NCBI RefSeq assembly: GCF_900113415.1
Contig: NZ_FOPH01000021.1
Location: 1 to 51,427 of the forward strand
Direction of reading: 5' to 3'
Source: Oribacterium sp. WCC10
GTDB taxonomy: Bacteria; Bacillota; Clostridia; Lachnospirales; Lachnospiraceae
DNA: 51,427 nucleotides
Under the pieces are notes generated by a model. That model was not told where the DNA came from and searched no databases. It saw only the letters and a list, made by a program, of their open reading frames with translations. How positions within the stretch are numbered: position 1 is the stretch's first letter; each line of letters starts with the position of its first letter. The position numbers and the translations under genes are program-made. This document shows positions 1 through 51,427 of this stretch, piece by piece.

Positions 1-213
1 GACAACCCTACCACCGAGATCGTTACTTATACTGTACAAGGCAACGATGACCGGAAATACTATGTTGATGATTATGCACCTGAAAGCTACCATGAACTTA
101 ATTCAAATATTTGCTTTCCGGTATATATCAAGACCTATATCCGAAAGAACGGAGAGGCTTCATATACTATCAATATCCAGAAAGTCGAAGCAGGCAAAGG
201 TGAACATTTCTGA
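1..213 (+). CDS. 3' end of an unidentified gene (cut by window edge)
   Basis: Frame 1 is open from the first base and ends at a TGA at 211-213, giving 70 residues ending KGEHF. The start lies outside the window. The piece is polar, with alternating beta-type segments (VYIKTYIRKNG, ASYTINIQK), and shows no membrane segment or motif I recognise. Its codon use (many C- and G-ending codons) looks less AT-biased than the neighbouring genes, which could mean a recently acquired gene, but 70 codons is too few to judge. A 252-nt frame at 47-298 overlaps it in another frame and is less convincing. I cannot name a function. Confidence 0.5.
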   Translation, partial: DNPTTEIVTYTVQGNDDRKYYVDDYAPESYHELNSNICFPVYIKTYIRKNGEASYTINIQKVEAGKGEHF

Positions 214-444
214 TTATTACAACCTCACGGCTGTGGATGCATTTTTCTTAGGATGTATTCATGGCCGTTTTCTTTTCCGAAACCACTTTTATATCTGACA
301 TACAGACGCTTTACAGTCTAGTGGGCTCCCTAATCCAAGATAATTATCATTGTTCACTCAGCACAATCAAAATGCTATCTAACATTTAATTTTTTTCTAA
401 AATAACGTATCTGTTTTTGTACTCATTTAAATACAAAAAAGCGA
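214..444. other. intergenic, no gene seen
   Basis: About 230 AT-rich bases between the truncated gene and the sigma-factor promoter. I see no convincing reading frame, RNA gene or terminator. The short frame reaching 298 has no ribosome-binding site and overlaps the upstream gene. Confidence 0.4.
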
Positions 445-473
445 TTTTCACTCTGAGCCGTTTAGACTATAAT
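445..473 (+). promoter_or_regulatory. putative promoter of the sigma-70 gene
   Basis: A perfect TATAAT at 468-473 is preceded, 17 bases upstream, by TTTTCA at 445-450 (4 of 6 matches to TTGACA). It lies 52 bases before the ATG at 526. The -10 is convincing and the -35 is weak. Confidence 0.45.
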
Positions 474-525
474 AGCCGAGTTACTCAAAAACCGACTAAC
501 AATTTATGTGATTTGAAAATAGATT

Positions 526-1839
526 ATGGCCAAAAAAACATTAGATCCTCTTGCATTTAAAAGTATTTTAAAAACACTTAATTCATTTAAAAACTCTCAA
601 AACGGTGTTATTTCCGAGAAGCAGCTCATAGAATCTTTTATAGAATATGATGTTACTGATGAGCAGATGACTAACATTCGCGCTTATCTTGCAACACAGG
701 ATATTACAGTACAGAAAATAGCACCAAATGTTTCGGCAAAAAGAGATAAAGCTGTTTCAAACACCGCAGGCTCAATTACTTCAGCCTCAAAGATTTCTCC
801 GGATAAAGCTACTTCCGGAATATCAGGTAGCTCTGTTAATAAGTCTCATGATACCGATTCTGAATCAACCGATGAGTTTGACGATGAGGAAGAGATAAAC
901 GATGAAGATATTCTAAGTGATGATGAGTTTTCTGATGATGAGCTTTCTGACGAGGATAAGGATGCCAGAAATATCAACATTGATTCACTTAAAAGCATAG
1001 AATCTATTAGCACAGATGATCCGGTTCGAATATATCTTAAGCAGATAGGTATTTATCCTCTGCTTTCAAAGGAAGAAGAGTATGCACTTGCATGCCGCTC
1101 AAGAGATGGTGATGCATACGCCAAATCCAGATTGATAGAGTCCAATCTTCGTCTTGTAGTTTCCGTTGCGAAACATTACGTTGGACGTGGAATGAATTTC
1201 CTTGACCTCATTCAGGAGGGTAATCTTGGGCTGATGCATGGCATAGATAAGTTTGATCCGGATAAGGGATTCAAACTTTCAACCTATGTTACATGGTGGA
1301 TCAAGCAGTCTATCATACGTTCTCTTGCAGATCATTCAAGAACTATACGAGTTCCTGTTCATGTTGTTGAACTTATAAACAAGACAAAGCGTATTTCCAG
1401 AGAAATGTCTTTGGAACTTGGACATGAACCTTCTCTTGAAGAACTTGCTGAACGTATGGATCTTTCATCAGAACGTATTGCAGAAATTCTTTCTTATGAC
1501 AATGGTCTTACTTCACTGGACAGCAAGGTTGGTGATGATGAAGATTCAGAGCTTTCAAATTTTGTAAAGGATGATAAAATCATCAGCCCTGAACAGAATG
1601 CAAATCATATCATGATGAGGGAAGAATTGGATAAAACACTTTGTGTATTATCCGATAAGGAAAAAACCGTAATTGAATATAGATATGGTCTGATAGATGG
1701 ACAGGAACGCACTCTTGAGGAGATTGGACAGATGTACGGTCTCACTCGTGAACGAATTCGTCAGATAGAATCCAAAGCTATAAGAAAACTTCAAAATCCA
1801 AAATATAAGCGAATGCTTACAGGATTCCTCGAAGACTAA
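526..1839 (+). CDS. rpoD: RNA polymerase sigma-70 family factor (RpoD/SigA-like)
   Basis: A 437-residue group 1 or group 2 sigma factor that directs RNA polymerase to promoters. Residues ~8-65 resemble region 1.1, followed by a very acidic Ser/Asp/Glu linker at ~100-155. Region 1.2 starts near 164 ([12 protein letters not shown]), region 2.4 is near 252 ([19 protein letters not shown]) and the region 4.2 helix-turn-helix is near 395 ([20 protein letters not shown]). Canonical primary factors read TYATWWIRQA in region 2.4, so this one is slightly divergent. It is not next to dnaG, the usual place of clostridial rpoD, and stands alone with its own promoter and terminator. It may therefore be a second RpoD paralogue. 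The usual length is 360-380, and the extra residues are the acidic linker. No strong Shine-Dalgarno precedes the ATG. The family is certain; primary versus alternative status is not. Confidence 0.9.
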
Positions 1840-1840
1840 T

Positions 1841-1876
1841 AAAAGCTCCGCAGATTTAATCTGCGGAGCTTTTATT
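1841..1876. terminator. bidirectional intrinsic terminator
   Basis: A near-perfect 16-bp stem (AAAAGCTCCGCAGATT with its complement) has A/T tracts on both sides. It lies 1 base after the sigma-factor stop and 27 bases beyond the stop of the convergent CAP-domain gene, so it can end both transcripts. Confidence 0.9.
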
Positions 1877-1902
1877 ATTATCATTTTTTTATTTATATCT
1901 GA

Positions 1903-2334
1903 TTAGATTCCAAACTCCTGTGCCCAATATGTTCTTCCATTCTTAGTTGTTGTGGAAATTGAGCAGGTAGTAAAATCTGATCTAAGGATATTTGCTCTAT
2001 GTGACTCTGAATTCATCCAGGCATTAACTACTTCATCAGCTGAGTTGTAGCCTTCTGCAAGATTCTCACCATACATGATATCAGGATTTACTGTGTACCA
2101 GTCTGATCCATTGGCTCTTGTATGTGAAAACTTATATGTAATCTCTTCAGCTCTTACAGATGCTGCATTTTCAAGTGCTGCACTGTACTTAACTTCTGAA
2201 AGACCGTTTGCTATTCTAATCTGGTTAACTTTTGCTAAAGCCTCCGCTTCCATATTGGTCTGAGCAAATGCTGTAAAAGACATCATAACAGTTACGAACA
2301 AAACTACTACTAAAGATCTTATACGCTTATTCAT
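1903..2334 (-). CDS. secreted CAP-domain (SCP/PR-1, YkwD-like) protein
   Basis: 143 residues. An N-terminal signal peptide (basic MNKRIR, hydrophobic core to ~22, then AFAQT) indicates export. The rest is a single CAP domain: helix 1 with LAKVNQIRIANGL, the conserved FSHTRANGSDW near residue 70, GENLAEGY, and the SESHRANIL and YWAQEFG segments that end the domain. Bacterial YkwD-type CAP proteins are extracytoplasmic and their biochemical activity is unsettled. The ATG at 2334 has an AAAGGA Shine-Dalgarno. The striking feature is its leader of roughly 340 nt, which carries two c-di-GMP-I riboswitches in tandem, so it is probably produced in response to the motile/sessile second messenger. Confident on family and export; the role is unknown. 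Confidence 0.9.
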   Translation of the reverse strand: MNKRIRSLVVVLFVTVMMSFTAFAQTNMEAEALAKVNQIRIANGLSEVKYSAALENAASVRAEEITYKFSHTRANGSDWYTVNPDIMYGENLAEGYNSADEVVNAWMNSESHRANILRSDFTTCSISTTTKNGRTYWAQEFGI

Positions 2335-2353
2335 CTTATTTTTCCTTTCAAGT

Positions 2354-2412
2354 GCAACTGGCTGACCTTTCGGTCCCTATAGCTTTGCGTCGCCGGATTT
2401 CCCCGGTTTTGC
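2354..2412 (-). promoter_or_regulatory. c-di-GMP-I (GEMM-I) riboswitch, gene-proximal copy
   Basis: Read on the minus strand, the element has GCAA opening P1, a CCGG..CCGG hairpin, the diagnostic GACGCAAAGC, then TATAGGG, an ACCGAAAGGT hairpin and the closing GCCAGTTGC. These are the conserved parts of the GEMM-I aptamer. Its 3' edge is only about 7 bases from the AAAGGA ribosome-binding site of the CAP-domain gene, with no terminator in between, so control of translation initiation is the likely output. A GEMM-Ib (cGAMP) specificity cannot be excluded by eye, but the lineage favours c-di-GMP. Confidence 0.9.
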
Positions 2413-2430
2413 TATTTAAATGATTCAGAA

Positions 2431-2465
2431 TAAAAAGAATGGCACCGGAATTGAATTCCGCTGCC
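2431..2465 (-). terminator. intrinsic terminator between the tandem riboswitches
   Basis: On the minus strand GGCAGCGGAATT pairs with AATTCCGGTGCC (one mismatch) and is followed by ATTCTTTTTATT. The bases just before and into the 5' arm read AACTGGC, exactly complementary to GCCAGTT in the closing strand of the upstream aptamer. This looks like a terminator/antiterminator switch: ligand holds GCCAGTT in P1 and frees the terminator. That mechanism is inference. Confidence 0.7.
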
Positions 2466-2533
2466 AGTTAACCTAGAACAATCTTTATTAGTTTTGTATT
2501 TAACTAAGTATGGAGTTTTTCTCCATGAAGATT

Positions 2534-2594
2534 GCAACTGGCTGACCTTTCGGTCCCTATAGCTTTGCGTCGCCGGATTTCTCCGGTTTTGCCG
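2534..2594 (-). promoter_or_regulatory. c-di-GMP-I (GEMM-I) riboswitch, promoter-proximal copy
   Basis: It is almost identical to the copy at 2354-2412 over 59 bases (one difference in the CCGG hairpin loop region), with the same GACGCAAAGC core and GCCAGTTGC end. It is the first of the pair to be transcribed and is followed about 70 bases later by the terminator hairpin at 2441-2465. Confidence 0.9.
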
Positions 2595-2678
2595 AAATGT
2601 GATTTAGGTTATATCACACCTTTAAAGAGAATTACCTTTCTATGTTTGTTTCTGTTTTATATCCTCTTTACATTTTCT

Positions 2679-2706
2679 ATTTTATCATTTATTTTTTAAA
2701 TTGCAA
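2679..2706 (-). promoter_or_regulatory. putative promoter of the riboswitch-CAP transcript
   Basis: On the minus strand TTGCAA (2701-2706) and TAAAAT (2679-2684) are separated by 16 bases. It lies about 85 bases upstream of the first aptamer. Confidence 0.5.
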
Positions 2707-2788
2707 TAGATTTTATTAAAAATCAGCTATTAAAAATGTTGTTTTAATTTGTATTATGGCCGATATTTTTAATAAAACTCTATAATTA

Positions 2789-4156
2789 TTACTTTCCGCC
2801 ATTATATAAATGGTTTTTAATCTTATTAAACTTAATGAAAAAGTAGCTTACTTCAATAAGGCAACAGGACATCCATCCCACAGGATATCCAAATGCTACT
2901 AATGCCGGCGTATTGGCTATAAATCTTGTTATTATAAATAGATAAATCTGTCTGACAACAACAAATGTAACAAGCATTATTATCATAGGGCCTTTTGAAT
3001 CTCCCCTTCCTCGGAGCGCTCCTGCAAGTACATGATTTATACAGTTGAACATAAGAAAGTAAACATTGGTCCTAAGGAAAAGTATCCCATAGCTGATAAC
3101 ACTTTGATCTGATGTAAAAAGCCTCACGGAATGCGCTGCGAATATCCATATGACAGTTGCTATTATTCCTGTAATCAGAAGAATCATTCCTACAGCTATC
3201 TTTGTTCCGTCATTTGCACGCTTGACTTTTTCTGCTCCCATATTCTGACTTACAAATGTTGTAGACGCCATGGCCATACTCTGCATTGGAAGCATTATAA
3301 ACTGATCGATCTTATTGTAGCAGCTCCAGCCTGCCATACAGCTGGATCCGAAGAAATTTATATAGGCCTGAACAAACACATTTGAAAATGCTGTTATAAC
3401 TGACTGAACTCCTGCAGGAAGTCCCACAAGCATTATCTTTCCTAATGTTGCTCTGTCTATCTGGAGATCATTCCATGTAAGCTTATAAATATCGTTAGTT
3501 TTTGTGAGAAGCCTTAACGTTAGAAATGCTGATATAAATTGTGATATGATTGTTGCCAACGCCACTCCCACAATTCCCAGCTTAAATACAATGACAAAAA
3601 CTAGATCAAGAATAATATTCAGGATACTTGTAAGTATAAGAAAATACAGAGGTCTCCTGGTATCTCCTACTGCACGAAGAATTCCACTTCCAATGTTATA
3701 AATAAGCAACCCTGATATACCTGCAAAATATACCCTGAGATATAGTGTTGCCTCACTCATAACATCTTCCGGTGTTGACATAAAATTAAGCATAGGTGTA
3801 ACACCTAAAACTCCTATTACAGTAAAAATAAGAGATAAAACAAAAGTTGACGCTATAGTTGTTTCAGTTGCAATATGGAGCTTTTCCATGTCTTTAGCAC
3901 CAAAGTATGTACCAATCACTACTCCTGCTCCAACTGAAAATCCGTTAAAAAAGAAGACCAACATATTTATAATCATCGTAGTTGCTCCTACTGCCGCCAA
4001 TGCTTCTGTCCCGACAAAATTACCAACTACTATAGAATCGACCGTGTTATATAACATTTGAAATATGTTACCAAGCATCAAAGGCATTGCAAACAGTATT
4101 ATCTGTGCAATAATATTTCCTTGCGTCATATCCAATGTAGTTGTTGTTTTTCTCAC
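2789..4156 (-). CDS. MATE family efflux transporter
   Basis: 455 residues with about 12 hydrophobic segments throughout, as expected for a multidrug and toxic compound extrusion protein exchanging cations for drugs or metabolites at the cytoplasmic membrane. The N-terminal MTQGNIIAQIILFAMPLMLGN, the VDSIVVGNFVG segment and the repeat of this pattern in the second half are typical of the NorM/DinF superfamily. The start is a GTG (4154-4156) with an AAGGAGG ribosome-binding site 5-6 bases before it. It is a single gene with no obvious partner. The substrate cannot be told from sequence. Confidence 0.9.
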   Translation of the reverse strand: MRKTTTTLDMTQGNIIAQIILFAMPLMLGNIFQMLYNTVDSIVVGNFVGTEALAAVGATTMIINMLVFFFNGFSVGAGVVIGTYFGAKDMEKLHIATETTIASTFVLSLIFTVIGVLGVTPMLNFMSTPEDVMSEATLYLRVYFAGISGLLIYNIGSGILRAVGDTRRPLYFLILTSILNIILDLVFVIVFKLGIVGVALATIISQFISAFLTLRLLTKTNDIYKLTWNDLQIDRATLGKIMLVGLPAGVQSVITAFSNVFVQAYINFFGSSCMAGWSCYNKIDQFIMLPMQSMAMASTTFVSQNMGAEKVKRANDGTKIAVGMILLITGIIATVIWIFAAHSVRLFTSDQSVISYGILFLRTNVYFLMFNCINHVLAGALRGRGDSKGPMIIMLVTFVVVRQIYLFIITRFIANTPALVAFGYPVGWMSCCLIEVSYFFIKFNKIKNHLYNGGK

Positions 4157-4192
4157 GCCTGCCTCCTTGTGAATCTTGCACCTGGATGAATA

Positions 4193-4198
4193 ATTATA
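4193..4198 (-). promoter_or_regulatory. -10 element upstream of the MATE gene
   Basis: Minus-strand TGTTATAAT is an extended -10 (TGnTATAAT). No good -35 hexamer is visible. It lies 36 bases before the GTG start. Confidence 0.4.
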
Positions 4199-4401
4199 AC
4201 ATTCAACCTCATTTTCCTAATTCTATTATTATCTTTCCTATATTTAAATTTATCTTCGATTTTATCGCAGAAGTGATACTTCCATCAACCTATATTGATA
4301 TTCTATCTTTTTGAGCAATAAAAAAATGCAGCTGCAAAAGTTTCCACTCTACAACTACACTTTACAGACATATCATTACTGTAATTATTGGCAACAAAAA
4401 A

Positions 4402-4474
4402 TGCACCTTCAGGGACTTGAACCCTGGACAAACGGATTAAGAGTCCGCTGCTCTACCAACTGAGCTAAAGGTGC
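4402..4474 (-). tRNA. tRNA-Lys (anticodon CTT)
   Basis: A 73-nt cloverleaf on the minus strand: acceptor GCACCTT/AAGGTGC, D arm AGCTCAGTTGGTAGAGC, anticodon stem GCGGA/TCCGT with loop CTCTTAA (anticodon CTT, reading AAG), T arm CAGGGTTCAAGTCCCTG and discriminator A. CCA is not encoded. Confidence 0.95.
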
Positions 4475-4507
4475 ATATCGTGTCGCCGTATCTCAGCGAC
4501 GCGATAT

Positions 4508-4536
4508 AATATAACCTTTTTATTCGACTATGTCAA
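4508..4536 (-). promoter_or_regulatory. promoter of tRNA-Lys
   Basis: On the minus strand a consensus TTGACA (4531-4536), a 17-base spacer and TATATT (4508-4513). A hairpin (GTCGC with GCGAC, 4480-4500) sits between it and the tRNA and may be a processing signal. Confidence 0.75.
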
Positions 4537-4550
4537 CTGTTTTTTGATTT

Positions 4551-4670
4551 TTATTTTGCAGCATCTGCAATAAGACTAATATATCCTGCCGTATCTGCAA
4601 GTGTTGCGCCACTTACAGAATCAACAGCATCACTACTATATTTATTATAGCTTCTCTCATACTGTCTGCT
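4551..4670 (-). pseudogene. remnant of an FMN-binding domain protein (C-terminal ~39 residues)
   Basis: On the minus strand an open stretch with no start, bounded upstream by an in-frame TAA at 4671-4673, encodes about 39 residues: YERSYNKYSSDAVDSVSGAT, then a short tail ending LIADAAK and a stop at 4551. The VDSVSGAT core matches the flavin-attachment/binding motif (D-A-V-S-G-A-T) of FMN_bind proteins (RnfG/NqrC-like and related lipoproteins). Everything upstream has been lost. It is wedged between the tRNA-Arg terminator and the tRNA-Lys promoter, so it is probably debris from an insertion or deletion at a tRNA locus. Confidence 0.55.
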
Positions 4671-4694
4671 TTAAGCTATATAAGTTTTTTCGTA

Positions 4695-4726
4695 ACAAAA
4701 AAGCAGAAGGATAGTTCCTTCTGCTC
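4695..4726 (-). terminator. intrinsic terminator after tRNA-Arg
   Basis: Minus-strand stem AGCAGAAGGA/TCCTTCTGCT with a 4-base loop followed by TTTTTTG, 46 bases beyond the 3' end of the tRNA-Arg gene. Confidence 0.85.
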
Positions 4727-4771
4727 TTCTACACATCAGATTCTATTAATTATAAAATAATCTTAATCATA

Positions 4772-4843
4772 TGTTCCCTGCGGGAATCGAACCCACAACT
4801 ACAGCTTAGGAGGCTATCGTTATATCCATTTAACTAAGAGAAC
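4772..4843 (-). tRNA. tRNA-Arg (anticodon CCT)
   Basis: A 72-nt cloverleaf on the minus strand: acceptor GTTCTCT/AGGGAAC, D stem GTTA/TAAC, anticodon stem ATAGC/GCTGT with loop CTCCTAA (anticodon CCT, reading AGG), T arm GTGGGTTCGATTCCCGC and discriminator A. CCA is not encoded. Confidence 0.93.
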
Positions 4844-4862
4844 CTAATTATTCAGACAATTA

Positions 4863-4891
4863 ATATTAGCATATTAAACTATCCAGTTCAA
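4863..4891 (-). promoter_or_regulatory. promoter of tRNA-Arg
   Basis: Minus-strand TTGAAC (4886-4891), 17 bases, then TGCTAATAT giving an extended -10 TAATAT (4863-4868), 20 bases before the tRNA. Confidence 0.7.
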
Positions 4892-4990
4892 CCACGTATT
4901 CCTATACTCAATAATGCACCATATAGCTTTGAAGCCAGATTCATGCTACACTTAAGTTCAATTATATTCTATATAGGATTGGTCATAATA

Positions 4991-5713
4991 ATGAAAATTA
5001 TACATCATACTTTCCTTGGCTTTATTTTTTCCATAATGCTTATATTTATCAACTTTGTAACGAGCTTTGAAGCGGTATGCTATTGGACACCGGATTTTTA
5101 TAGAAATGAATTTATAAAATATGATGTTACCGGCTCTCTTAAAACATGGATGGGGGAATCCATGAAACTCGACGATATGTGCTATGTTATAGACCAGACT
5201 ATGGTATATCTTCGTGGCGATCGTGAAAATCTTATCATTGAAACAAATATAAATGGCAAACCTGCTATGTTTTATAATGAAAATGAAAAATCTCATATGG
5301 CTGATGTGAGAGATTTATTTGTACTATGTATATTTCTACGAGCTATTTTTATTCTTTCTTGCATAGCCATAGCCGGCTATCTTATAGTTATAGCTAAACC
5401 ATCCGGATCTTTATATTATCTTAGTCGAGGTTATATACACATCTGTCTCATTATACTATTCATTGTCTCGCTAATCGGTATTCTTGCAGCTGCAGACTTC
5501 ACAAAATACTTTACAATATTCCATCAGATTTTTTTCAGTCAAGGCAACTGGTTATTTGATCCAAGAGAAAGTCGTATGATAAACATGCTTCCTGAAGGTT
5601 TCTTTTCTGATTGTGCTCTTAAAATCACTTTTACTTTTATACGTTCAGTTATAGTACTTCTCGTAGCAAGCATATTGGCAGTAGTATTTACCCACAAAAA
5701 AATCTATAAATAA
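4991..5713 (+). CDS. DUF1461/TIGR01906 family integral membrane protein
   Basis: About 240 residues from the ATG at 4991. An upstream in-frame ATG at 4943 exists, but the family usually begins at MK followed by the first membrane helix, as here (MKIIHHTFLGFIFSIMLIF). Four membrane segments are visible: one N-terminal, then one after ~115, one after ~150 and one at the C-terminus. Family hallmarks present are the ENEKSHMADVRDLF segment before helix 2 and the FHQIFFSQGNWLFDP and MLPEGFF stretches in the extracytoplasmic loop before the last helix. Function is unknown in the whole family. No strong Shine-Dalgarno is seen. It lies 13 bases upstream of hflX and may be cotranscribed with it. Confidence 0.8.
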   Translation: MKIIHHTFLGFIFSIMLIFINFVTSFEAVCYWTPDFYRNEFIKYDVTGSLKTWMGESMKLDDMCYVIDQTMVYLRGDRENLIIETNINGKPAMFYNENEKSHMADVRDLFVLCIFLRAIFILSCIAIAGYLIVIAKPSGSLYYLSRGYIHICLIILFIVSLIGILAAADFTKYFTIFHQIFFSQGNWLFDPRESRMINMLPEGFFSDCALKITFTFIRSVIVLLVASILAVVFTHKKIYK

Positions 5714-5726
5714 CCGGAGCTATATA

Positions 5727-7007
5727 ATGATTCAAAATGAAAATATAAATGCAAGAAAAGCTGTTCTCGTTGGAGCATGCTTAAATAATGATAGCACTTT
5801 CGCTACATCTATGAAAGAACTGGAAGGACTTGCTAAAGCAGCAAATATCGAAGTTGTCGCCGACATTACTCAGAATCTTGATTCTCAGGATTCTGCCTAC
5901 TATATCGGTTCAGGTAAAGTCCGGGAGTTGAAAGCTGCTGTATGGGAAATGGATGCTGATATTGTAATTGTCAACAATCAGCTTTCTCCATCACAGCTTG
6001 CCAATCTTGCACACGACCTTGAAGTTGAAGTGATTGACAGAACCAATCTTATTCTCAATATCTTTGCAGATAGAGCAAGATCCAGAGAGGCTAAGATGCA
6101 GGTAGACTATGCAAAGCTTCAGTATATGCTTCCTCGACTTGTGGGTCTGCGTCAGAATCTTAGCAGACAGGGAGGTACTGGTGGATCCATGTCCAACAAG
6201 GGTTCTGGTGAAACTCAGATAGAGCTCGATAGACGACATATTGAAAAGCAGATGTCTGAACTTAGAAAACAACTCCGTGAGGTAAGCCAATACAGAAATA
6301 CACAACGCAAAAAAAGACAAAACTCCGGTATACCTCAAGTTGCACTTGTCGGGTATACCAATGCCGGTAAATCCACACTATTAAACAGGATGCTCAGTAC
6401 CTACTCTCCCGATGACGAAAAGAAAGTAATGGTCAAAGATATGCTCTTTGCCACACTTGATACTACTGTCAGAAAGATAACACCTCCTGATCATCGTGAT
6501 TTTCTTCTTTCTGATACAGTTGGATTTATTAATGCCCTTCCACATGATCTTATAGATGCCTTCCATTCCACGCTTGAAGAGGCAATAAATGCTGATCTTA
6601 TACTTGAGATTATTGATTACTCCGATGAAAACTATCAGATGCATATGGATGTAACTGCCAAAACACTTAAAGACCTCGATGCAGGTCACATTCCTGTATT
6701 GTTTGTTATGAATAAGTGTGACAGAAAATATCCGGAATCAGAGCTTCCCATTGAACGTGGAGATAAAATATATATATCTGCAGAAAAAGGCATTGGTCTT
6801 GATCTTTTGTTAAAAAAGATAGATGAAAAGCTGTTTTCCGGTTTCCTTACCATGGATCTTTTAATCCCCTACACAAAAGGCAGTATTGAACATGACCTTC
6901 AGGAAAGGGCCAGAATCATCTGCACTAAATATGAAGATGACGGAATACATATAAAAGCTGATCTTAATCAGGAAATGATAAAAAGATATTCGGAGTTTAT
7001 TCAATAA
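5727..7007 (+). CDS. hflX: ribosome-associated GTPase HflX
   Basis: 426 residues, the normal length. The N-terminal HflX domain includes YYIGSGKVRELK and the NQLSPSQLANL stretch, followed by QVDYAKLQYMLPRL, the helical linker with GSGETQIELDRR, and the GTPase domain: G1 GYTNAGKST near residue 208, G3 DTVGFINALP and G4 NKCD. HflX splits stalled or stress-inactivated 70S ribosomes in the cytoplasm. A CCGGAG site precedes the ATG. It is followed after 4 bases by ylmH, so the two are cotranscribed. Confidence 0.95.
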   Translation: MIQNENINARKAVLVGACLNNDSTFATSMKELEGLAKAANIEVVADITQNLDSQDSAYYIGSGKVRELKAAVWEMDADIVIVNNQLSPSQLANLAHDLEVEVIDRTNLILNIFADRARSREAKMQVDYAKLQYMLPRLVGLRQNLSRQGGTGGSMSNKGSGETQIELDRRHIEKQMSELRKQLREVSQYRNTQRKKRQNSGIPQVALVGYTNAGKSTLLNRMLSTYSPDDEKKVMVKDMLFATLDTTVRKITPPDHRDFLLSDTVGFINALPHDLIDAFHSTLEEAINADLILEIIDYSDENYQMHMDVTAKTLKDLDAGHIPVLFVMNKCDRKYPESELPIERGDKIYISAEKGIGLDLLLKKIDEKLFSGFLTMDLLIPYTKGSIEHDLQERARIICTKYEDDGIHIKADLNQEMIKRYSEFIQ

Positions 7008-7011
7008 CATT

Positions 7012-7815
7012 ATGGAACATAACAATTATCTTGAGGGACATATACGTGATTTGTCAGAACGTGCCTTCAATAATGATTATCTTACTCATACAGGCTTTTT
7101 GTCTTTATCAGAACTGGCATTTTTTTATTCACTTGTACAATCATCAGGCATTTCTCCACATATGCATATTTTTAATGGATGTCCATTTTTCGTGTATGGA
7201 GGCCATGAAGATTCCGAAAGAAGTGTTATATGTTTCCTTCCAAGCTATATGACCCGAGAAGATTTCCACAAAAATGAGATATCTCATGGGGATATTGTGA
7301 ATTGCATCCACATAACACCTCTAAATAAAAAATTCGCAGACGAATTAACACATAGAGATTATTTAGGAGCTCTTATGAACTTAGGACTAGAGCGTGACCT
7401 TATAGGAGATATTCTTGTAGATGAACAATCAGCTTTCGTATTTGTTTTATCAGAAGCCTCTCATATCATTTCGGAAGAACTCTCAAGAGTTAAGCACACC
7501 TCTGTTCAATGTAATATAATATCTCCTTCTGAATGCACAGTTAAGACAGTTTTTTCCGCAATAAGCGGATCAGTTGCTTCGGAACGTCTGGATGCCATTC
7601 TTTCTATGGTTTTCCATTTGTCACGTGGTAAATCACTAGATATTGTTAAATCAGAAAATGTATTTGTAGACGGAAGAATTCTTACGGACCCAGGTTATAC
7701 ATTAAAACCAGGTGAACGTGTTTCAGTACGTGGATATGGCAAGTTCATATATGAAGGAACAGGTAATTCTACCAAAAAAGGGCGTTTCTACGCTAATGTA
7801 AGCCTATATTCATAA
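7012..7815 (+). CDS. ylmH: YlmH-like S4-domain RNA-binding protein
   Basis: 267 residues, close to the usual ~260. The N-terminal part has the YlmH pattern: FLSLSELAFFYSLVQ, then FFVYGGHEDSERSVICFLP. The C-terminal S4 RNA-binding domain begins near 190 (SERLDAILSMVFHLSRGKS) and continues through VFVDGRILTDPGYTLKPG and RVSVRGYGKF. YlmH homologues bind RNA and in Bacillus act on stalled 50S subunits carrying peptidyl-tRNA. Sitting directly behind hflX fits a shared ribosome-rescue role, which is an inference. In many Firmicutes ylmH lies in the division cluster, so this location is different. A strong hairpin terminator follows. Confidence 0.85.
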   Translation: MEHNNYLEGHIRDLSERAFNNDYLTHTGFLSLSELAFFYSLVQSSGISPHMHIFNGCPFFVYGGHEDSERSVICFLPSYMTREDFHKNEISHGDIVNCIHITPLNKKFADELTHRDYLGALMNLGLERDLIGDILVDEQSAFVFVLSEASHIISEELSRVKHTSVQCNIISPSECTVKTVFSAISGSVASERLDAILSMVFHLSRGKSLDIVKSENVFVDGRILTDPGYTLKPGERVSVRGYGKFIYEGTGNSTKKGRFYANVSLYS

Positions 7816-7827
7816 TTCTTATAAAAT

Positions 7828-7872
7828 AAAGCTCAGTGTTGACATACTTTACGTCAACACTGAGCTCTTTAT
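7828..7872. terminator. bidirectional terminator
   Basis: The 13-bp stem GCTCAGTGTTGAC/GTCAACACTGAGC, with an A-rich 5' flank and CTTTATC on the 3' side, lies between the convergent ylmH and solute-binding protein genes. Confidence 0.85.
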
Positions 7873-7926
7873 CAATCGATAAAGTTACTGGTATTTTTAT
7901 ATTTCTCTAATGTCCGTACACAACTA

Positions 7927-8841
7927 TCACTTAAGTGTGAAAACATTAGAACCAAACCACTCGTTTGAAATTTTTTCTACTGTTCCGTCAGCAACCATAT
8001 CCTTAAGTGCTTCACTTACAGCATTTGCCAGTGCATCATCACCCTTCTTAAATCCAATTCCGTATTCCTCAGCCGCTAGTGTATCCTCAAGAATCTTCAT
8101 ATTTTTTCCTGAAGATGTAATCTGATATCCTGCAACAATACTATCCATACAAACAGCATCGCATGCACCTGACTCAAGATCCATAAGCGCTGTATTATAA
8201 TCTGCAACCTCTGTAAGTGACCCAAATGATGAAAGGAGATCGGATGCATCATTAATAGCATTTAAACCTGAACTGTCTTTCTGAACTTCTACAGCCTTCC
8301 CCTTAAGATCTTCCATTGAAGCTATATCAGAATCACCAGCTACTACAAATACCTGATTGTTAGCCATATATGGTCCAACCCATGTGTATGCATCTTCACG
8401 GCCCTGCATGGTAAAACCATTCCATATACAATCAATATTACCAGACTCAAGTTCCATATCCTTCGCATCCCAGTTTATTGGTTGTGGAACATACTCAAGG
8501 CCTAAACGTTTCGCAACTTCTTCAGCAAGAGCAAGATCAAAACCTGTATACTCCCCATTATCACCTACAAATCCCATAGGTGGAAACTCCTGATCAAATC
8601 CCACTGTAAATTTTCCTGTTGCCGTCTCAACCGCACTTGATGCATTTTCCTCAGTTTTTGATTCATCCTTTGCTGCTTCAGTTACAGCTTCAGTTACAGC
8701 TTCAGTTACAGCTTCAGTGCCTGCTTCTGTAGCCTTTGTTGTCTCTGTAGCTGGTTCTGTTGATGTTTTGGATGATCCGCATGCTGCAAGTGATGCTACA
8801 GTCATTATTCCGGCAAGTGCAAATACTAAATTCTTCTTCAT
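7927..8841 (-). CDS. family 3 (amino acid type) ABC solute-binding lipoprotein
   Basis: The start is placed at the ATG at 8841 (AGGAGGGTATTT before it) rather than the upstream ATG at 8859. The product has a lipoprotein signal ending LAACG, so it is anchored to the outer face of the membrane. A Thr/Glu/Ala-rich spacer containing a threefold EAVT-type repeat follows. The SBP_bac_3 domain runs from KFTVGFDQEFPPMGFVGDNG through GFDLALAEEVAKRLG and ends EKISNEWFG, the pattern of polar amino acid binding proteins. No permease or ATPase gene is adjacent, so the partner transporter must be encoded elsewhere. The ligand cannot be told. Confidence 0.88.
   Translation of the reverse strand: MKKNLVFALAGIMTVASLAACGSSKTSTEPATETTKATEAGTEAVTEAVTEAVTEAAKDESKTEENASSAVETATGKFTVGFDQEFPPMGFVGDNGEYTGFDLALAEEVAKRLGLEYVPQPINWDAKDMELESGNIDCIWNGFTMQGREDAYTWVGPYMANNQVFVVAGDSDIASMEDLKGKAVEVQKDSSGLNAINDASDLLSSFGSLTEVADYNTALMDLESGACDAVCMDSIVAGYQITSSGKNMKILEDTLAAEEYGIGFKKGDDALANAVSEALKDMVADGTVEKISNEWFGSNVFTLK
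8675..8710. repeat. 3 x 12-bp in-frame tandem repeat in the lipoprotein spacer
   Basis: GCTTCAGTTACA occurs three times head to tail, encoding TEAV-type units on the minus strand, with a decayed fourth unit after it. It lengthens the flexible spacer between the lipid anchor and the binding domain and could vary by slippage. Confidence 0.85.
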
Positions 8842-8971
8842 AAATACCCTCCTCATCACAATCGCCTATTTTTATTTGTAAGGCGATAATCCAAATGCTC
8901 ACATTAAAAATGCAACCCAAAATGTCTTTATTGAAATAGCACCTTTGATAGCATCTATTCTATAATTCAAC

Positions 8972-9000
8972 ACTCTACCATGCTAAAGCGTTGGTGTCAA
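8972..9000 (-). promoter_or_regulatory. putative promoter of the solute-binding protein gene
   Basis: Minus-strand consensus TTGACA (8995-9000), 17 bases and TAGAGT (8972-8977), about 130 bases before the start codon. Confidence 0.5.
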
Positions 9001-9002
9001 CA

Positions 9003-9045
9003 AAAAAGTCACTACTTATCACACATGGGATATGCAGTGACTTTA
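9003..9045 (-). terminator. terminator of the trigger-factor-like lipoprotein gene
   Basis: Minus-strand AAAGTCACT pairs with AGTGACTTTTTT around a long loop. It directly abuts the -35 of the next gene. Confidence 0.75.
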
Positions 9046-9107
9046 ACTTATTTATCTTCTCGATGAGTAATGATTATGATTCTGTTCATAACACAACCAA
9101 CTAGATA

Positions 9108-10454
9108 TCACTTAGCATTACTCTCACTTTCAGCTTCAGTTTCATCTCCAGCTTCAGTACTATATACATCTGTAACTTTCTTTGTTTTGAAGCCACCCTC
9201 TCCTTCAAGGTCATTAGTTGCCTTTGTTTCTTCAACCTTTTCTTCAGTTGATTCTGATTCAGCTGCGACTGCAGACTCCTCTGCTATCTCAGATGCATCC
9301 TTTTCAACAATCTTTATCTGACTTTGGATATATCTAAGTACCGCATCATTAACAGCTTCTTCCTTTACCATATCTCCGCCAAACTGCTCAATGAGCTGGA
9401 CCTTATTCAATTCTCTCCCACTAACAGTACTAAGCTTTTCTACAAGAGCATCTACAACTTCATCGGTTGCGCTTATTCCCTGCTCATCAGCTATATAGTT
9501 TATTACAATTCTCTGTCCTGCGTAGTCTGATGCAAAGTCTCTGATTTCATCTTTAAAATCATCAACCGTCATACCATACATTTTGAGCATATCAGAGAGA
9601 CCATAACCGTACTGTTTTACATTATCAATCTCTGATCTGATAACATATGCCTCCGCATAATCCTTCATTTCAGTAGTAAGCCCTATCTCTGAATTATCTA
9701 CTATCTGCTGAAGTGCCTGCTGTTGAATATTGTTATCATATGAATAGTCAGCCTGGGTCTGAAGAAGTTTTCTCTGCTCTTCTCTGAATTCATCTACTGT
9801 CTTTGCCTCTGTTTCAGCCTCTTCTCCATGCTTCTTGAGCCATTCATCTGTAAGCTCTGCAGTTCTTGAAACCTTGTTTACAGTTACCTCAAAAACAGCA
9901 GGCTTGCCGTTAAGCTCTTCCTTGCCATAGTTCTCAGGGAATGTAACATTTACAGTTACTTTGTCACCGGCCTTGGCACCGACAAGTTGATCCTCAAATC
10001 CATCTATAAACTGACCTGAACCAAGTGTAAGATCATATTTTGATCCTGTTCCTCCATCAAAAGCTACACCATCAATCTTACCTACATAGTCGATGTTTAC
10101 TGTATCACCTAGCTCAGCAGGACCATCTACTTCATCCTTATATATCGACATAAGGCTTTTAATCTGATTATCTATCATATCGTCATCTACTATAACCTTT
10201 GGTGTAGTCTCAACTGTTATAGTACTAAGATCCACCATCTTGATATATCCCATATCCTTACCCTTTGGCATTTCAGGTACTACTGTATTCTCAAGCTCAG
10301 CTATAGCCTTATCCTCCGCTGACAGCTCACTTGCTGTTGCTGTGTCTACAGAAGCAGACTCTGATATCTCTCCTTTTTTTGCTGATCCGCATGCAGCAAG
10401 TGATGCTAATGTCAATACTGTTGCTACTGCAAGAATTAACTTATTCTTTTTCAT
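9108..10454 (-). CDS. surface lipoprotein with trigger-factor-like FKBP and C-terminal domains
   Basis: About 448 residues from the ATG at 10454, chosen over 10484 because GAGGAG lies 6 bases before it. A lipoprotein signal ends LAACG. A linker and a trigger-factor-type segment (VTVETTPKVIVDDDMIDNQI) are followed by an FKBP prolyl isomerase domain: LGDTVNIDYVGKIDG, AFDGGTG, then LGSGQFIDGFEDQLVGAKAG and VTFPENYG. Next is a helical region like the trigger factor chaperone domain (LTDEWLKKHG onward) and an acidic Ser/Glu-rich tail. The N-terminal ribosome-binding motif (GFRxGKxP) of cytoplasmic trigger factor is absent. It is most likely an extracytoplasmic foldase, analogous in role to PrsA. 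That role is inference; the domain reading is confident. Confidence 0.85.
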   Translation of the reverse strand: MKKNKLILAVATVLTLASLAACGSAKKGEISESASVDTATASELSAEDKAIAELENTVVPEMPKGKDMGYIKMVDLSTITVETTPKVIVDDDMIDNQIKSLMSIYKDEVDGPAELGDTVNIDYVGKIDGVAFDGGTGSKYDLTLGSGQFIDGFEDQLVGAKAGDKVTVNVTFPENYGKEELNGKPAVFEVTVNKVSRTAELTDEWLKKHGEEAETEAKTVDEFREEQRKLLQTQADYSYDNNIQQQALQQIVDNSEIGLTTEMKDYAEAYVIRSEIDNVKQYGYGLSDMLKMYGMTVDDFKDEIRDFASDYAGQRIVINYIADEQGISATDEVVDALVEKLSTVSGRELNKVQLIEQFGGDMVKEEAVNDAVLRYIQSQIKIVEKDASEIAEESAVAAESESTEEKVEETKATNDLEGEGGFKTKKVTDVYSTEAGDETEAESESNAK

Positions 10455-10563
10455 AATTTTCTCCTCATTATTGGGGGATCTCACTTCTTATACAAGATTT
10501 TTAACATATGAAATCTTTAAATCCCCGATTACCCCCTAATGTATTCCAAAATCATTCTTATAT

Positions 10564-11961
10564 TTATTTGTTAAATGCTGCAAATGCTTTATATGTATAG
10601 TAAACATCCAGCTTTGATGTAACTTCAAAAGGTGCATGCATTGAGAGTACCGGTACTCCAAGATCGACTGTATCAACGTCCATATTAGCTATAAACATTG
10701 CAATAGTTCCGCCACCTCCTGCATCTACCTTTCCAAGTTCTCCGATCTGCCACATAACATCTTCTGAGTCCATGTACTTGATAACCTTATGCATGGTTTC
10801 TGCAGATGCATCGTTTGAACCTGATTTTCCTCTTGATCCTGTGTACTTTGTAAGAACCGGTCCTCTATTAAGATATGAAGCATTATTAGTTTCATAAACA
10901 TCAGGGAATGTAGGATCAAATGCGGCATTTACGTCTGCAGAAAGACAAATGGAATTTCTAAGTACATCTCTGACTCTTTCTCCCTCAGTCTCTACAAGAT
11001 CCTCCATATAATGAAGAAGCATATCTCCTGCCATTCCTGTAACCCCAACAGAACCTATTTCTTCCTTATCTACAAGTACGGTTACTGTTGTATACTCAGG
11101 CTTCTTGCATTCTACCTCAGCCATAAGTGCTGTATAAGCACAAACTTTATCATCCTGTCCATATGCACCGACAAGTGAACGATCCAGTCCAACATCAACA
11201 GCATGCTGAGCAGGAACCATTGTTATCTCAGCTCTAAGGAAGTCTTCCTCTATGATTCCATACTTTTCATTAAGAATAGAAAGCACTTTAAGCTTAAACG
11301 CTTTCTTAACTTCTTTATCCGCAATTGGTGTCGACCCAAGAATTACATTAAGTTCTTCTCCCTTGATTCCGTCAGCAAGTTTTCTCTGATTCTGCTGCTG
11401 AGAAAGATGCGGAAGGAGATCTGATACAACAAATACAGGGTCTCCCGGATTTTCTCCTATATTGAGATCCACAGCAGTACCATCCTTAAGCATTACCCTG
11501 CCATGCATAGCGAGAGGTGTAACACCCCACTGATACTTCTTGATTCCACCATAATAATGAGTCTTGAAATAAGCCAGCTCATCCTTTTCATAAAGTGGAT
11601 TTGGCTTAAGATCAAGTCGTGGCGAATCAATGTGAGCAATATTAAAATGAACTCCCTCTATAAGCGGCTTTTTACCAAAGGTAGTCATAATGATATTCTT
11701 ACCACGATTATTGAAATATACCTTATCTCCGGTTTGGTACTTTTTATTTCTTTCAAATGGCTTGTAACCATTTTCTTCAGCTAAAGCTATTGAATACTTA
11801 ACAGCTTCTCGCTCAATTTTTGCATTATCCAAAAATGTTTTGTAGCCTTCACAGAATTCTATAGCTTTTTCTACATCTTCGGGACGTTCCATTCCAATGT
11901 TCTTGATCTTATAGCAAAGCTTCTCTTCAAGCTTTTGTCCTTCAGTCTTTGTATTTGACAT
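10564..11961 (-). CDS. M18 family aminopeptidase
   Basis: 465 residues. The di-zinc M18 (aspartyl aminopeptidase) signatures are present: HFNIAHIDSPRLDLKP with the first metal-ligand His, GAYGQDDKVCAYTAL with the bridging Asp, VDKEEIGSVGVTG with the catalytic/metal Glu, and a C-terminal SMHAPFEVTSK with the last His. It removes N-terminal residues from peptides in the cytoplasm (no signal peptide). An AGAGAGG site precedes the ATG. Bacterial M18 enzymes of this size often act on Asp/Glu or Leu termini, and specificity is not readable here. Confidence 0.93.
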   Translation of the reverse strand: MSNTKTEGQKLEEKLCYKIKNIGMERPEDVEKAIEFCEGYKTFLDNAKIEREAVKYSIALAEENGYKPFERNKKYQTGDKVYFNNRGKNIIMTTFGKKPLIEGVHFNIAHIDSPRLDLKPNPLYEKDELAYFKTHYYGGIKKYQWGVTPLAMHGRVMLKDGTAVDLNIGENPGDPVFVVSDLLPHLSQQQNQRKLADGIKGEELNVILGSTPIADKEVKKAFKLKVLSILNEKYGIIEEDFLRAEITMVPAQHAVDVGLDRSLVGAYGQDDKVCAYTALMAEVECKKPEYTTVTVLVDKEEIGSVGVTGMAGDMLLHYMEDLVETEGERVRDVLRNSICLSADVNAAFDPTFPDVYETNNASYLNRGPVLTKYTGSRGKSGSNDASAETMHKVIKYMDSEDVMWQIGELGKVDAGGGGTIAMFIANMDVDTVDLGVPVLSMHAPFEVTSKLDVYYTYKAFAAFNK

Positions 11962-12008
11962 ATGCTTTTCCTCTCTTTACTACGTATATTTACACGCATT
12001 TAGTACTC

Positions 12009-12037
12009 ATTTTAGTTTCAAAGTACTGCAATATCAA
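12009..12037 (-). promoter_or_regulatory. promoter of the aminopeptidase gene
   Basis: Minus-strand TTGATA (12032-12037), 17 bases and TAAAAT (12009-12014), 48 bases before the start codon. Confidence 0.6.
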
Positions 12038-12067
12038 CGTATTCTAATGTTTTTATGTGTATAAAAT

Positions 12068-12101
12068 GTGAAAAGGACCGGACAAAGCCGATCCTTTTAC
12101 T
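12068..12101 (-). terminator. terminator after signal peptidase I
   Basis: AAAAGGAtCGG pairs with CCGgTCCTTTT around a short loop with a short T run on the minus strand. It lies 76 bases past the lepB stop. Confidence 0.7.
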
Positions 12102-12176
12102 TAAAACCACATCTGTTCTATAGCTGTTTTTCATTTTTTGTATTTTATCAGAGTTTAAATAAACCTGATATTAATA

Positions 12177-13034
12177 TCATTTTACAAAACCAATATCATT
12201 TAGAGGCCAATATTTTATGTAAACTTTTGCAAGCATTCTGTCTCTTGCCACCATATTGTACTGTCCCCAGTAACGGGCATCCATTGAATTGTTTCTATTA
12301 TCTCCAAGAACGTAGTAATGTCCTTCAGGCACTGTCACATCAACCTCAGGGAACATATTTCCATCTACTATCATTGGTTCCGACAAATAGACTTCTTCTT
12401 TTGGCACTCCATTCACATATACTGTTCCCACAGGTACCTGAGGCTTACTACCATCAGAATTCATTCCTATGTTTATATTATGAAACTCCGAAGCATCTGC
12501 CGTTCCTGTTCTCTTTATCTCTATATGATCTCCAGGCAAGCCTATAACTCTTTTTACATAATATGTTTTCTTATTTTCTTTATCCGGCCTTCCGCACAAT
12601 GGACATGCATGCTCATCATTTTCTCGGTACATCTGATCATCATTTTTACATGTATAGCCATAAACAAATATGGCAATATCATCTCTCTGAACTTCACCAA
12701 ATGTATACTGAAGTCTTGATCCGAATACTCTTGCTCCCGGCATGATGGTATTTTCCATTGATCCTGTAGGAATAGTTGAATTTGCTATAATGAAATTATT
12801 TATAAAGAATGCCAGTAAACCTGCAACCGCAAATACTTTTATCCAATCAATAATTTCAGAAATTATAGGATTTTTATTTCCTATATCTTTTTTATCGTTC
12901 TTATTTGTTAAGGTAGTATCAGAATCATTTTTTTTCTCAATACTGCTTTCAGTGTCTGGTTTCTGAATGGCTGTTTTTTCCTTTCCACCTTCAGAATTCT
13001 TTTCCTTAACTACTTCTATTATATTATCAGTCAT
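12177..13034 (-). CDS. lepB: signal peptidase I with a small Cys-containing insert
   Basis: 285 residues, long for a Gram-positive SipS-type enzyme. Residues 1-60 are a polar cytoplasmic extension, 66-84 the single membrane anchor, and the catalytic domain faces outward. Catalytic Ser92 is in TGSMENTI and Lys161 in YYVKRVIGLPGD, and VLGDNRNNSMDAR near 242 is the third conserved box. Between the boxes, residues ~126-155 form an insert with Cys129 and a CPLC pair (144, 147), which looks like a small metal-binding or disulphide knuckle. The enzyme cleaves signal peptides of exported proteins such as the CAP-domain protein here. It overlaps no neighbour and lies 60 bases after the DUF3783-like gene. 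Confidence 0.93.
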   Translation of the reverse strand: MTDNIIEVVKEKNSEGGKEKTAIQKPDTESSIEKKNDSDTTLTNKNDKKDIGNKNPIISEIIDWIKVFAVAGLLAFFINNFIIANSTIPTGSMENTIMPGARVFGSRLQYTFGEVQRDDIAIFVYGYTCKNDDQMYRENDEHACPLCGRPDKENKKTYYVKRVIGLPGDHIEIKRTGTADASEFHNINIGMNSDGSKPQVPVGTVYVNGVPKEEVYLSEPMIVDGNMFPEVDVTVPEGHYYVLGDNRNNSMDARYWGQYNMVARDRMLAKVYIKYWPLNDIGFVK

Positions 13035-13094
13035 TTTTCACCTCTAATCATGAGCTTATGATTCGATACATTTTAACAGATTGGTTAATTCAAT

Positions 13095-13415
13095 TCAATT
13101 ATCCCTATTAAATTGTATTCTTTCATGTTCTCTTTTTATTTCTTCATATAGCTTGTATAATGACCAGTCTTTATTTGTAACTGTCTCTACACATTTTAAA
13201 TTTATTCTTATATTCTTTTTCTTTAGGTCTGATAAAAATTTCTCCATGGCAATTCTGTCTATTCCGCGCATATAAAGCAACTCTGCATCCTCAGGTAATT
13301 CTGCAAGATCTTCACTATCAATGCTTTCAATCTTTATTCTGTTAAAAATAGCAACAGATTTTACTTTTGTCTCTTTACTTTTATCTTTTTTATTTATGTA
13401 TAGCATACTTTTCAT
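13095..13415 (-). CDS. small protein, probable DUF3783 family
   Basis: 106 residues, no membrane segment or signal. The C-terminal half (DLKKKNIRINLKCVETVTNK then DWSLYKLYEEIKREHERI) resembles the conserved end of DUF3783 proteins of Clostridia, which lack an assigned function. An AGGAG site lies 9 bases before the ATG. It is upstream of lepB on the same strand and may be cotranscribed. Family assignment is from memory of the pattern and is tentative. Confidence 0.65.
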   Translation of the reverse strand: MKSMLYINKKDKSKETKVKSVAIFNRIKIESIDSEDLAELPEDAELLYMRGIDRIAMEKFLSDLKKKNIRINLKCVETVTNKDWSLYKLYEEIKREHERIQFNRDN

Positions 13416-13608
13416 AGATGTTATCTCCTAACCTATAGCTTTACCTTAAGCTATTTCATAATCAGAATCCTATATTGAAAGCACTTGATTACAATGATAG
13501 AATCACATTATATCATGGTTTAATTCTATTCTGTTTAGTTTCATAAGAATTTGTATAAGCCCGTTAACACTAATTATATATGAAAGGAGCCGGATATTCG
13601 GTACGATT

Positions 13609-14589
13609 ATGCTGTCATTTTTTCTGACAGATAGTTGTAGTTTAATTATGGAAAGACGAGAATGGTATACTCCATCTGCAAATGGTGATGGAAAGATTTA
13701 TAACTGTTTATACAGAAATGAAAAAATCACTCAAAAGGCAGTTATGATTATCGTTCATGGAATGCAAAGCCATAGCGGTCGATATCTGTCATGGGCTTAC
13801 GAACTGTCTAATCTCGGATATACTGTTGCTATGCTGGATCTTCAGGGGCATGGCAAATCTCAGAATCATTCCGGCAGTTTCGGTGAAAAAAACGGGTGGA
13901 TGTATATGCTTCATGATATCCGTCGTCTTATCCTGAAAGTTAAAAAATGGTTCCCGGAACTACCTGTCGTTCTGTTCGGTCATTCTATGGGTTCATTTCT
14001 TGTCCGCTCATATATTACTAGATTTCCTGCTGATATCGATGCTCTTATTCTTAGTGGAACAGCCAGATTTAACTATTCTCTTTATTCTGCATATGGCATA
14101 GTAAAAGCTGATGTGAAACTTCACGGTGGCATGTATCCTGCAACCAGATATGAACAGATTATGTGCAATTTATTTAACAGAGATATTATTGATCCGGTTA
14201 ATGATGCAGCATGGTGTTGTACTGTTCGTGAGGTATGTGAGCAGCACTCCGCGGATCCTTTGGCAACAAAGTTTACAATAGGTGCCTATTACGAAATGAT
14301 AAAAGGGCTTATCTCCGTACGTGAGGATAAGTGGGCTGTTAATGTTCCCATAATACCTATATATATCTTTTGCGGTGGAGCCGATCCTGTGGGAGAGTAC
14401 GGAAAAGGTCCCGCAGAAGTCTACGCTTGGCTCCATGCAACGGGACATGATGTAGAATTCCGTATTTATCCAAAAAAACGCCACGAAATGATTTGGGAAT
14501 CAAATCAGGAAGAAGTACGTGCTAACATATATAATTGGTTGAATAAAAAGCTTCCTCAGATAAAACGTCTGAAAGATTCCTTACACTGA
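13609..14589 (+). CDS. alpha/beta hydrolase (monoacylglycerol lipase/S33-like)
   Basis: 326 residues from the first ATG, or 313 from the ATG at 13648, which better matches family length. Neither has a well-spaced Shine-Dalgarno (GAAAGGAG is 22 bases before the first). Motifs in order: oxyanion segment IIVHGMQSHSGRY, LDLQGHGKSQ, the nucleophile elbow GHSMGS, an acid in FCGGADPVG and the catalytic His in KKRHEMI. This is the lysophospholipase/monoglyceride lipase pattern (Hydrolase_4). The enzyme is cytoplasmic. The substrate is unknown; an acylglycerol or ester is the usual guess. Confidence 0.88.
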   Translation: MLSFFLTDSCSLIMERREWYTPSANGDGKIYNCLYRNEKITQKAVMIIVHGMQSHSGRYLSWAYELSNLGYTVAMLDLQGHGKSQNHSGSFGEKNGWMYMLHDIRRLILKVKKWFPELPVVLFGHSMGSFLVRSYITRFPADIDALILSGTARFNYSLYSAYGIVKADVKLHGGMYPATRYEQIMCNLFNRDIIDPVNDAAWCCTVREVCEQHSADPLATKFTIGAYYEMIKGLISVREDKWAVNVPIIPIYIFCGGADPVGEYGKGPAEVYAWLHATGHDVEFRIYPKKRHEMIWESNQEEVRANIYNWLNKKLPQIKRLKDSLH

Positions 14590-14718
14590 TTATAAATTCA
14601 TATTATCCATGCTATAAAAATATATATGAAACTATGGCTATATATCATCCTTTTGAATTAAAATATACATTGTTTATTATATTTATGATTATAAATATCT
14701 AGTTTAGGGGAGTTAATT

Positions 14719-15324
14719 ATGTATATTACCTGTTTAGATGTTGAAGGTGTTCTTGTTCCGGAAATATGGATTGCTTTTTCTAAAGCCAGTGGTATTCCCG
14801 AACTAAAAAAGACAACTAGAGATGAGCCTGATTACGATAAACTCATGCGTTGGAGACTCGGAATTTTAAAGGAGCATGGTCTTGGACTTAAGGAAATTCA
14901 GGATGTGATAGCAACTATTGATCCCCTTCCAGGAGCGAAAGAATTTCTTGATGAACTCCGTTCATTCTCTCAGGTTATACTTATATCTGATACTTTTGAA
15001 CAATTTGCTTCACCGCTCATGAAAAAACTTGGAAATCCAACATTATTCTGCAATACTCTTGAGGTTAAATCCACCGGTGAAATCACTGGATTCAGAATGA
15101 GATGTGAAAAATCAAAGCTTACCACAGTTAAAGCTCTTCAATCTATAGGATATGATACCATTGCTTCAGGTGACAGTTATAATGATCTTGGCATGATTCA
15201 GGCTTCAAAATCCGGTTTTTTATTCAGAAGTACAAATAAAATTAAAGCTGATTATCCTGATATTCCTGCTTTTGAAGAGTACTATGATCTTCTTTCAGCT
15301 ATTCGTGAGGCAATGAAAGATTAA
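14719..15324 (+). CDS. thrH: phosphoserine phosphatase / homoserine phosphotransferase ThrH
   Basis: 201 residues, matching ThrH of the HAD superfamily. Motif I is CLDVEGVLVPE (DxEGxL instead of DxDGT, characteristic of ThrH), the TRDEPDYDKLMRWR cap segment follows, motif II is LISDTF, and motif IV is SGDSYNDLGMI. The protein transfers phosphate from phosphoserine to water or homoserine, linking serine and threonine synthesis. AGGGGAG precedes the ATG. It has a terminator of its own. Confidence 0.9.
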   Translation: MYITCLDVEGVLVPEIWIAFSKASGIPELKKTTRDEPDYDKLMRWRLGILKEHGLGLKEIQDVIATIDPLPGAKEFLDELRSFSQVILISDTFEQFASPLMKKLGNPTLFCNTLEVKSTGEITGFRMRCEKSKLTTVKALQSIGYDTIASGDSYNDLGMIQASKSGFLFRSTNKIKADYPDIPAFEEYYDLLSAIREAMKD

Positions 15325-15422
15325 TTATACTCATTTGACTTATTATTTGAATCCAATTATCATTTTCTTTTCAAGAATCTTTACTTTCACTTTTTTAAAT
15401 TCAGTTTATACAATGATATAAA

Positions 15423-15452
15423 AGAAAAGGCTGATTTTATCAGCCTTTTCTC
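15423..15452. terminator. bidirectional terminator
   Basis: AGAAAAGGCTGAT pairs with ATCAGCCTTTTCT around a short loop between the convergent thrH and phosphatase genes. Confidence 0.88.
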
Positions 15453-15468
15453 TATATATGCGCCTAAA

Positions 15469-15936
15469 TTACGCTCTACTATCTTCTATATATTCTAATA
15501 ATCCTATACACCCCTTTAATATACTTTGAAACACCTTCTCGAACTTTCTTGTATACCACGGATCTTCTATAACAGCATTCTTGGTATCAGTATATTCCAT
15601 TAGGTAATGTACCTTCTTCTCAGGATCTCCGTCAAACAGACGTGTTAGATTATACATGTTTTCCTCATCCATAGCTATAATGAAATCAAAGTCATGATAT
15701 TCCGACTTATCCACTCTACGCGCACAATGGTTTCCTATTGGAATCTTGTGAGATTCCAGCGTTTTTTTCATCGGCATATATATCTGGTTTCCTATCTCTT
15801 CCATAGATGTGGCTGCAGAGTCAATATAGATTTCCACATTTCCCACAGACTTTTCCATAATCAAATACTTCATTATGTATTCTGCAGATACAGATCTGCA
15901 GATATTGCCGTGACAGACGAATAATATTCTAACCAT
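15469..15936 (-). CDS. low-molecular-weight protein tyrosine phosphatase
   Basis: About 155 residues from the ATG at 15936, where the conserved MVRILFVCHGNICRS begins. The longer frame to 15981 adds residues not found in the family. The CX5R P-loop is CHGNICRS, and the general acid is the Asp in EDPWYT near the C-terminus. It dephosphorylates tyrosine (or arginine) phosphate on cytoplasmic proteins, with a partner kinase not in this window. The upstream HxlR regulator gene ends 51 bases before this start, so the two are probably one transcript. Confidence 0.92.
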   Translation of the reverse strand: MVRILFVCHGNICRSVSAEYIMKYLIMEKSVGNVEIYIDSAATSMEEIGNQIYMPMKKTLESHKIPIGNHCARRVDKSEYHDFDFIIAMDEENMYNLTRLFDGDPEKKVHYLMEYTDTKNAVIEDPWYTRKFEKVFQSILKGCIGLLEYIEDSRA

Positions 15937-15987
15937 ACTTATACTCTTACTTAGACATATAGATTCTGTATTTATAACCAAAATCCA

Positions 15988-16362
15988 TCAACTGCTTTTA
16001 GTTTTTGCTATATGATCCTCACCCCACGCCGAAAACTGATCCAGGATAACAATTATTGATTGTCCCTTCTGTGTCAAAGAATATTCAACTTTTGGAGGAA
16101 TCTGTGGATATTCTTTACGGTTTATAAGTCCGGATTCCTCAAGCTCTTTTAGATTTCTACTCAATGTTTTATATGAAATATCATGTACATATCTTTGAAG
16201 TTCATTGAATCTTACAGTTGGATATACTGACAAAGTATAAAGTATAGGCATTTTAAATTTTCCTGATACCAATGACAACGCATAGTCAAAACCGGATTCC
16301 GGATTCTGCAACTTTTGCCGGATACTGTTTCTTACTTTTTCAGCATCTTTTACATCAGCCAT
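15988..16362 (-). CDS. HxlR family transcriptional regulator
   Basis: About 124 residues from the ATG at 16362, which has GTGGGGGTG before it; an ATG at 16389 would add nine residues. It is a winged helix protein of the HxlR/MarR-like type: GKFKMPILYTLSVYPTVRFN, then YKTLSRNLKELEESGLINR for the recognition and wing region, and KVEYSLTQKGQ. HxlR proteins often sense aldehydes or redox stress. It has no Cys in the sensing N-terminus that I can see. Targets are unknown; it may regulate itself and the downstream phosphatase gene. Confidence 0.9.
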   Translation of the reverse strand: MADVKDAEKVRNSIRQKLQNPESGFDYALSLVSGKFKMPILYTLSVYPTVRFNELQRYVHDISYKTLSRNLKELEESGLINRKEYPQIPPKVEYSLTQKGQSIIVILDQFSAWGEDHIAKTKSS

Positions 16363-16556
16363 AGTTTCACCCCCACTTAGCCCTAACATATTCTATAACT
16401 TTACTTTTTGTCCATATAATATATGGTTCACGTATATTCTTTTGTATATTCTAACATTTATTTTATTTATTGTTCAATAATTAGTTTTATATTCCTAGTA
16501 TTTTTTTATCAAAAATTACGTGTTTTTATAATTTTTTATCTCTCTGCTTTTTTTTA

Positions 16557-16590
16557 CAAAAAAAGAGGTGGATAAAATATCCACCTCTTA
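16557..16590 (-). terminator. terminator after pckA
   Basis: Minus-strand AGAGGTGGATA/TATCCACCTCT stem followed by TTTTTTTG, 18 bases beyond the pckA stop. Confidence 0.92.
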
Positions 16591-16608
16591 ATAACTATAT
16601 GTACTGAA

Positions 16609-18222
16609 TTAAAGCTGAGGACCTGCAGATACAAGTGCCTTTCCTGCATCATTACCCTGGTACTTAACAAAATTCTTCTGGAATCTTTCAGCAAGATCCT
16701 TTGCCTTCTCTTCCCACTCAGAAGCACTTGCATAAGTATCACGAGGATCAAGAATTCCTGTGTCAACACCAGGAAGCTCTGTAGGAACTTCAAAATCAAA
16801 GTAAGGAATCTTCTTTGTAGGAGCCTTGAGAACATCTCCGTTAAGGATAGCATCGATGATTCCACGTGTATCCTTGATAGAAATTCTCTTTCCTGTTCCG
16901 TTCCATCCTGTATTTACAAGATAAGCCTTAGCACCTGACTTCTCCATCTTCTTAACTAGCTCCTGAGCGTACTTTGTAGGATGGAGCTCAAGGAATGCCT
17001 GTCCGAAGCAAGCTGAGAATGTAGGAGTAGGTTCTGTGATACCACGCTCTGTTCCTGCAAGCTTAGCTGTGAAACCTGAAAGGAAATAATACTGTGTCTG
17101 CTCCGGTGTGAGGATAGATACAGGAGGAAGTACTCCGAATGCATCTGCTGAAAGGAAGATAACATTATCAGCCTGAGGACCTGCAGATACAGGATTTACC
17201 TTCTTAACATTCTTCTCGATGAAATCGATAGGATATGAAACACGGGTATTCTCTGTAACACTCTTATCTGCGAAATCTAGCTTTCCGTCTTCAGCAACTG
17301 TTACGTTCTCAAGAAGAGCATTTCTCTTAATTGCATTGTAGATATCCGGCTCAGCTTCTGCATCAAGGTTGATAACCTTTGCATAGCATCCACCCTCAAG
17401 GTTAAATACACCGTTGTCATCCCAACCGTGCTCATCATCTCCGATAAGAAGTCTCTTAGGATCTGTTGAAAGTGTAGTCTTTCCTGTTCCTGAAAGACCA
17501 AAGAAAATAGCTGTATGCTCACCGTTCATATCAGTGTTAGCTGAACAGTGCATAGAAGCCATTCCCTTAAGAGGAAGGAAATAGTTCATCATAGAGAACA
17601 TACCCTTCTTCATCTCTCCACCATACCATGTATTAAGAATTACCTGTTCCTTGCTTGAAACATTGAAAGCAACACAAGTCTCTGAATTAAGACCAAGCTC
17701 CTCGTAATTCTCAACCTTAGCCTTTGATGCTGTATATACCACGAAGTCAGGTTCAAATGAAGCTTCTTCCTCTTCTGTTGGCTTAATGAACATATTCTTT
17801 ACGAAATGTGCCTGCCAAGCTACTTCCATAATGAAGCGAACTGCCATACGTGTATCTTTGTTTGCTCCACAGAATGCATCAACAACAAAAAGTCTCTTAC
17901 CACTAAGTTCCTTCTTTGCAAGATCCTTAACAACTGTCCAAGTTTCCTCTGTCATAGGATGGTTGTCATTCTTGTAGTCATCAGATGTCCACCAAACAGT
18001 ATCCTTGGAGTTCTCATCCATAACGATGTACTTATCTTTAGGAGAACGTCCTGTGTAGATACCGGTAAATACATCTACAGCGCCAAGCTCTGTGTCATGT
18101 CCAACCTCAAATCCCTCAAGGCCTGCCTTTGTTTCTTCCTTGTAAAGATCTTCATATGAAGGATTGTAAACTATTTCTGTCGTGCCGGTTATGCCATACT
18201 TAGTTAAATCAACCTTTGCCAT
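16609..18222 (-). CDS. pckA: phosphoenolpyruvate carboxykinase (ATP)
   Basis: 537 residues, full length. The kinase P-loop [11 protein letters not shown] is near residue 240, the oxaloacetate/metal region includes [10 protein letters not shown] and [11 protein letters not shown], and LIGDDEHGW and [11 protein letters not shown] are further ATP-PEPCK signatures. The enzyme interconverts oxaloacetate + ATP with PEP + CO2 + ADP. In rumen fermenters it often runs toward oxaloacetate, feeding succinate or biosynthesis. AGAGG precedes the ATG. It is a single-gene unit with its own promoter, leader hairpin and terminator. Codons look more biased than in neighbouring genes (for example many CTT/AAG/GGA), as expected of a highly expressed gene. 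Confidence 0.97.
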
Positions 18223-18305
18223 TGTGCTTCTACCTCTTTCTCTCTGATTTTATGCCAGTAATATGAATACATAAAGGGGATTTTTTAACCCTTTAATCCA
18301 TATAT

Positions 18306-18332
18306 CGGGTAACGCCCTTATATCCTTACCCG
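18306..18332 (-). promoter_or_regulatory. hairpin in the pckA 5' leader
   Basis: CGGGTAA pairs with TTACCCG around a 13-base loop in the untranslated leader, just downstream of the promoter. It has no T run, so it is not a simple terminator. It could stabilise the mRNA or be a regulator target. Confidence 0.5.
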
Positions 18333-18338
18333 CGTATT

Positions 18339-18366
18339 ATTATACACTATTAATAATTAATGTCAC
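18339..18366 (-). promoter_or_regulatory. promoter of pckA
   Basis: Minus-strand GTGACA (18361-18366), 16 bases and a perfect TATAAT (18339-18344), giving a leader of about 110 nt. Confidence 0.65.
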
Positions 18367-18682
18367 TAAGATAATCTAAAATTTAACAATTTCATCGCCT
18401 TCATTTTTACCTAATTTTTTAAATGATTTTTGGTAATTTTTTCTTTTTAATTCACTATATTCCATTATTTTACATTATATTTCTCAATTTAATCTATCCT
18501 ATAAGTATTCCTATACAGTTTATTTATTCAATTTTATCCGCTATAATGAGAGACTTGATATACATATTTATATCTTATCAGCAACTTTTTTTGATTTATA
18601 TTCTTTCATCATTTTATATATATAATTAATATATAAACTATAACTTTTTACTCTTATTGCCAATTGGAAGGATTTCTTTCTT
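18367..18682. other. intergenic AT-rich region, no gene
   Basis: About 315 bases, very AT-rich, between the divergent pckA and Y-family polymerase genes. I see no reading frame with coding character, and no SOS (LexA-type) box I can defend. Confidence 0.5.
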
Positions 18683-20356
18683 ATGTTAAAAACAATCTTA
18701 CATATAGATGTTAATTCTGCATTTCTAAGCTGGACAGCTGTTAAGCTTCTTAAAGAAAATCCTAATACTGTAGATTTGCGAACTATACCTTCTGCCATTG
18801 GCGGTGATATAGAAACCAGACATGGCATAATTACTGCTAAATCCATTCCTGCCGGTAAGTTCGGAATAAAAACTGCTATGCCTGTAGTAAAAGCTCTTGA
18901 GCTCTGTCCTGACCTTGTCCTGGCTAAATCAGATTTCGATACCTACAGAAAATACTCGCATGACTTCATTGATATTCTGAAAAAATATTCTCCTGTAGTT
19001 GAACAAGTTTCCATAGATGAAGCATTTATTGATCTTACAGATATGGAACAGACCATAAAGTCTCATATATATGAACAGATTGTTGACGGATCTCTTTCCA
19101 TAAGAGATAAAACTTCAGGATTTTTATCTGAATCTGAATGTTTTCATATTAAACAGCTACTTACAGAAAATCTCAGCAGCAATTCTAAAGGTATAGATTA
19201 TGATTATACAAGCAATCAGGATAATACTTCATATAAAGATAGTACTATATTTGGTGATGGTACAAATGTCTCCCTGTTTCAGCTCCTTAACAACTCCTCT
19301 GTTTCAAGAGTACAGCTATATAAAGCTTTACCTTTTCCCATAAATGCTGCCGTACTGATAAAAAATGAAATCTATGAAACATTGGGATTTACTGTGAATG
19401 TTGGAATTTCTAATAATAAATTACTGGCTAAAATGGCTTCTGACCTCGAAAAGCCTAATAGGATCCATACTCTATATCCTTCTGAGATTCCTTTTAAGAT
19501 GTGGCCACTACCTATATCAGATCTTTTCGGATGTGGTGGAAAAACAGCTTTAAAATTGGAAAAAATCGGAATTCATAATATTGGAGATGCTGCAAAGATG
19601 AACCCCGAAGTCCTTATAGGGTTATTGGGTAAAAATTCAGGTTTATATATTCATTCTGCAGCTAATGGTCTCAGCTATGGAAGTGTTTCAGATCAGGTTG
19701 AGGAGGCAAAAAGTATTTCAAATGAACTGACTACTACTGTAGATATAGATACTTCTAATTATTATACAGATGGATTGGATTTAATCCGTAAATTATCAGA
19801 ACAGGTTTCACGTAGATTAACTAAGCATGGTTTATATGCAAATACGGTCGGATTTAGTGTTAAAACTGATGATTTTAAAAGACGTTCTATTCAAAAGAAG
19901 CTATCTGATTCTACTAATTCAATAGATATTATCTATAATTCTGCAGTTGAGCTTTCTAAGGAATTATTGCTTGGTATTAATAGTATAAATAATTCTGATA
20001 CACACTCATCCTATCCCGAAACCATATATTTATCCACATTAGATTCATCTGATCCACATTTTCCAAAATCTGATAATTCAGACACAATTAACCATGATTC
20101 TGCTATTCCTTCCACACAGTCAGGACTTTTTGGTCTTGGATTTAAAGTTAGACTTATGTGTATTTCCACATCCAATTTTGATCACGGTGAATATCACCAA
20201 ATGACTTTGGATGATTTGATAAATTCTTCGGAAGAGTTGAAAAAAGAAAAGAAATTGCTAAAGAAACGTATTATGAAACAGAAAAAGCATGATGATCTCT
20301 CCTCTCTTTTGAAAGCAAAGTTTGGAGATTCTGTTGTTAAGAAAGGTTTTGACTGA
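18683..20356 (+). CDS. dinB: Y-family DNA polymerase (DinB/Pol IV type) with insertions
   Basis: 557 residues versus about 350-420 usual. The palm carboxylates are present: DVNSAFLSW at residue 9 and VSIDEAFIDLT near 113. The fingers/palm carry GIKTAMPVVKA, and the core resumes at VNVGISNNKLLAKMASDLEKP. The helix-hairpin-helix is around GIHNIGDAAKM, followed by the little finger. Two low-complexity Ser/Asn/Asp-rich insertions are seen, at ~135-210 and ~430-475. QSGLF near residue 478 fits the QxxLF beta-clamp-binding motif, close to an MTLDDL tail. It performs error-prone translesion synthesis. AAGGAT precedes the ATG. Confidence 0.92.
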   Translation: MLKTILHIDVNSAFLSWTAVKLLKENPNTVDLRTIPSAIGGDIETRHGIITAKSIPAGKFGIKTAMPVVKALELCPDLVLAKSDFDTYRKYSHDFIDILKKYSPVVEQVSIDEAFIDLTDMEQTIKSHIYEQIVDGSLSIRDKTSGFLSESECFHIKQLLTENLSSNSKGIDYDYTSNQDNTSYKDSTIFGDGTNVSLFQLLNNSSVSRVQLYKALPFPINAAVLIKNEIYETLGFTVNVGISNNKLLAKMASDLEKPNRIHTLYPSEIPFKMWPLPISDLFGCGGKTALKLEKIGIHNIGDAAKMNPEVLIGLLGKNSGLYIHSAANGLSYGSVSDQVEEAKSISNELTTTVDIDTSNYYTDGLDLIRKLSEQVSRRLTKHGLYANTVGFSVKTDDFKRRSIQKKLSDSTNSIDIIYNSAVELSKELLLGINSINNSDTHSSYPETIYLSTLDSSDPHFPKSDNSDTINHDSAIPSTQSGLFGLGFKVRLMCISTSNFDHGEYHQMTLDDLINSSEELKKEKKLLKKRIMKQKKHDDLSSLLKAKFGDSVVKKGFD

Positions 20357-20360
20357 TTTA

Positions 20361-20402
20361 AAAAATGCAGAGTAATCATAATTGATTACCCTGCATTTTA
20401 AT
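20361..20402. terminator. bidirectional terminator
   Basis: AAAATGCAG..GTAATCA pairs with TGATTAC..CTGCATTTT (mismatched middle) between convergent dinB and the GH28 gene. Confidence 0.85.
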
Positions 20403-20434
20403 CTAATATAGTCCTTAACCGTTGCCACTATATT

Positions 20435-21922
20435 CTATGCACTGAATCCGGTAAAACTTATATTCTCGCAGTTTTTCATGATTATACCGGCCATATTCTC
20501 AATTGTAATTCTATGAAACGCAACATTTGTGATAGGATTTTCTTCGTCAAAACCAATTATCTCTATTCCATTACAGTCTTTTAGTTTATTATCGTCATCA
20601 AGATAACGACCGCATATTTTTACATTTGTAAAACTACAGTCCGATAGTGAAGGTAATTTCTTTGCAGACTCACCATCATCATTATAGTTTACTGAATGAA
20701 ATAGTATTCGCGAAAATCTGGAATCTCTGACATGAATCCCTTTAACATATCCTCCTCTTTTTTTTGTTGCCTTTATCTCAAATCCACTTGAACTGTTTTT
20801 CATGTCACAATCCCAAATATTGACGTTCTCTACCCCACCTGAGATTTCCGAACCTATTGCTATTCCATGACCAAATTTACTTACACAATCAAATATATTA
20901 ATATTCTTACAAGGAATACCTATAATGTTTCCCTCAGGATTTTTACCTGCTTTTATGGCAATCGCATCATCTCCTGTGCTGAATTCACAGGCAAATATAG
21001 TACAATCATGACTCGAATCAGGATTCCAACCATCTCCGTTCCATACTCCCTCAGAGTAGAATTTACAATGATCTGTAATTATATTTTCACTATAAATCAT
21101 ATGAACGTTCCAAGATGCAGCATTTTTTAGATTAATTCCTGATATTCTGACATTTTTGGCATTTGAAATGTTAATAAGCCTTGGCCTGACTCTGCCGGGT
21201 AATGTTTCTGCATTTTCATACTTACTTAAATTAAACTTATCAAGATCTAGTTTTTTCTTTTCTTCATCGATTATATTTTGTGCTAAAATTTTTCCACCAC
21301 TCTCAATAGTTCCCTCACCATGAATTAAAACATTTTCACAATTCAAATCCGAGCTGTGATCCATCGTCCCCATATTAATAAGACTTGAATAACAAAGCAT
21401 CTCTATGCCTTCGAATCTGCTAGGTATCTTAGGTAGATAATCCCTTGGATTTTCCGTTCCTTTTATAACAGCATTCCTGTCAAGATATATTTCAATATTC
21501 CCATGAAGATGTAAAGCTCCTGTAAGATATACGCCTTTGGGAAAATAAATCTGATCTTTAATTCCTGCTTCATCTATAGCCATCTGCAATGACTTGGTAT
21601 TCATAGTCTTACCGTCACCCACTGCATTATATGGCGACTTGGTAACATCAATCACTCTTTTTTCTTTTGTGGTAATAAACGATGCTTTGTCTAGCTTTAC
21701 ATATTTATTTGTTTTTTTGTTAACTAAATATTCAACTTTTACCCTATACTTATGATTTGGTTTTAAATTATCAAGCATATAATGTGTCTTTGATGTTTCG
21801 CCTATCAAATCACCGTCTACATACACCTGATATTTTACTTCTGGGAAAGCATCAAAAGGCTTATACCAAAATATAGTTGATGATGTTGATGTTACTAATG
21901 TGTATAGCTTATTTTCCTTCAT
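20435..21922 (-). CDS. glycoside hydrolase family 28 (polygalacturonase-type pectinase)
   Basis: 495 residues with no signal peptide, so probably cytoplasmic and acting on imported oligogalacturonides. An N-terminal fibronectin III-like domain (~10-95) precedes the right-handed beta-helix. GH28 signatures: NGDGWNPDSSHD with the first catalytic Asp, STGDDAIAIKAG near 315 with the DD pair, and FGHGIAIGSE with the conserved His. The substrate-binding RIK of most polygalacturonases is replaced by EIKATKKRGG, as in exo-acting rhamno- or unsaturated-galacturonide enzymes (an inference). An AGAGGA site precedes the ATG. Its presence suggests growth on pectin. Confidence 0.93.
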   Translation of the reverse strand: MKENKLYTLVTSTSSTIFWYKPFDAFPEVKYQVYVDGDLIGETSKTHYMLDNLKPNHKYRVKVEYLVNKKTNKYVKLDKASFITTKEKRVIDVTKSPYNAVGDGKTMNTKSLQMAIDEAGIKDQIYFPKGVYLTGALHLHGNIEIYLDRNAVIKGTENPRDYLPKIPSRFEGIEMLCYSSLINMGTMDHSSDLNCENVLIHGEGTIESGGKILAQNIIDEEKKKLDLDKFNLSKYENAETLPGRVRPRLINISNAKNVRISGINLKNAASWNVHMIYSENIITDHCKFYSEGVWNGDGWNPDSSHDCTIFACEFSTGDDAIAIKAGKNPEGNIIGIPCKNINIFDCVSKFGHGIAIGSEISGGVENVNIWDCDMKNSSSGFEIKATKKRGGYVKGIHVRDSRFSRILFHSVNYNDDGESAKKLPSLSDCSFTNVKICGRYLDDDNKLKDCNGIEIIGFDEENPITNVAFHRITIENMAGIIMKNCENISFTGFSA

Positions 21923-22059
21923 TTTATTCCTCTATGTACAGGTATTTATATATCTTTAATTTTTAGCTAATCGATGTTATTATACTACAGATTCTTTTTG
22001 ATGATATTTATTTAATACCGATATATTTCCTTGTCCTGCATTTTACAGTAGATTGCGCT

Positions 22060-22977
22060 ATGATAAAAATTGTTTTCTTTGATATAGATGGAACTCTTCG
22101 TCCTTTCGAAACCGGAATAATACCTGTTAGTACTCAAAAGGCAATAAAACGTGCCCATGATTCCGGTCTTATTACTGCTATTGCCACCGGTCGTCATTGG
22201 ATGGAAATAAAAAATGAAAATCTTATAGAAGGTATGCGCTTTGATGCATTCGTAACATTAGACGGTGAATACTGTTACGTTCTAAATTCAGATATTGTTG
22301 ATAAAGCAGTACAGAATAACGAACATTATATCCATAACGACGAGTACATATTTGATTCATCCCATTCCGAGAATCCTATCTGTTATTTTGATCCTATAAA
22401 TGGAAAATGTGTTCAAAAAATACAGATAGCTCCTGAAATGATAAAAACGGTTCTTGATCTTTGTAAAGAGAAATCATTTTCCTGTTTATTCGAAGAAGAA
22501 CGTTTCATATATGCAAACTTTGTTACAGATGAATTGATGCAGGTCCTTCAAGATATTAAATCAGCACTACCACCATCTATTGATCCCAAACGTGCTTTGG
22601 AAAATCCTGTCTTTATGTTGATTCCTGTAATGAATATGGAAGAATCCAAAAAGCTTGAGTCCTTGATACCGGATTGCCAATTGGTTCGTTGGTCTGATGG
22701 TCTGAGTTTTGATCTGACCAAAAAGGGTATAACCAAAGTCTCAGGTATTGATTCTATACTTAAGTATTATGGTTTTTCACGTTCTGAGTCTGCTGCAATC
22801 GGTGATGGTTGGAACGATATAGAGATGCTTAACTACTGTAATCTTGGTATTGCCATGGGTAATGCTAAACAGGAATGTAAGGATGTAGCCGACTATATCT
22901 GCCCTACTTCATTAAATGATGGAATATCTCATGCAGTAGACTACATAATTAATTATAATCTCTCTAACATGATTTAA
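22060..22977 (+). CDS. Cof-type HAD-IIB phosphatase
   Basis: 305 residues. HAD motif I is FFDIDGTLRPF, the cap begins after ATGRHWMEI, the motif III Lys is in LTKKGITKVSGI, and motif IV is AIGDGWNDIEML followed by GIAMGNAKQECK, the Cof/YidA subclass pattern. It is a cytoplasmic sugar-phosphate or nucleotide-type phosphatase; the substrate is not predictable. There is no clear Shine-Dalgarno before the ATG. It is divergent from the GH28 gene with 137 bases between, which contain a TATAAT on the minus strand (21979-21984). Confidence 0.9.
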   Translation: MIKIVFFDIDGTLRPFETGIIPVSTQKAIKRAHDSGLITAIATGRHWMEIKNENLIEGMRFDAFVTLDGEYCYVLNSDIVDKAVQNNEHYIHNDEYIFDSSHSENPICYFDPINGKCVQKIQIAPEMIKTVLDLCKEKSFSCLFEEERFIYANFVTDELMQVLQDIKSALPPSIDPKRALENPVFMLIPVMNMEESKKLESLIPDCQLVRWSDGLSFDLTKKGITKVSGIDSILKYYGFSRSESAAIGDGWNDIEMLNYCNLGIAMGNAKQECKDVADYICPTSLNDGISHAVDYIINYNLSNMI

Positions 22978-22984
22978 TTTAATC

Positions 22985-23030
22985 AAAAAAACTGTTATAT
23001 ACCTTCTTTAAGGTATATAACAGTTTTTAT
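22985..23030. terminator. bidirectional terminator
   Basis: AAAACTGTTATATACCTT and its complement AAGGTATATAACAGTTTT form an 18-bp stem between convergent genes. Confidence 0.92.
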
Positions 23031-23064
23031 TTTTGTATCTCTTCGCCTAAGAAGCATCTTTACT

Positions 23065-24627
23065 CTACATCTCAGCCTTTTGTTTTTTCTCTTTCTCCTT
23101 TAATTCCTTGGCTTCCTTAGACTCTATGGCTGCAGCTTTATCAATCTGACCGAGTTTAACCATTAAATCTGATTTTTTTTCAAGTTCCCTCTTCTCATAT
23201 TCTATTCCATACTTCTCACTTAACGTTTGTTCATCTGAAAACAAGTTTGTTCCAAGCGCAAGTCTGTTACCTTCAATTTTTACTCCCATAGCGGCAAGTG
23301 TTGTTGGAAAATCATCAAAGGTAGTATAGTCTCTTCTAGAATGCGTGCTTACATTCACTGCTGTATTAATATATGCAGTATATACTTTTCTACAGTAATT
23401 CTTTGATACACCATTACAGAAATCTCGATCCATAGTTGGATGATCACCACTTATTACTATCGTTGTATTTTCATACCATTCCTGCTCCTTGCACCATTCA
23501 ATAAATTCTTTAACCTGTTCTGATGCACAATTGAAAACATTAGAGTATTGATCTTCAAAATTATCAGGGCATATCTCACAAATATAACCGTCAGGAAAAT
23601 GCGTATCAACTGTAAGCAGCGTAACATTAAATGGTTTATCTTCCTTTGACAGTTTTCCTAATTCTTCTTTAGCGTATTCATACAGCTTTTTATCTTCAAA
23701 TCCCCAATTTACCCAATATGAAGGATCAAACTTAAGTTGTCTTTTCCAATAGCTATAATCTTTAATTTCATAGTTACCGTGACTTTGAAAATATAATTTT
23801 CGTCCGCCAAAATAACCTACTGATCCAAGAAGAAATTCCTGGTTATATCCTTCTTTATTTAATATATCTCCCAATGTGACAATATCTGGAAAAAATGATT
23901 TTTGTGAGTCCATTGCATTTTTATCTATGGCAATCTTAAGTGGTAAACCTGATGTCTGTGCAAACATGGCCCCCATTGTCCATGTTGATCCGGGCATAGA
24001 ATATCCACCATTTAATTCATTTTGATCACCGGAGAAATCTTCATTTTCTTTAGCTATATCTGTTAACTCTGGTATGACATTTTCCTTAAACGCACCTCCT
24101 GATTTTTCATCAGCAAATGTTATCTCCGTTGATTCAAGATAAAGATATATCAGATTTCTTTTTTTCTCAGGAAATTCAATATTCACACTATTTGGATCTA
24201 TATAATTGGTATCAATAAAATCTGACTTTTCAAATTGCGATACTATATAGCTACCCAAATTAAGCTCATCCCACGCATTTACAACTGTAAATCCTGTTGT
24301 AAAAAATGCTCCTAGAAAAGATACTGCTAATGTATATCCATAAGCTCTCTTTTTTCTATATACTATGAATATACCTATTAAAATCATAGTAACCAATGCT
24401 GCAGGAACCGTACAATGCAAAATATACTCTTTAATCATAGCTGTACTCGTTCCCTGCAATGGTGCAACCATATGATATATAATTTCATCTACAGTAAGCT
24501 CTGACCATGTTGATGATAACCATTTAACACTGAGTAAAATTAACGTAGAAAAAAACACAAGTATTATCGCTATAATTGTTTCAATGTCCACTAATATACT
24601 TTTATGTTTTTGCCAAAATTTTTTCAT
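23065..24627 (-). CDS. LtaS-like sulfatase-fold phosphoglycerol transferase
   Basis: 520 residues. Three membrane segments occur in the first ~110 residues, then an extracytoplasmic alkaline phosphatase/sulfatase domain. The nucleophile region is YLESTEITF, the STWTMGAMFAQTSGLPL segment follows, WVNWGFEDKKLYEYAKEEL is typical of the LtaS/MdoB group, and ISGDHPTMDRDF carries the metal-binding Asp-His. LtaS has four to five helices, so this shorter form may be a phosphoglycerol transferase of another kind. The C-terminus is a charged Lys/Glu helix. The start has only a weak ribosome-binding site. The enzyme acts on glycerol-phosphate polymers or glycolipids at the cell surface; the exact acceptor is unknown. 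Confidence 0.88.
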   Translation of the reverse strand: MKKFWQKHKSILVDIETIIAIILVFFSTLILLSVKWLSSTWSELTVDEIIYHMVAPLQGTSTAMIKEYILHCTVPAALVTMILIGIFIVYRKKRAYGYTLAVSFLGAFFTTGFTVVNAWDELNLGSYIVSQFEKSDFIDTNYIDPNSVNIEFPEKKRNLIYLYLESTEITFADEKSGGAFKENVIPELTDIAKENEDFSGDQNELNGGYSMPGSTWTMGAMFAQTSGLPLKIAIDKNAMDSQKSFFPDIVTLGDILNKEGYNQEFLLGSVGYFGGRKLYFQSHGNYEIKDYSYWKRQLKFDPSYWVNWGFEDKKLYEYAKEELGKLSKEDKPFNVTLLTVDTHFPDGYICEICPDNFEDQYSNVFNCASEQVKEFIEWCKEQEWYENTTIVISGDHPTMDRDFCNGVSKNYCRKVYTAYINTAVNVSTHSRRDYTTFDDFPTTLAAMGVKIEGNRLALGTNLFSDEQTLSEKYGIEYEKRELEKKSDLMVKLGQIDKAAAIESKEAKELKEKEKKQKAEM

Positions 24628-24793
24628 ATACTTTAATCTATTGTTCTTCTTTCTATTCTCTCCCTGTTTTTGTCAATTTGTATACAATTAACGTTGTCTA
24701 GTTTAGACATATTTTTAATATGTATCAATATACATATCTAATATCTTTTCACCTTTTAGAATGTAAATTTTTTGTTAATAGTATTGAATTATG

Positions 24794-24822
24794 TTGAATT
24801 CACTTTATTCTTGAATTATATT
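24794..24822 (+). promoter_or_regulatory. putative promoter of the HD-domain gene
   Basis: TTGAAT (24794-24799), 17 bases and TATATT (24817-24822), 77 bases before the ATG. TTGAATT recurs three times within 30 bases, so the precise hexamers are uncertain. Confidence 0.4.
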
Positions 24823-24898
24823 GATATCTGTTTTATTTTTTGTCATTTCGTATTCTAAGATTTTGACTATTGATTTGTGCTTTACAAGGATTTTTATT

Positions 24899-25426
24899 AT
24901 GATACTTACAAATAAAGAATTATTATTTGCGGAGAAACATAGCGATATAACTCACAATGATAAATATATACAATTAAAAGATGTTCCCCGTCATGGTAGT
25001 ACAAATACATTTGATCATTCCGTCCGGGTTGCACACATGGCATCACATCTTGCAAAATACATCTTTATTGATCAGGACAGTGCCATAAAGGTTGGTCTAC
25101 TTCATGACTTCTGTCTTGTTGATTACCACAAGGATGATAAAGAAGTACATAATGGTCGTTGGTATTGTTTCTATCATCCAGAGGATGCAGTTACCAATTC
25201 TTTGGATGAAGGTTTTATTCTTACACATGTTGAAAAAAAAGCTATTTGGAGCCATATGTTTCCACTTTCTACATGTATTCCAACATCAAGACTTGGATAT
25301 CTTTTGACATTTTGTGATAAAGTTGTTGCTATACAGGAATCCTTCGCCAATGTACCTGAAGGTTTAATCAAGCTTAAGATTAATCTTAATGAGAAAGGCT
25401 TTAGATTTTCATTTCGAAAAAATTGA
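24899..25426 (+). CDS. HD-domain hydrolase
   Basis: About 175 residues from the ATG at 24899, which has AAGGA 9 bases before it. A longer frame from 24821 adds an unlikely hydrophobic N-terminus. The HD pattern is TFDHSVRVAHMASHLAK, then IKVGLLHDFCLVDYHKD, and HMFPLS near residue 120, giving the H..HD..D metal-binding set. These proteins hydrolyse phosphate esters of nucleotides. It resembles small HDIG proteins of Clostridia next to housekeeping genes. The substrate is unknown. Confidence 0.85.
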   Translation: MILTNKELLFAEKHSDITHNDKYIQLKDVPRHGSTNTFDHSVRVAHMASHLAKYIFIDQDSAIKVGLLHDFCLVDYHKDDKEVHNGRWYCFYHPEDAVTNSLDEGFILTHVEKKAIWSHMFPLSTCIPTSRLGYLLTFCDKVVAIQESFANVPEGLIKLKINLNEKGFRFSFRKN

Positions 25427-25460
25427 TTCTACCTTTTTTTGTTTTGCTATGTTTATTTAT

Positions 25461-25496
25461 CCCTTATCATCGGATTCATTTTTCCGATAATAAGGG
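25461..25496. terminator. hairpin between the HD-domain gene and rsmA
   Basis: CCCTTAT.ATCGGA pairs with TCCGAT.ATAAGGG (one mismatch). A T-rich stretch follows but no uninterrupted run, so termination may be partial, leaving some readthrough into rsmA. Confidence 0.6.
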
Positions 25497-25527
25497 TTGC
25501 TTTATGTTTTTATTGTTTTAGAGGTTT

Positions 25528-26397
25528 ATGAGTAAATTAATCAATCCACAGGAAACTATTAGAATTATTCAAAAAAATGATTTTAAATTTCAAAAGCGCT
25601 TTGGTCAGAACTTCCTTATTGATGAAGGAGTTCTCTTAAATATCATTACAAGCTCTGAGATTACAAAATCTGATTGTGTTTTGGAGATAGGTCCGGGAAT
25701 CGGTACTATGACACAGGCTCTTGCAGAGGCAGCTGGTCATGTTATAGCTGTCGAGATAGATGCAAATCTTATCCCTATCCTTAATGAAACTCTTAAAGAT
25801 TATACTAATGTTACTATAATTCATTCAGATGTGCTTAAACTTGATCTTAATGATATTATCAATACATATAATGACGGAAAACCAATTAAAGTAGTTGCCA
25901 ACCTTCCTTATTATATTACTACTCCTATTATTATGGGATTATTTGAAAGCAACGCTCCTCTTTATTCTATCACTGTGATGGTGCAAAAAGAGGTTGCTGA
26001 CCGGATGCAAGCTGTCCCTGGTACGAAGGATTATGGTGCTCTTTCTTTAGCTGTTCAGTACTATTCCAATCCTGAAATTGTTCAGCTTGTTCCACCAAAT
26101 TGTTTTATCCCTCGTCCCAATGTAGGATCTGCTGTTATTCGTTTGACCAGACATTCTGTTCCTCCGGTTAATGTTTCTGACGATAAGTGGTTATTCAAAA
26201 TTATTAAGTCCGCATTTGGTCAACGCAGAAAAACTTTACTAAATTCTTTGTCCTCTGGTGCAGGTATACCTAAGGATGCCACTTTGGAAGTTCTTCATAA
26301 AATGGATTTAAGTGAGACAATTCGAGGAGAAGCACTATCATTAATGGAATTTGCTACTCTTTCTGACAATCTTATTTCATTTAACATTAATAATTAA
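25528..26397 (+). CDS. rsmA: 16S rRNA (adenine1518/1519-N6)-dimethyltransferase
   Basis: 289 residues. The N-terminus has KRFGQNFLIDEG, the SAM-binding loop is VLEIGPGIGTMTQALAE, and the catalytic motif IV is ANLPYYITTPI. A C-terminal helical domain contains SAFGQRRKTLLN. It makes the four methyl groups on the two adjacent adenines near the 3' end of 16S rRNA, and loss causes kasugamycin resistance. AGAGG precedes the ATG. Confidence 0.97.
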   Translation: MSKLINPQETIRIIQKNDFKFQKRFGQNFLIDEGVLLNIITSSEITKSDCVLEIGPGIGTMTQALAEAAGHVIAVEIDANLIPILNETLKDYTNVTIIHSDVLKLDLNDIINTYNDGKPIKVVANLPYYITTPIIMGLFESNAPLYSITVMVQKEVADRMQAVPGTKDYGALSLAVQYYSNPEIVQLVPPNCFIPRPNVGSAVIRLTRHSVPPVNVSDDKWLFKIIKSAFGQRRKTLLNSLSSGAGIPKDATLEVLHKMDLSETIRGEALSLMEFATLSDNLISFNINN

Positions 26398-26400
26398 CTA

Positions 26401-26452
26401 AAAAAATAACGTACCAATACAATAATTTTTGTATTGGTACGTTATTTTTTAT
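26401..26452. terminator. bidirectional terminator
   Basis: AAAAAATAACGTACCAATAC and its complement form a stem of about 19 bp, with T runs both ways. It overlaps the stop codon of the minus-strand gene at 26449. Confidence 0.93.
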
Positions 26453-28920
26453 TTTGGTATAAGACCTATGAAATGATAATTATTAGCTTTTAATATTGCT
26501 TCTGCATCTTCTCTACCTAATATTGTTTCAATTTGATTAGATACATTAATTAGAGTAATGTTGAATTGATCATAGGAAGTTATCAAGTAAAGCTGACTGT
26601 CAATATATGTTAAAAGTGGATATCCTTTATTTAGGTAGTACAGTGCTGAATTCATATCAATACCAGTTGCATTTACGATTATAAAATTCGCATATTCCTT
26701 AACACTTCCGATATCTTTTACTAATGGTAGTATATCTGCCATTTTCTCTATTGCTTTTTGCAATTTTACAATCGTATTTTTATCTGCCCTGTTCCATAAA
26801 ATGATTCCATTCTCATTTGTAACATAACCATAGTCATCATATATTATTTCGTACGCTTTATGCAGACTTCTTGTACTTCCTCTATAATGTCCAAAGGAAT
26901 ATGCATAAAACTTTTCTGTTTTAGCCTCTTTCTCTGCTATTTTAAGATCAATTGATGATGCCTTTTCTAACGAAAACTTCTTAGGAGAATAGCTTTTCAA
27001 CGTCTTGTTTCCTACATCTTTTGTTTCTATGTACCATATTTTTCCCATGATACTATCATTGTAGTTTTTCAGACCATTAAGTTCTTCATTTTGAATTTTT
27101 TTATTTGAAATAATAGTTTCGTTTCCTTCCTGTTGATATTCTCCACGTTCATTTAATCGAAGCTTATCAAATTGTATTCTCAAACCATTGACAGATATGT
27201 TGGTAAAATACATTCCATCTTTAGAATAATTTGTTTTCTCTTCTGAATCAGGTCCCACAATATGAATTTCACTTATTGGTACTTCATTTTCAAGTGTATA
27301 ATTATCAGCTCTTTCCGGATCAATTATTCCATATATCAAATCATCCTGATTAAATCCTAATACTCTCTTATAGGATGAACTTTTAGTTATATCAATTGAT
27401 TTATTGGTTTCAAGATCTAATAAAGTTATCTTTTTAGAATGGTAGATATCTTCTGATTCGGGATCTTGATAAGCTATATATTGATTTGATGAAGAACTAA
27501 TAAACTCATCATCATCAAGACCGGATACTATATTTATTACTTCTACACTACTTGTATCAATTCCATATACACTTCCGTCATAATATATATACATCATTCC
27601 ATCTTTTGAAAGATAGGTGAGCTTTTCTATATTTTCTTTTATTCTTTCATATGATTGTGATAATGCTATAAAATAATTCTCAATTACTGTTTCTTTTGCA
27701 TTGTCATAAGTATAATAAACGATTCCACACTTACCTTCGTGTCTTCCTCTGTTCATGTATCCATAAACTAGAAAATTTACATTTCCCAAATCATCAACTG
27801 ATATTATTTTAACATCATGATTATTATAGTTTGCTCTCAATCCGTTATCGGTTTTTGATCTATAGCTAAAAATATTAATTATCTTTGCATCTTTTGACTG
27901 ATCGTAAAGCCATAACTCCTGATTTGATTTAAAAGCTATAAATTGTTGATTTTCTGATTTTCTTGTCTCCAGATCTTCTTCGTTTGCTATACCTATTATT
28001 AATTTTTTGTTTTGATAACTATCTTCATTTCCTTCGAATATTTCATGTGTTTTTCTATCGAAGTCCATAATATAAATCCTACTTGGGTCATATCTCAGAA
28101 TATAATTATCTTCATTCAAAAAATATTTTTCATTGCCATCATCTATTTTTGATTCATAACTAATCTGAACTTCTGCCATGACACCACTGAATTCTTTAAG
28201 TGTCAAATAGTATTCACCTGAAACTTTCATATTTGTGCTGCCCCAGGTAAGCTGATTAAAACTATTATGAAGGTTAACATGAGCTAATGTTGAATTATCT
28301 GCAATATCTGTTGTTTCTAAATATTGCGAAATAGCCTTTGCCTCTGTCTTATCAAATGTACACGATGTAAAACTTAGCGCCAATTCTTGCATTTGCTTAG
28401 TATAATCATGATCTGTCCATAATATTCTTGTATAATAATTTAACTGCTTCTCTCCTGTATCTAGTGATATCTTTAATAGATACTCCTGCTCTTTTTTAAT
28501 TAGATTTTGTATTGGAATATTAATCTTTGTATCTTCACTTGATCGGTCAATATCCGTTATTGTTCCATTTTCAATTAAATGATTTAAATCTAAAGATCTA
28601 ATTTCATACTTCACAGACATAACCATATTATCATATTCTTTTACAATCAGTTCAAGACTACGATTTTCCGGTAAAACTGTAAGCATGTCTCTTGCAGTAT
28701 TATTACCCATTTCCTGAATATATGCATGCATTGGATTTATCAGATAATTATCCTCTTTCACATACATTATCGGAAGACTTGGCTCATCCATTGAACTATA
28801 TACTTCATTTGAATGTTCCATTGAAGTATAAGATGTAAAGAAATAAATAAGAAGAGCAGCAAAAAATATGCCGCTCATGATCATTACTTTTTTTATTCTA
28901 TTTATTGTATGCTTTTTCAC
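26449..28920 (-). CDS. large membrane-anchored protein of unknown function
   Basis: 823 residues with a GTG start that overlaps the DUF4446 stop (GTGA, 4 bases), so the two are translationally coupled. It has one N-terminal membrane helix (~12-32) and the rest is probably outside the cell. The middle is rich in short beta segments (for example YMYYDGSVYGIDTSSVEV), suggesting a propeller. The last ~80 residues (SALYYLNKGYPLLTYIDSQ, LITSYDQFNITLINVSNQ) resemble a C39-like peptidase fold, but I see no catalytic Cys there. I do not recognise the family. Being last in the parA-parB-DUF4446 series hints at cell-cycle or envelope work, but this is context only. Confidence 0.8.
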   Translation of the reverse strand: MKKHTINRIKKVMIMSGIFFAALLIYFFTSYTSMEHSNEVYSSMDEPSLPIMYVKEDNYLINPMHAYIQEMGNNTARDMLTVLPENRSLELIVKEYDNMVMSVKYEIRSLDLNHLIENGTITDIDRSSEDTKINIPIQNLIKKEQEYLLKISLDTGEKQLNYYTRILWTDHDYTKQMQELALSFTSCTFDKTEAKAISQYLETTDIADNSTLAHVNLHNSFNQLTWGSTNMKVSGEYYLTLKEFSGVMAEVQISYESKIDDGNEKYFLNEDNYILRYDPSRIYIMDFDRKTHEIFEGNEDSYQNKKLIIGIANEEDLETRKSENQQFIAFKSNQELWLYDQSKDAKIINIFSYRSKTDNGLRANYNNHDVKIISVDDLGNVNFLVYGYMNRGRHEGKCGIVYYTYDNAKETVIENYFIALSQSYERIKENIEKLTYLSKDGMMYIYYDGSVYGIDTSSVEVINIVSGLDDDEFISSSSNQYIAYQDPESEDIYHSKKITLLDLETNKSIDITKSSSYKRVLGFNQDDLIYGIIDPERADNYTLENEVPISEIHIVGPDSEEKTNYSKDGMYFTNISVNGLRIQFDKLRLNERGEYQQEGNETIISNKKIQNEELNGLKNYNDSIMGKIWYIETKDVGNKTLKSYSPKKFSLEKASSIDLKIAEKEAKTEKFYAYSFGHYRGSTRSLHKAYEIIYDDYGYVTNENGIILWNRADKNTIVKLQKAIEKMADILPLVKDIGSVKEYANFIIVNATGIDMNSALYYLNKGYPLLTYIDSQLYLITSYDQFNITLINVSNQIETILGREDAEAILKANNYHFIGLIPK

Positions 28921-29420
28921 TGTTGTACTTTCTCTCTATATCCTAAAGCCTGCTCTAACGCTAACTTCTCTTCGTTGCCTAATTCAACTTCTGTTGTTCC
29001 GGCATCTACATCTTTAATATATAAGAAACATCCTTCTCTTGAATGAACAGAATTTATTACAAATCCTGTATTGGTATAATCAAGTAGTGCAATGGCAAAA
29101 GACATATTACCACCCATTCCACCAAAAGCATTATATTTAATCAGTCCAAATTTTTGAAATGATGCTCTGATATTCTTATTCAGAATTCTCATTACATCTT
29201 TATTTTTTTTATCTTCTTCTTCAAGTATTTCTACATGCCTCTGAAGATCTATAAAGTAATCTTCGAGATTTTCTGCATCCTTTCCTCTCATAAAATAGTC
29301 GTACTGTCTATATAGTTTCTTATATTTCGCATTTGCGCTTACAGCGATTATTAACGAAATCATCCCAATCAATAATCCGGATGATCCAATCACAAGTAGA
29401 ATTATGTCATTATCTATCAT
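28917..29420 (-). CDS. DUF4446 family membrane protein
   Basis: 167 residues. An N-terminal membrane helix (~7-28) is followed by a coiled-coil-type helix (~50-95) and a conserved C-terminal domain: FGLIKYNAFGGMGGNMSFAI, then NSVHSREGCFLYIKDVDAG. This matches DUF4446, which sits beside parB in many Firmicutes. Its function is unknown. AAGGAG precedes the ATG. It starts 17 bases after the parB stop and overlaps the next gene. Confidence 0.85.
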   Translation of the reverse strand: MIDNDIILLVIGSSGLLIGMISLIIAVSANAKYKKLYRQYDYFMRGKDAENLEDYFIDLQRHVEILEEEDKKNKDVMRILNKNIRASFQKFGLIKYNAFGGMGGNMSFAIALLDYTNTGFVINSVHSREGCFLYIKDVDAGTTEVELGNEEKLALEQALGYREKVQQ

Positions 29421-29437
29421 ACTCTCGTTCTCCTTGA

Positions 29438-30544
29438 TTATTCATCTCTTCCGGAATTTAAAATCATGTACAGTCTATCCAATTCATCTTGTGAATAATA
29501 CTCTATCTCAAGTTTTCCTTTATCTTTATTTTTTGGAACTATTGACACCTTTGTTCCAAGTTTTGCCTTCATTTTTTTCTCAAGATCCTTATATAATATT
29601 TTTAATCTTTTTAATTCCTCTGCTTCAGGTGAAGTACTATTATTTTTCTTTTCTTTTGACAATTTATCTTGTTTTACAAGATTTTCAATTTCTCTAACCG
29701 ATAGATTTTCTTTAGCACATCTAAGAGCTATCTTCTTTCTTAACTCAGTATCTTCAATAACTAATAATGCTCTTGCATGTCCCTGTGTTATCAATCCTTC
29801 CTTTAACATCTCAAGTACATCATCATCAAGTTTCAATAAACGAAGACTGTTTGTAATTGTAGATCTGTTTTTTGATACTCTCGATGCTACTTCTTCTTGT
29901 GTCAGACCATAATCGTCAATTAACGACTGATAAGCCAATGCTTCTTCCACTGGATTGAGATCATCACGCTGTATGTTCTCTATGATTGACATCTCTCTGC
30001 TTGTTCTTTCATCAACATTTTTAATTATAACAGGTATTTCTTTTAGTCCTGCAATTCTTGCTGCTCTCCATCTTCTTTCACCTGCAACAATCTCATAAAA
30101 TGCACCATTTTGCTTTACTATAATTGGAGTAATCACCCCGTATTCTTTAATAGAATCAGCCAATTCCTGCAGTTTTTCTTCATCAAAATTCATTCTTGGC
30201 TGATTTTTATCAGGTTGAATTCTGCTAAGTTTTATTAAAACTCCACCAGTTTCTTCTGTTTTTATATCTGAATCAATAGAATCAATACTTAGTTCATTGC
30301 TGTTTGTCTGATCTTTTAAAACCTGATCATTTTGGATTTCTGTTATTATCTCAACTCTTTCGACTTTGTTTGCATCATATTCATCAATATGACTAAGTCC
30401 TACATTATAAGAATCCTCGTTTTTCTTCTCAGCTACTGTTTCAGCAACAGTTTTAAATGTTTTAGGCTTCTTTTGTTCTATATTTCCTGTATTTCCGAAT
30501 ATTGCATTCAAACCTTTTCCAAGGCCATGTTCCTGCTTAGCCAT
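29438..30544 (-). CDS. parB: chromosome partitioning protein ParB (Spo0J)
   Basis: 368 residues, longer than the usual ~285 because of an Asp/Glu/Ser-rich N-terminal linker. It begins with GLGKGLNAIFG (the ParA-stimulating peptide), then has the CTP-binding ParB/Srx domain with GERRWRAARIAG near 150, NIQRDDLNPVEEA, a helix-turn-helix around ASRVSKNRSTITNSL, and a C-terminal dimer domain. It loads on parS and spreads as a CTP-dependent clamp, recruiting SMC and stimulating ParA. Its start codon overlaps the parA stop by 8 bases. Its targets, two perfect parS sites, are within 2 kb. Confidence 0.97.
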   Translation of the reverse strand: MAKQEHGLGKGLNAIFGNTGNIEQKKPKTFKTVAETVAEKKNEDSYNVGLSHIDEYDANKVERVEIITEIQNDQVLKDQTNSNELSIDSIDSDIKTEETGGVLIKLSRIQPDKNQPRMNFDEEKLQELADSIKEYGVITPIIVKQNGAFYEIVAGERRWRAARIAGLKEIPVIIKNVDERTSREMSIIENIQRDDLNPVEEALAYQSLIDDYGLTQEEVASRVSKNRSTITNSLRLLKLDDDVLEMLKEGLITQGHARALLVIEDTELRKKIALRCAKENLSVREIENLVKQDKLSKEKKNNSTSPEAEELKRLKILYKDLEKKMKAKLGTKVSIVPKNKDKGKLEIEYYSQDELDRLYMILNSGRDE

Positions 30545-31313
30545 ATATTGTATCTCCCTTACTCATAACTTCCGCTGCAAGTTTCCTATAACTATCAGCT
30601 CCTGTTGAAGATGATTCATATAATGTTATTGGTAATCCATGACTTGGTGCTTCAGCTAATCTTACATTTCTTGGAATAAGTGTATCATATATATTTCCCT
30701 GAAAATTCTGTCGCACTGTTTCAACAACCTGCTGTGATAATTTATTTCTACTGTCATACATGGTAAATACGATTCCCTCTATTACCAGGTTCTGATTGAG
30801 TCCCTGTTTTACAATGGAAATAGTATTTAATACCTGATTGAGTCCTTCCAATGCATAGTACTCACACTGTATAGGTATAATTACTGAGTTTGATGCTGTT
30901 AAAGCATTTACTGTAATAGTTCCTAAACTTGGGGGACAATCGATTATTATGTAATCGTATCTGTTTCTATAATCAGACAACAATCTTTTGAGTATTAAAT
31001 TTTTGTCTTCATGCTCTACAAATTCCACATCTACTGCAGCCAAATTCATATCAGCCGGTATTATATCAAGATTATCTGTAACATCGACCAAAATGGCTTC
31101 ATCCATATTACAATCTCCGGTAAGAACACCATAGATTGTATGTTCAACATCATCTCTTTCGATTCCAAACCCGCTTGTTGCATTTCCCTGGGGATCGAAG
31201 TCCAACAATAGTATTTTCTGATTAGCTTCTGCAAGTGTCGCTGCCAGATTAATTGCGGTTGTAGTCTTTCCTACTCCACCCTTTTGATTAGTAATTGCAA
31301 TTATTCTCCCCAT
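30537..31313 (-). CDS. parA: ParA/Soj family chromosome partitioning ATPase
   Basis: 258 residues from the ATG at 31313, chosen over 31349 because TTGGGAG lies 4 bases upstream and the family begins at MGRIIAITNQKGG. The deviant Walker A is KGGVGKTTTAIN, Walker A' is DFDPQGNATSG, Walker B is DYIIIDCPPSLG. As a dimer it binds the nucleoid and DnaA and is regulated by ParB. It is the first gene of a parA-parB-DUF4446-823 aa protein series. Confidence 0.97.
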   Translation of the reverse strand: MGRIIAITNQKGGVGKTTTAINLAATLAEANQKILLLDFDPQGNATSGFGIERDDVEHTIYGVLTGDCNMDEAILVDVTDNLDIIPADMNLAAVDVEFVEHEDKNLILKRLLSDYRNRYDYIIIDCPPSLGTITVNALTASNSVIIPIQCEYYALEGLNQVLNTISIVKQGLNQNLVIEGIVFTMYDSRNKLSQQVVETVRQNFQGNIYDTLIPRNVRLAEAPSHGLPITLYESSSTGADSYRKLAAEVMSKGDTIYG

Positions 31314-31409
31314 ACTTCTCCCAATAAAATTTTTTCTTTTAAAATTCAATAAAATACTCCATAGATAAGTGTATTACAAGCCTTATACTACTTATCCGAC
31401 TACATTTAT

Positions 31410-31415
31410 ATTATA
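31410..31415 (-). promoter_or_regulatory. extended -10 of the parA operon
   Basis: Minus-strand TGATATAAT (TGnTATAAT) about 97 bases before the parA start. No good -35 is visible, consistent with an extended -10 promoter. It lies between parA and a parS site at 31466. Confidence 0.5.
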
Positions 31416-31465
31416 TCATTTCTGATATTTTATACTTGAAATAATTTGTGAATTTTATATGAGAA

Positions 31466-31481
31466 TGTTTCACGTGAAACA
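31466..31481. promoter_or_regulatory. parS centromere site 1
   Basis: A perfect TGTTTCACGTGAAACA palindrome, the canonical bacterial parS bound by ParB, lying 153 bases upstream of the parA start. Confidence 0.97.
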
Positions 31482-31562
31482 TCAGAATAGTATTAATTTA
31501 GATTAATCCAAAGTAACGATATTTTACTTCATAGAATGAATTGTGTCAATTTTGATATTGGT

Positions 31563-31602
31563 ATAAAAAAGATGAAGACCTAATCGATCTTCACCTTTTT
31601 TA
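31563..31602 (-). terminator. terminator after rsmG
   Basis: Minus-strand AAAAGGTGAAGA pairs with TCTTCATCTTTT, followed by T residues, 21 bases beyond the rsmG stop. Confidence 0.88.
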
Positions 31603-31622
31603 TCGAGATATATTTATTTGTT

Positions 31623-32369
31623 TTATAGAGGAGTCTTAGAAGGTGTTCCTGCTTTTCTTGGATATAGATTAGGTGTTTTCTTTATCTTCTTTATTACTAT
31701 TAGTGATCTTTCTGTTTCATTATCTGTTAACTTAAATTCAGATTTTCCTACAACTTGGCCTCCAACTAAATTAATTGCATTAGAAGCATTAGATAACTCC
31801 TCTTCTATTTTGCCTGATTTATAAGGTATAAAATATCCATTAATTTTAACAAAAGGTAAGTCATATTCACTTAAAGTAGATAGATTTGCTACAGCACGTG
31901 ATGTAGCTAAATCAAATTTTTCTCTATATTTAATATTATGTGCAAGATCTTCTGCTCTACCATGAACTAATTCGATTTGTTTAAGGTTAAGTTCATCTAT
32001 TACTTCTTTTATAAAAATCAACCTCTTATTCAAGGAATCGGATAATACAACATTTAATTCAGGATATATAATTTTCAAAACCAATCCTGGAAAACCTGCA
32101 CCGGTTCCTATATCTATTAATTTTTTATTTTTCAAAAAATTATAATCAAGCTTCTTATCTTCTACGTCAAGATTATTTATACTCATAGAATCAATAAAAT
32201 GTTTTACAATCACTTCATGTTCTTCTGTAATTGCAGTAAGATTCATTACTTTATTTTTTTCTACAAGCATATAATAAAACTTGTATAATTGCTCAATCTG
32301 TAAATCTGATAGTTTAATACCTATTTTTCCAATATTTTCTGATAAATCTTTAATAAATGTCTCAGTCAT
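31623..32369 (-). CDS. rsmG: 16S rRNA (guanine527-N7)-methyltransferase
   Basis: 248 residues from the ATG at 32369. The open frame extends to 32417 through the parS site, giving a false MFHVKH start, but the GGAGG site 7 bases before 32369 decides it. The SAM motif I is LIDIGTGAGFPGLVLK, followed by LSDSLNKRLIFIKEV, RAEDLAH and the SRAVANLSTL segment. It methylates G527 of 16S rRNA; loss gives low-level streptomycin resistance. It follows mnmG, as in most Firmicutes. Confidence 0.96.
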   Translation of the reverse strand: MTETFIKDLSENIGKIGIKLSDLQIEQLYKFYYMLVEKNKVMNLTAITEEHEVIVKHFIDSMSINNLDVEDKKLDYNFLKNKKLIDIGTGAGFPGLVLKIIYPELNVVLSDSLNKRLIFIKEVIDELNLKQIELVHGRAEDLAHNIKYREKFDLATSRAVANLSTLSEYDLPFVKINGYFIPYKSGKIEEELSNASNAINLVGGQVVGKSEFKLTDNETERSLIVIKKIKKTPNLYPRKAGTPSKTPL

Positions 32370-32400
32370 TTTATTCCTCCATTTGTAATATCCTCCATAA

Positions 32401-32416
32401 TGTTTCACGTGAAACA
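32401..32416. promoter_or_regulatory. parS centromere site 2
   Basis: A second perfect TGTTTCACGTGAAACA, 32 bases upstream of the rsmG start and inside the spurious upstream extension of its reading frame. Confidence 0.97.
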
Positions 32417-32452
32417 TTATGGAGGATATTATAATACAATTTCAACAAGTGA

Positions 32453-34357
32453 TTATTTTTTATGTTTATAAGACTCAATATAAATAAGAAGAACACTAAT
32501 ATCGGCTGGACTTACACCACTAATTCTACCAGCCATGCCTACATTATCAGGTTTAATTCTAGATAGTTTTTGTCTGGCCTCTAATCTAAGATTTGTGATT
32601 TCATTATAATCAATATCTTTTGGTATTTTTTTACACTCCAATTTTTTAAATGCTTCTACTTGTGCTAATTGTCGTTTAATGTATCCCTCATACTTGATTT
32701 CAATATTAACTTCTTCCCTCACACTAAATGGGAGTGAAGGTCTTTCTAAATCAATTTGTCCTATTGATTCATAATTAAGCTCAGGTCTTTTTACTAATTC
32801 AGCTAATGATATACCTGAATTAATTATATTCGAACTATGAGTAAATAAAAAATCATTAATAGAATCAGTATTACCAACAAAAGTATTATTTAACCGGTTA
32901 ATCTCCTGCTCAATTAATTTAATTTTAGCACAAGTTTCATCAAATTCCTCATCTGACACAAGACCAACATCATGACCTATTTTTCTCAACCTTATATCAG
33001 CGTTATCTTGTCTAAGTAGAAGTCTATATTCTGATCTACTTGTCATCATTCGATATGGTTCAAAATTCTCTTTTGTCACAAGATCATCTATTAAAACTCC
33101 GATATATGCTTGTGACCTATCAAGAACTACTGGTTTCCTACCTAAAATCTTCATTGATGCATTAATTCCGGCCATTAAACCCTGAACAGCAGCTTCTTCA
33201 TAACCAGATGAACCATTAAACTGGCCTGCTGCAAATAAACCATCGATAGACTTAAACTCAAGAGTTGATTTTAGTTGCGTTGAATCAATACAATCATATT
33301 CAATGGCATAAGCATTTCTTACAATATGAACATGTTCAAAGCCTTCCATAGAATGATACATTTCATATTGAACATCTTCAGGCATAGAACTTGACATACC
33401 ACTAAGATACATCTCATTTGTATAAAGACCCTCTGGTTCGATGAAAATTTGATGACGATTCTTATCTGGGAATTTCATTACTTTATCTTCTATCGAAGGA
33501 CAATATCTAGGACCAACTCCTTCAATCGAGCCATTAAACATTGGCGATCTTGAAATATTATCTCTAATTATATTGTGAGTTTTCTCATTAGTATAAACAA
33601 GCCAGCAATCAATCTGTTCCTTTTGCACTGATTCAAATTTAGTTGAAAAAGAAAAAGGAATAACAGGAACATCACCTTTTTGTACTTCGAATTTTGAAAA
33701 ATCTAATGATCTTCGATCTACTCTAGCTGGAGTACCTGTTTTAAACCTAAACATACGTACTCCATTATTTTTTAATGAATCAGTAAGATGAGTCGCTGAT
33801 CTTAAACCATTAGGACCTGTATATTCTATTAAATCACCAGTTAAACATCTGGAATTTAAATATACACCTGTACAGAGTATAACAGCTTTTGCTTTATAAA
33901 TAGCGCCAGAACTGGTTTTAACTCCGGTAATAGATTTTAATTCAGTACTATTTATATTTACAGTAGTGAGTATTTCTGAAATCTCAGCTTGTCTAATAGT
34001 TAGATTTGATTGATTTTCAAGAGTTTTTCGCATTTCTCTTGTATAAGACTGCTTATCAGCTTGAGCTCTCAGGCTGTGAACTGCTGGACCTTTTGATTTA
34101 TTAAGCATCTTAGATTGGATAAAAGTTTTATCTATATTTTTTCCCATCTCCCCGCCTAAAGCATCAAGTTCTCTAACTAAATGTCCTTTAGAACTACCAC
34201 CAATATTTGGATTACAAGGCATTAAAGCAATACTATCTACACTTACAGTAAAAACAATTGTTTTAAGACCTAAACGAGCACACGCCAAAGCTGCTTCACA
34301 ACCTGCATGGCCGGCTCCTACCACTGCAACATCATATGATTCTTGAACAAAAGCCAT
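32453..34357 (-). CDS. mnmG: tRNA uridine-5-carboxymethylaminomethyl modification enzyme MnmG
   Basis: 634 residues, full length. The FAD-binding Rossmann motif is [35 protein letters not shown] is conserved in the family, [13 protein letters not shown] and the C-terminal domain with [18 protein letters not shown] follow. It acts with MnmE in the complex that modifies U34 of tRNAs. It lies 26 bases after mnmE. Confidence 0.97.
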
Positions 34358-34383
34358 ATATATCTCCTATATCGTAAATTCAA

Positions 34384-35757
34384 TTATTTTCCCATACAAA
34401 ACTTGGAGAATATTTCATTAATTAAATCCTCTGAAACTTCTTCCCCTAAAATATATCCAAGTTCTTCATACGCTTTCATCAAATCAATAGTAAAGAAATC
34501 TTCTGGCATATAATTAGTAATAGAATTAATAACCTCATGCAAAGCCTGATTTGCATTTATGAGACAATTTTTATGCCTCAAATTTGTAATAATAAGCTGA
34601 TCATTAAAATTGATTCTATTATTAAAAAACATATTTGAAATTTCTGATTCTAATGAATCTATACCAAAATTATTCTTTGCACTTATTGGAATTACCTTTT
34701 TACCGGTAAGTTTTTCCAAATCAGCCTGTCCAACCATTGAATCAAGATCACTTTTATTAAGTAAAACAATACATTGTTGATCTTTAACCCTTGATATTAT
34801 CTTAAAATCAGAATCATCAAGTGCTTTTGAAGAATCAACAACATAAATAATAAGATCAGCATTGTCAGCAGCATCAAGAGCTCTCTCAACACCTATTTTT
34901 TCAACAGTATCATTTGTATCTCTTATTCCGGCTGTATCTATAATAGTAAGACTAATACCTTTAATATTAATATGTTCTTCTAATGTATCTCGAGTAGTTC
35001 CTTCTATATCAGTTACTATTGCTCTCTCACTCCCAACAAGAATATTCAATAATGAAGATTTACCTGCATTTGGCTTTCCAAGTATAACTGTTCTTATACC
35101 TTCTTTAAGTTTTTTCCCATCATCAGCAGACGAAATTAGATTATCAAGATCTTTAATAATTTCAGAAATATGATCATATAGTATAGACCTGAACCCGTCT
35201 AGAGTAATATGTTCAGGATCGTCCAATGCAGCTTCAATATAAGCATCATCTTCAAGAATAATTGCTCTAAAATGTTTGATTTTTTCTGAAACACTTCCCC
35301 TTAATTGATTTATAGATGCTTTAAGAGCAAAATCATTTTCAGAACTAATAATATCACTTACAGCTTCAGCTTCTGAAAGATCTATACGTCCATTCAAAAA
35401 AGCCCTTTTAGTAAATTCCCCAGGCTCAGCTAATCTTGCACCATTTTTTACAACTATTTCCAGTATTCTACGCATCATCAACACGCCACCATGACAATCT
35501 ATCTCTACAGTATCTTCTCCTGTAAAAGATTTTGGGCTAATCATAGTCATGATAAGAACTTCATCTAAAGCTTGATCACCATCATATATAAATCCATATT
35601 TAATTCTATGAGTTTCAGAAATATCTACAGATTTTCCATTTTTTGATTTAATTAACTTTGAAGCAATAAATACAGCATCAGGTCCGCTAATTCTAATTAC
35701 ACCAATACCGGCTTCTGCTGCTGGTGTCGCAAGTGCACAAATTGTATCATTAATCAT
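34384..35757 (-). CDS. mnmE: tRNA modification GTPase MnmE
   Basis: 457 residues from the ATG at 35757, which has a GGAG site 6 bases before; the frame opens at 35769. The N-terminal folate-binding domain begins MINDTICALATPAAEAGIG and contains GEFTKRAFLNGRIDLSEAEAV. The helical domain and inserted GTPase domain show G1 LGKPNAGKSSLLN, G2/G3 GTTRDTLEE and DTAGIRDT, G4 NKSD. The C-terminus is the catalytic FCMGK (CxGK with the essential Cys). Partner of MnmG. Confidence 0.97.
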   Translation of the reverse strand: MINDTICALATPAAEAGIGVIRISGPDAVFIASKLIKSKNGKSVDISETHRIKYGFIYDGDQALDEVLIMTMISPKSFTGEDTVEIDCHGGVLMMRRILEIVVKNGARLAEPGEFTKRAFLNGRIDLSEAEAVSDIISSENDFALKASINQLRGSVSEKIKHFRAIILEDDAYIEAALDDPEHITLDGFRSILYDHISEIIKDLDNLISSADDGKKLKEGIRTVILGKPNAGKSSLLNILVGSERAIVTDIEGTTRDTLEEHINIKGISLTIIDTAGIRDTNDTVEKIGVERALDAADNADLIIYVVDSSKALDDSDFKIISRVKDQQCIVLLNKSDLDSMVGQADLEKLTGKKVIPISAKNNFGIDSLESEISNMFFNNRINFNDQLIITNLRHKNCLINANQALHEVINSITNYMPEDFFTIDLMKAYEELGYILGEEVSEDLINEIFSKFCMGK

Positions 35758-35769
35758 AAAAAACTCCAT

Positions 35770-35969
35770 CCATCCAATACATTTGTAAACTACTATTAAT
35801 AATGGATGTATATTAAAAATAAAAGTAATATATTAATATATAGTAGTGGAATAAAATATAGTACTTCCCTAACGAAGTTTTCCACATTATTAAAAACTCA
35901 ACTAATTCTAATAGTTACCTATATTATTTGCAAGCTTTTAATAAATAGCAACAAAATTCTTTTTTACAA
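35770..35969. other. intergenic, no gene seen
   Basis: About 200 AT-rich bases between the mnmE start and the jag terminator. A promoter for mnmE is expected here but I cannot choose one. Confidence 0.4.
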
Positions 35970-36003
35970 AAATAACCTCCGGGCACAAAGTACCGGAGGT
36001 TAT
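35970..36003 (-). terminator. terminator after jag
   Basis: Minus-strand AACCTCCGG pairs with CCGGAGGTT, followed by ATTTTTG, 44 bases beyond the jag stop. It closes the rpmH-jag block. Confidence 0.92.
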
Positions 36004-36047
36004 CCACAAAAATCAAATTAAATAGAAGTAAATGTGGAATATTATTT

Positions 36048-37088
36048 TTATTCCTTAGTATTAACATCTATATCAGTTGAAGTGTTCTGAATATCTTTTT
36101 TTGAATACAAATCATCTCTTGAATAAGATTTTTTATCTCTTCTCTTCATAAAAATGATTACATGTCTGAAAGGTTCCTCACCTTCAGACTTTGTAGTAAC
36201 GAAACGATCATTCTGAAGTGCACTATGAATAATACGTCTCTCATAAGGATTCATAGGTTCAAGTGCTACAGCCTTTCTTGTCCTTCTAACTTTATATGCT
36301 ATATTTCTGGCGAGATTTCTTAATGTTGCTTCTCTCCTTGAACGATAATCTTCAGTATCAAGTTTAATACGAATATAATCTTCCTTATGATTCTTGTTTA
36401 CAACCAATGAAGTAAGATATTGAAGAGAATCAAGAGTTTGTCCCCTCTTACCAATGAGAACTCCCATATCAGAACCTTCTAGATTAATAAGAAGCTCATT
36501 AGTTGAATGATCAAACTTAGATTTAGTATTAACATCCATGTTCATTCCCTTAAGAACATTAGTTATAAACTGTTCAGCATCGTGAATAGCTTCCTCTGCT
36601 TCTTCGACAGTAATTGGCTTTATCTCATGCTGCTTCTTTTCATCTACTGATGTATCAAATGAATCAGATAAATTTCTGCTAAACTGTTTATCATGTTTAC
36701 GAGGTTTTCTTTCAGTCTTTTGATGTTTTTCATTATTAGTAAAAGCAACATTTGTAGAATTATCATTCAATTCACAATTAGATTTCTTATTTGATTTCTT
36801 TTCTGTAGAAGATTTATTTACATTTGAGTCCGAATTTTTAGAAGCAACAGTAGATGTATTAGCCTTGATCTTATCGATATCTTTTTCTAATTTTGTTAAC
36901 TCATTTTCACCTAATGATTCTTTAACAGAAGCTTCTATTATCCAAGGCTTTGCACCAATACCGAATAATCCCATTTTACCTTCTACTATAACATTATAAT
37001 CCAACCTGTCAGAAGTAATTCCAAGCTGAATCAGGGCTTTTGTTATAGCTTCATCTTTAGTTTTTGCTGAAACTTTAATAGTACTCAT
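36048..37088 (-). CDS. jag: RNA-binding protein Jag/KhpB
   Basis: 346 residues, longer than usual (~210-260). The Jag_N domain is at 1-50 (ITKALIQLGITSDRLDYNVI and EGKMGLFGIGAKPWIIEA), a long Ser/Asn/Lys linker follows to ~155, then the KH domain with GKRGQTLDSLQYLTSLVVNK and the R3H domain with ALEPMNPYERRIIHSALQND. It binds RNA with KhpA and affects division and elongation; it is typically beside yidC, as here (12 bases apart). The extended disordered linker is unusual in length. Confidence 0.95.
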   Translation of the reverse strand: MSTIKVSAKTKDEAITKALIQLGITSDRLDYNVIVEGKMGLFGIGAKPWIIEASVKESLGENELTKLEKDIDKIKANTSTVASKNSDSNVNKSSTEKKSNKKSNCELNDNSTNVAFTNNEKHQKTERKPRKHDKQFSRNLSDSFDTSVDEKKQHEIKPITVEEAEEAIHDAEQFITNVLKGMNMDVNTKSKFDHSTNELLINLEGSDMGVLIGKRGQTLDSLQYLTSLVVNKNHKEDYIRIKLDTEDYRSRREATLRNLARNIAYKVRRTRKAVALEPMNPYERRIIHSALQNDRFVTTKSEGEEPFRHVIIFMKRRDKKSYSRDDLYSKKDIQNTSTDIDVNTKE

Positions 37089-37099
37089 ATATTCCCTCT

Positions 37100-38422
37100 T
37101 TACTTGTTCTTCTTTTCATTTCTATCATTGTAAAGCTGAACCATATTTGCTTTAGAGGCTAATGAACCTGGCTTTGCGTTTTGGTTATAATAATCGGTTG
37201 ATTCCTTTGTCTTAACGCTCTGCTTAGCTATAAGCTCTAAACGGTTATTTTCACTTGCTTCTGCTTTTTCTTTAGCAGCTATAATACGTTTTTCAACTGA
37301 CTTTTCATCTATAGGCGCTAATCCTTTTTTTGCACGTTTAGCATTAGCTCTTGCTAATGATTTTTCAATCATTTCTTTATCAGAGATTCCACTAAAGTAT
37401 TTATTTAAAAGAAGCTGCTGAAGTATCATAACACCGGATGAGGCACACCAATATAAACCAATTCCGGAAGCAAAAGTAAAACAGAACCACACAGACATAA
37501 GAGGCATCATAAGATTCATACTCTTCATCATCTGAGCAGACTGATCATTACCATCAGCCATTGCCTGATTTGCATTTGTCATAAGCTTTGAACTTAGATA
37601 CTGGAATAAACCAGCTAAAATAGGAATAATCCAGTAAACATTAGGTATTAAGCCCATTGAGCTAGGAGCTGTAGAAAGATTTATACCTAAAAAGTTATTA
37701 ATTCTTGCAGCTTCAGAAGCTGCAATTTCAATCTTTGAAGAAGCTTCTGGGAAAATTGAAGCTAAATTTGACCACTGAGAAGGATCTAACTTATAGAGAA
37801 AATCAATTATAAGATTAGAAATCTGATCAGAAGTATAATCTGTACTTGTTGTTCCGAGATAATGAAGCTGTTTTAAAATTGATTCAAGATTATTATTAGT
37901 TCCAAAATCAACTAATTTCTGAGCTGCTGAAGAGCCACCAATAGCATTCAATACATTCTCATAGATTGTATAAACAGATGGAACATATGCAGGAATATTC
38001 ATTATTATTCTATATAATGCGAATATTACAGGCATTTGAAGTAAAAGTGGTAAACATCCACTCGTCATTGATGTACCATACTTCTCGTAAAGAGCTTTCA
38101 TCTCCTCCTGCTGAGCCATCATAGAAGCATTATCAGTTTTATTCTTATACTTTTCCTGTATTGCCTTCATCTCAGGCTGCATAAGTTGCATCATACGAGA
38201 AGACTTTTGCTGACGAAAACTTGTAGGAAAAAGAATAATCCTCATTACTATTGTAAAAATAATGATTGCAAGACCTATATTACCGATTCCAACATATTCA
38301 AGGGATCTGTAAATGGTATTCATGATGAGACCTAATACACTAACTATAAGATTCCAAATTGGACCTATAATAGGTAAAGCTGAAGTATTTTTTGTTAATA
38401 AAATCAAAGAAAAACTATCCAA
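37100..38422 (-). CDS. yidC: membrane protein insertase YidC (SpoIIIJ/OxaA1)
   Basis: About 440 residues. The open frame begins at an ATG at 38452, which overlaps the yidD stop and has no ribosome-binding site. A TTG at 38422 has CGGAGG 6 bases before it and is the better start. Conserved parts: an N-terminal helix, then IWNLIVSVLGLIMNTIYRS, the five-helix core with GNIGLAIIIFTIVMRIILFP, and QQEEMKALYEKYGTSMTSGC with the coiled cytoplasmic loop. A ~50-residue insertion lies in the extracytoplasmic loop (~160-230), followed by PNVYWIIPILAGLFQYLSSK and a basic tail. It inserts proteins into the membrane with or without Sec. Confidence 0.95.
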   Translation of the reverse strand: MDSFSLILLTKNTSALPIIGPIWNLIVSVLGLIMNTIYRSLEYVGIGNIGLAIIIFTIVMRIILFPTSFRQQKSSRMMQLMQPEMKAIQEKYKNKTDNASMMAQQEEMKALYEKYGTSMTSGCLPLLLQMPVIFALYRIIMNIPAYVPSVYTIYENVLNAIGGSSAAQKLVDFGTNNNLESILKQLHYLGTTSTDYTSDQISNLIIDFLYKLDPSQWSNLASIFPEASSKIEIAASEAARINNFLGINLSTAPSSMGLIPNVYWIIPILAGLFQYLSSKLMTNANQAMADGNDQSAQMMKSMNLMMPLMSVWFCFTFASGIGLYWCASSGVMILQQLLLNKYFSGISDKEMIEKSLARANAKRAKKGLAPIDEKSVEKRIIAAKEKAEASENNRLELIAKQSVKTKESTDYYNQNAKPGSLASKANMVQLYNDRNEKKNK

Positions 38423-38435
38423 GGAGTACCTCCGG

Positions 38436-38648
38436 TTAAGGAACAGGATCATAACCGCCTTTTGACCACGGATTACATCTTAAAATGCGCCAGGTAGCCA
38501 ACAATATACCTTTAATACAACCATACTTTTTTATTGCCTCAATGGCGTATTGAGAACATGTAGGAGTATATTTACAGTGAGCACCAATATACGGAGAAAT
38601 AAATATTTGATAACACCTGATTAATATAATCAAAAATCTGGAGATCAT
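38436..38648 (-). CDS. yidD: membrane protein insertion efficiency factor YidD
   Basis: 70 residues from the ATG at 38648, preceded by AAGGTGG. A GTG at 38657 lies inside that site and is rejected. The pattern [20 protein letters not shown] then [15 protein letters not shown] and [17 protein letters not shown] is diagnostic of YidD with its conserved cysteines. It ends 13 bases before yidC. Confidence 0.95.
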
Positions 38649-38756
38649 ATTTACCACCTTTTTAATTCATAATTTCAAAATCTAAAATAATAGATATAAA
38701 ATATAAGAATCCTTATTATCGTCTCACTTCAATTCAAAAAATACGATTTATATCGT

Positions 38757-39092
38757 TTATAATAAGATATGATGCCTGTCTAAAAGATTTTTATACTGTA
38801 ATTCCAATTGACCATAATCACAGTAATTTGCTTTAAAACGAATAACAACGATGATGTCTAACCCTTTTTTTACTATATCACTATTCAATCTGAAGATTTC
38901 TCTCATCTTACGTGCAAATGTATGCCTAACTACTGAATTTCCAATCTTTTTCGAACAAGATACCCCTAATCTGTTATATGAAAGATTATTTTCCATAACA
39001 TACATAACCATCGCACTTGAAGCATGAGATTTTCCTTTTTTGTAGGCAATCTGAAAATCCTTATTCTTTTTTATAGAAGGAAATTTTCTCAT
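38757..39092 (-). CDS. rnpA: ribonuclease P protein component
   Basis: 111 residues, normal length. The N-terminus KFPSIKKNKDFQIAYKKGKS and the RLGVSCSKKIGNSVVRH segment identify it. The usual RNR motif (RNRxKR) is replaced by RHTFARK, a departure. It forms RNase P with the rnpB RNA and trims the 5' ends of tRNAs. It lies 81 bases downstream of rpmH with a hairpin terminator between. Confidence 0.95.
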   Translation of the reverse strand: MRKFPSIKKNKDFQIAYKKGKSHASSAMVMYVMENNLSYNRLGVSCSKKIGNSVVRHTFARKMREIFRLNSDIVKKGLDIIVVIRFKANYCDYGQLELQYKNLLDRHHILL

Positions 39093-39125
39093 TTTTCAAA
39101 CCCCACATCCTAAATTTCTAAACAT

Positions 39126-39155
39126 GAAAAAAGACCGCTGTCAAAAAGCGGTCTC
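39126..39155 (-). terminator. intra-operon terminator between rpmH and rnpA
   Basis: Minus-strand GAGACCGCT pairs with AGCGGTCTTTTTTC. It should cut most transcripts after rpmH, giving more L34 than RNase P protein. Leakage or a second promoter must supply rnpA and the genes behind it. Confidence 0.88.
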
Positions 39156-39172
39156 AATCATAATTCTAATAA

Positions 39173-39316
39173 TTATACTGTTAATGCTGCTCTACCTTTT
39201 GCTCTTCTGGCAGCCAGTACCTTTCTTCCGCCTGCTGTAGCCATTCTTGCTCTAAATCCATGAACCTTGGCTCTCTGTCTTGTCTTAGGCTGTAATGTCA
39301 TTTTTCCCTTATGCAT
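39173..39316 (-). CDS. rpmH: 50S ribosomal protein L34
   Basis: 47 residues, too short for an ordinary ORF screen. The start is the ATG at 39314-39316, preceded by AAAGGAGGTG, giving [20 protein letters not shown], followed by [21 protein letters not shown]. This is L34 with two to three extra N-terminal residues (HKG) over the usual MKMT start. It is the first gene of the leftward block at the origin. Confidence 0.97.
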
Positions 39317-39438
39317 ACTGACACCTCCTTTTCTGATAATCTTTCAGGACTCCATTGATTTTAAGTTTTCAATGTTGGACTCCTTAATAGCCCTTAGCCC
39401 TGAAGCAACTCCAGATCTAGGGTAAACATCGTTTGTAT

Positions 39439-39467
39439 ATTATAAAGAAATAGTGATTTTTCGTCAA
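39439..39467 (-). promoter_or_regulatory. promoter of rpmH
   Basis: Minus-strand TTGACG (39462-39467), 17 bases and a perfect TATAAT (39439-39444), giving a leader of about 115 nt. Confidence 0.88.
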
Positions 39468-39484
39468 TAAATTTTTTAAAATCT

Positions 39485-39704
39485 TTATCAACAAAATTAT
39501 ACACATTTCAACAGTATAAACAGAAATCCACATAATGTGTATAAACATGTGTATAAGTGGATATTATGTTAATAAAAAACCTAAGTTTTACGAGCATATG
39601 TGGATATATACTGTGTAAAACTTAATCCACAATACACTTATCCACACACATGATTGCTATTTTATCCACACTCTGTTATAATCAAATCTGTGATTTTATC
39701 AACA
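39485..39704. promoter_or_regulatory. oriC: oriC: DnaA-box cluster upstream of dnaA
   Basis: Two perfect TTATCCACA boxes lie at 39638-39646 and 39662-39670. One-mismatch boxes are TTATCAACA (39485-39493), AAATCCACA (39524-39532), TAATCCACA (39623-39631), a minus-strand box (TGTGGATAT, 39599-39607) and TTATCAACA (39696-39704). A two-mismatch minus-strand box is AGTGGATAT (39556-39564). GTGTATAA is repeated around 39537 and 39549. The surroundings are AT-rich. Together with dnaA this is the incA/B-type half of a Firmicutes bipartite origin. Confidence 0.9.
39654..39682 (+). promoter_or_regulatory. dnaA promoter with a DnaA box in its spacer
   Basis: TTGCTA (39654-39659), 17 bases and TGTTATAAT (extended -10; TATAAT 39677-39682). 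The perfect DnaA box 39662-39670 lies wholly between the two hexamers, so DnaA binding should block polymerase: autorepression. Confidence 0.85.
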
Positions 39705-39717
39705 AGGAGATCCTCAA

Positions 39718-41094
39718 ATGAGTGAATTTGAATCAATCCGGAAGAATTGGGATGATATATTGAAAACCATGAAAGAAGAACATGACATATTACCTGTGTC
39801 TTTTGAAACATGGTTACAGCCATTAAGATTATTTGATTTTATAAATGGAGAATTACTGATTATTGTTCCTGAAGAAGGATACATCAGATATCTTGATAAA
39901 AAATATTCACTATTTTTAAAGGTAGCTATAGAAGAAAAAACAAATATACCTGTAGAAGTACATTTTCTTATTGAAAGTGATGCCAGAGAATATGTAAAAA
40001 AATTACAAGGAGCAATAAATGATAAAAGAGATCCCAATATTATATTGGAAGAAACTCTGAAAGAAGCCAACCTAAATCCCGAATATACATTTGATACATT
40101 TGTTGTTGGATCAAGTAATAATCTTGCTCATGCTGCATCACTAGCAGTGGCAGAATCTCCTGGTGAAATATACAATCCTTTATATATCTATGGAGGAGCA
40201 GGTCTAGGAAAAACTCATTTGATGCACTCTATTGCTCATTTCATATTAAAAAATAACCCTAAGGCTAAAATTAGATATGTTACTTCTGAAACGTTTATCA
40301 ATGAATTCGTAGATTCCATTAGAAATAAAAACAATATGTCACCGGCTGACTTCAGAAACAAATACAGAGAACTTGATGTTCTTCTCATTGATGACATTCA
40401 ATTTATAATAGGAAAAGAAGGAACTCAGGAGGAATTTTTCCATACCTTCAATACTTTATATGAAAATAAACGTCAGATAGTAATAGCTTCAGATAAACCT
40501 CCGAAAGATATTGATAATCTTGAAGATAGACTTAGATCAAGATTTGAAGTTGGATTAATAGTTGATATCCAAATGCCTGATTTTGAAACAAGAATGGCTA
40601 TTCTTCGCAAAAAAGAAGAATTAATGCATGTAAATATTGACAACGAAATTATCAAATATATTGCAACCAACATTAAGTCAAACATCAGGGAACTTGAAGG
40701 GGCACTTACAAAAATTGTTGCTATGTCAAGACTTAAAGGACAATCAATTGATTTGCCTTTAGCTGAGGATCTTTTAAAAGATCATATAACTCCGGACGGT
40801 CCAAAAGAGATTACTCCTGAACTTATTATATCTACTGTTGCCGAACACTTTGGCATTACCAATATTGAAATAGCTTCTCAGAAAAAAAATAAAGAAATAG
40901 TCTTTCCCAGACAAATTGCAATGTACCTTTGCAGAACAATGACAGAAGCTCCATTAAAAAATATTGGAGAATATTTGGGTGGTAGAGACCATACAACTAT
41001 AATGCATGGAATAGATAAGATATCCACAGAATTACGCACAAATGAACAATTGAAATCCACAATTGAAACTTTACAGAAAAAGATATCTCCATGA
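39718..41094 (+). CDS. dnaA: chromosomal replication initiator DnaA
   Basis: 458 residues, full length. Domain I (~1-85) and a short linker, AAA+ domain with Walker A YGGAGLGKTHLMHS near 158, Walker B VLLIDDIQF near 222, and domain IV with the DnaA signature YLGGRDHTTIMHGIDKI near 420. AAGGAG precedes the ATG. It binds the boxes upstream (and probably those downstream) to open the origin. Its last ~40 codons contain an extra ATATCCACA box. Confidence 0.98.
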   Translation: MSEFESIRKNWDDILKTMKEEHDILPVSFETWLQPLRLFDFINGELLIIVPEEGYIRYLDKKYSLFLKVAIEEKTNIPVEVHFLIESDAREYVKKLQGAINDKRDPNIILEETLKEANLNPEYTFDTFVVGSSNNLAHAASLAVAESPGEIYNPLYIYGGAGLGKTHLMHSIAHFILKNNPKAKIRYVTSETFINEFVDSIRNKNNMSPADFRNKYRELDVLLIDDIQFIIGKEGTQEEFFHTFNTLYENKRQIVIASDKPPKDIDNLEDRLRSRFEVGLIVDIQMPDFETRMAILRKKEELMHVNIDNEIIKYIATNIKSNIRELEGALTKIVAMSRLKGQSIDLPLAEDLLKDHITPDGPKEITPELIISTVAEHFGITNIEIASQKKNKEIVFPRQIAMYLCRTMTEAPLKNIGEYLGGRDHTTIMHGIDKISTELRTNEQLKSTIETLQKKISP

Positions 41095-41179
41095 TAATCA
41101 GTTTATAAACATTCTATAAAATTGATTTCAACATAGTTATAAAAGTGAAATAACCCACTGATAGAGCCGTAGAAATGAC

Positions 41180-41240
41180 TTTTTCACATTTCCACATCCC
41201 CTATTAGTACTACTAAGAATTAAAATAATTAACTAATATA
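41180..41240 (+). promoter_or_regulatory. candidate origin-unwinding element between dnaA and dnaN
   Basis: Two weak DnaA-like boxes (TTTTTCACA 41180-41188, ATTTCCACA 41188-41196), a C-rich patch (41197-41200), then triplets CTA TTA GTA CTA CTA (41201-41215) and an AT-only run to about 41240. This order is that of the Bacillus basal unwinding system (boxes, GC patch, DnaA-trios, AT stretch), with four of five triplets fitting the trio rule. Confidence 0.55.
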
Positions 41241-41255
41241 AAGAAAGGCTGTTAT

Positions 41256-42377
41256 ATGAAATTACAGTTCAAAAAAAATGATCTGACTAATGCAATCAAT
41301 ATTGTGTCAAAAGCCGTTCCTTCAAAAACAACAATGTCAATTCTTGAATGTATCTTACTAGATGCATCAAATGGAAAAATTCAACTGATAGGAAATGATA
41401 CTGAATTCGGAATTGAAACAGTTTGTGAGGGCACAATAGTAGAATCGGGAAAAGTAGCTATAGAAGCTAAGATTTTCTCAGAAATTATACGAAGATTACC
41501 TGAAACACAGGATATGCAGGTAACAATTGAAACAGATAACAGAAATAACACTATTATTACCTGTGAAAATTCCGTGTTTAAGATTGCAGGCCGTGATGGT
41601 AATGAATTTACTGCTTTACCAAAGATTGATAAGACACAGTCAGTATCTCTTTCACAGTTTACATTAAAGCAAATCATTTCTCAGACTATATTTTCTATAG
41701 CTATGAATGATAATAATAAGAAAATGACAGGTGAATTATTTGAAATTAAGGATGATACACTAACTGTTACTTCACTTGATGGACACAGAATTTCGATAAG
41801 ACAGGTAAAGCTCAATAAATCATATGATACTGCAAAGGCAATTGTTCCTGGAAAAGCACTAAATGAACTTGTTAAGATTCTCAGTGGCGGAATTTACGAT
41901 GAATTAGTCGTTTATTTTTCAAAGAATCATATTATGTTTGAGTTTAACAATACTTTGGTTGTTTCAAGACTCATAGATGGAGAATACTTCCATGTTGCTC
42001 AGATGTTGTCAGAAGATTATGAAACAAAAATTGTAGTAAATCGTAAGAACTTACTGGACTGTCTTGATCGTTCTACTATTTTTGTAAGAGACAATGATAA
42101 ACAGCCGCTTGTTCTTAAGATAGAAGAAAATGTAATGGGATTAAAGATAACAACAGATCTAGGAACAATGGATGCAGAAGTTGCCATTAAAAAGATTGGA
42201 AATGATCTTATGATTGGATTTAATCCAAAGTTTCTTGTTGATGCACTCAGAAACATTGAAGATGAGGAGATATCTATCTATATGTCTATTCCAAGATCTC
42301 CATGTTTCATAAGAGATGATGACAAGACATATAATTATATGATATTACCGGTAAATTTTAATTCAGATACAGTGTAA
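41256..42377 (+). CDS. dnaN: DNA polymerase III beta subunit (sliding clamp)
   Basis: 373 residues. Begins MKLQFKKNDLTNAINIVSKA, then PSKTTMSILECILLDA; has three repeated clamp domains and the C-terminal MILPVNF-type ending. It encircles DNA and holds the polymerase; partner proteins bind through QxxLF motifs such as the one in the Y-family polymerase here. AGAAAGG precedes the ATG. It is 161 bases after dnaA, and recF follows within 7 bases. Confidence 0.97.
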   Translation: MKLQFKKNDLTNAINIVSKAVPSKTTMSILECILLDASNGKIQLIGNDTEFGIETVCEGTIVESGKVAIEAKIFSEIIRRLPETQDMQVTIETDNRNNTIITCENSVFKIAGRDGNEFTALPKIDKTQSVSLSQFTLKQIISQTIFSIAMNDNNKKMTGELFEIKDDTLTVTSLDGHRISIRQVKLNKSYDTAKAIVPGKALNELVKILSGGIYDELVVYFSKNHIMFEFNNTLVVSRLIDGEYFHVAQMLSEDYETKIVVNRKNLLDCLDRSTIFVRDNDKQPLVLKIEENVMGLKITTDLGTMDAEVAIKKIGNDLMIGFNPKFLVDALRNIEDEEISIYMSIPRSPCFIRDDDKTYNYMILPVNFNSDTV

Positions 42378-42384
42378 TTATTAA

Positions 42385-43491
42385 ATGATAATAGAGTCGT
42401 TAGAACTAAAGAACTTTAGAAATTATCAATCACTAAAAGTTAATATGAGCTCAGGCACTAATATTTTTTTTGGAGACAATGCTCAGGGAAAAACAAATGT
42501 GCTTGAGTCCATATTTTTGGCATCTACTTCAAAATCTTATCGTATAGCCAGAGATAAGGATCTTATACAATTTGGTAATGATGAAGCACATATAAAGATG
42601 GAAGTCAGAAAACGTGGAGTTCCATACCGAATTGATATGCACTTAAAGAAAAATAAATCCAAGGGTATAGCTATAGATGAAATTCCTATTCATAAAGCAT
42701 CTGAACTTTTTGGTATTGCAAATATTGTGAGCTTTAGTCCTGAGGATTTAGGATTGATCAAAGATGGTCCGGCTATTAGAAGACGTTTTATGGATTTGGA
42801 ATTATGTCAGCTGGATAAGGTTTATTTATATAATCTTACAAGATATAATAAAACACTTAATCAAAGAAATAAGCTTCTTAAAGATATAAAATATAAGCCT
42901 TCGCTTATGGATACATTATCTGTATGGGATGATGAACTTACTAAATACGGTCTAAAAATAATAGAAATCCGTAAAAAGTTTATTGATGAACTGAAGGATA
43001 TAATAATAGGCATACATCATCAGCTGACAGGAGGCGTTGAACAATTAAAAATTAAATATAATGCTAATGTTTCTGAAGAAGACTTTCATGATACTTTGTT
43101 ACGTATCAGAGATTCTGAATTGAAGCAACAGATTACTTTGGCAGGACCTCATAGAGATGACATACAGTTTCTTATAAATGATAAAGATATTAGAAAGTTT
43201 GGATCTCAGGGTCAGCAACGATCAGCAGCCCTTGCTTTAAAATTAAGTGAGATTGAACTTGTAAGAAATAAAATCGATGATGATCCTATACTTTTGCTTG
43301 ATGATGTTCTTTCTGAATTGGACTCTAAGAGACAAAATTATCTTTTGAATATATTAAGTAATACACAAAATATTATAACTTGTACAGGACTTGATGATTT
43401 TGTGAATAATCGTTTTCATATAGATGAGCTGTTTCATGTTGTAAATGGGACAGTTACAAAGATAGATGATAGATCTAAAATTTTATTATAG
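42385..43491 (+). CDS. recF: DNA replication and repair protein RecF
   Basis: 368 residues. Walker A is FGDNAQGKTNVLES, the ABC signature region is GSQGQQRSAALALKLSE, and Walker B is DPILLLDDVLSELD. It loads RecA at gaps with RecO and RecR. The start lacks a Shine-Dalgarno and lies 7 bases after dnaN, so it probably relies on coupling. No S4-domain gene (yaaA/rlbA) sits between dnaN and recF, unlike in Bacillus. Confidence 0.97.
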   Translation: MIIESLELKNFRNYQSLKVNMSSGTNIFFGDNAQGKTNVLESIFLASTSKSYRIARDKDLIQFGNDEAHIKMEVRKRGVPYRIDMHLKKNKSKGIAIDEIPIHKASELFGIANIVSFSPEDLGLIKDGPAIRRRFMDLELCQLDKVYLYNLTRYNKTLNQRNKLLKDIKYKPSLMDTLSVWDDELTKYGLKIIEIRKKFIDELKDIIIGIHHQLTGGVEQLKIKYNANVSEEDFHDTLLRIRDSELKQQITLAGPHRDDIQFLINDKDIRKFGSQGQQRSAALALKLSEIELVRNKIDDDPILLLDDVLSELDSKRQNYLLNILSNTQNIITCTGLDDFVNNRFHIDELFHVVNGTVTKIDDRSKILL

Positions 43492-43541
43492 GTATCGGTA
43501 TTAACAAGAATAAATATATTGATACATATAAAGTATTATGA

Positions 43542-45521
<1,980 letters not shown>

Positions 45522-45624
45522 TAATTCATTGTGAATATTGTTTTAAATAATCATTCTTTTTTGAGTATATATCAGCTATCTATTACATAACTGATAAAAA
45601 AGAAGTATTTTGGAGGAAAAAAAT

Positions 45625-48129
45625 TTGGAACCAAATGTTTTTGACAAGGTTCAGGATGTTGATCTCAAGAAAACAATGGAAAACTCTTATATAGACTATG
45701 CCATGAGTGTAATCGTATCAAGAGCTATTCCGGATGTGAGGGATGGACTTAAGCCGGTACAAAGAAGAGTTCTTTACTCTTTACAAACCTTGGGAGTTAC
45801 ACCGGATAAGAAAACTAAAAAGTGTGCAACTATCGTTGGTGAATGTATGGGAAAATACCATCCTCATGGAGATTCATCAATTTATGGTGCACTCGTATAT
45901 ATGGGTCAACCTTGGTCTATGCGTCATGTATTGGTAGATAAGCAAGGAAACTTTGGTTCTGATGATGGAGATTCACCAGCGGCAATGAGATATACTGAAG
46001 CAAAGATGTCAAAGCTTGCCGGAGAAATGTTATCAGGAATCAACAAAGATACTGTTGATTTTATGCCAAACTTTTCAAATGAGTATGATGAGCCAACAGT
46101 ACTACCTGCAAAGTTTCCTAACCTTATAGTAAACGGTGCTACCGGTATAGCTGTAGGTATGGCAACAAATATTCCTCCTCATAATCTTAGAGAAGTAATT
46201 AATGCGGTTAATCTGATCATTGATAACAAAATTAATGATAAAGACACAACATTAGATGAGATTATGCATGTAATTCCAGGCCCTGATTTTCCTACAGGTG
46301 GAATAATACTTGGAAGAAAGGGAATTGAAGAAGCATATCGTACTGGAAGAGGAAAGATCAAACTCAGGGCAGTGTGCGAAATCGAAGCTATGCCTAATGG
46401 AAAGCATCGCATAGTTGTAAAGGAACTTCCATATGTTGTATATCGTTCAAGAGTGATTGAAAATATTGCTGAACTTGTAAAAGATAAAAAAATTGATGGA
46501 ATAACTTATATAAACGATGCATCTGGTAAGGGATCTACATCAAAAATCAATATAGAACTTCGTAAGGATGCTAATCCAAATGTAGTATTGAATCAGCTTT
46601 ATAAACATACACAGCTACAGACTACTTTTGGTGTTATTATGCTGTGCATTGTTAATGGTGAACCTAAGACTTTAAATTTGATGGAGTTATTAGAGGAATA
46701 TCTGAAACATCAGGTTAATGTTTTCAACCGAAGAACCAGGTATGACCTTAATAAGGCAGAGGAAAGAGCTCATATTTTGCAAGCTCTTCTTAAAGCAGTT
46801 GATCATATTGATGAAATAGTTCATATAATCAGAGCGGCAGCAAATACTGAAGATGCTAAGGCAAATCTTATTATAAGATTTGGTCTGGATGATGTTCAGG
46901 CTCAGGCAATTGTTGACATGCGTCTTAGAGCATTAACAGGACTTGAAAGAAATAAATTAAAGGATGAATATGATGATCTTCAAAAAAAGATTGCATATTA
47001 TAATGAACTTCTTGAAGAACCAAAGAAAATGCTTGGAGTTATCAAAGATGAGATTAATATTATTTCCGAAAAATATGGCAATGAAAGGATTACTAAGTTT
47101 GGATATGACGATTCTATAGATGATGAGGATCTCATTCCGGATGACGATACTGTTATAGCTGCAACAAGACTTGGATATATAAAGCGTATGTCTCCAGAAA
47201 ATTTCAAGCAGCAGAATCGTGGTGGTAAGGGCATTAAGGGAATGCAGACAATAAATGATGACATAATAGAAGATTTGTTTATGACAACGAATAAGCATTA
47301 TATTATGTTCTTTACCAATACAGGACGCTGTTTCAGGATAAAGGCATATAAGATTCCGGAAGCATCACGTACATCAAGAGGAACCGCAATGGTTAATCTT
47401 CTGCAATTGGCTCCTGATGAATATGTAACAGCATCATTTGCTATAAGCGATGATTATGCAGATTCTGATCAGTATTTATTATTGGCTACAAAAAATGGTA
47501 CTGTTAAGAAGACACCTATATCACAGTATTCAAATATAAGAAAATCCGGACTTATTGCGATTGCATTAAGAGATGACGATCAGCTAATTGAAGCAAAGCT
47601 AATAGATAAAAATGAAGACATCATGATTGGAACGAGAAATGGTATGGCTATTCGCTTTAATGAAAGTGATGTACGTATTACAGGAAGAAGTTCATATGGT
47701 GTAAAGGGTATAACTCTGTCAGATGACGATGTTGTTGTCGGTATGCAGAAAATTAGTCAGGGCGAATTTGTTCTTGTTGTATCTGAAAAAGGTATGGGTA
47801 AGCTTACCAATGTAAATGAGTTTAAATCTCAAAAAAGAGGAGGAAAGGGACTCATATGTTATAAAATAACAGAGAAAACTGGTAATCTTGTTGGATTTAA
47901 GCTTACAGATAAATCAAGAGAGATAATGCTTATTACAAATGAGGGAGTAATAATAAGAATGTCTCTTAAGGATACTAAAGATATTGGCAGAAATACTTCA
48001 GGAGTAAAATTTATGAATATAGAAGCAGATTCTAATATAGTTATAGCTTCGATTGCTAAGGTAAGAGAATCAACAACTGAATCTGATATACAAAGTGAAG
48101 AAACTGATCAAATAGATGATAAAAATTAA
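45625..48129 (+). CDS. gyrA: DNA gyrase subunit A
   Basis: 834 residues from a TTG at 45625, which has GGAGG 8 bases upstream; the frame opens at TTG 45610, which lies within that ribosome-binding site. Winged helix with KYHPHGDSS, catalytic Tyr123 in [10 protein letters not shown], long coiled-coil arm, C-terminal beta-pinwheel with the GyrA box QNRGGKG (residues ~533-539), and a second QKRGGKG. The GyrA box marks a true gyrase rather than Topo IV. At the quinolone-binding helix, residue 88 is Gly and residue 92 Tyr, where Asp/Glu and Arg are usual. It ends with an acidic tail. Confidence 0.96.
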   Translation: [834 protein letters not shown]

Positions 48130-48324
48130 ATAAATTTATGAATATTAGTATCAGTTAAAGAAAAGTGCAATATTAAAAAAAGAACTGAAATTTGAGGTGA
48201 CTCCGAAAAGTTAGACTTTATTAGCGAGACGAGAATGTAAATAATTTTGTGTAAACTAGATATCTAGGATAAGTATCCTCTTGGATTGATGTTAGAATAA
48301 ATATTAATCCAGGAGGATATTTTT

Positions 48325-49206
48325 ATGGCAAGAACCAGAAAGCTCTCACCAGAGCGCAAAGCAATCATCAACAGTCTCATTGAGCATTATCGTCCAGAAG
48401 ATGCATAGGATGTGCAGGAAATGCTCAAGGACCTTCTCGGAGATACGCTTCAAGGTATGCTGGAGGCGGAAATGGACGAGAAACTTGGCTATTCCAAGTA
48501 TGACTACAAGAACAAAGAAACCGACGACAGCCGCAACGGTTACAGCAAGAAAACCGTAGTATCATCCCTCGGAGAGATCAATCTTGACATCCCAAGGGAT
48601 AGGAAAGGCGAGTTTTAACCCCAGGCTGTTAAGAAGAATCAGACCGACATTTCCAACATCGAAGATCAGGTTCTCTCTATGTACGTCAAGGCAATGACTA
48701 CCCGCGACATCTCCTCACATCTTCGTGATGTATACGGAGTAGATGCCTCAGCTGAGATGATATCTCACATGACCGATAGGATATTGCCTATCGCTAAAGA
48801 ATGGCAGAATCGGCCTTTAGAGCGCAAATACGCCATCGTTTTCATGGATGCGGTACATTTTCATGTTTGTGAGGAAAACCAGACCATAAAGAAAGCCGTG
48901 TACGTGGCTATAGGCGTCAAACTCAACGGTAACAAGGAAGTTCTTGGTATGTGGGTTGGTGGCAATGAAAGCGCAAAATACTGGCTCGGTGTCCTGAATG
49001 AGATAAAGAATCTCGGTGTAGAAGATATCATGATTGTATCTGTAGACGGCCTTACTGGATTTGTCGATGCAATAGGCGCAGTATTTCCCAAGGTCGAGAT
49101 ACAGCGCTGTATCGTACATCAGATCCGATATACCACTAAGTTCGTTAACTACAAGGATTTGAAGCCATTTGTTAAAGATATGAAGGCCATATACCAAGCT
49201 CCTACT
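48325..49206 (+). pseudogene. IS256 family transposase, degenerate
   Basis: AGGAGG precedes an ATG starting MARTRKLSPERKAI. The frame is stopped at TAG 48406-48408 and TAA 48616-48618, each where an IS256 protein would have Glu (DA*DVQEMLKDLLGDTLQ; KGEF*PQAVKKNQTDIS). Otherwise the frame continues through YVKAMTTRDISSHLRDVYG, VFMDAVHFHV (first Asp), VSVDGLTGFVDAI (second Asp) and HQIRYTTKFVNYKDLKPFV. It stops being IS256-like at APT near 49203, before the catalytic Glu domain. It cannot give an active enzyme. Confidence 0.88.
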
Positions 49207-50091
49207 GCCGACAGAACATGGCGACACCTGAACTTCTTCCAGTATAAAACGTATATCCATGCGAAGATGCCTAAAGTCAGCGATGGTGAAGGTCAATGCC
49301 CTACAGTTAGAGCTCCGTGAGCTCGAAAGAACTCCGAGTTCACACTACTCTTTGAATCATGGGTAATGGAACTTGCAAAACATCTTCCGGTAACTGTCGT
49401 GGCCAAGCTTGTCGGAGTCCGTGATAATCATTTGTGGCGCTTTATAAAGCGTTACGTTGATGCTGCCAGAGAACTCGAAAATTATTCCGAGGTCGATAGC
49501 ATCGGCATGGACGAAACCAGCAAAAAAGGCAATAATTATGTCACGGTAATGGTTGATCTCGCAGGTCGAAAAGTAATCTTTACGACTGAAGGTAAGGACC
49601 ATACCACGGTCGACAAGTTTGTCGAAGATTTCAAGCAACATAATGGTGATCCGGCTAAAGTAAAGCTCGTTACCTGTGATATGTCTTTAGGCTTCCGGAA
49701 AGGCGTCAGAGATAACTTTCCTAACAGCAATACCATCATCGATAAGTTCCATGTCATAAAGCATGCCAACGATGCTGTAGATACATTCCGCAAGCAGGAA
49801 TGCAAGACCAATGAACTCCTGAAAGGAAACAAGTACCTTTGGCTTAAAAATGATGTCAACCTTACTGATGAACAGGCTGCATGGAAATGCGAACTTATGA
49901 AGGCGTCCAAACACTTAAAAACCGGAAGAGCTTACTCCATGCGAGTAACACTCCAGGATATTTACGAGCAGTGCTTATCACGTAAAGAAGCAGAGCCAAA
50001 GCTTAAAAAGCTATGTTCATGGTTGATACGTTCTCGTTATGGAAAGAAGTATACTCGGTTTGGGAGCAATCTATTAACCGATTTGTTATAA
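49207..50091 (+). pseudogene. ISL3 family transposase fragment, fused in frame
   Basis: Starting at about 49207 the same reading frame switches to ISL3-type sequence: RTWRHLNFFQYKTYIHAKMP, then a TGA at 49318 where ISL3 proteins have Trp (AP*ARKNSEFTLLFESWV). It continues to MELAKHLPVTVVAKLVGVRD, the first catalytic region SIGMDETSKKGNNYVTVMVD, VTCDMSLGFRKGVRDNFP, DKFHVIKHAND, and LKKLCSWLIRSR near 50025. The N-terminal zinc finger and C-terminal end are missing. The last codons run into the tyrosine recombinase remnant on the other strand. Confidence 0.85.
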
Positions 50092-50267
50092 GAATCAAGA
50101 TAATGAGATAATTCATCAGAAATAAAAATGCGTCTGCTTTTAGGACCTTTAGACTGCAGAATGTCGATATAGTTACAATTCAACACAACATTTTCGCACT
50201 TAAGTGTACGCGCTTCTTTGCAGCGGAGGCCGCAACAGTACATCAGTCTGTACATTGCTGGAAAAAC
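50037..50267 (-). pseudogene. tyrosine recombinase/integrase fragment
   Basis: On the minus strand, FPAMYRLMYCCGLRCKEART followed by LKCENVVLNCNYIDILQSKG and KSRRIFISDEL is the start of a catalytic domain with the first active-site Arg (GLRxxEA) and the beta-strand Lys (SKG). The rest, including the HxxR and Tyr boxes, is lost where it meets the ISL3 piece. Confidence 0.75.
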
Positions 50268-50268
50268 T

Positions 50269-50671
50269 ATATTTCTTTTTGGTAGGGTAAAAAAGGAGAA
50301 CCGTAAAAGGTGAAAGTTCTGTTTGAACCGGCAAAGATAAATCGGATTATCTCTACGGGCACAGAAATAAGATCCCCATTTATATAAAAATGGAAAATGC
50401 AGGAATAAAGAATGTGACGCCAGATAGGTGTCTTTTGTTTCTCGTTATATTTAAGCTGAAATGTATCAGCTTCATTTTGATAACACATTTGTGTTTTGGA
50501 AATAAAGCTGTCAATTGTAGAAAAGGACTTGTAATCAGAGCGGCGCATAGGTATCATGTAAGACAACAGATGGGGGAAAACCTCAAATGTCGTTGGGTAG
50601 AGAGAAGGGACTGGCTTTGGTCGGCATGAGTCCTTTCCCTTTTTTTTTGCAACTGCATCAGTATACAACAA
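50269..50671 (-). pseudogene. possible transposase-associated (DUF6431-like) fragment
   Basis: A 134-residue minus-strand frame includes LISVPVEIIRFIFAGSNRTF then FYGSPFLPYQKEI, reminiscent of the zinc-knuckle domain of DUF6431-type proteins linked to mobile elements, but with its Cys residues lost. The rest of the frame has no recognisable content. Assignment is from pattern memory only. Confidence 0.35.
50603..50650 (+). terminator. intrinsic terminator ahead of the rRNA operon
   Basis: GAAGGGACT pairs with AGTCCTTTC and is followed by an uninterrupted T run. It separates gyrA/IS readthrough from the rRNA promoter. Confidence 0.8.
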
Positions 50672-50803
50672 GAATCGAGAATGTTAGACTGATTTCTATA
50701 TAGAATCAAGTGTAAGACTAAAATAAACTGATGGTATAGTGCTGTGGAATTTAACTTTGCACTTCACGAATAAACTAAAAATAATAAAAAAATATAAAGA
50801 CAG

Positions 50804-50832
50804 TTGACATAAATAAGAAAAATTGTTAATAT
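50804..50832 (+). promoter_or_regulatory. promoter P1 of the tRNA-Ser/rRNA operon
   Basis: Consensus TTGACA (50804-50809), 17 bases and TAATAT (50827-50832), with a strongly A-rich upstream (UP-like) stretch at 50775-50798. Confidence 0.88.
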
Positions 50833-50840
50833 ACATAGGC

Positions 50841-50913
50841 ATCTCTTCTAAGAGATTAAAACGAATCCTATACTACCTTGGTAGGGAACGTTTTGTGCCA
50901 TTTATTGGCACAA
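50841..50913 (+). promoter_or_regulatory. three-hairpin leader between P1 and tRNA-Ser
   Basis: ATCTCT/AGAGAT (50841-50856), AAAACG..CCTA/TAGG..CGTTTT (50858-50894) and TTGTGCC/GGCACAA (50893-50913) follow each other with no T run, filling the space before the tRNA. Possible processing or antitermination structure. Confidence 0.5.
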
Positions 50914-50926
50914 CTTAAACAACAAT

Positions 50927-51016
50927 GGAGTAGTACTCAAGAGGCCGAAGAGGCGCCCCTGCTAAGGGTGTAGGTCGGATAAAACCGGCGCGAGGGTTCA
51001 AATCCCTCCTGCTCCG
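50927..51016 (+). tRNA. tRNA-Ser (anticodon GCT)
   Basis: A 90-nt class II tRNA: acceptor GGAGTAG/CTGCTCC, anticodon stem CGCCC/GGGTG with loop CTGCTAA (anticodon GCT, reading AGC/AGT), a long variable arm (TCGG..CCGG), T arm GAGGGTTCAAATCCCTC, discriminator G. CCA is not encoded. Confidence 0.95.
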
Positions 51017-51044
51017 TTTTAACTTTAGAAAGTTAAAAAAATGT

Positions 51045-51073
51045 TTGACATTTGGTTTTGGATTTGATAACAT
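51045..51073 (+). promoter_or_regulatory. promoter P2 of the rRNA operon
   Basis: Consensus TTGACA (51045-51050), 17 bases and TGATAACAT (extended -10; TAACAT 51068-51073). It lies 28 bases after the tRNA-Ser, so 16S can be made independently of P1. Confidence 0.85.
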
Positions 51074-51310
51074 AACCGAGTTGCAAAAAACACAACAAAA
51101 AGAACCTTGAAAATCAAAGATCGATTAATACACAGACCCTGAAGATTCTTTGAAAAAGAAAATTCAGAGCGGAAGAGTTCGAAAGAACTCGGAAGCAAAC
51201 GACCAAATATGGTCAAGCGAATTTATTCGCAGTAAAGAAACGGACAGAACGAAAAGCCAAGCTTTAGTTCTGAACAAGGAAGAACTTAAAGAGAGAAATC
51301 TCTTAACATT
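51074..51310 (+). other. rRNA operon leader
   Basis: About 235 nt with no reading frame of coding character. It holds a perfect GAGTTC-GAAA-GAACTC tetraloop hairpin (51175-51190) and an AGAGA/TCTCT hairpin (51291-51303). These probably form part of the 16S processing stem and the antitermination leader. Confidence 0.6.

Positions 51311-51427
<117 letters not shown>

Follow-up and report, generated by a model that had tools for sequence, protein, structure and literature searches.

A tandem of unlike c-di-GMP-I riboswitches, with a candidate docked antiterminator, upstream of a secreted CAP-domain protein gene in Oribacterium sp. WCC10

Two c-di-GMP-I riboswitches lie in series in front of a gene for a secreted CAP-domain protein of Oribacterium sp. 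WCC10. Here, we argue that it is moderately likely that this tandem represses the gene, probably in two steps, through two unequal sensors and an antiterminator that is docked by an upstream hairpin, which we call P0. The window, that is, the whole stretch of 51,427 nucleotides that we analysed, belongs to a genome of 3.64 Mb in 53 contigs. A cmscan search against Rfam 15 placed two RF01051 matches on its minus strand, both covering the full length of the model (1-87): aptamer I, the copy that is transcribed first (51.9 bits, E 2.3e-7), and aptamer II (52.2 bits, E 2e-7). With the gathering score of the family at 35, this covariance-model check bears out the two aptamers claimed by the sequence-only reading, an earlier note made from the letters of this DNA. 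The copies are in tandem as it stated, spaced by 106 nt rather than about 120 nt, and they are indeed nearly identical, their cores being 0.97 identical and differing, by eye, at two places. They are the only GEMM-I matches over the cut-off in the genome, where a third reaches 26.3 bits and falls below. The genome, which has 44 GGDEF matches (43 of them over the family cut-off), thus holds no other locus of this kind above the threshold.

The coordinates of the leader and of the gene are collected in Table 1. The only Pfam match of the CAP protein is PF00188 (64.8 bits, cut-off 21.1), and its start is signal-peptide-like by eye. Of the earlier "surface CAP protein", the CAP domain stands; as no wall anchor was seen in the protein, "secreted" is a safer label than "surface". 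Compared with 200 dinucleotide shuffles, the 202-nt leader folds lower than every one (z -4.60). A transcription start near 2672 is possible, and the promoter-like site at 2679-2706 is of a kind that occurs at chance frequency. Near the CAP locus, at 4943-5713 of the window, lies a Lit-type lipoprotein intramolecular transacylase (PF07314, 129.5 bits).

Table 1. Features of the leader and the regulated gene (window coordinates).
Feature	Position	Strand	Basis
CAP-domain secreted protein, regulated gene, 143 aa	1903..2334	-	ORF and PF00188
Shine-Dalgarno GAAAGGA	2343..2349	-	sequence; predicted mostly unpaired, 0.79
Aptamer II, A20 at 2413, C92 at 2354	2350..2423	-	RF01051
Terminator U-run	2432..2440	-	sequence
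Terminator hairpin of first riboswitch	2441..2465	-	fold; place conserved in genus
AACTGGC, terminator foot and partner of aptamer I GCCAGTT	2463..2469	-	paired in all cells, 16 leaders
TAGGTT, P0 loop target, directly 5' of AACTGGC	2470..2475	-	loop-target comparison
AAGATTG, second antiterminator strand, partner CAATCTT at 2528-2534	2479..2485	-	fold; 87.5% of cells paired (genus)
Linker hairpin H2	2488..2508	-	95.0% of cells paired
Linker hairpin H1	2510..2526	-	87.5% of cells paired; 2/4 pairs with two-sided changes
Aptamer I, G20 at 2593, C92 at 2534, GCCAGTT at 2536-2542	2530..2603	-	RF01051
P0 hairpin, loop 2604-2612 with AACCTA at 2605-2610	2595..2621	-	8/10 stem pairs changed on both sides
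Possible 5'-terminal hairpin TAAAGAG...CTCTTTA	2623..2670	-	by eye

We propose that the RNA would make the P0 hairpin first and then aptamer I. In the absence of ligand, GCCAGTT and CAATCTT of aptamer I would pair with AACTGGC and AAGATTG, so that the terminator is blocked and the polymerase reads through. The P0 loop, by pairing with TAGGTT beside AACTGGC, would bring the antiterminator strand next to aptamer I, and the second helix could stack on the first. When c-di-GMP is bound, GCCAGTT would stay in the P3 stem of aptamer I, the terminator would form and the gene would be off. In the RNA that is read through, aptamer II would fold just before the Shine-Dalgarno sequence (SD), where its bound form could hinder the ribosome; in clade B of the genus, described below, a separate anti-SD hairpin could hinder the ribosome instead. 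As one sensor has G20 and the other A20, they may bind c-di-GMP with unequal affinity or selectivity, so that there would be two thresholds.

The first riboswitch probably stops transcription. In the leaders of the genus, the linker after aptamer I holds two hairpins, a segment of AAGATT or GAAGGTT type, TAGGTT, AACTGGC and the terminator. The strand GCCAGTT of aptamer I is paired with RRCTGGC in all cells of 16/16 leaders, and no two-sided change is seen since the pair is nearly invariant. AATCTTC is paired with the GAAGGTT-type segment in 87.5% of cells in the 16 leaders, likewise with no two-sided change. For the whole tested structure, paired cells make up 93.9%; shuffling the columns gives 88.1%, and sliding the partners 22.5-49.2% (16 leaders). 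By sequence and fold, the leader thus has what is expected of a transcription-attenuating OFF switch, namely a terminator and a competing antiterminator that uses aptamer bases. Because the antiterminator pair is kept in all 16 leaders, ligand should favour termination, and because the logic resembles that of Cd1 of Clostridioides difficile, ligand should switch the gene off through this platform. The terminator and the AACTGGC/GCCAGTT complementarity had been noted in the sequence-only reading and are present as described there, and the conserved pairing supports the terminator/antiterminator switch that was drawn from them.

The two copies also differ in their 3' strands. Aptamer I has GCCAGTT in 18/18 copies, whereas aptamer II has GCCAGTT in 8/15 and GCCAGCT in 7/15. 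By eye, the P3 strand that faces it in G004, G012 and G014 is AACT for aptamer I but AGCT for aptamer II. It is as if the 3' strand of aptamer I were frozen by a second duty in the antiterminator. By eye too, the consensus A18 is absent from aptamer I in 16/16 rows. In the folding calculations, the antiterminator fold lies 0-3.0 kcal/mol above the minimum free energy (MFE) in 16/16 leaders, and a structure that keeps both aptamer and terminator lies 0-10.8 kcal/mol above it (5.0 in WCC10), by a method that may not model the native aptamer. The MFE structure of WCC10 has the terminator alongside a disrupted P3 foot, which counts against the proposed switch. A simple terminator scan did not call the hairpin at 2441-2465 of the minus strand; the sole site it called is on the plus strand, inside an aptamer.

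P0 is one of two features absent from the sequence-only reading. Its stem of 8-11 pairs abuts the aptamer in 19/19 copies with the 5' context of aptamer I, the lone copy G004c included, and its 3' arm extends into J1/2 of aptamer I. The loop reads AACCTA, GACCTA, AACCTG or TGACCG (TAACCT in G016). In 16/16 leaders it forms an unbroken run of 6-7 pairs with the bases immediately 5' of the antiterminator strand, and its target overlaps that strand by at most one base. Both loop and target have changed in G009/G013 and in G003. On its own target the G009/G013 loop scores 14, against 10-11 on the other targets; scored on the G009/G013 target, the other loops reach 9-12. There are seven distinct loop/target combinations, and among 5000 shuffles of the target 19-132 equal each of them. 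In 14/16 leaders, the exceptions being G001 and G016, the P0 target outscores every unrelated site; the scan gives the first place for each string, and there is a second equal site in G001 and G016 and, for G008, one in the P0 arm. The alignment by MAFFT set the G009/G013 loop one base off, so that it was scored as mispaired there, while the loop-target test is alignment-free.

The case for docking is built on the fixed place of the target beside AACTGGC and on the two-sided changes. The helix loop:TAGGTT directly abuts the helix GCCAGTT:AACTGGC, suggesting that the two stack and that the nascent strand is captured. We propose that P0 docks the antiterminator; such a hairpin would be a new aid to antiterminator closing over a long linker (66 nt here).

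To place these features in the genus, we compared 17 genomes. RF01051 is over the cut-off in 13 of them and has no such match in G002, G006, G007 and G010; G007, without c-di-GMP-I, has one GGDEF match. The 35 matches comprise 15 complete tandem pairs in 12 genomes and five other aptamers, namely a lone one in G005, the lone, recombinant-looking G004c and three near contig ends. A search of five of the genomes for a 16-base core, allowing two mismatches at most, gave one exact match, the known G005 aptamer, while a reversed control yields as many loose matches; c-di-GMP-II (RF01786) had no match in the WCC10 genome, the control likewise being without a match anywhere. The next gene could be read for 14 complete pairs and is CAP in 13, a different secreted protein following in one (G015, contig 7). 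In the CAP tree, which is rooted at the midpoint and has several weak forks, clade B consists of G003, G005, G009 and G013, and clade A of the rest, WCC10 included; the tandem is present in both. As complete tandems occur in 12/17 genomes and in both CAP clades, the pair is old and not recent. The odd P3 loops of G008 and of G009 and G013 are common to both copies within a genome, and in G004c a 5' context of the aptamer I type is combined with a 3' context of the aptamer II type, so the tandem looks like an old pair homogenised by recombination. The near identity of the cores had been read earlier as recent duplication. The genus comparison led us to reject a recent local duplication, which in view of the spread, the lineage-specific P3 loops and the look of G004c we regard as hardly tenable.

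In G004, the locus L084 (G004:C34:10800-13200) has a single aptamer (1005-1078) with P0 and the 5' context of aptamer I, followed by the 3' context of aptamer II and the SD. It appears to have arisen by a recombinational deletion between the two copies, and it offers a natural test of aptamer-SD control without a terminator. The riboswitch/CAP cassette occurs in several near-identical copies per genome in G012 (L079, L080, L093), G004 (L082-L084) and G014 (L085-L088), and, as a repeat would lead one to expect, some of the contigs of G012 and G014 break off within it or close to it. At L091 (G015:C7:155000-158200; aptamer at 1317-1390 of the minus strand), the riboswitch pair and a similar signal peptide stand before another secreted protein of 200 aa with an HELGH motif. 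Its only Pfam match is a sub-threshold Peptidase_M78 (15.3 bits, cut-off 22), and a PDB search gave one hit at E 0.83. Leader and signal peptide may thus move as a module.

Aptamer II has a different setting. No terminator was seen between it and the CAP gene, and the SD GAAAGGA starts 4 nt after its nucleotide 92, in line with the earlier description of a second copy that lacks a terminator and ends close to the SD. The translational control proposed from this fares less evenly, the closeness being real but the SD being predicted mostly unpaired in WCC10 and an anti-SD appearing in the sister clade alone. Across clade A, folding predicts a mostly open SD in 13/13 rows, G004c included (P(unpaired) 0.44-0.87; WCC10 0.79), and no SD partner was found in these 13 rows. 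In clade B, the last aptamer has about 65-105 nt after it, and a hairpin contains the SD in 4/4 leaders (mean P unpaired 0.00-0.18). UCA before and UGA after the clade A aptamer II could, by eye, form a short P1 beside the SD, but as these bases are invariant this proves nothing. Since the SD is predicted open, it is closeness that argues for a translational step in clade A. On these models, aptamer II may hinder translation in WCC10 by its closeness to the SD; translational control is likely in clade B and plausible in clade A.

The other new feature is that one of the two differences between the cores is at nucleotide 20, which is G in aptamer I and A in aptamer II. We assign G20 to Rfam position 11, the base that opens GGCAAA, from the Vc2 numbering in the excerpt of PMC3764141, where a C22-G45 pair, A23, A25 and A47-A49 are given; the cGAMP RNA, with J1/2 at A9-A14 and P2 at C15-G40, agrees with this placement (excerpt of PMC6274999). 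Of the pocket bases G20, A47 and C92, aptamer I has all three, and aptamer II has A20 together with A47 and C92. Thirteen pairs have G in aptamer I and A in aptamer II, and two (G009, G013) have the reverse, so that 15/15 pairs are heterotypic with the order swapped in one lineage; these pairs are not independent and represent two or three events. Among the top-scoring matches listed for other genera, a ranking that disfavours A20, this base is found in 8/52 single aptamers of other Lachnospiraceae. Copies differ in 4/8 arrays of other Lachnospiraceae (one C/G, one a triple) and in 3/10 arrays of other Clostridia, together 7/18 of the top-scoring arrays listed. Heterotypy recurs elsewhere; in Oribacterium it is constant and has survived the order swap. 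The steeper response that had been predicted for two sensors in series does not hold as stated. As 15/15 pairs differ at this selectivity nucleotide, it is no less likely that the tandem has two thresholds or two selectivities. Judging from the sequences, the c-di-GMP affinity or selectivity of the two copies should be unequal, which would give two thresholds, although A20 may be neutral given its presence in 8/52 other aptamers.

Are two sensors, and a docking loop, needed to explain the leader? It is conceivable that the P0 loop is unpaired with its target, P0 being a stable 5' cap for an aptamer without P1 and the match a chance one kept by descent. Consistent with this, the loop covariation comes from two or three events only, and in a 300-nt scan of the 16 leaders, with a shorter loop parsed for G009 and G013, the loop match was reached by 16-151 of 200 shuffles, so it is not rare alone. 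Among 30 GEMM-I loci of other Lachnospiraceae, of which 21 were parsed and nine were not by our pattern, no convincing counterpart of P0-like docking was found in those parsed; eight of the 21 have a hairpin by the same rule, and one of these (L094) has a loop complementarity as strong as one reached by 1/200 shuffles, which is taken as chance. A chance match, however, would not explain why the target keeps its place beside AACTGGC in every leader, why so few shuffles reach each of the seven combinations, or why G009/G013 and G003 changed on both sides, and we consider the cap unlikely, if a serious contender. It could also be that only aptamer I regulates and that the clade A aptamer II is a weak or decaying sensor with little translational effect. 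The open SD of the clade A rows would fit, and in G016 aptamer II has lost C92 and reads GGCGC for GACGC, a reading shared by aptamer II of G015a. Against this, aptamer II scores as well as aptamer I in WCC10, keeps C92 in 14/15 pairs and lies close to the SD, so regulation by aptamer I alone appears fairly doubtful. The G016 copy (L090, G016:C11:44500-47000; aptamer II at 1383-1456) combines A20 with U92, the pair of changes that makes Vc2 bind c-di-AMP according to the excerpt of PMC9049102; as the preceding U-run is short, decay is as likely as a new ligand.

If both copies do act, it remains to be weighed how their difference should be read. Two functionally equal sensors in series could sharpen the response, with G20/A20 being neutral. 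This is the reading of c-di-GMP-I tandems in the published survey, as far as its excerpt goes (PMC9481103), and 11/18 of the top-scoring arrays listed from other genera are homotypic; that all 15 Oribacterium pairs differ at nucleotide 20, in copies otherwise alike, makes it improbable here. Alternatively, the tandem could be a NOR gate for two ligands, in which c-di-GMP is the ligand of the G20 aptamer and c-AMP-GMP (3',3'-cGAMP) that of the A20 aptamer, each signal being enough to turn the gene off. A20 sits at the selectivity base of aptamer II, A20G is reported to have switched a cGAMP riboswitch to c-di-GMP (PMC6456294, in part), and the heterotypy was kept in every pair through the order swap. 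However, A20 is not rare in relatives. At the Hypr position, the 23 parsed GGDEF domains have D (20) or N (3) and never Ser (40 of the 44 were fetched, and 17 fetched and 4 others are outside this count), and PF18144 has no match in WCC10 and one across the 17 genomes of the genus. Aptamer II, though it has A20 as in GEMM-Ib, has a Vc2-like G21-C46 P2 foot and not the C15-G40 of Geobacter. A NOR gate is thus quite improbable, and c-AMP-GMP was rejected as the lead for a second ligand on the lack of a visible synthase and of a Geobacter-type P2 foot. Since no c-AMP-GMP synthase was found in these partial searches of parsed GGDEF domains and PF18144, two c-di-GMP sensors of unequal sensitivity seem likelier, on sequence grounds, than two ligands.

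More broadly, we tentatively put forward, with low confidence, a one-class, two-step tandem whose copies are kept different at nucleotide 20 by selection, for two thresholds or as a NOR gate, with a bipartite antiterminator made of the aptamer 3' strand and an upstream hairpin loop that captures the nascent strand before the decision point. If binding does differ between the copies, many such tandems would be two-threshold or two-input devices.

Tandems of c-di-GMP-I are already known, as is a tandem that combines control of transcription and translation (SAM-II/SAM-V). The literature, cited here from excerpts, counts 347 c-di-GMP-I doublets and 12 triplets, which are usually read as copies sharpening one response; the tables in the excerpt of that survey show no c-di-GMP-I/c-AMP-GMP pair and do not have c-di-GMP-I in the bi-mechanism list (PMC9481103). 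Among the matches listed from the open-licence literature, by title and start of abstract, none dealt with a riboswitch of Oribacterium, with the control of a CAP-domain gene by a c-di-GMP riboswitch, with a tandem of the G20/A20 type or, in GEMM-I, with a loop contact like that of P0. The closest relative of the first platform is Cd1 of C. difficile, an OFF switch that has no normal P1, whose antiterminator takes bases at the aptamer end and in which ligand frees the terminator (PMC9262584). Unlike Cd1, as described in that excerpt, the Oribacterium leader is a tandem, has a P0 loop that can pair beside the antiterminator and has a second aptamer at the SD. The A20 of aptamer II recalls the GEMM-Ib riboswitches of Geobacter for c-AMP-GMP (PMC6456294, PMC6274999, PMC8835794), where some GEMM-I likewise occur in tandem (PMC6456294); its G21-C46 P2 foot sets it apart, as does the lack of a Hypr cyclase among the parsed domains. 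Bc3-5 of Bacillus thuringiensis also has aptamers of the same class in series on one leader, but these are interpreted as three ON switches of a similar kind, with terminators (PMC4759541), whereas in Oribacterium the logic would be OFF, the two platforms are unlike and nucleotide 20 sets the copies apart. Bc1 of the same species is a c-di-GMP-I element with effects on both transcription and translation, and differs in having one aptamer, two terminators and incoherent regulation (PMC11218506). The SAM-II/SAM-V tandem of Candidatus Pelagibacter ubique reads one ligand at both transcription and translation (PMC4759541, PMC9481103), as we propose for Oribacterium; it does so with two aptamer classes, while the Oribacterium leader would use one class twice, with a translational step that is plausible.
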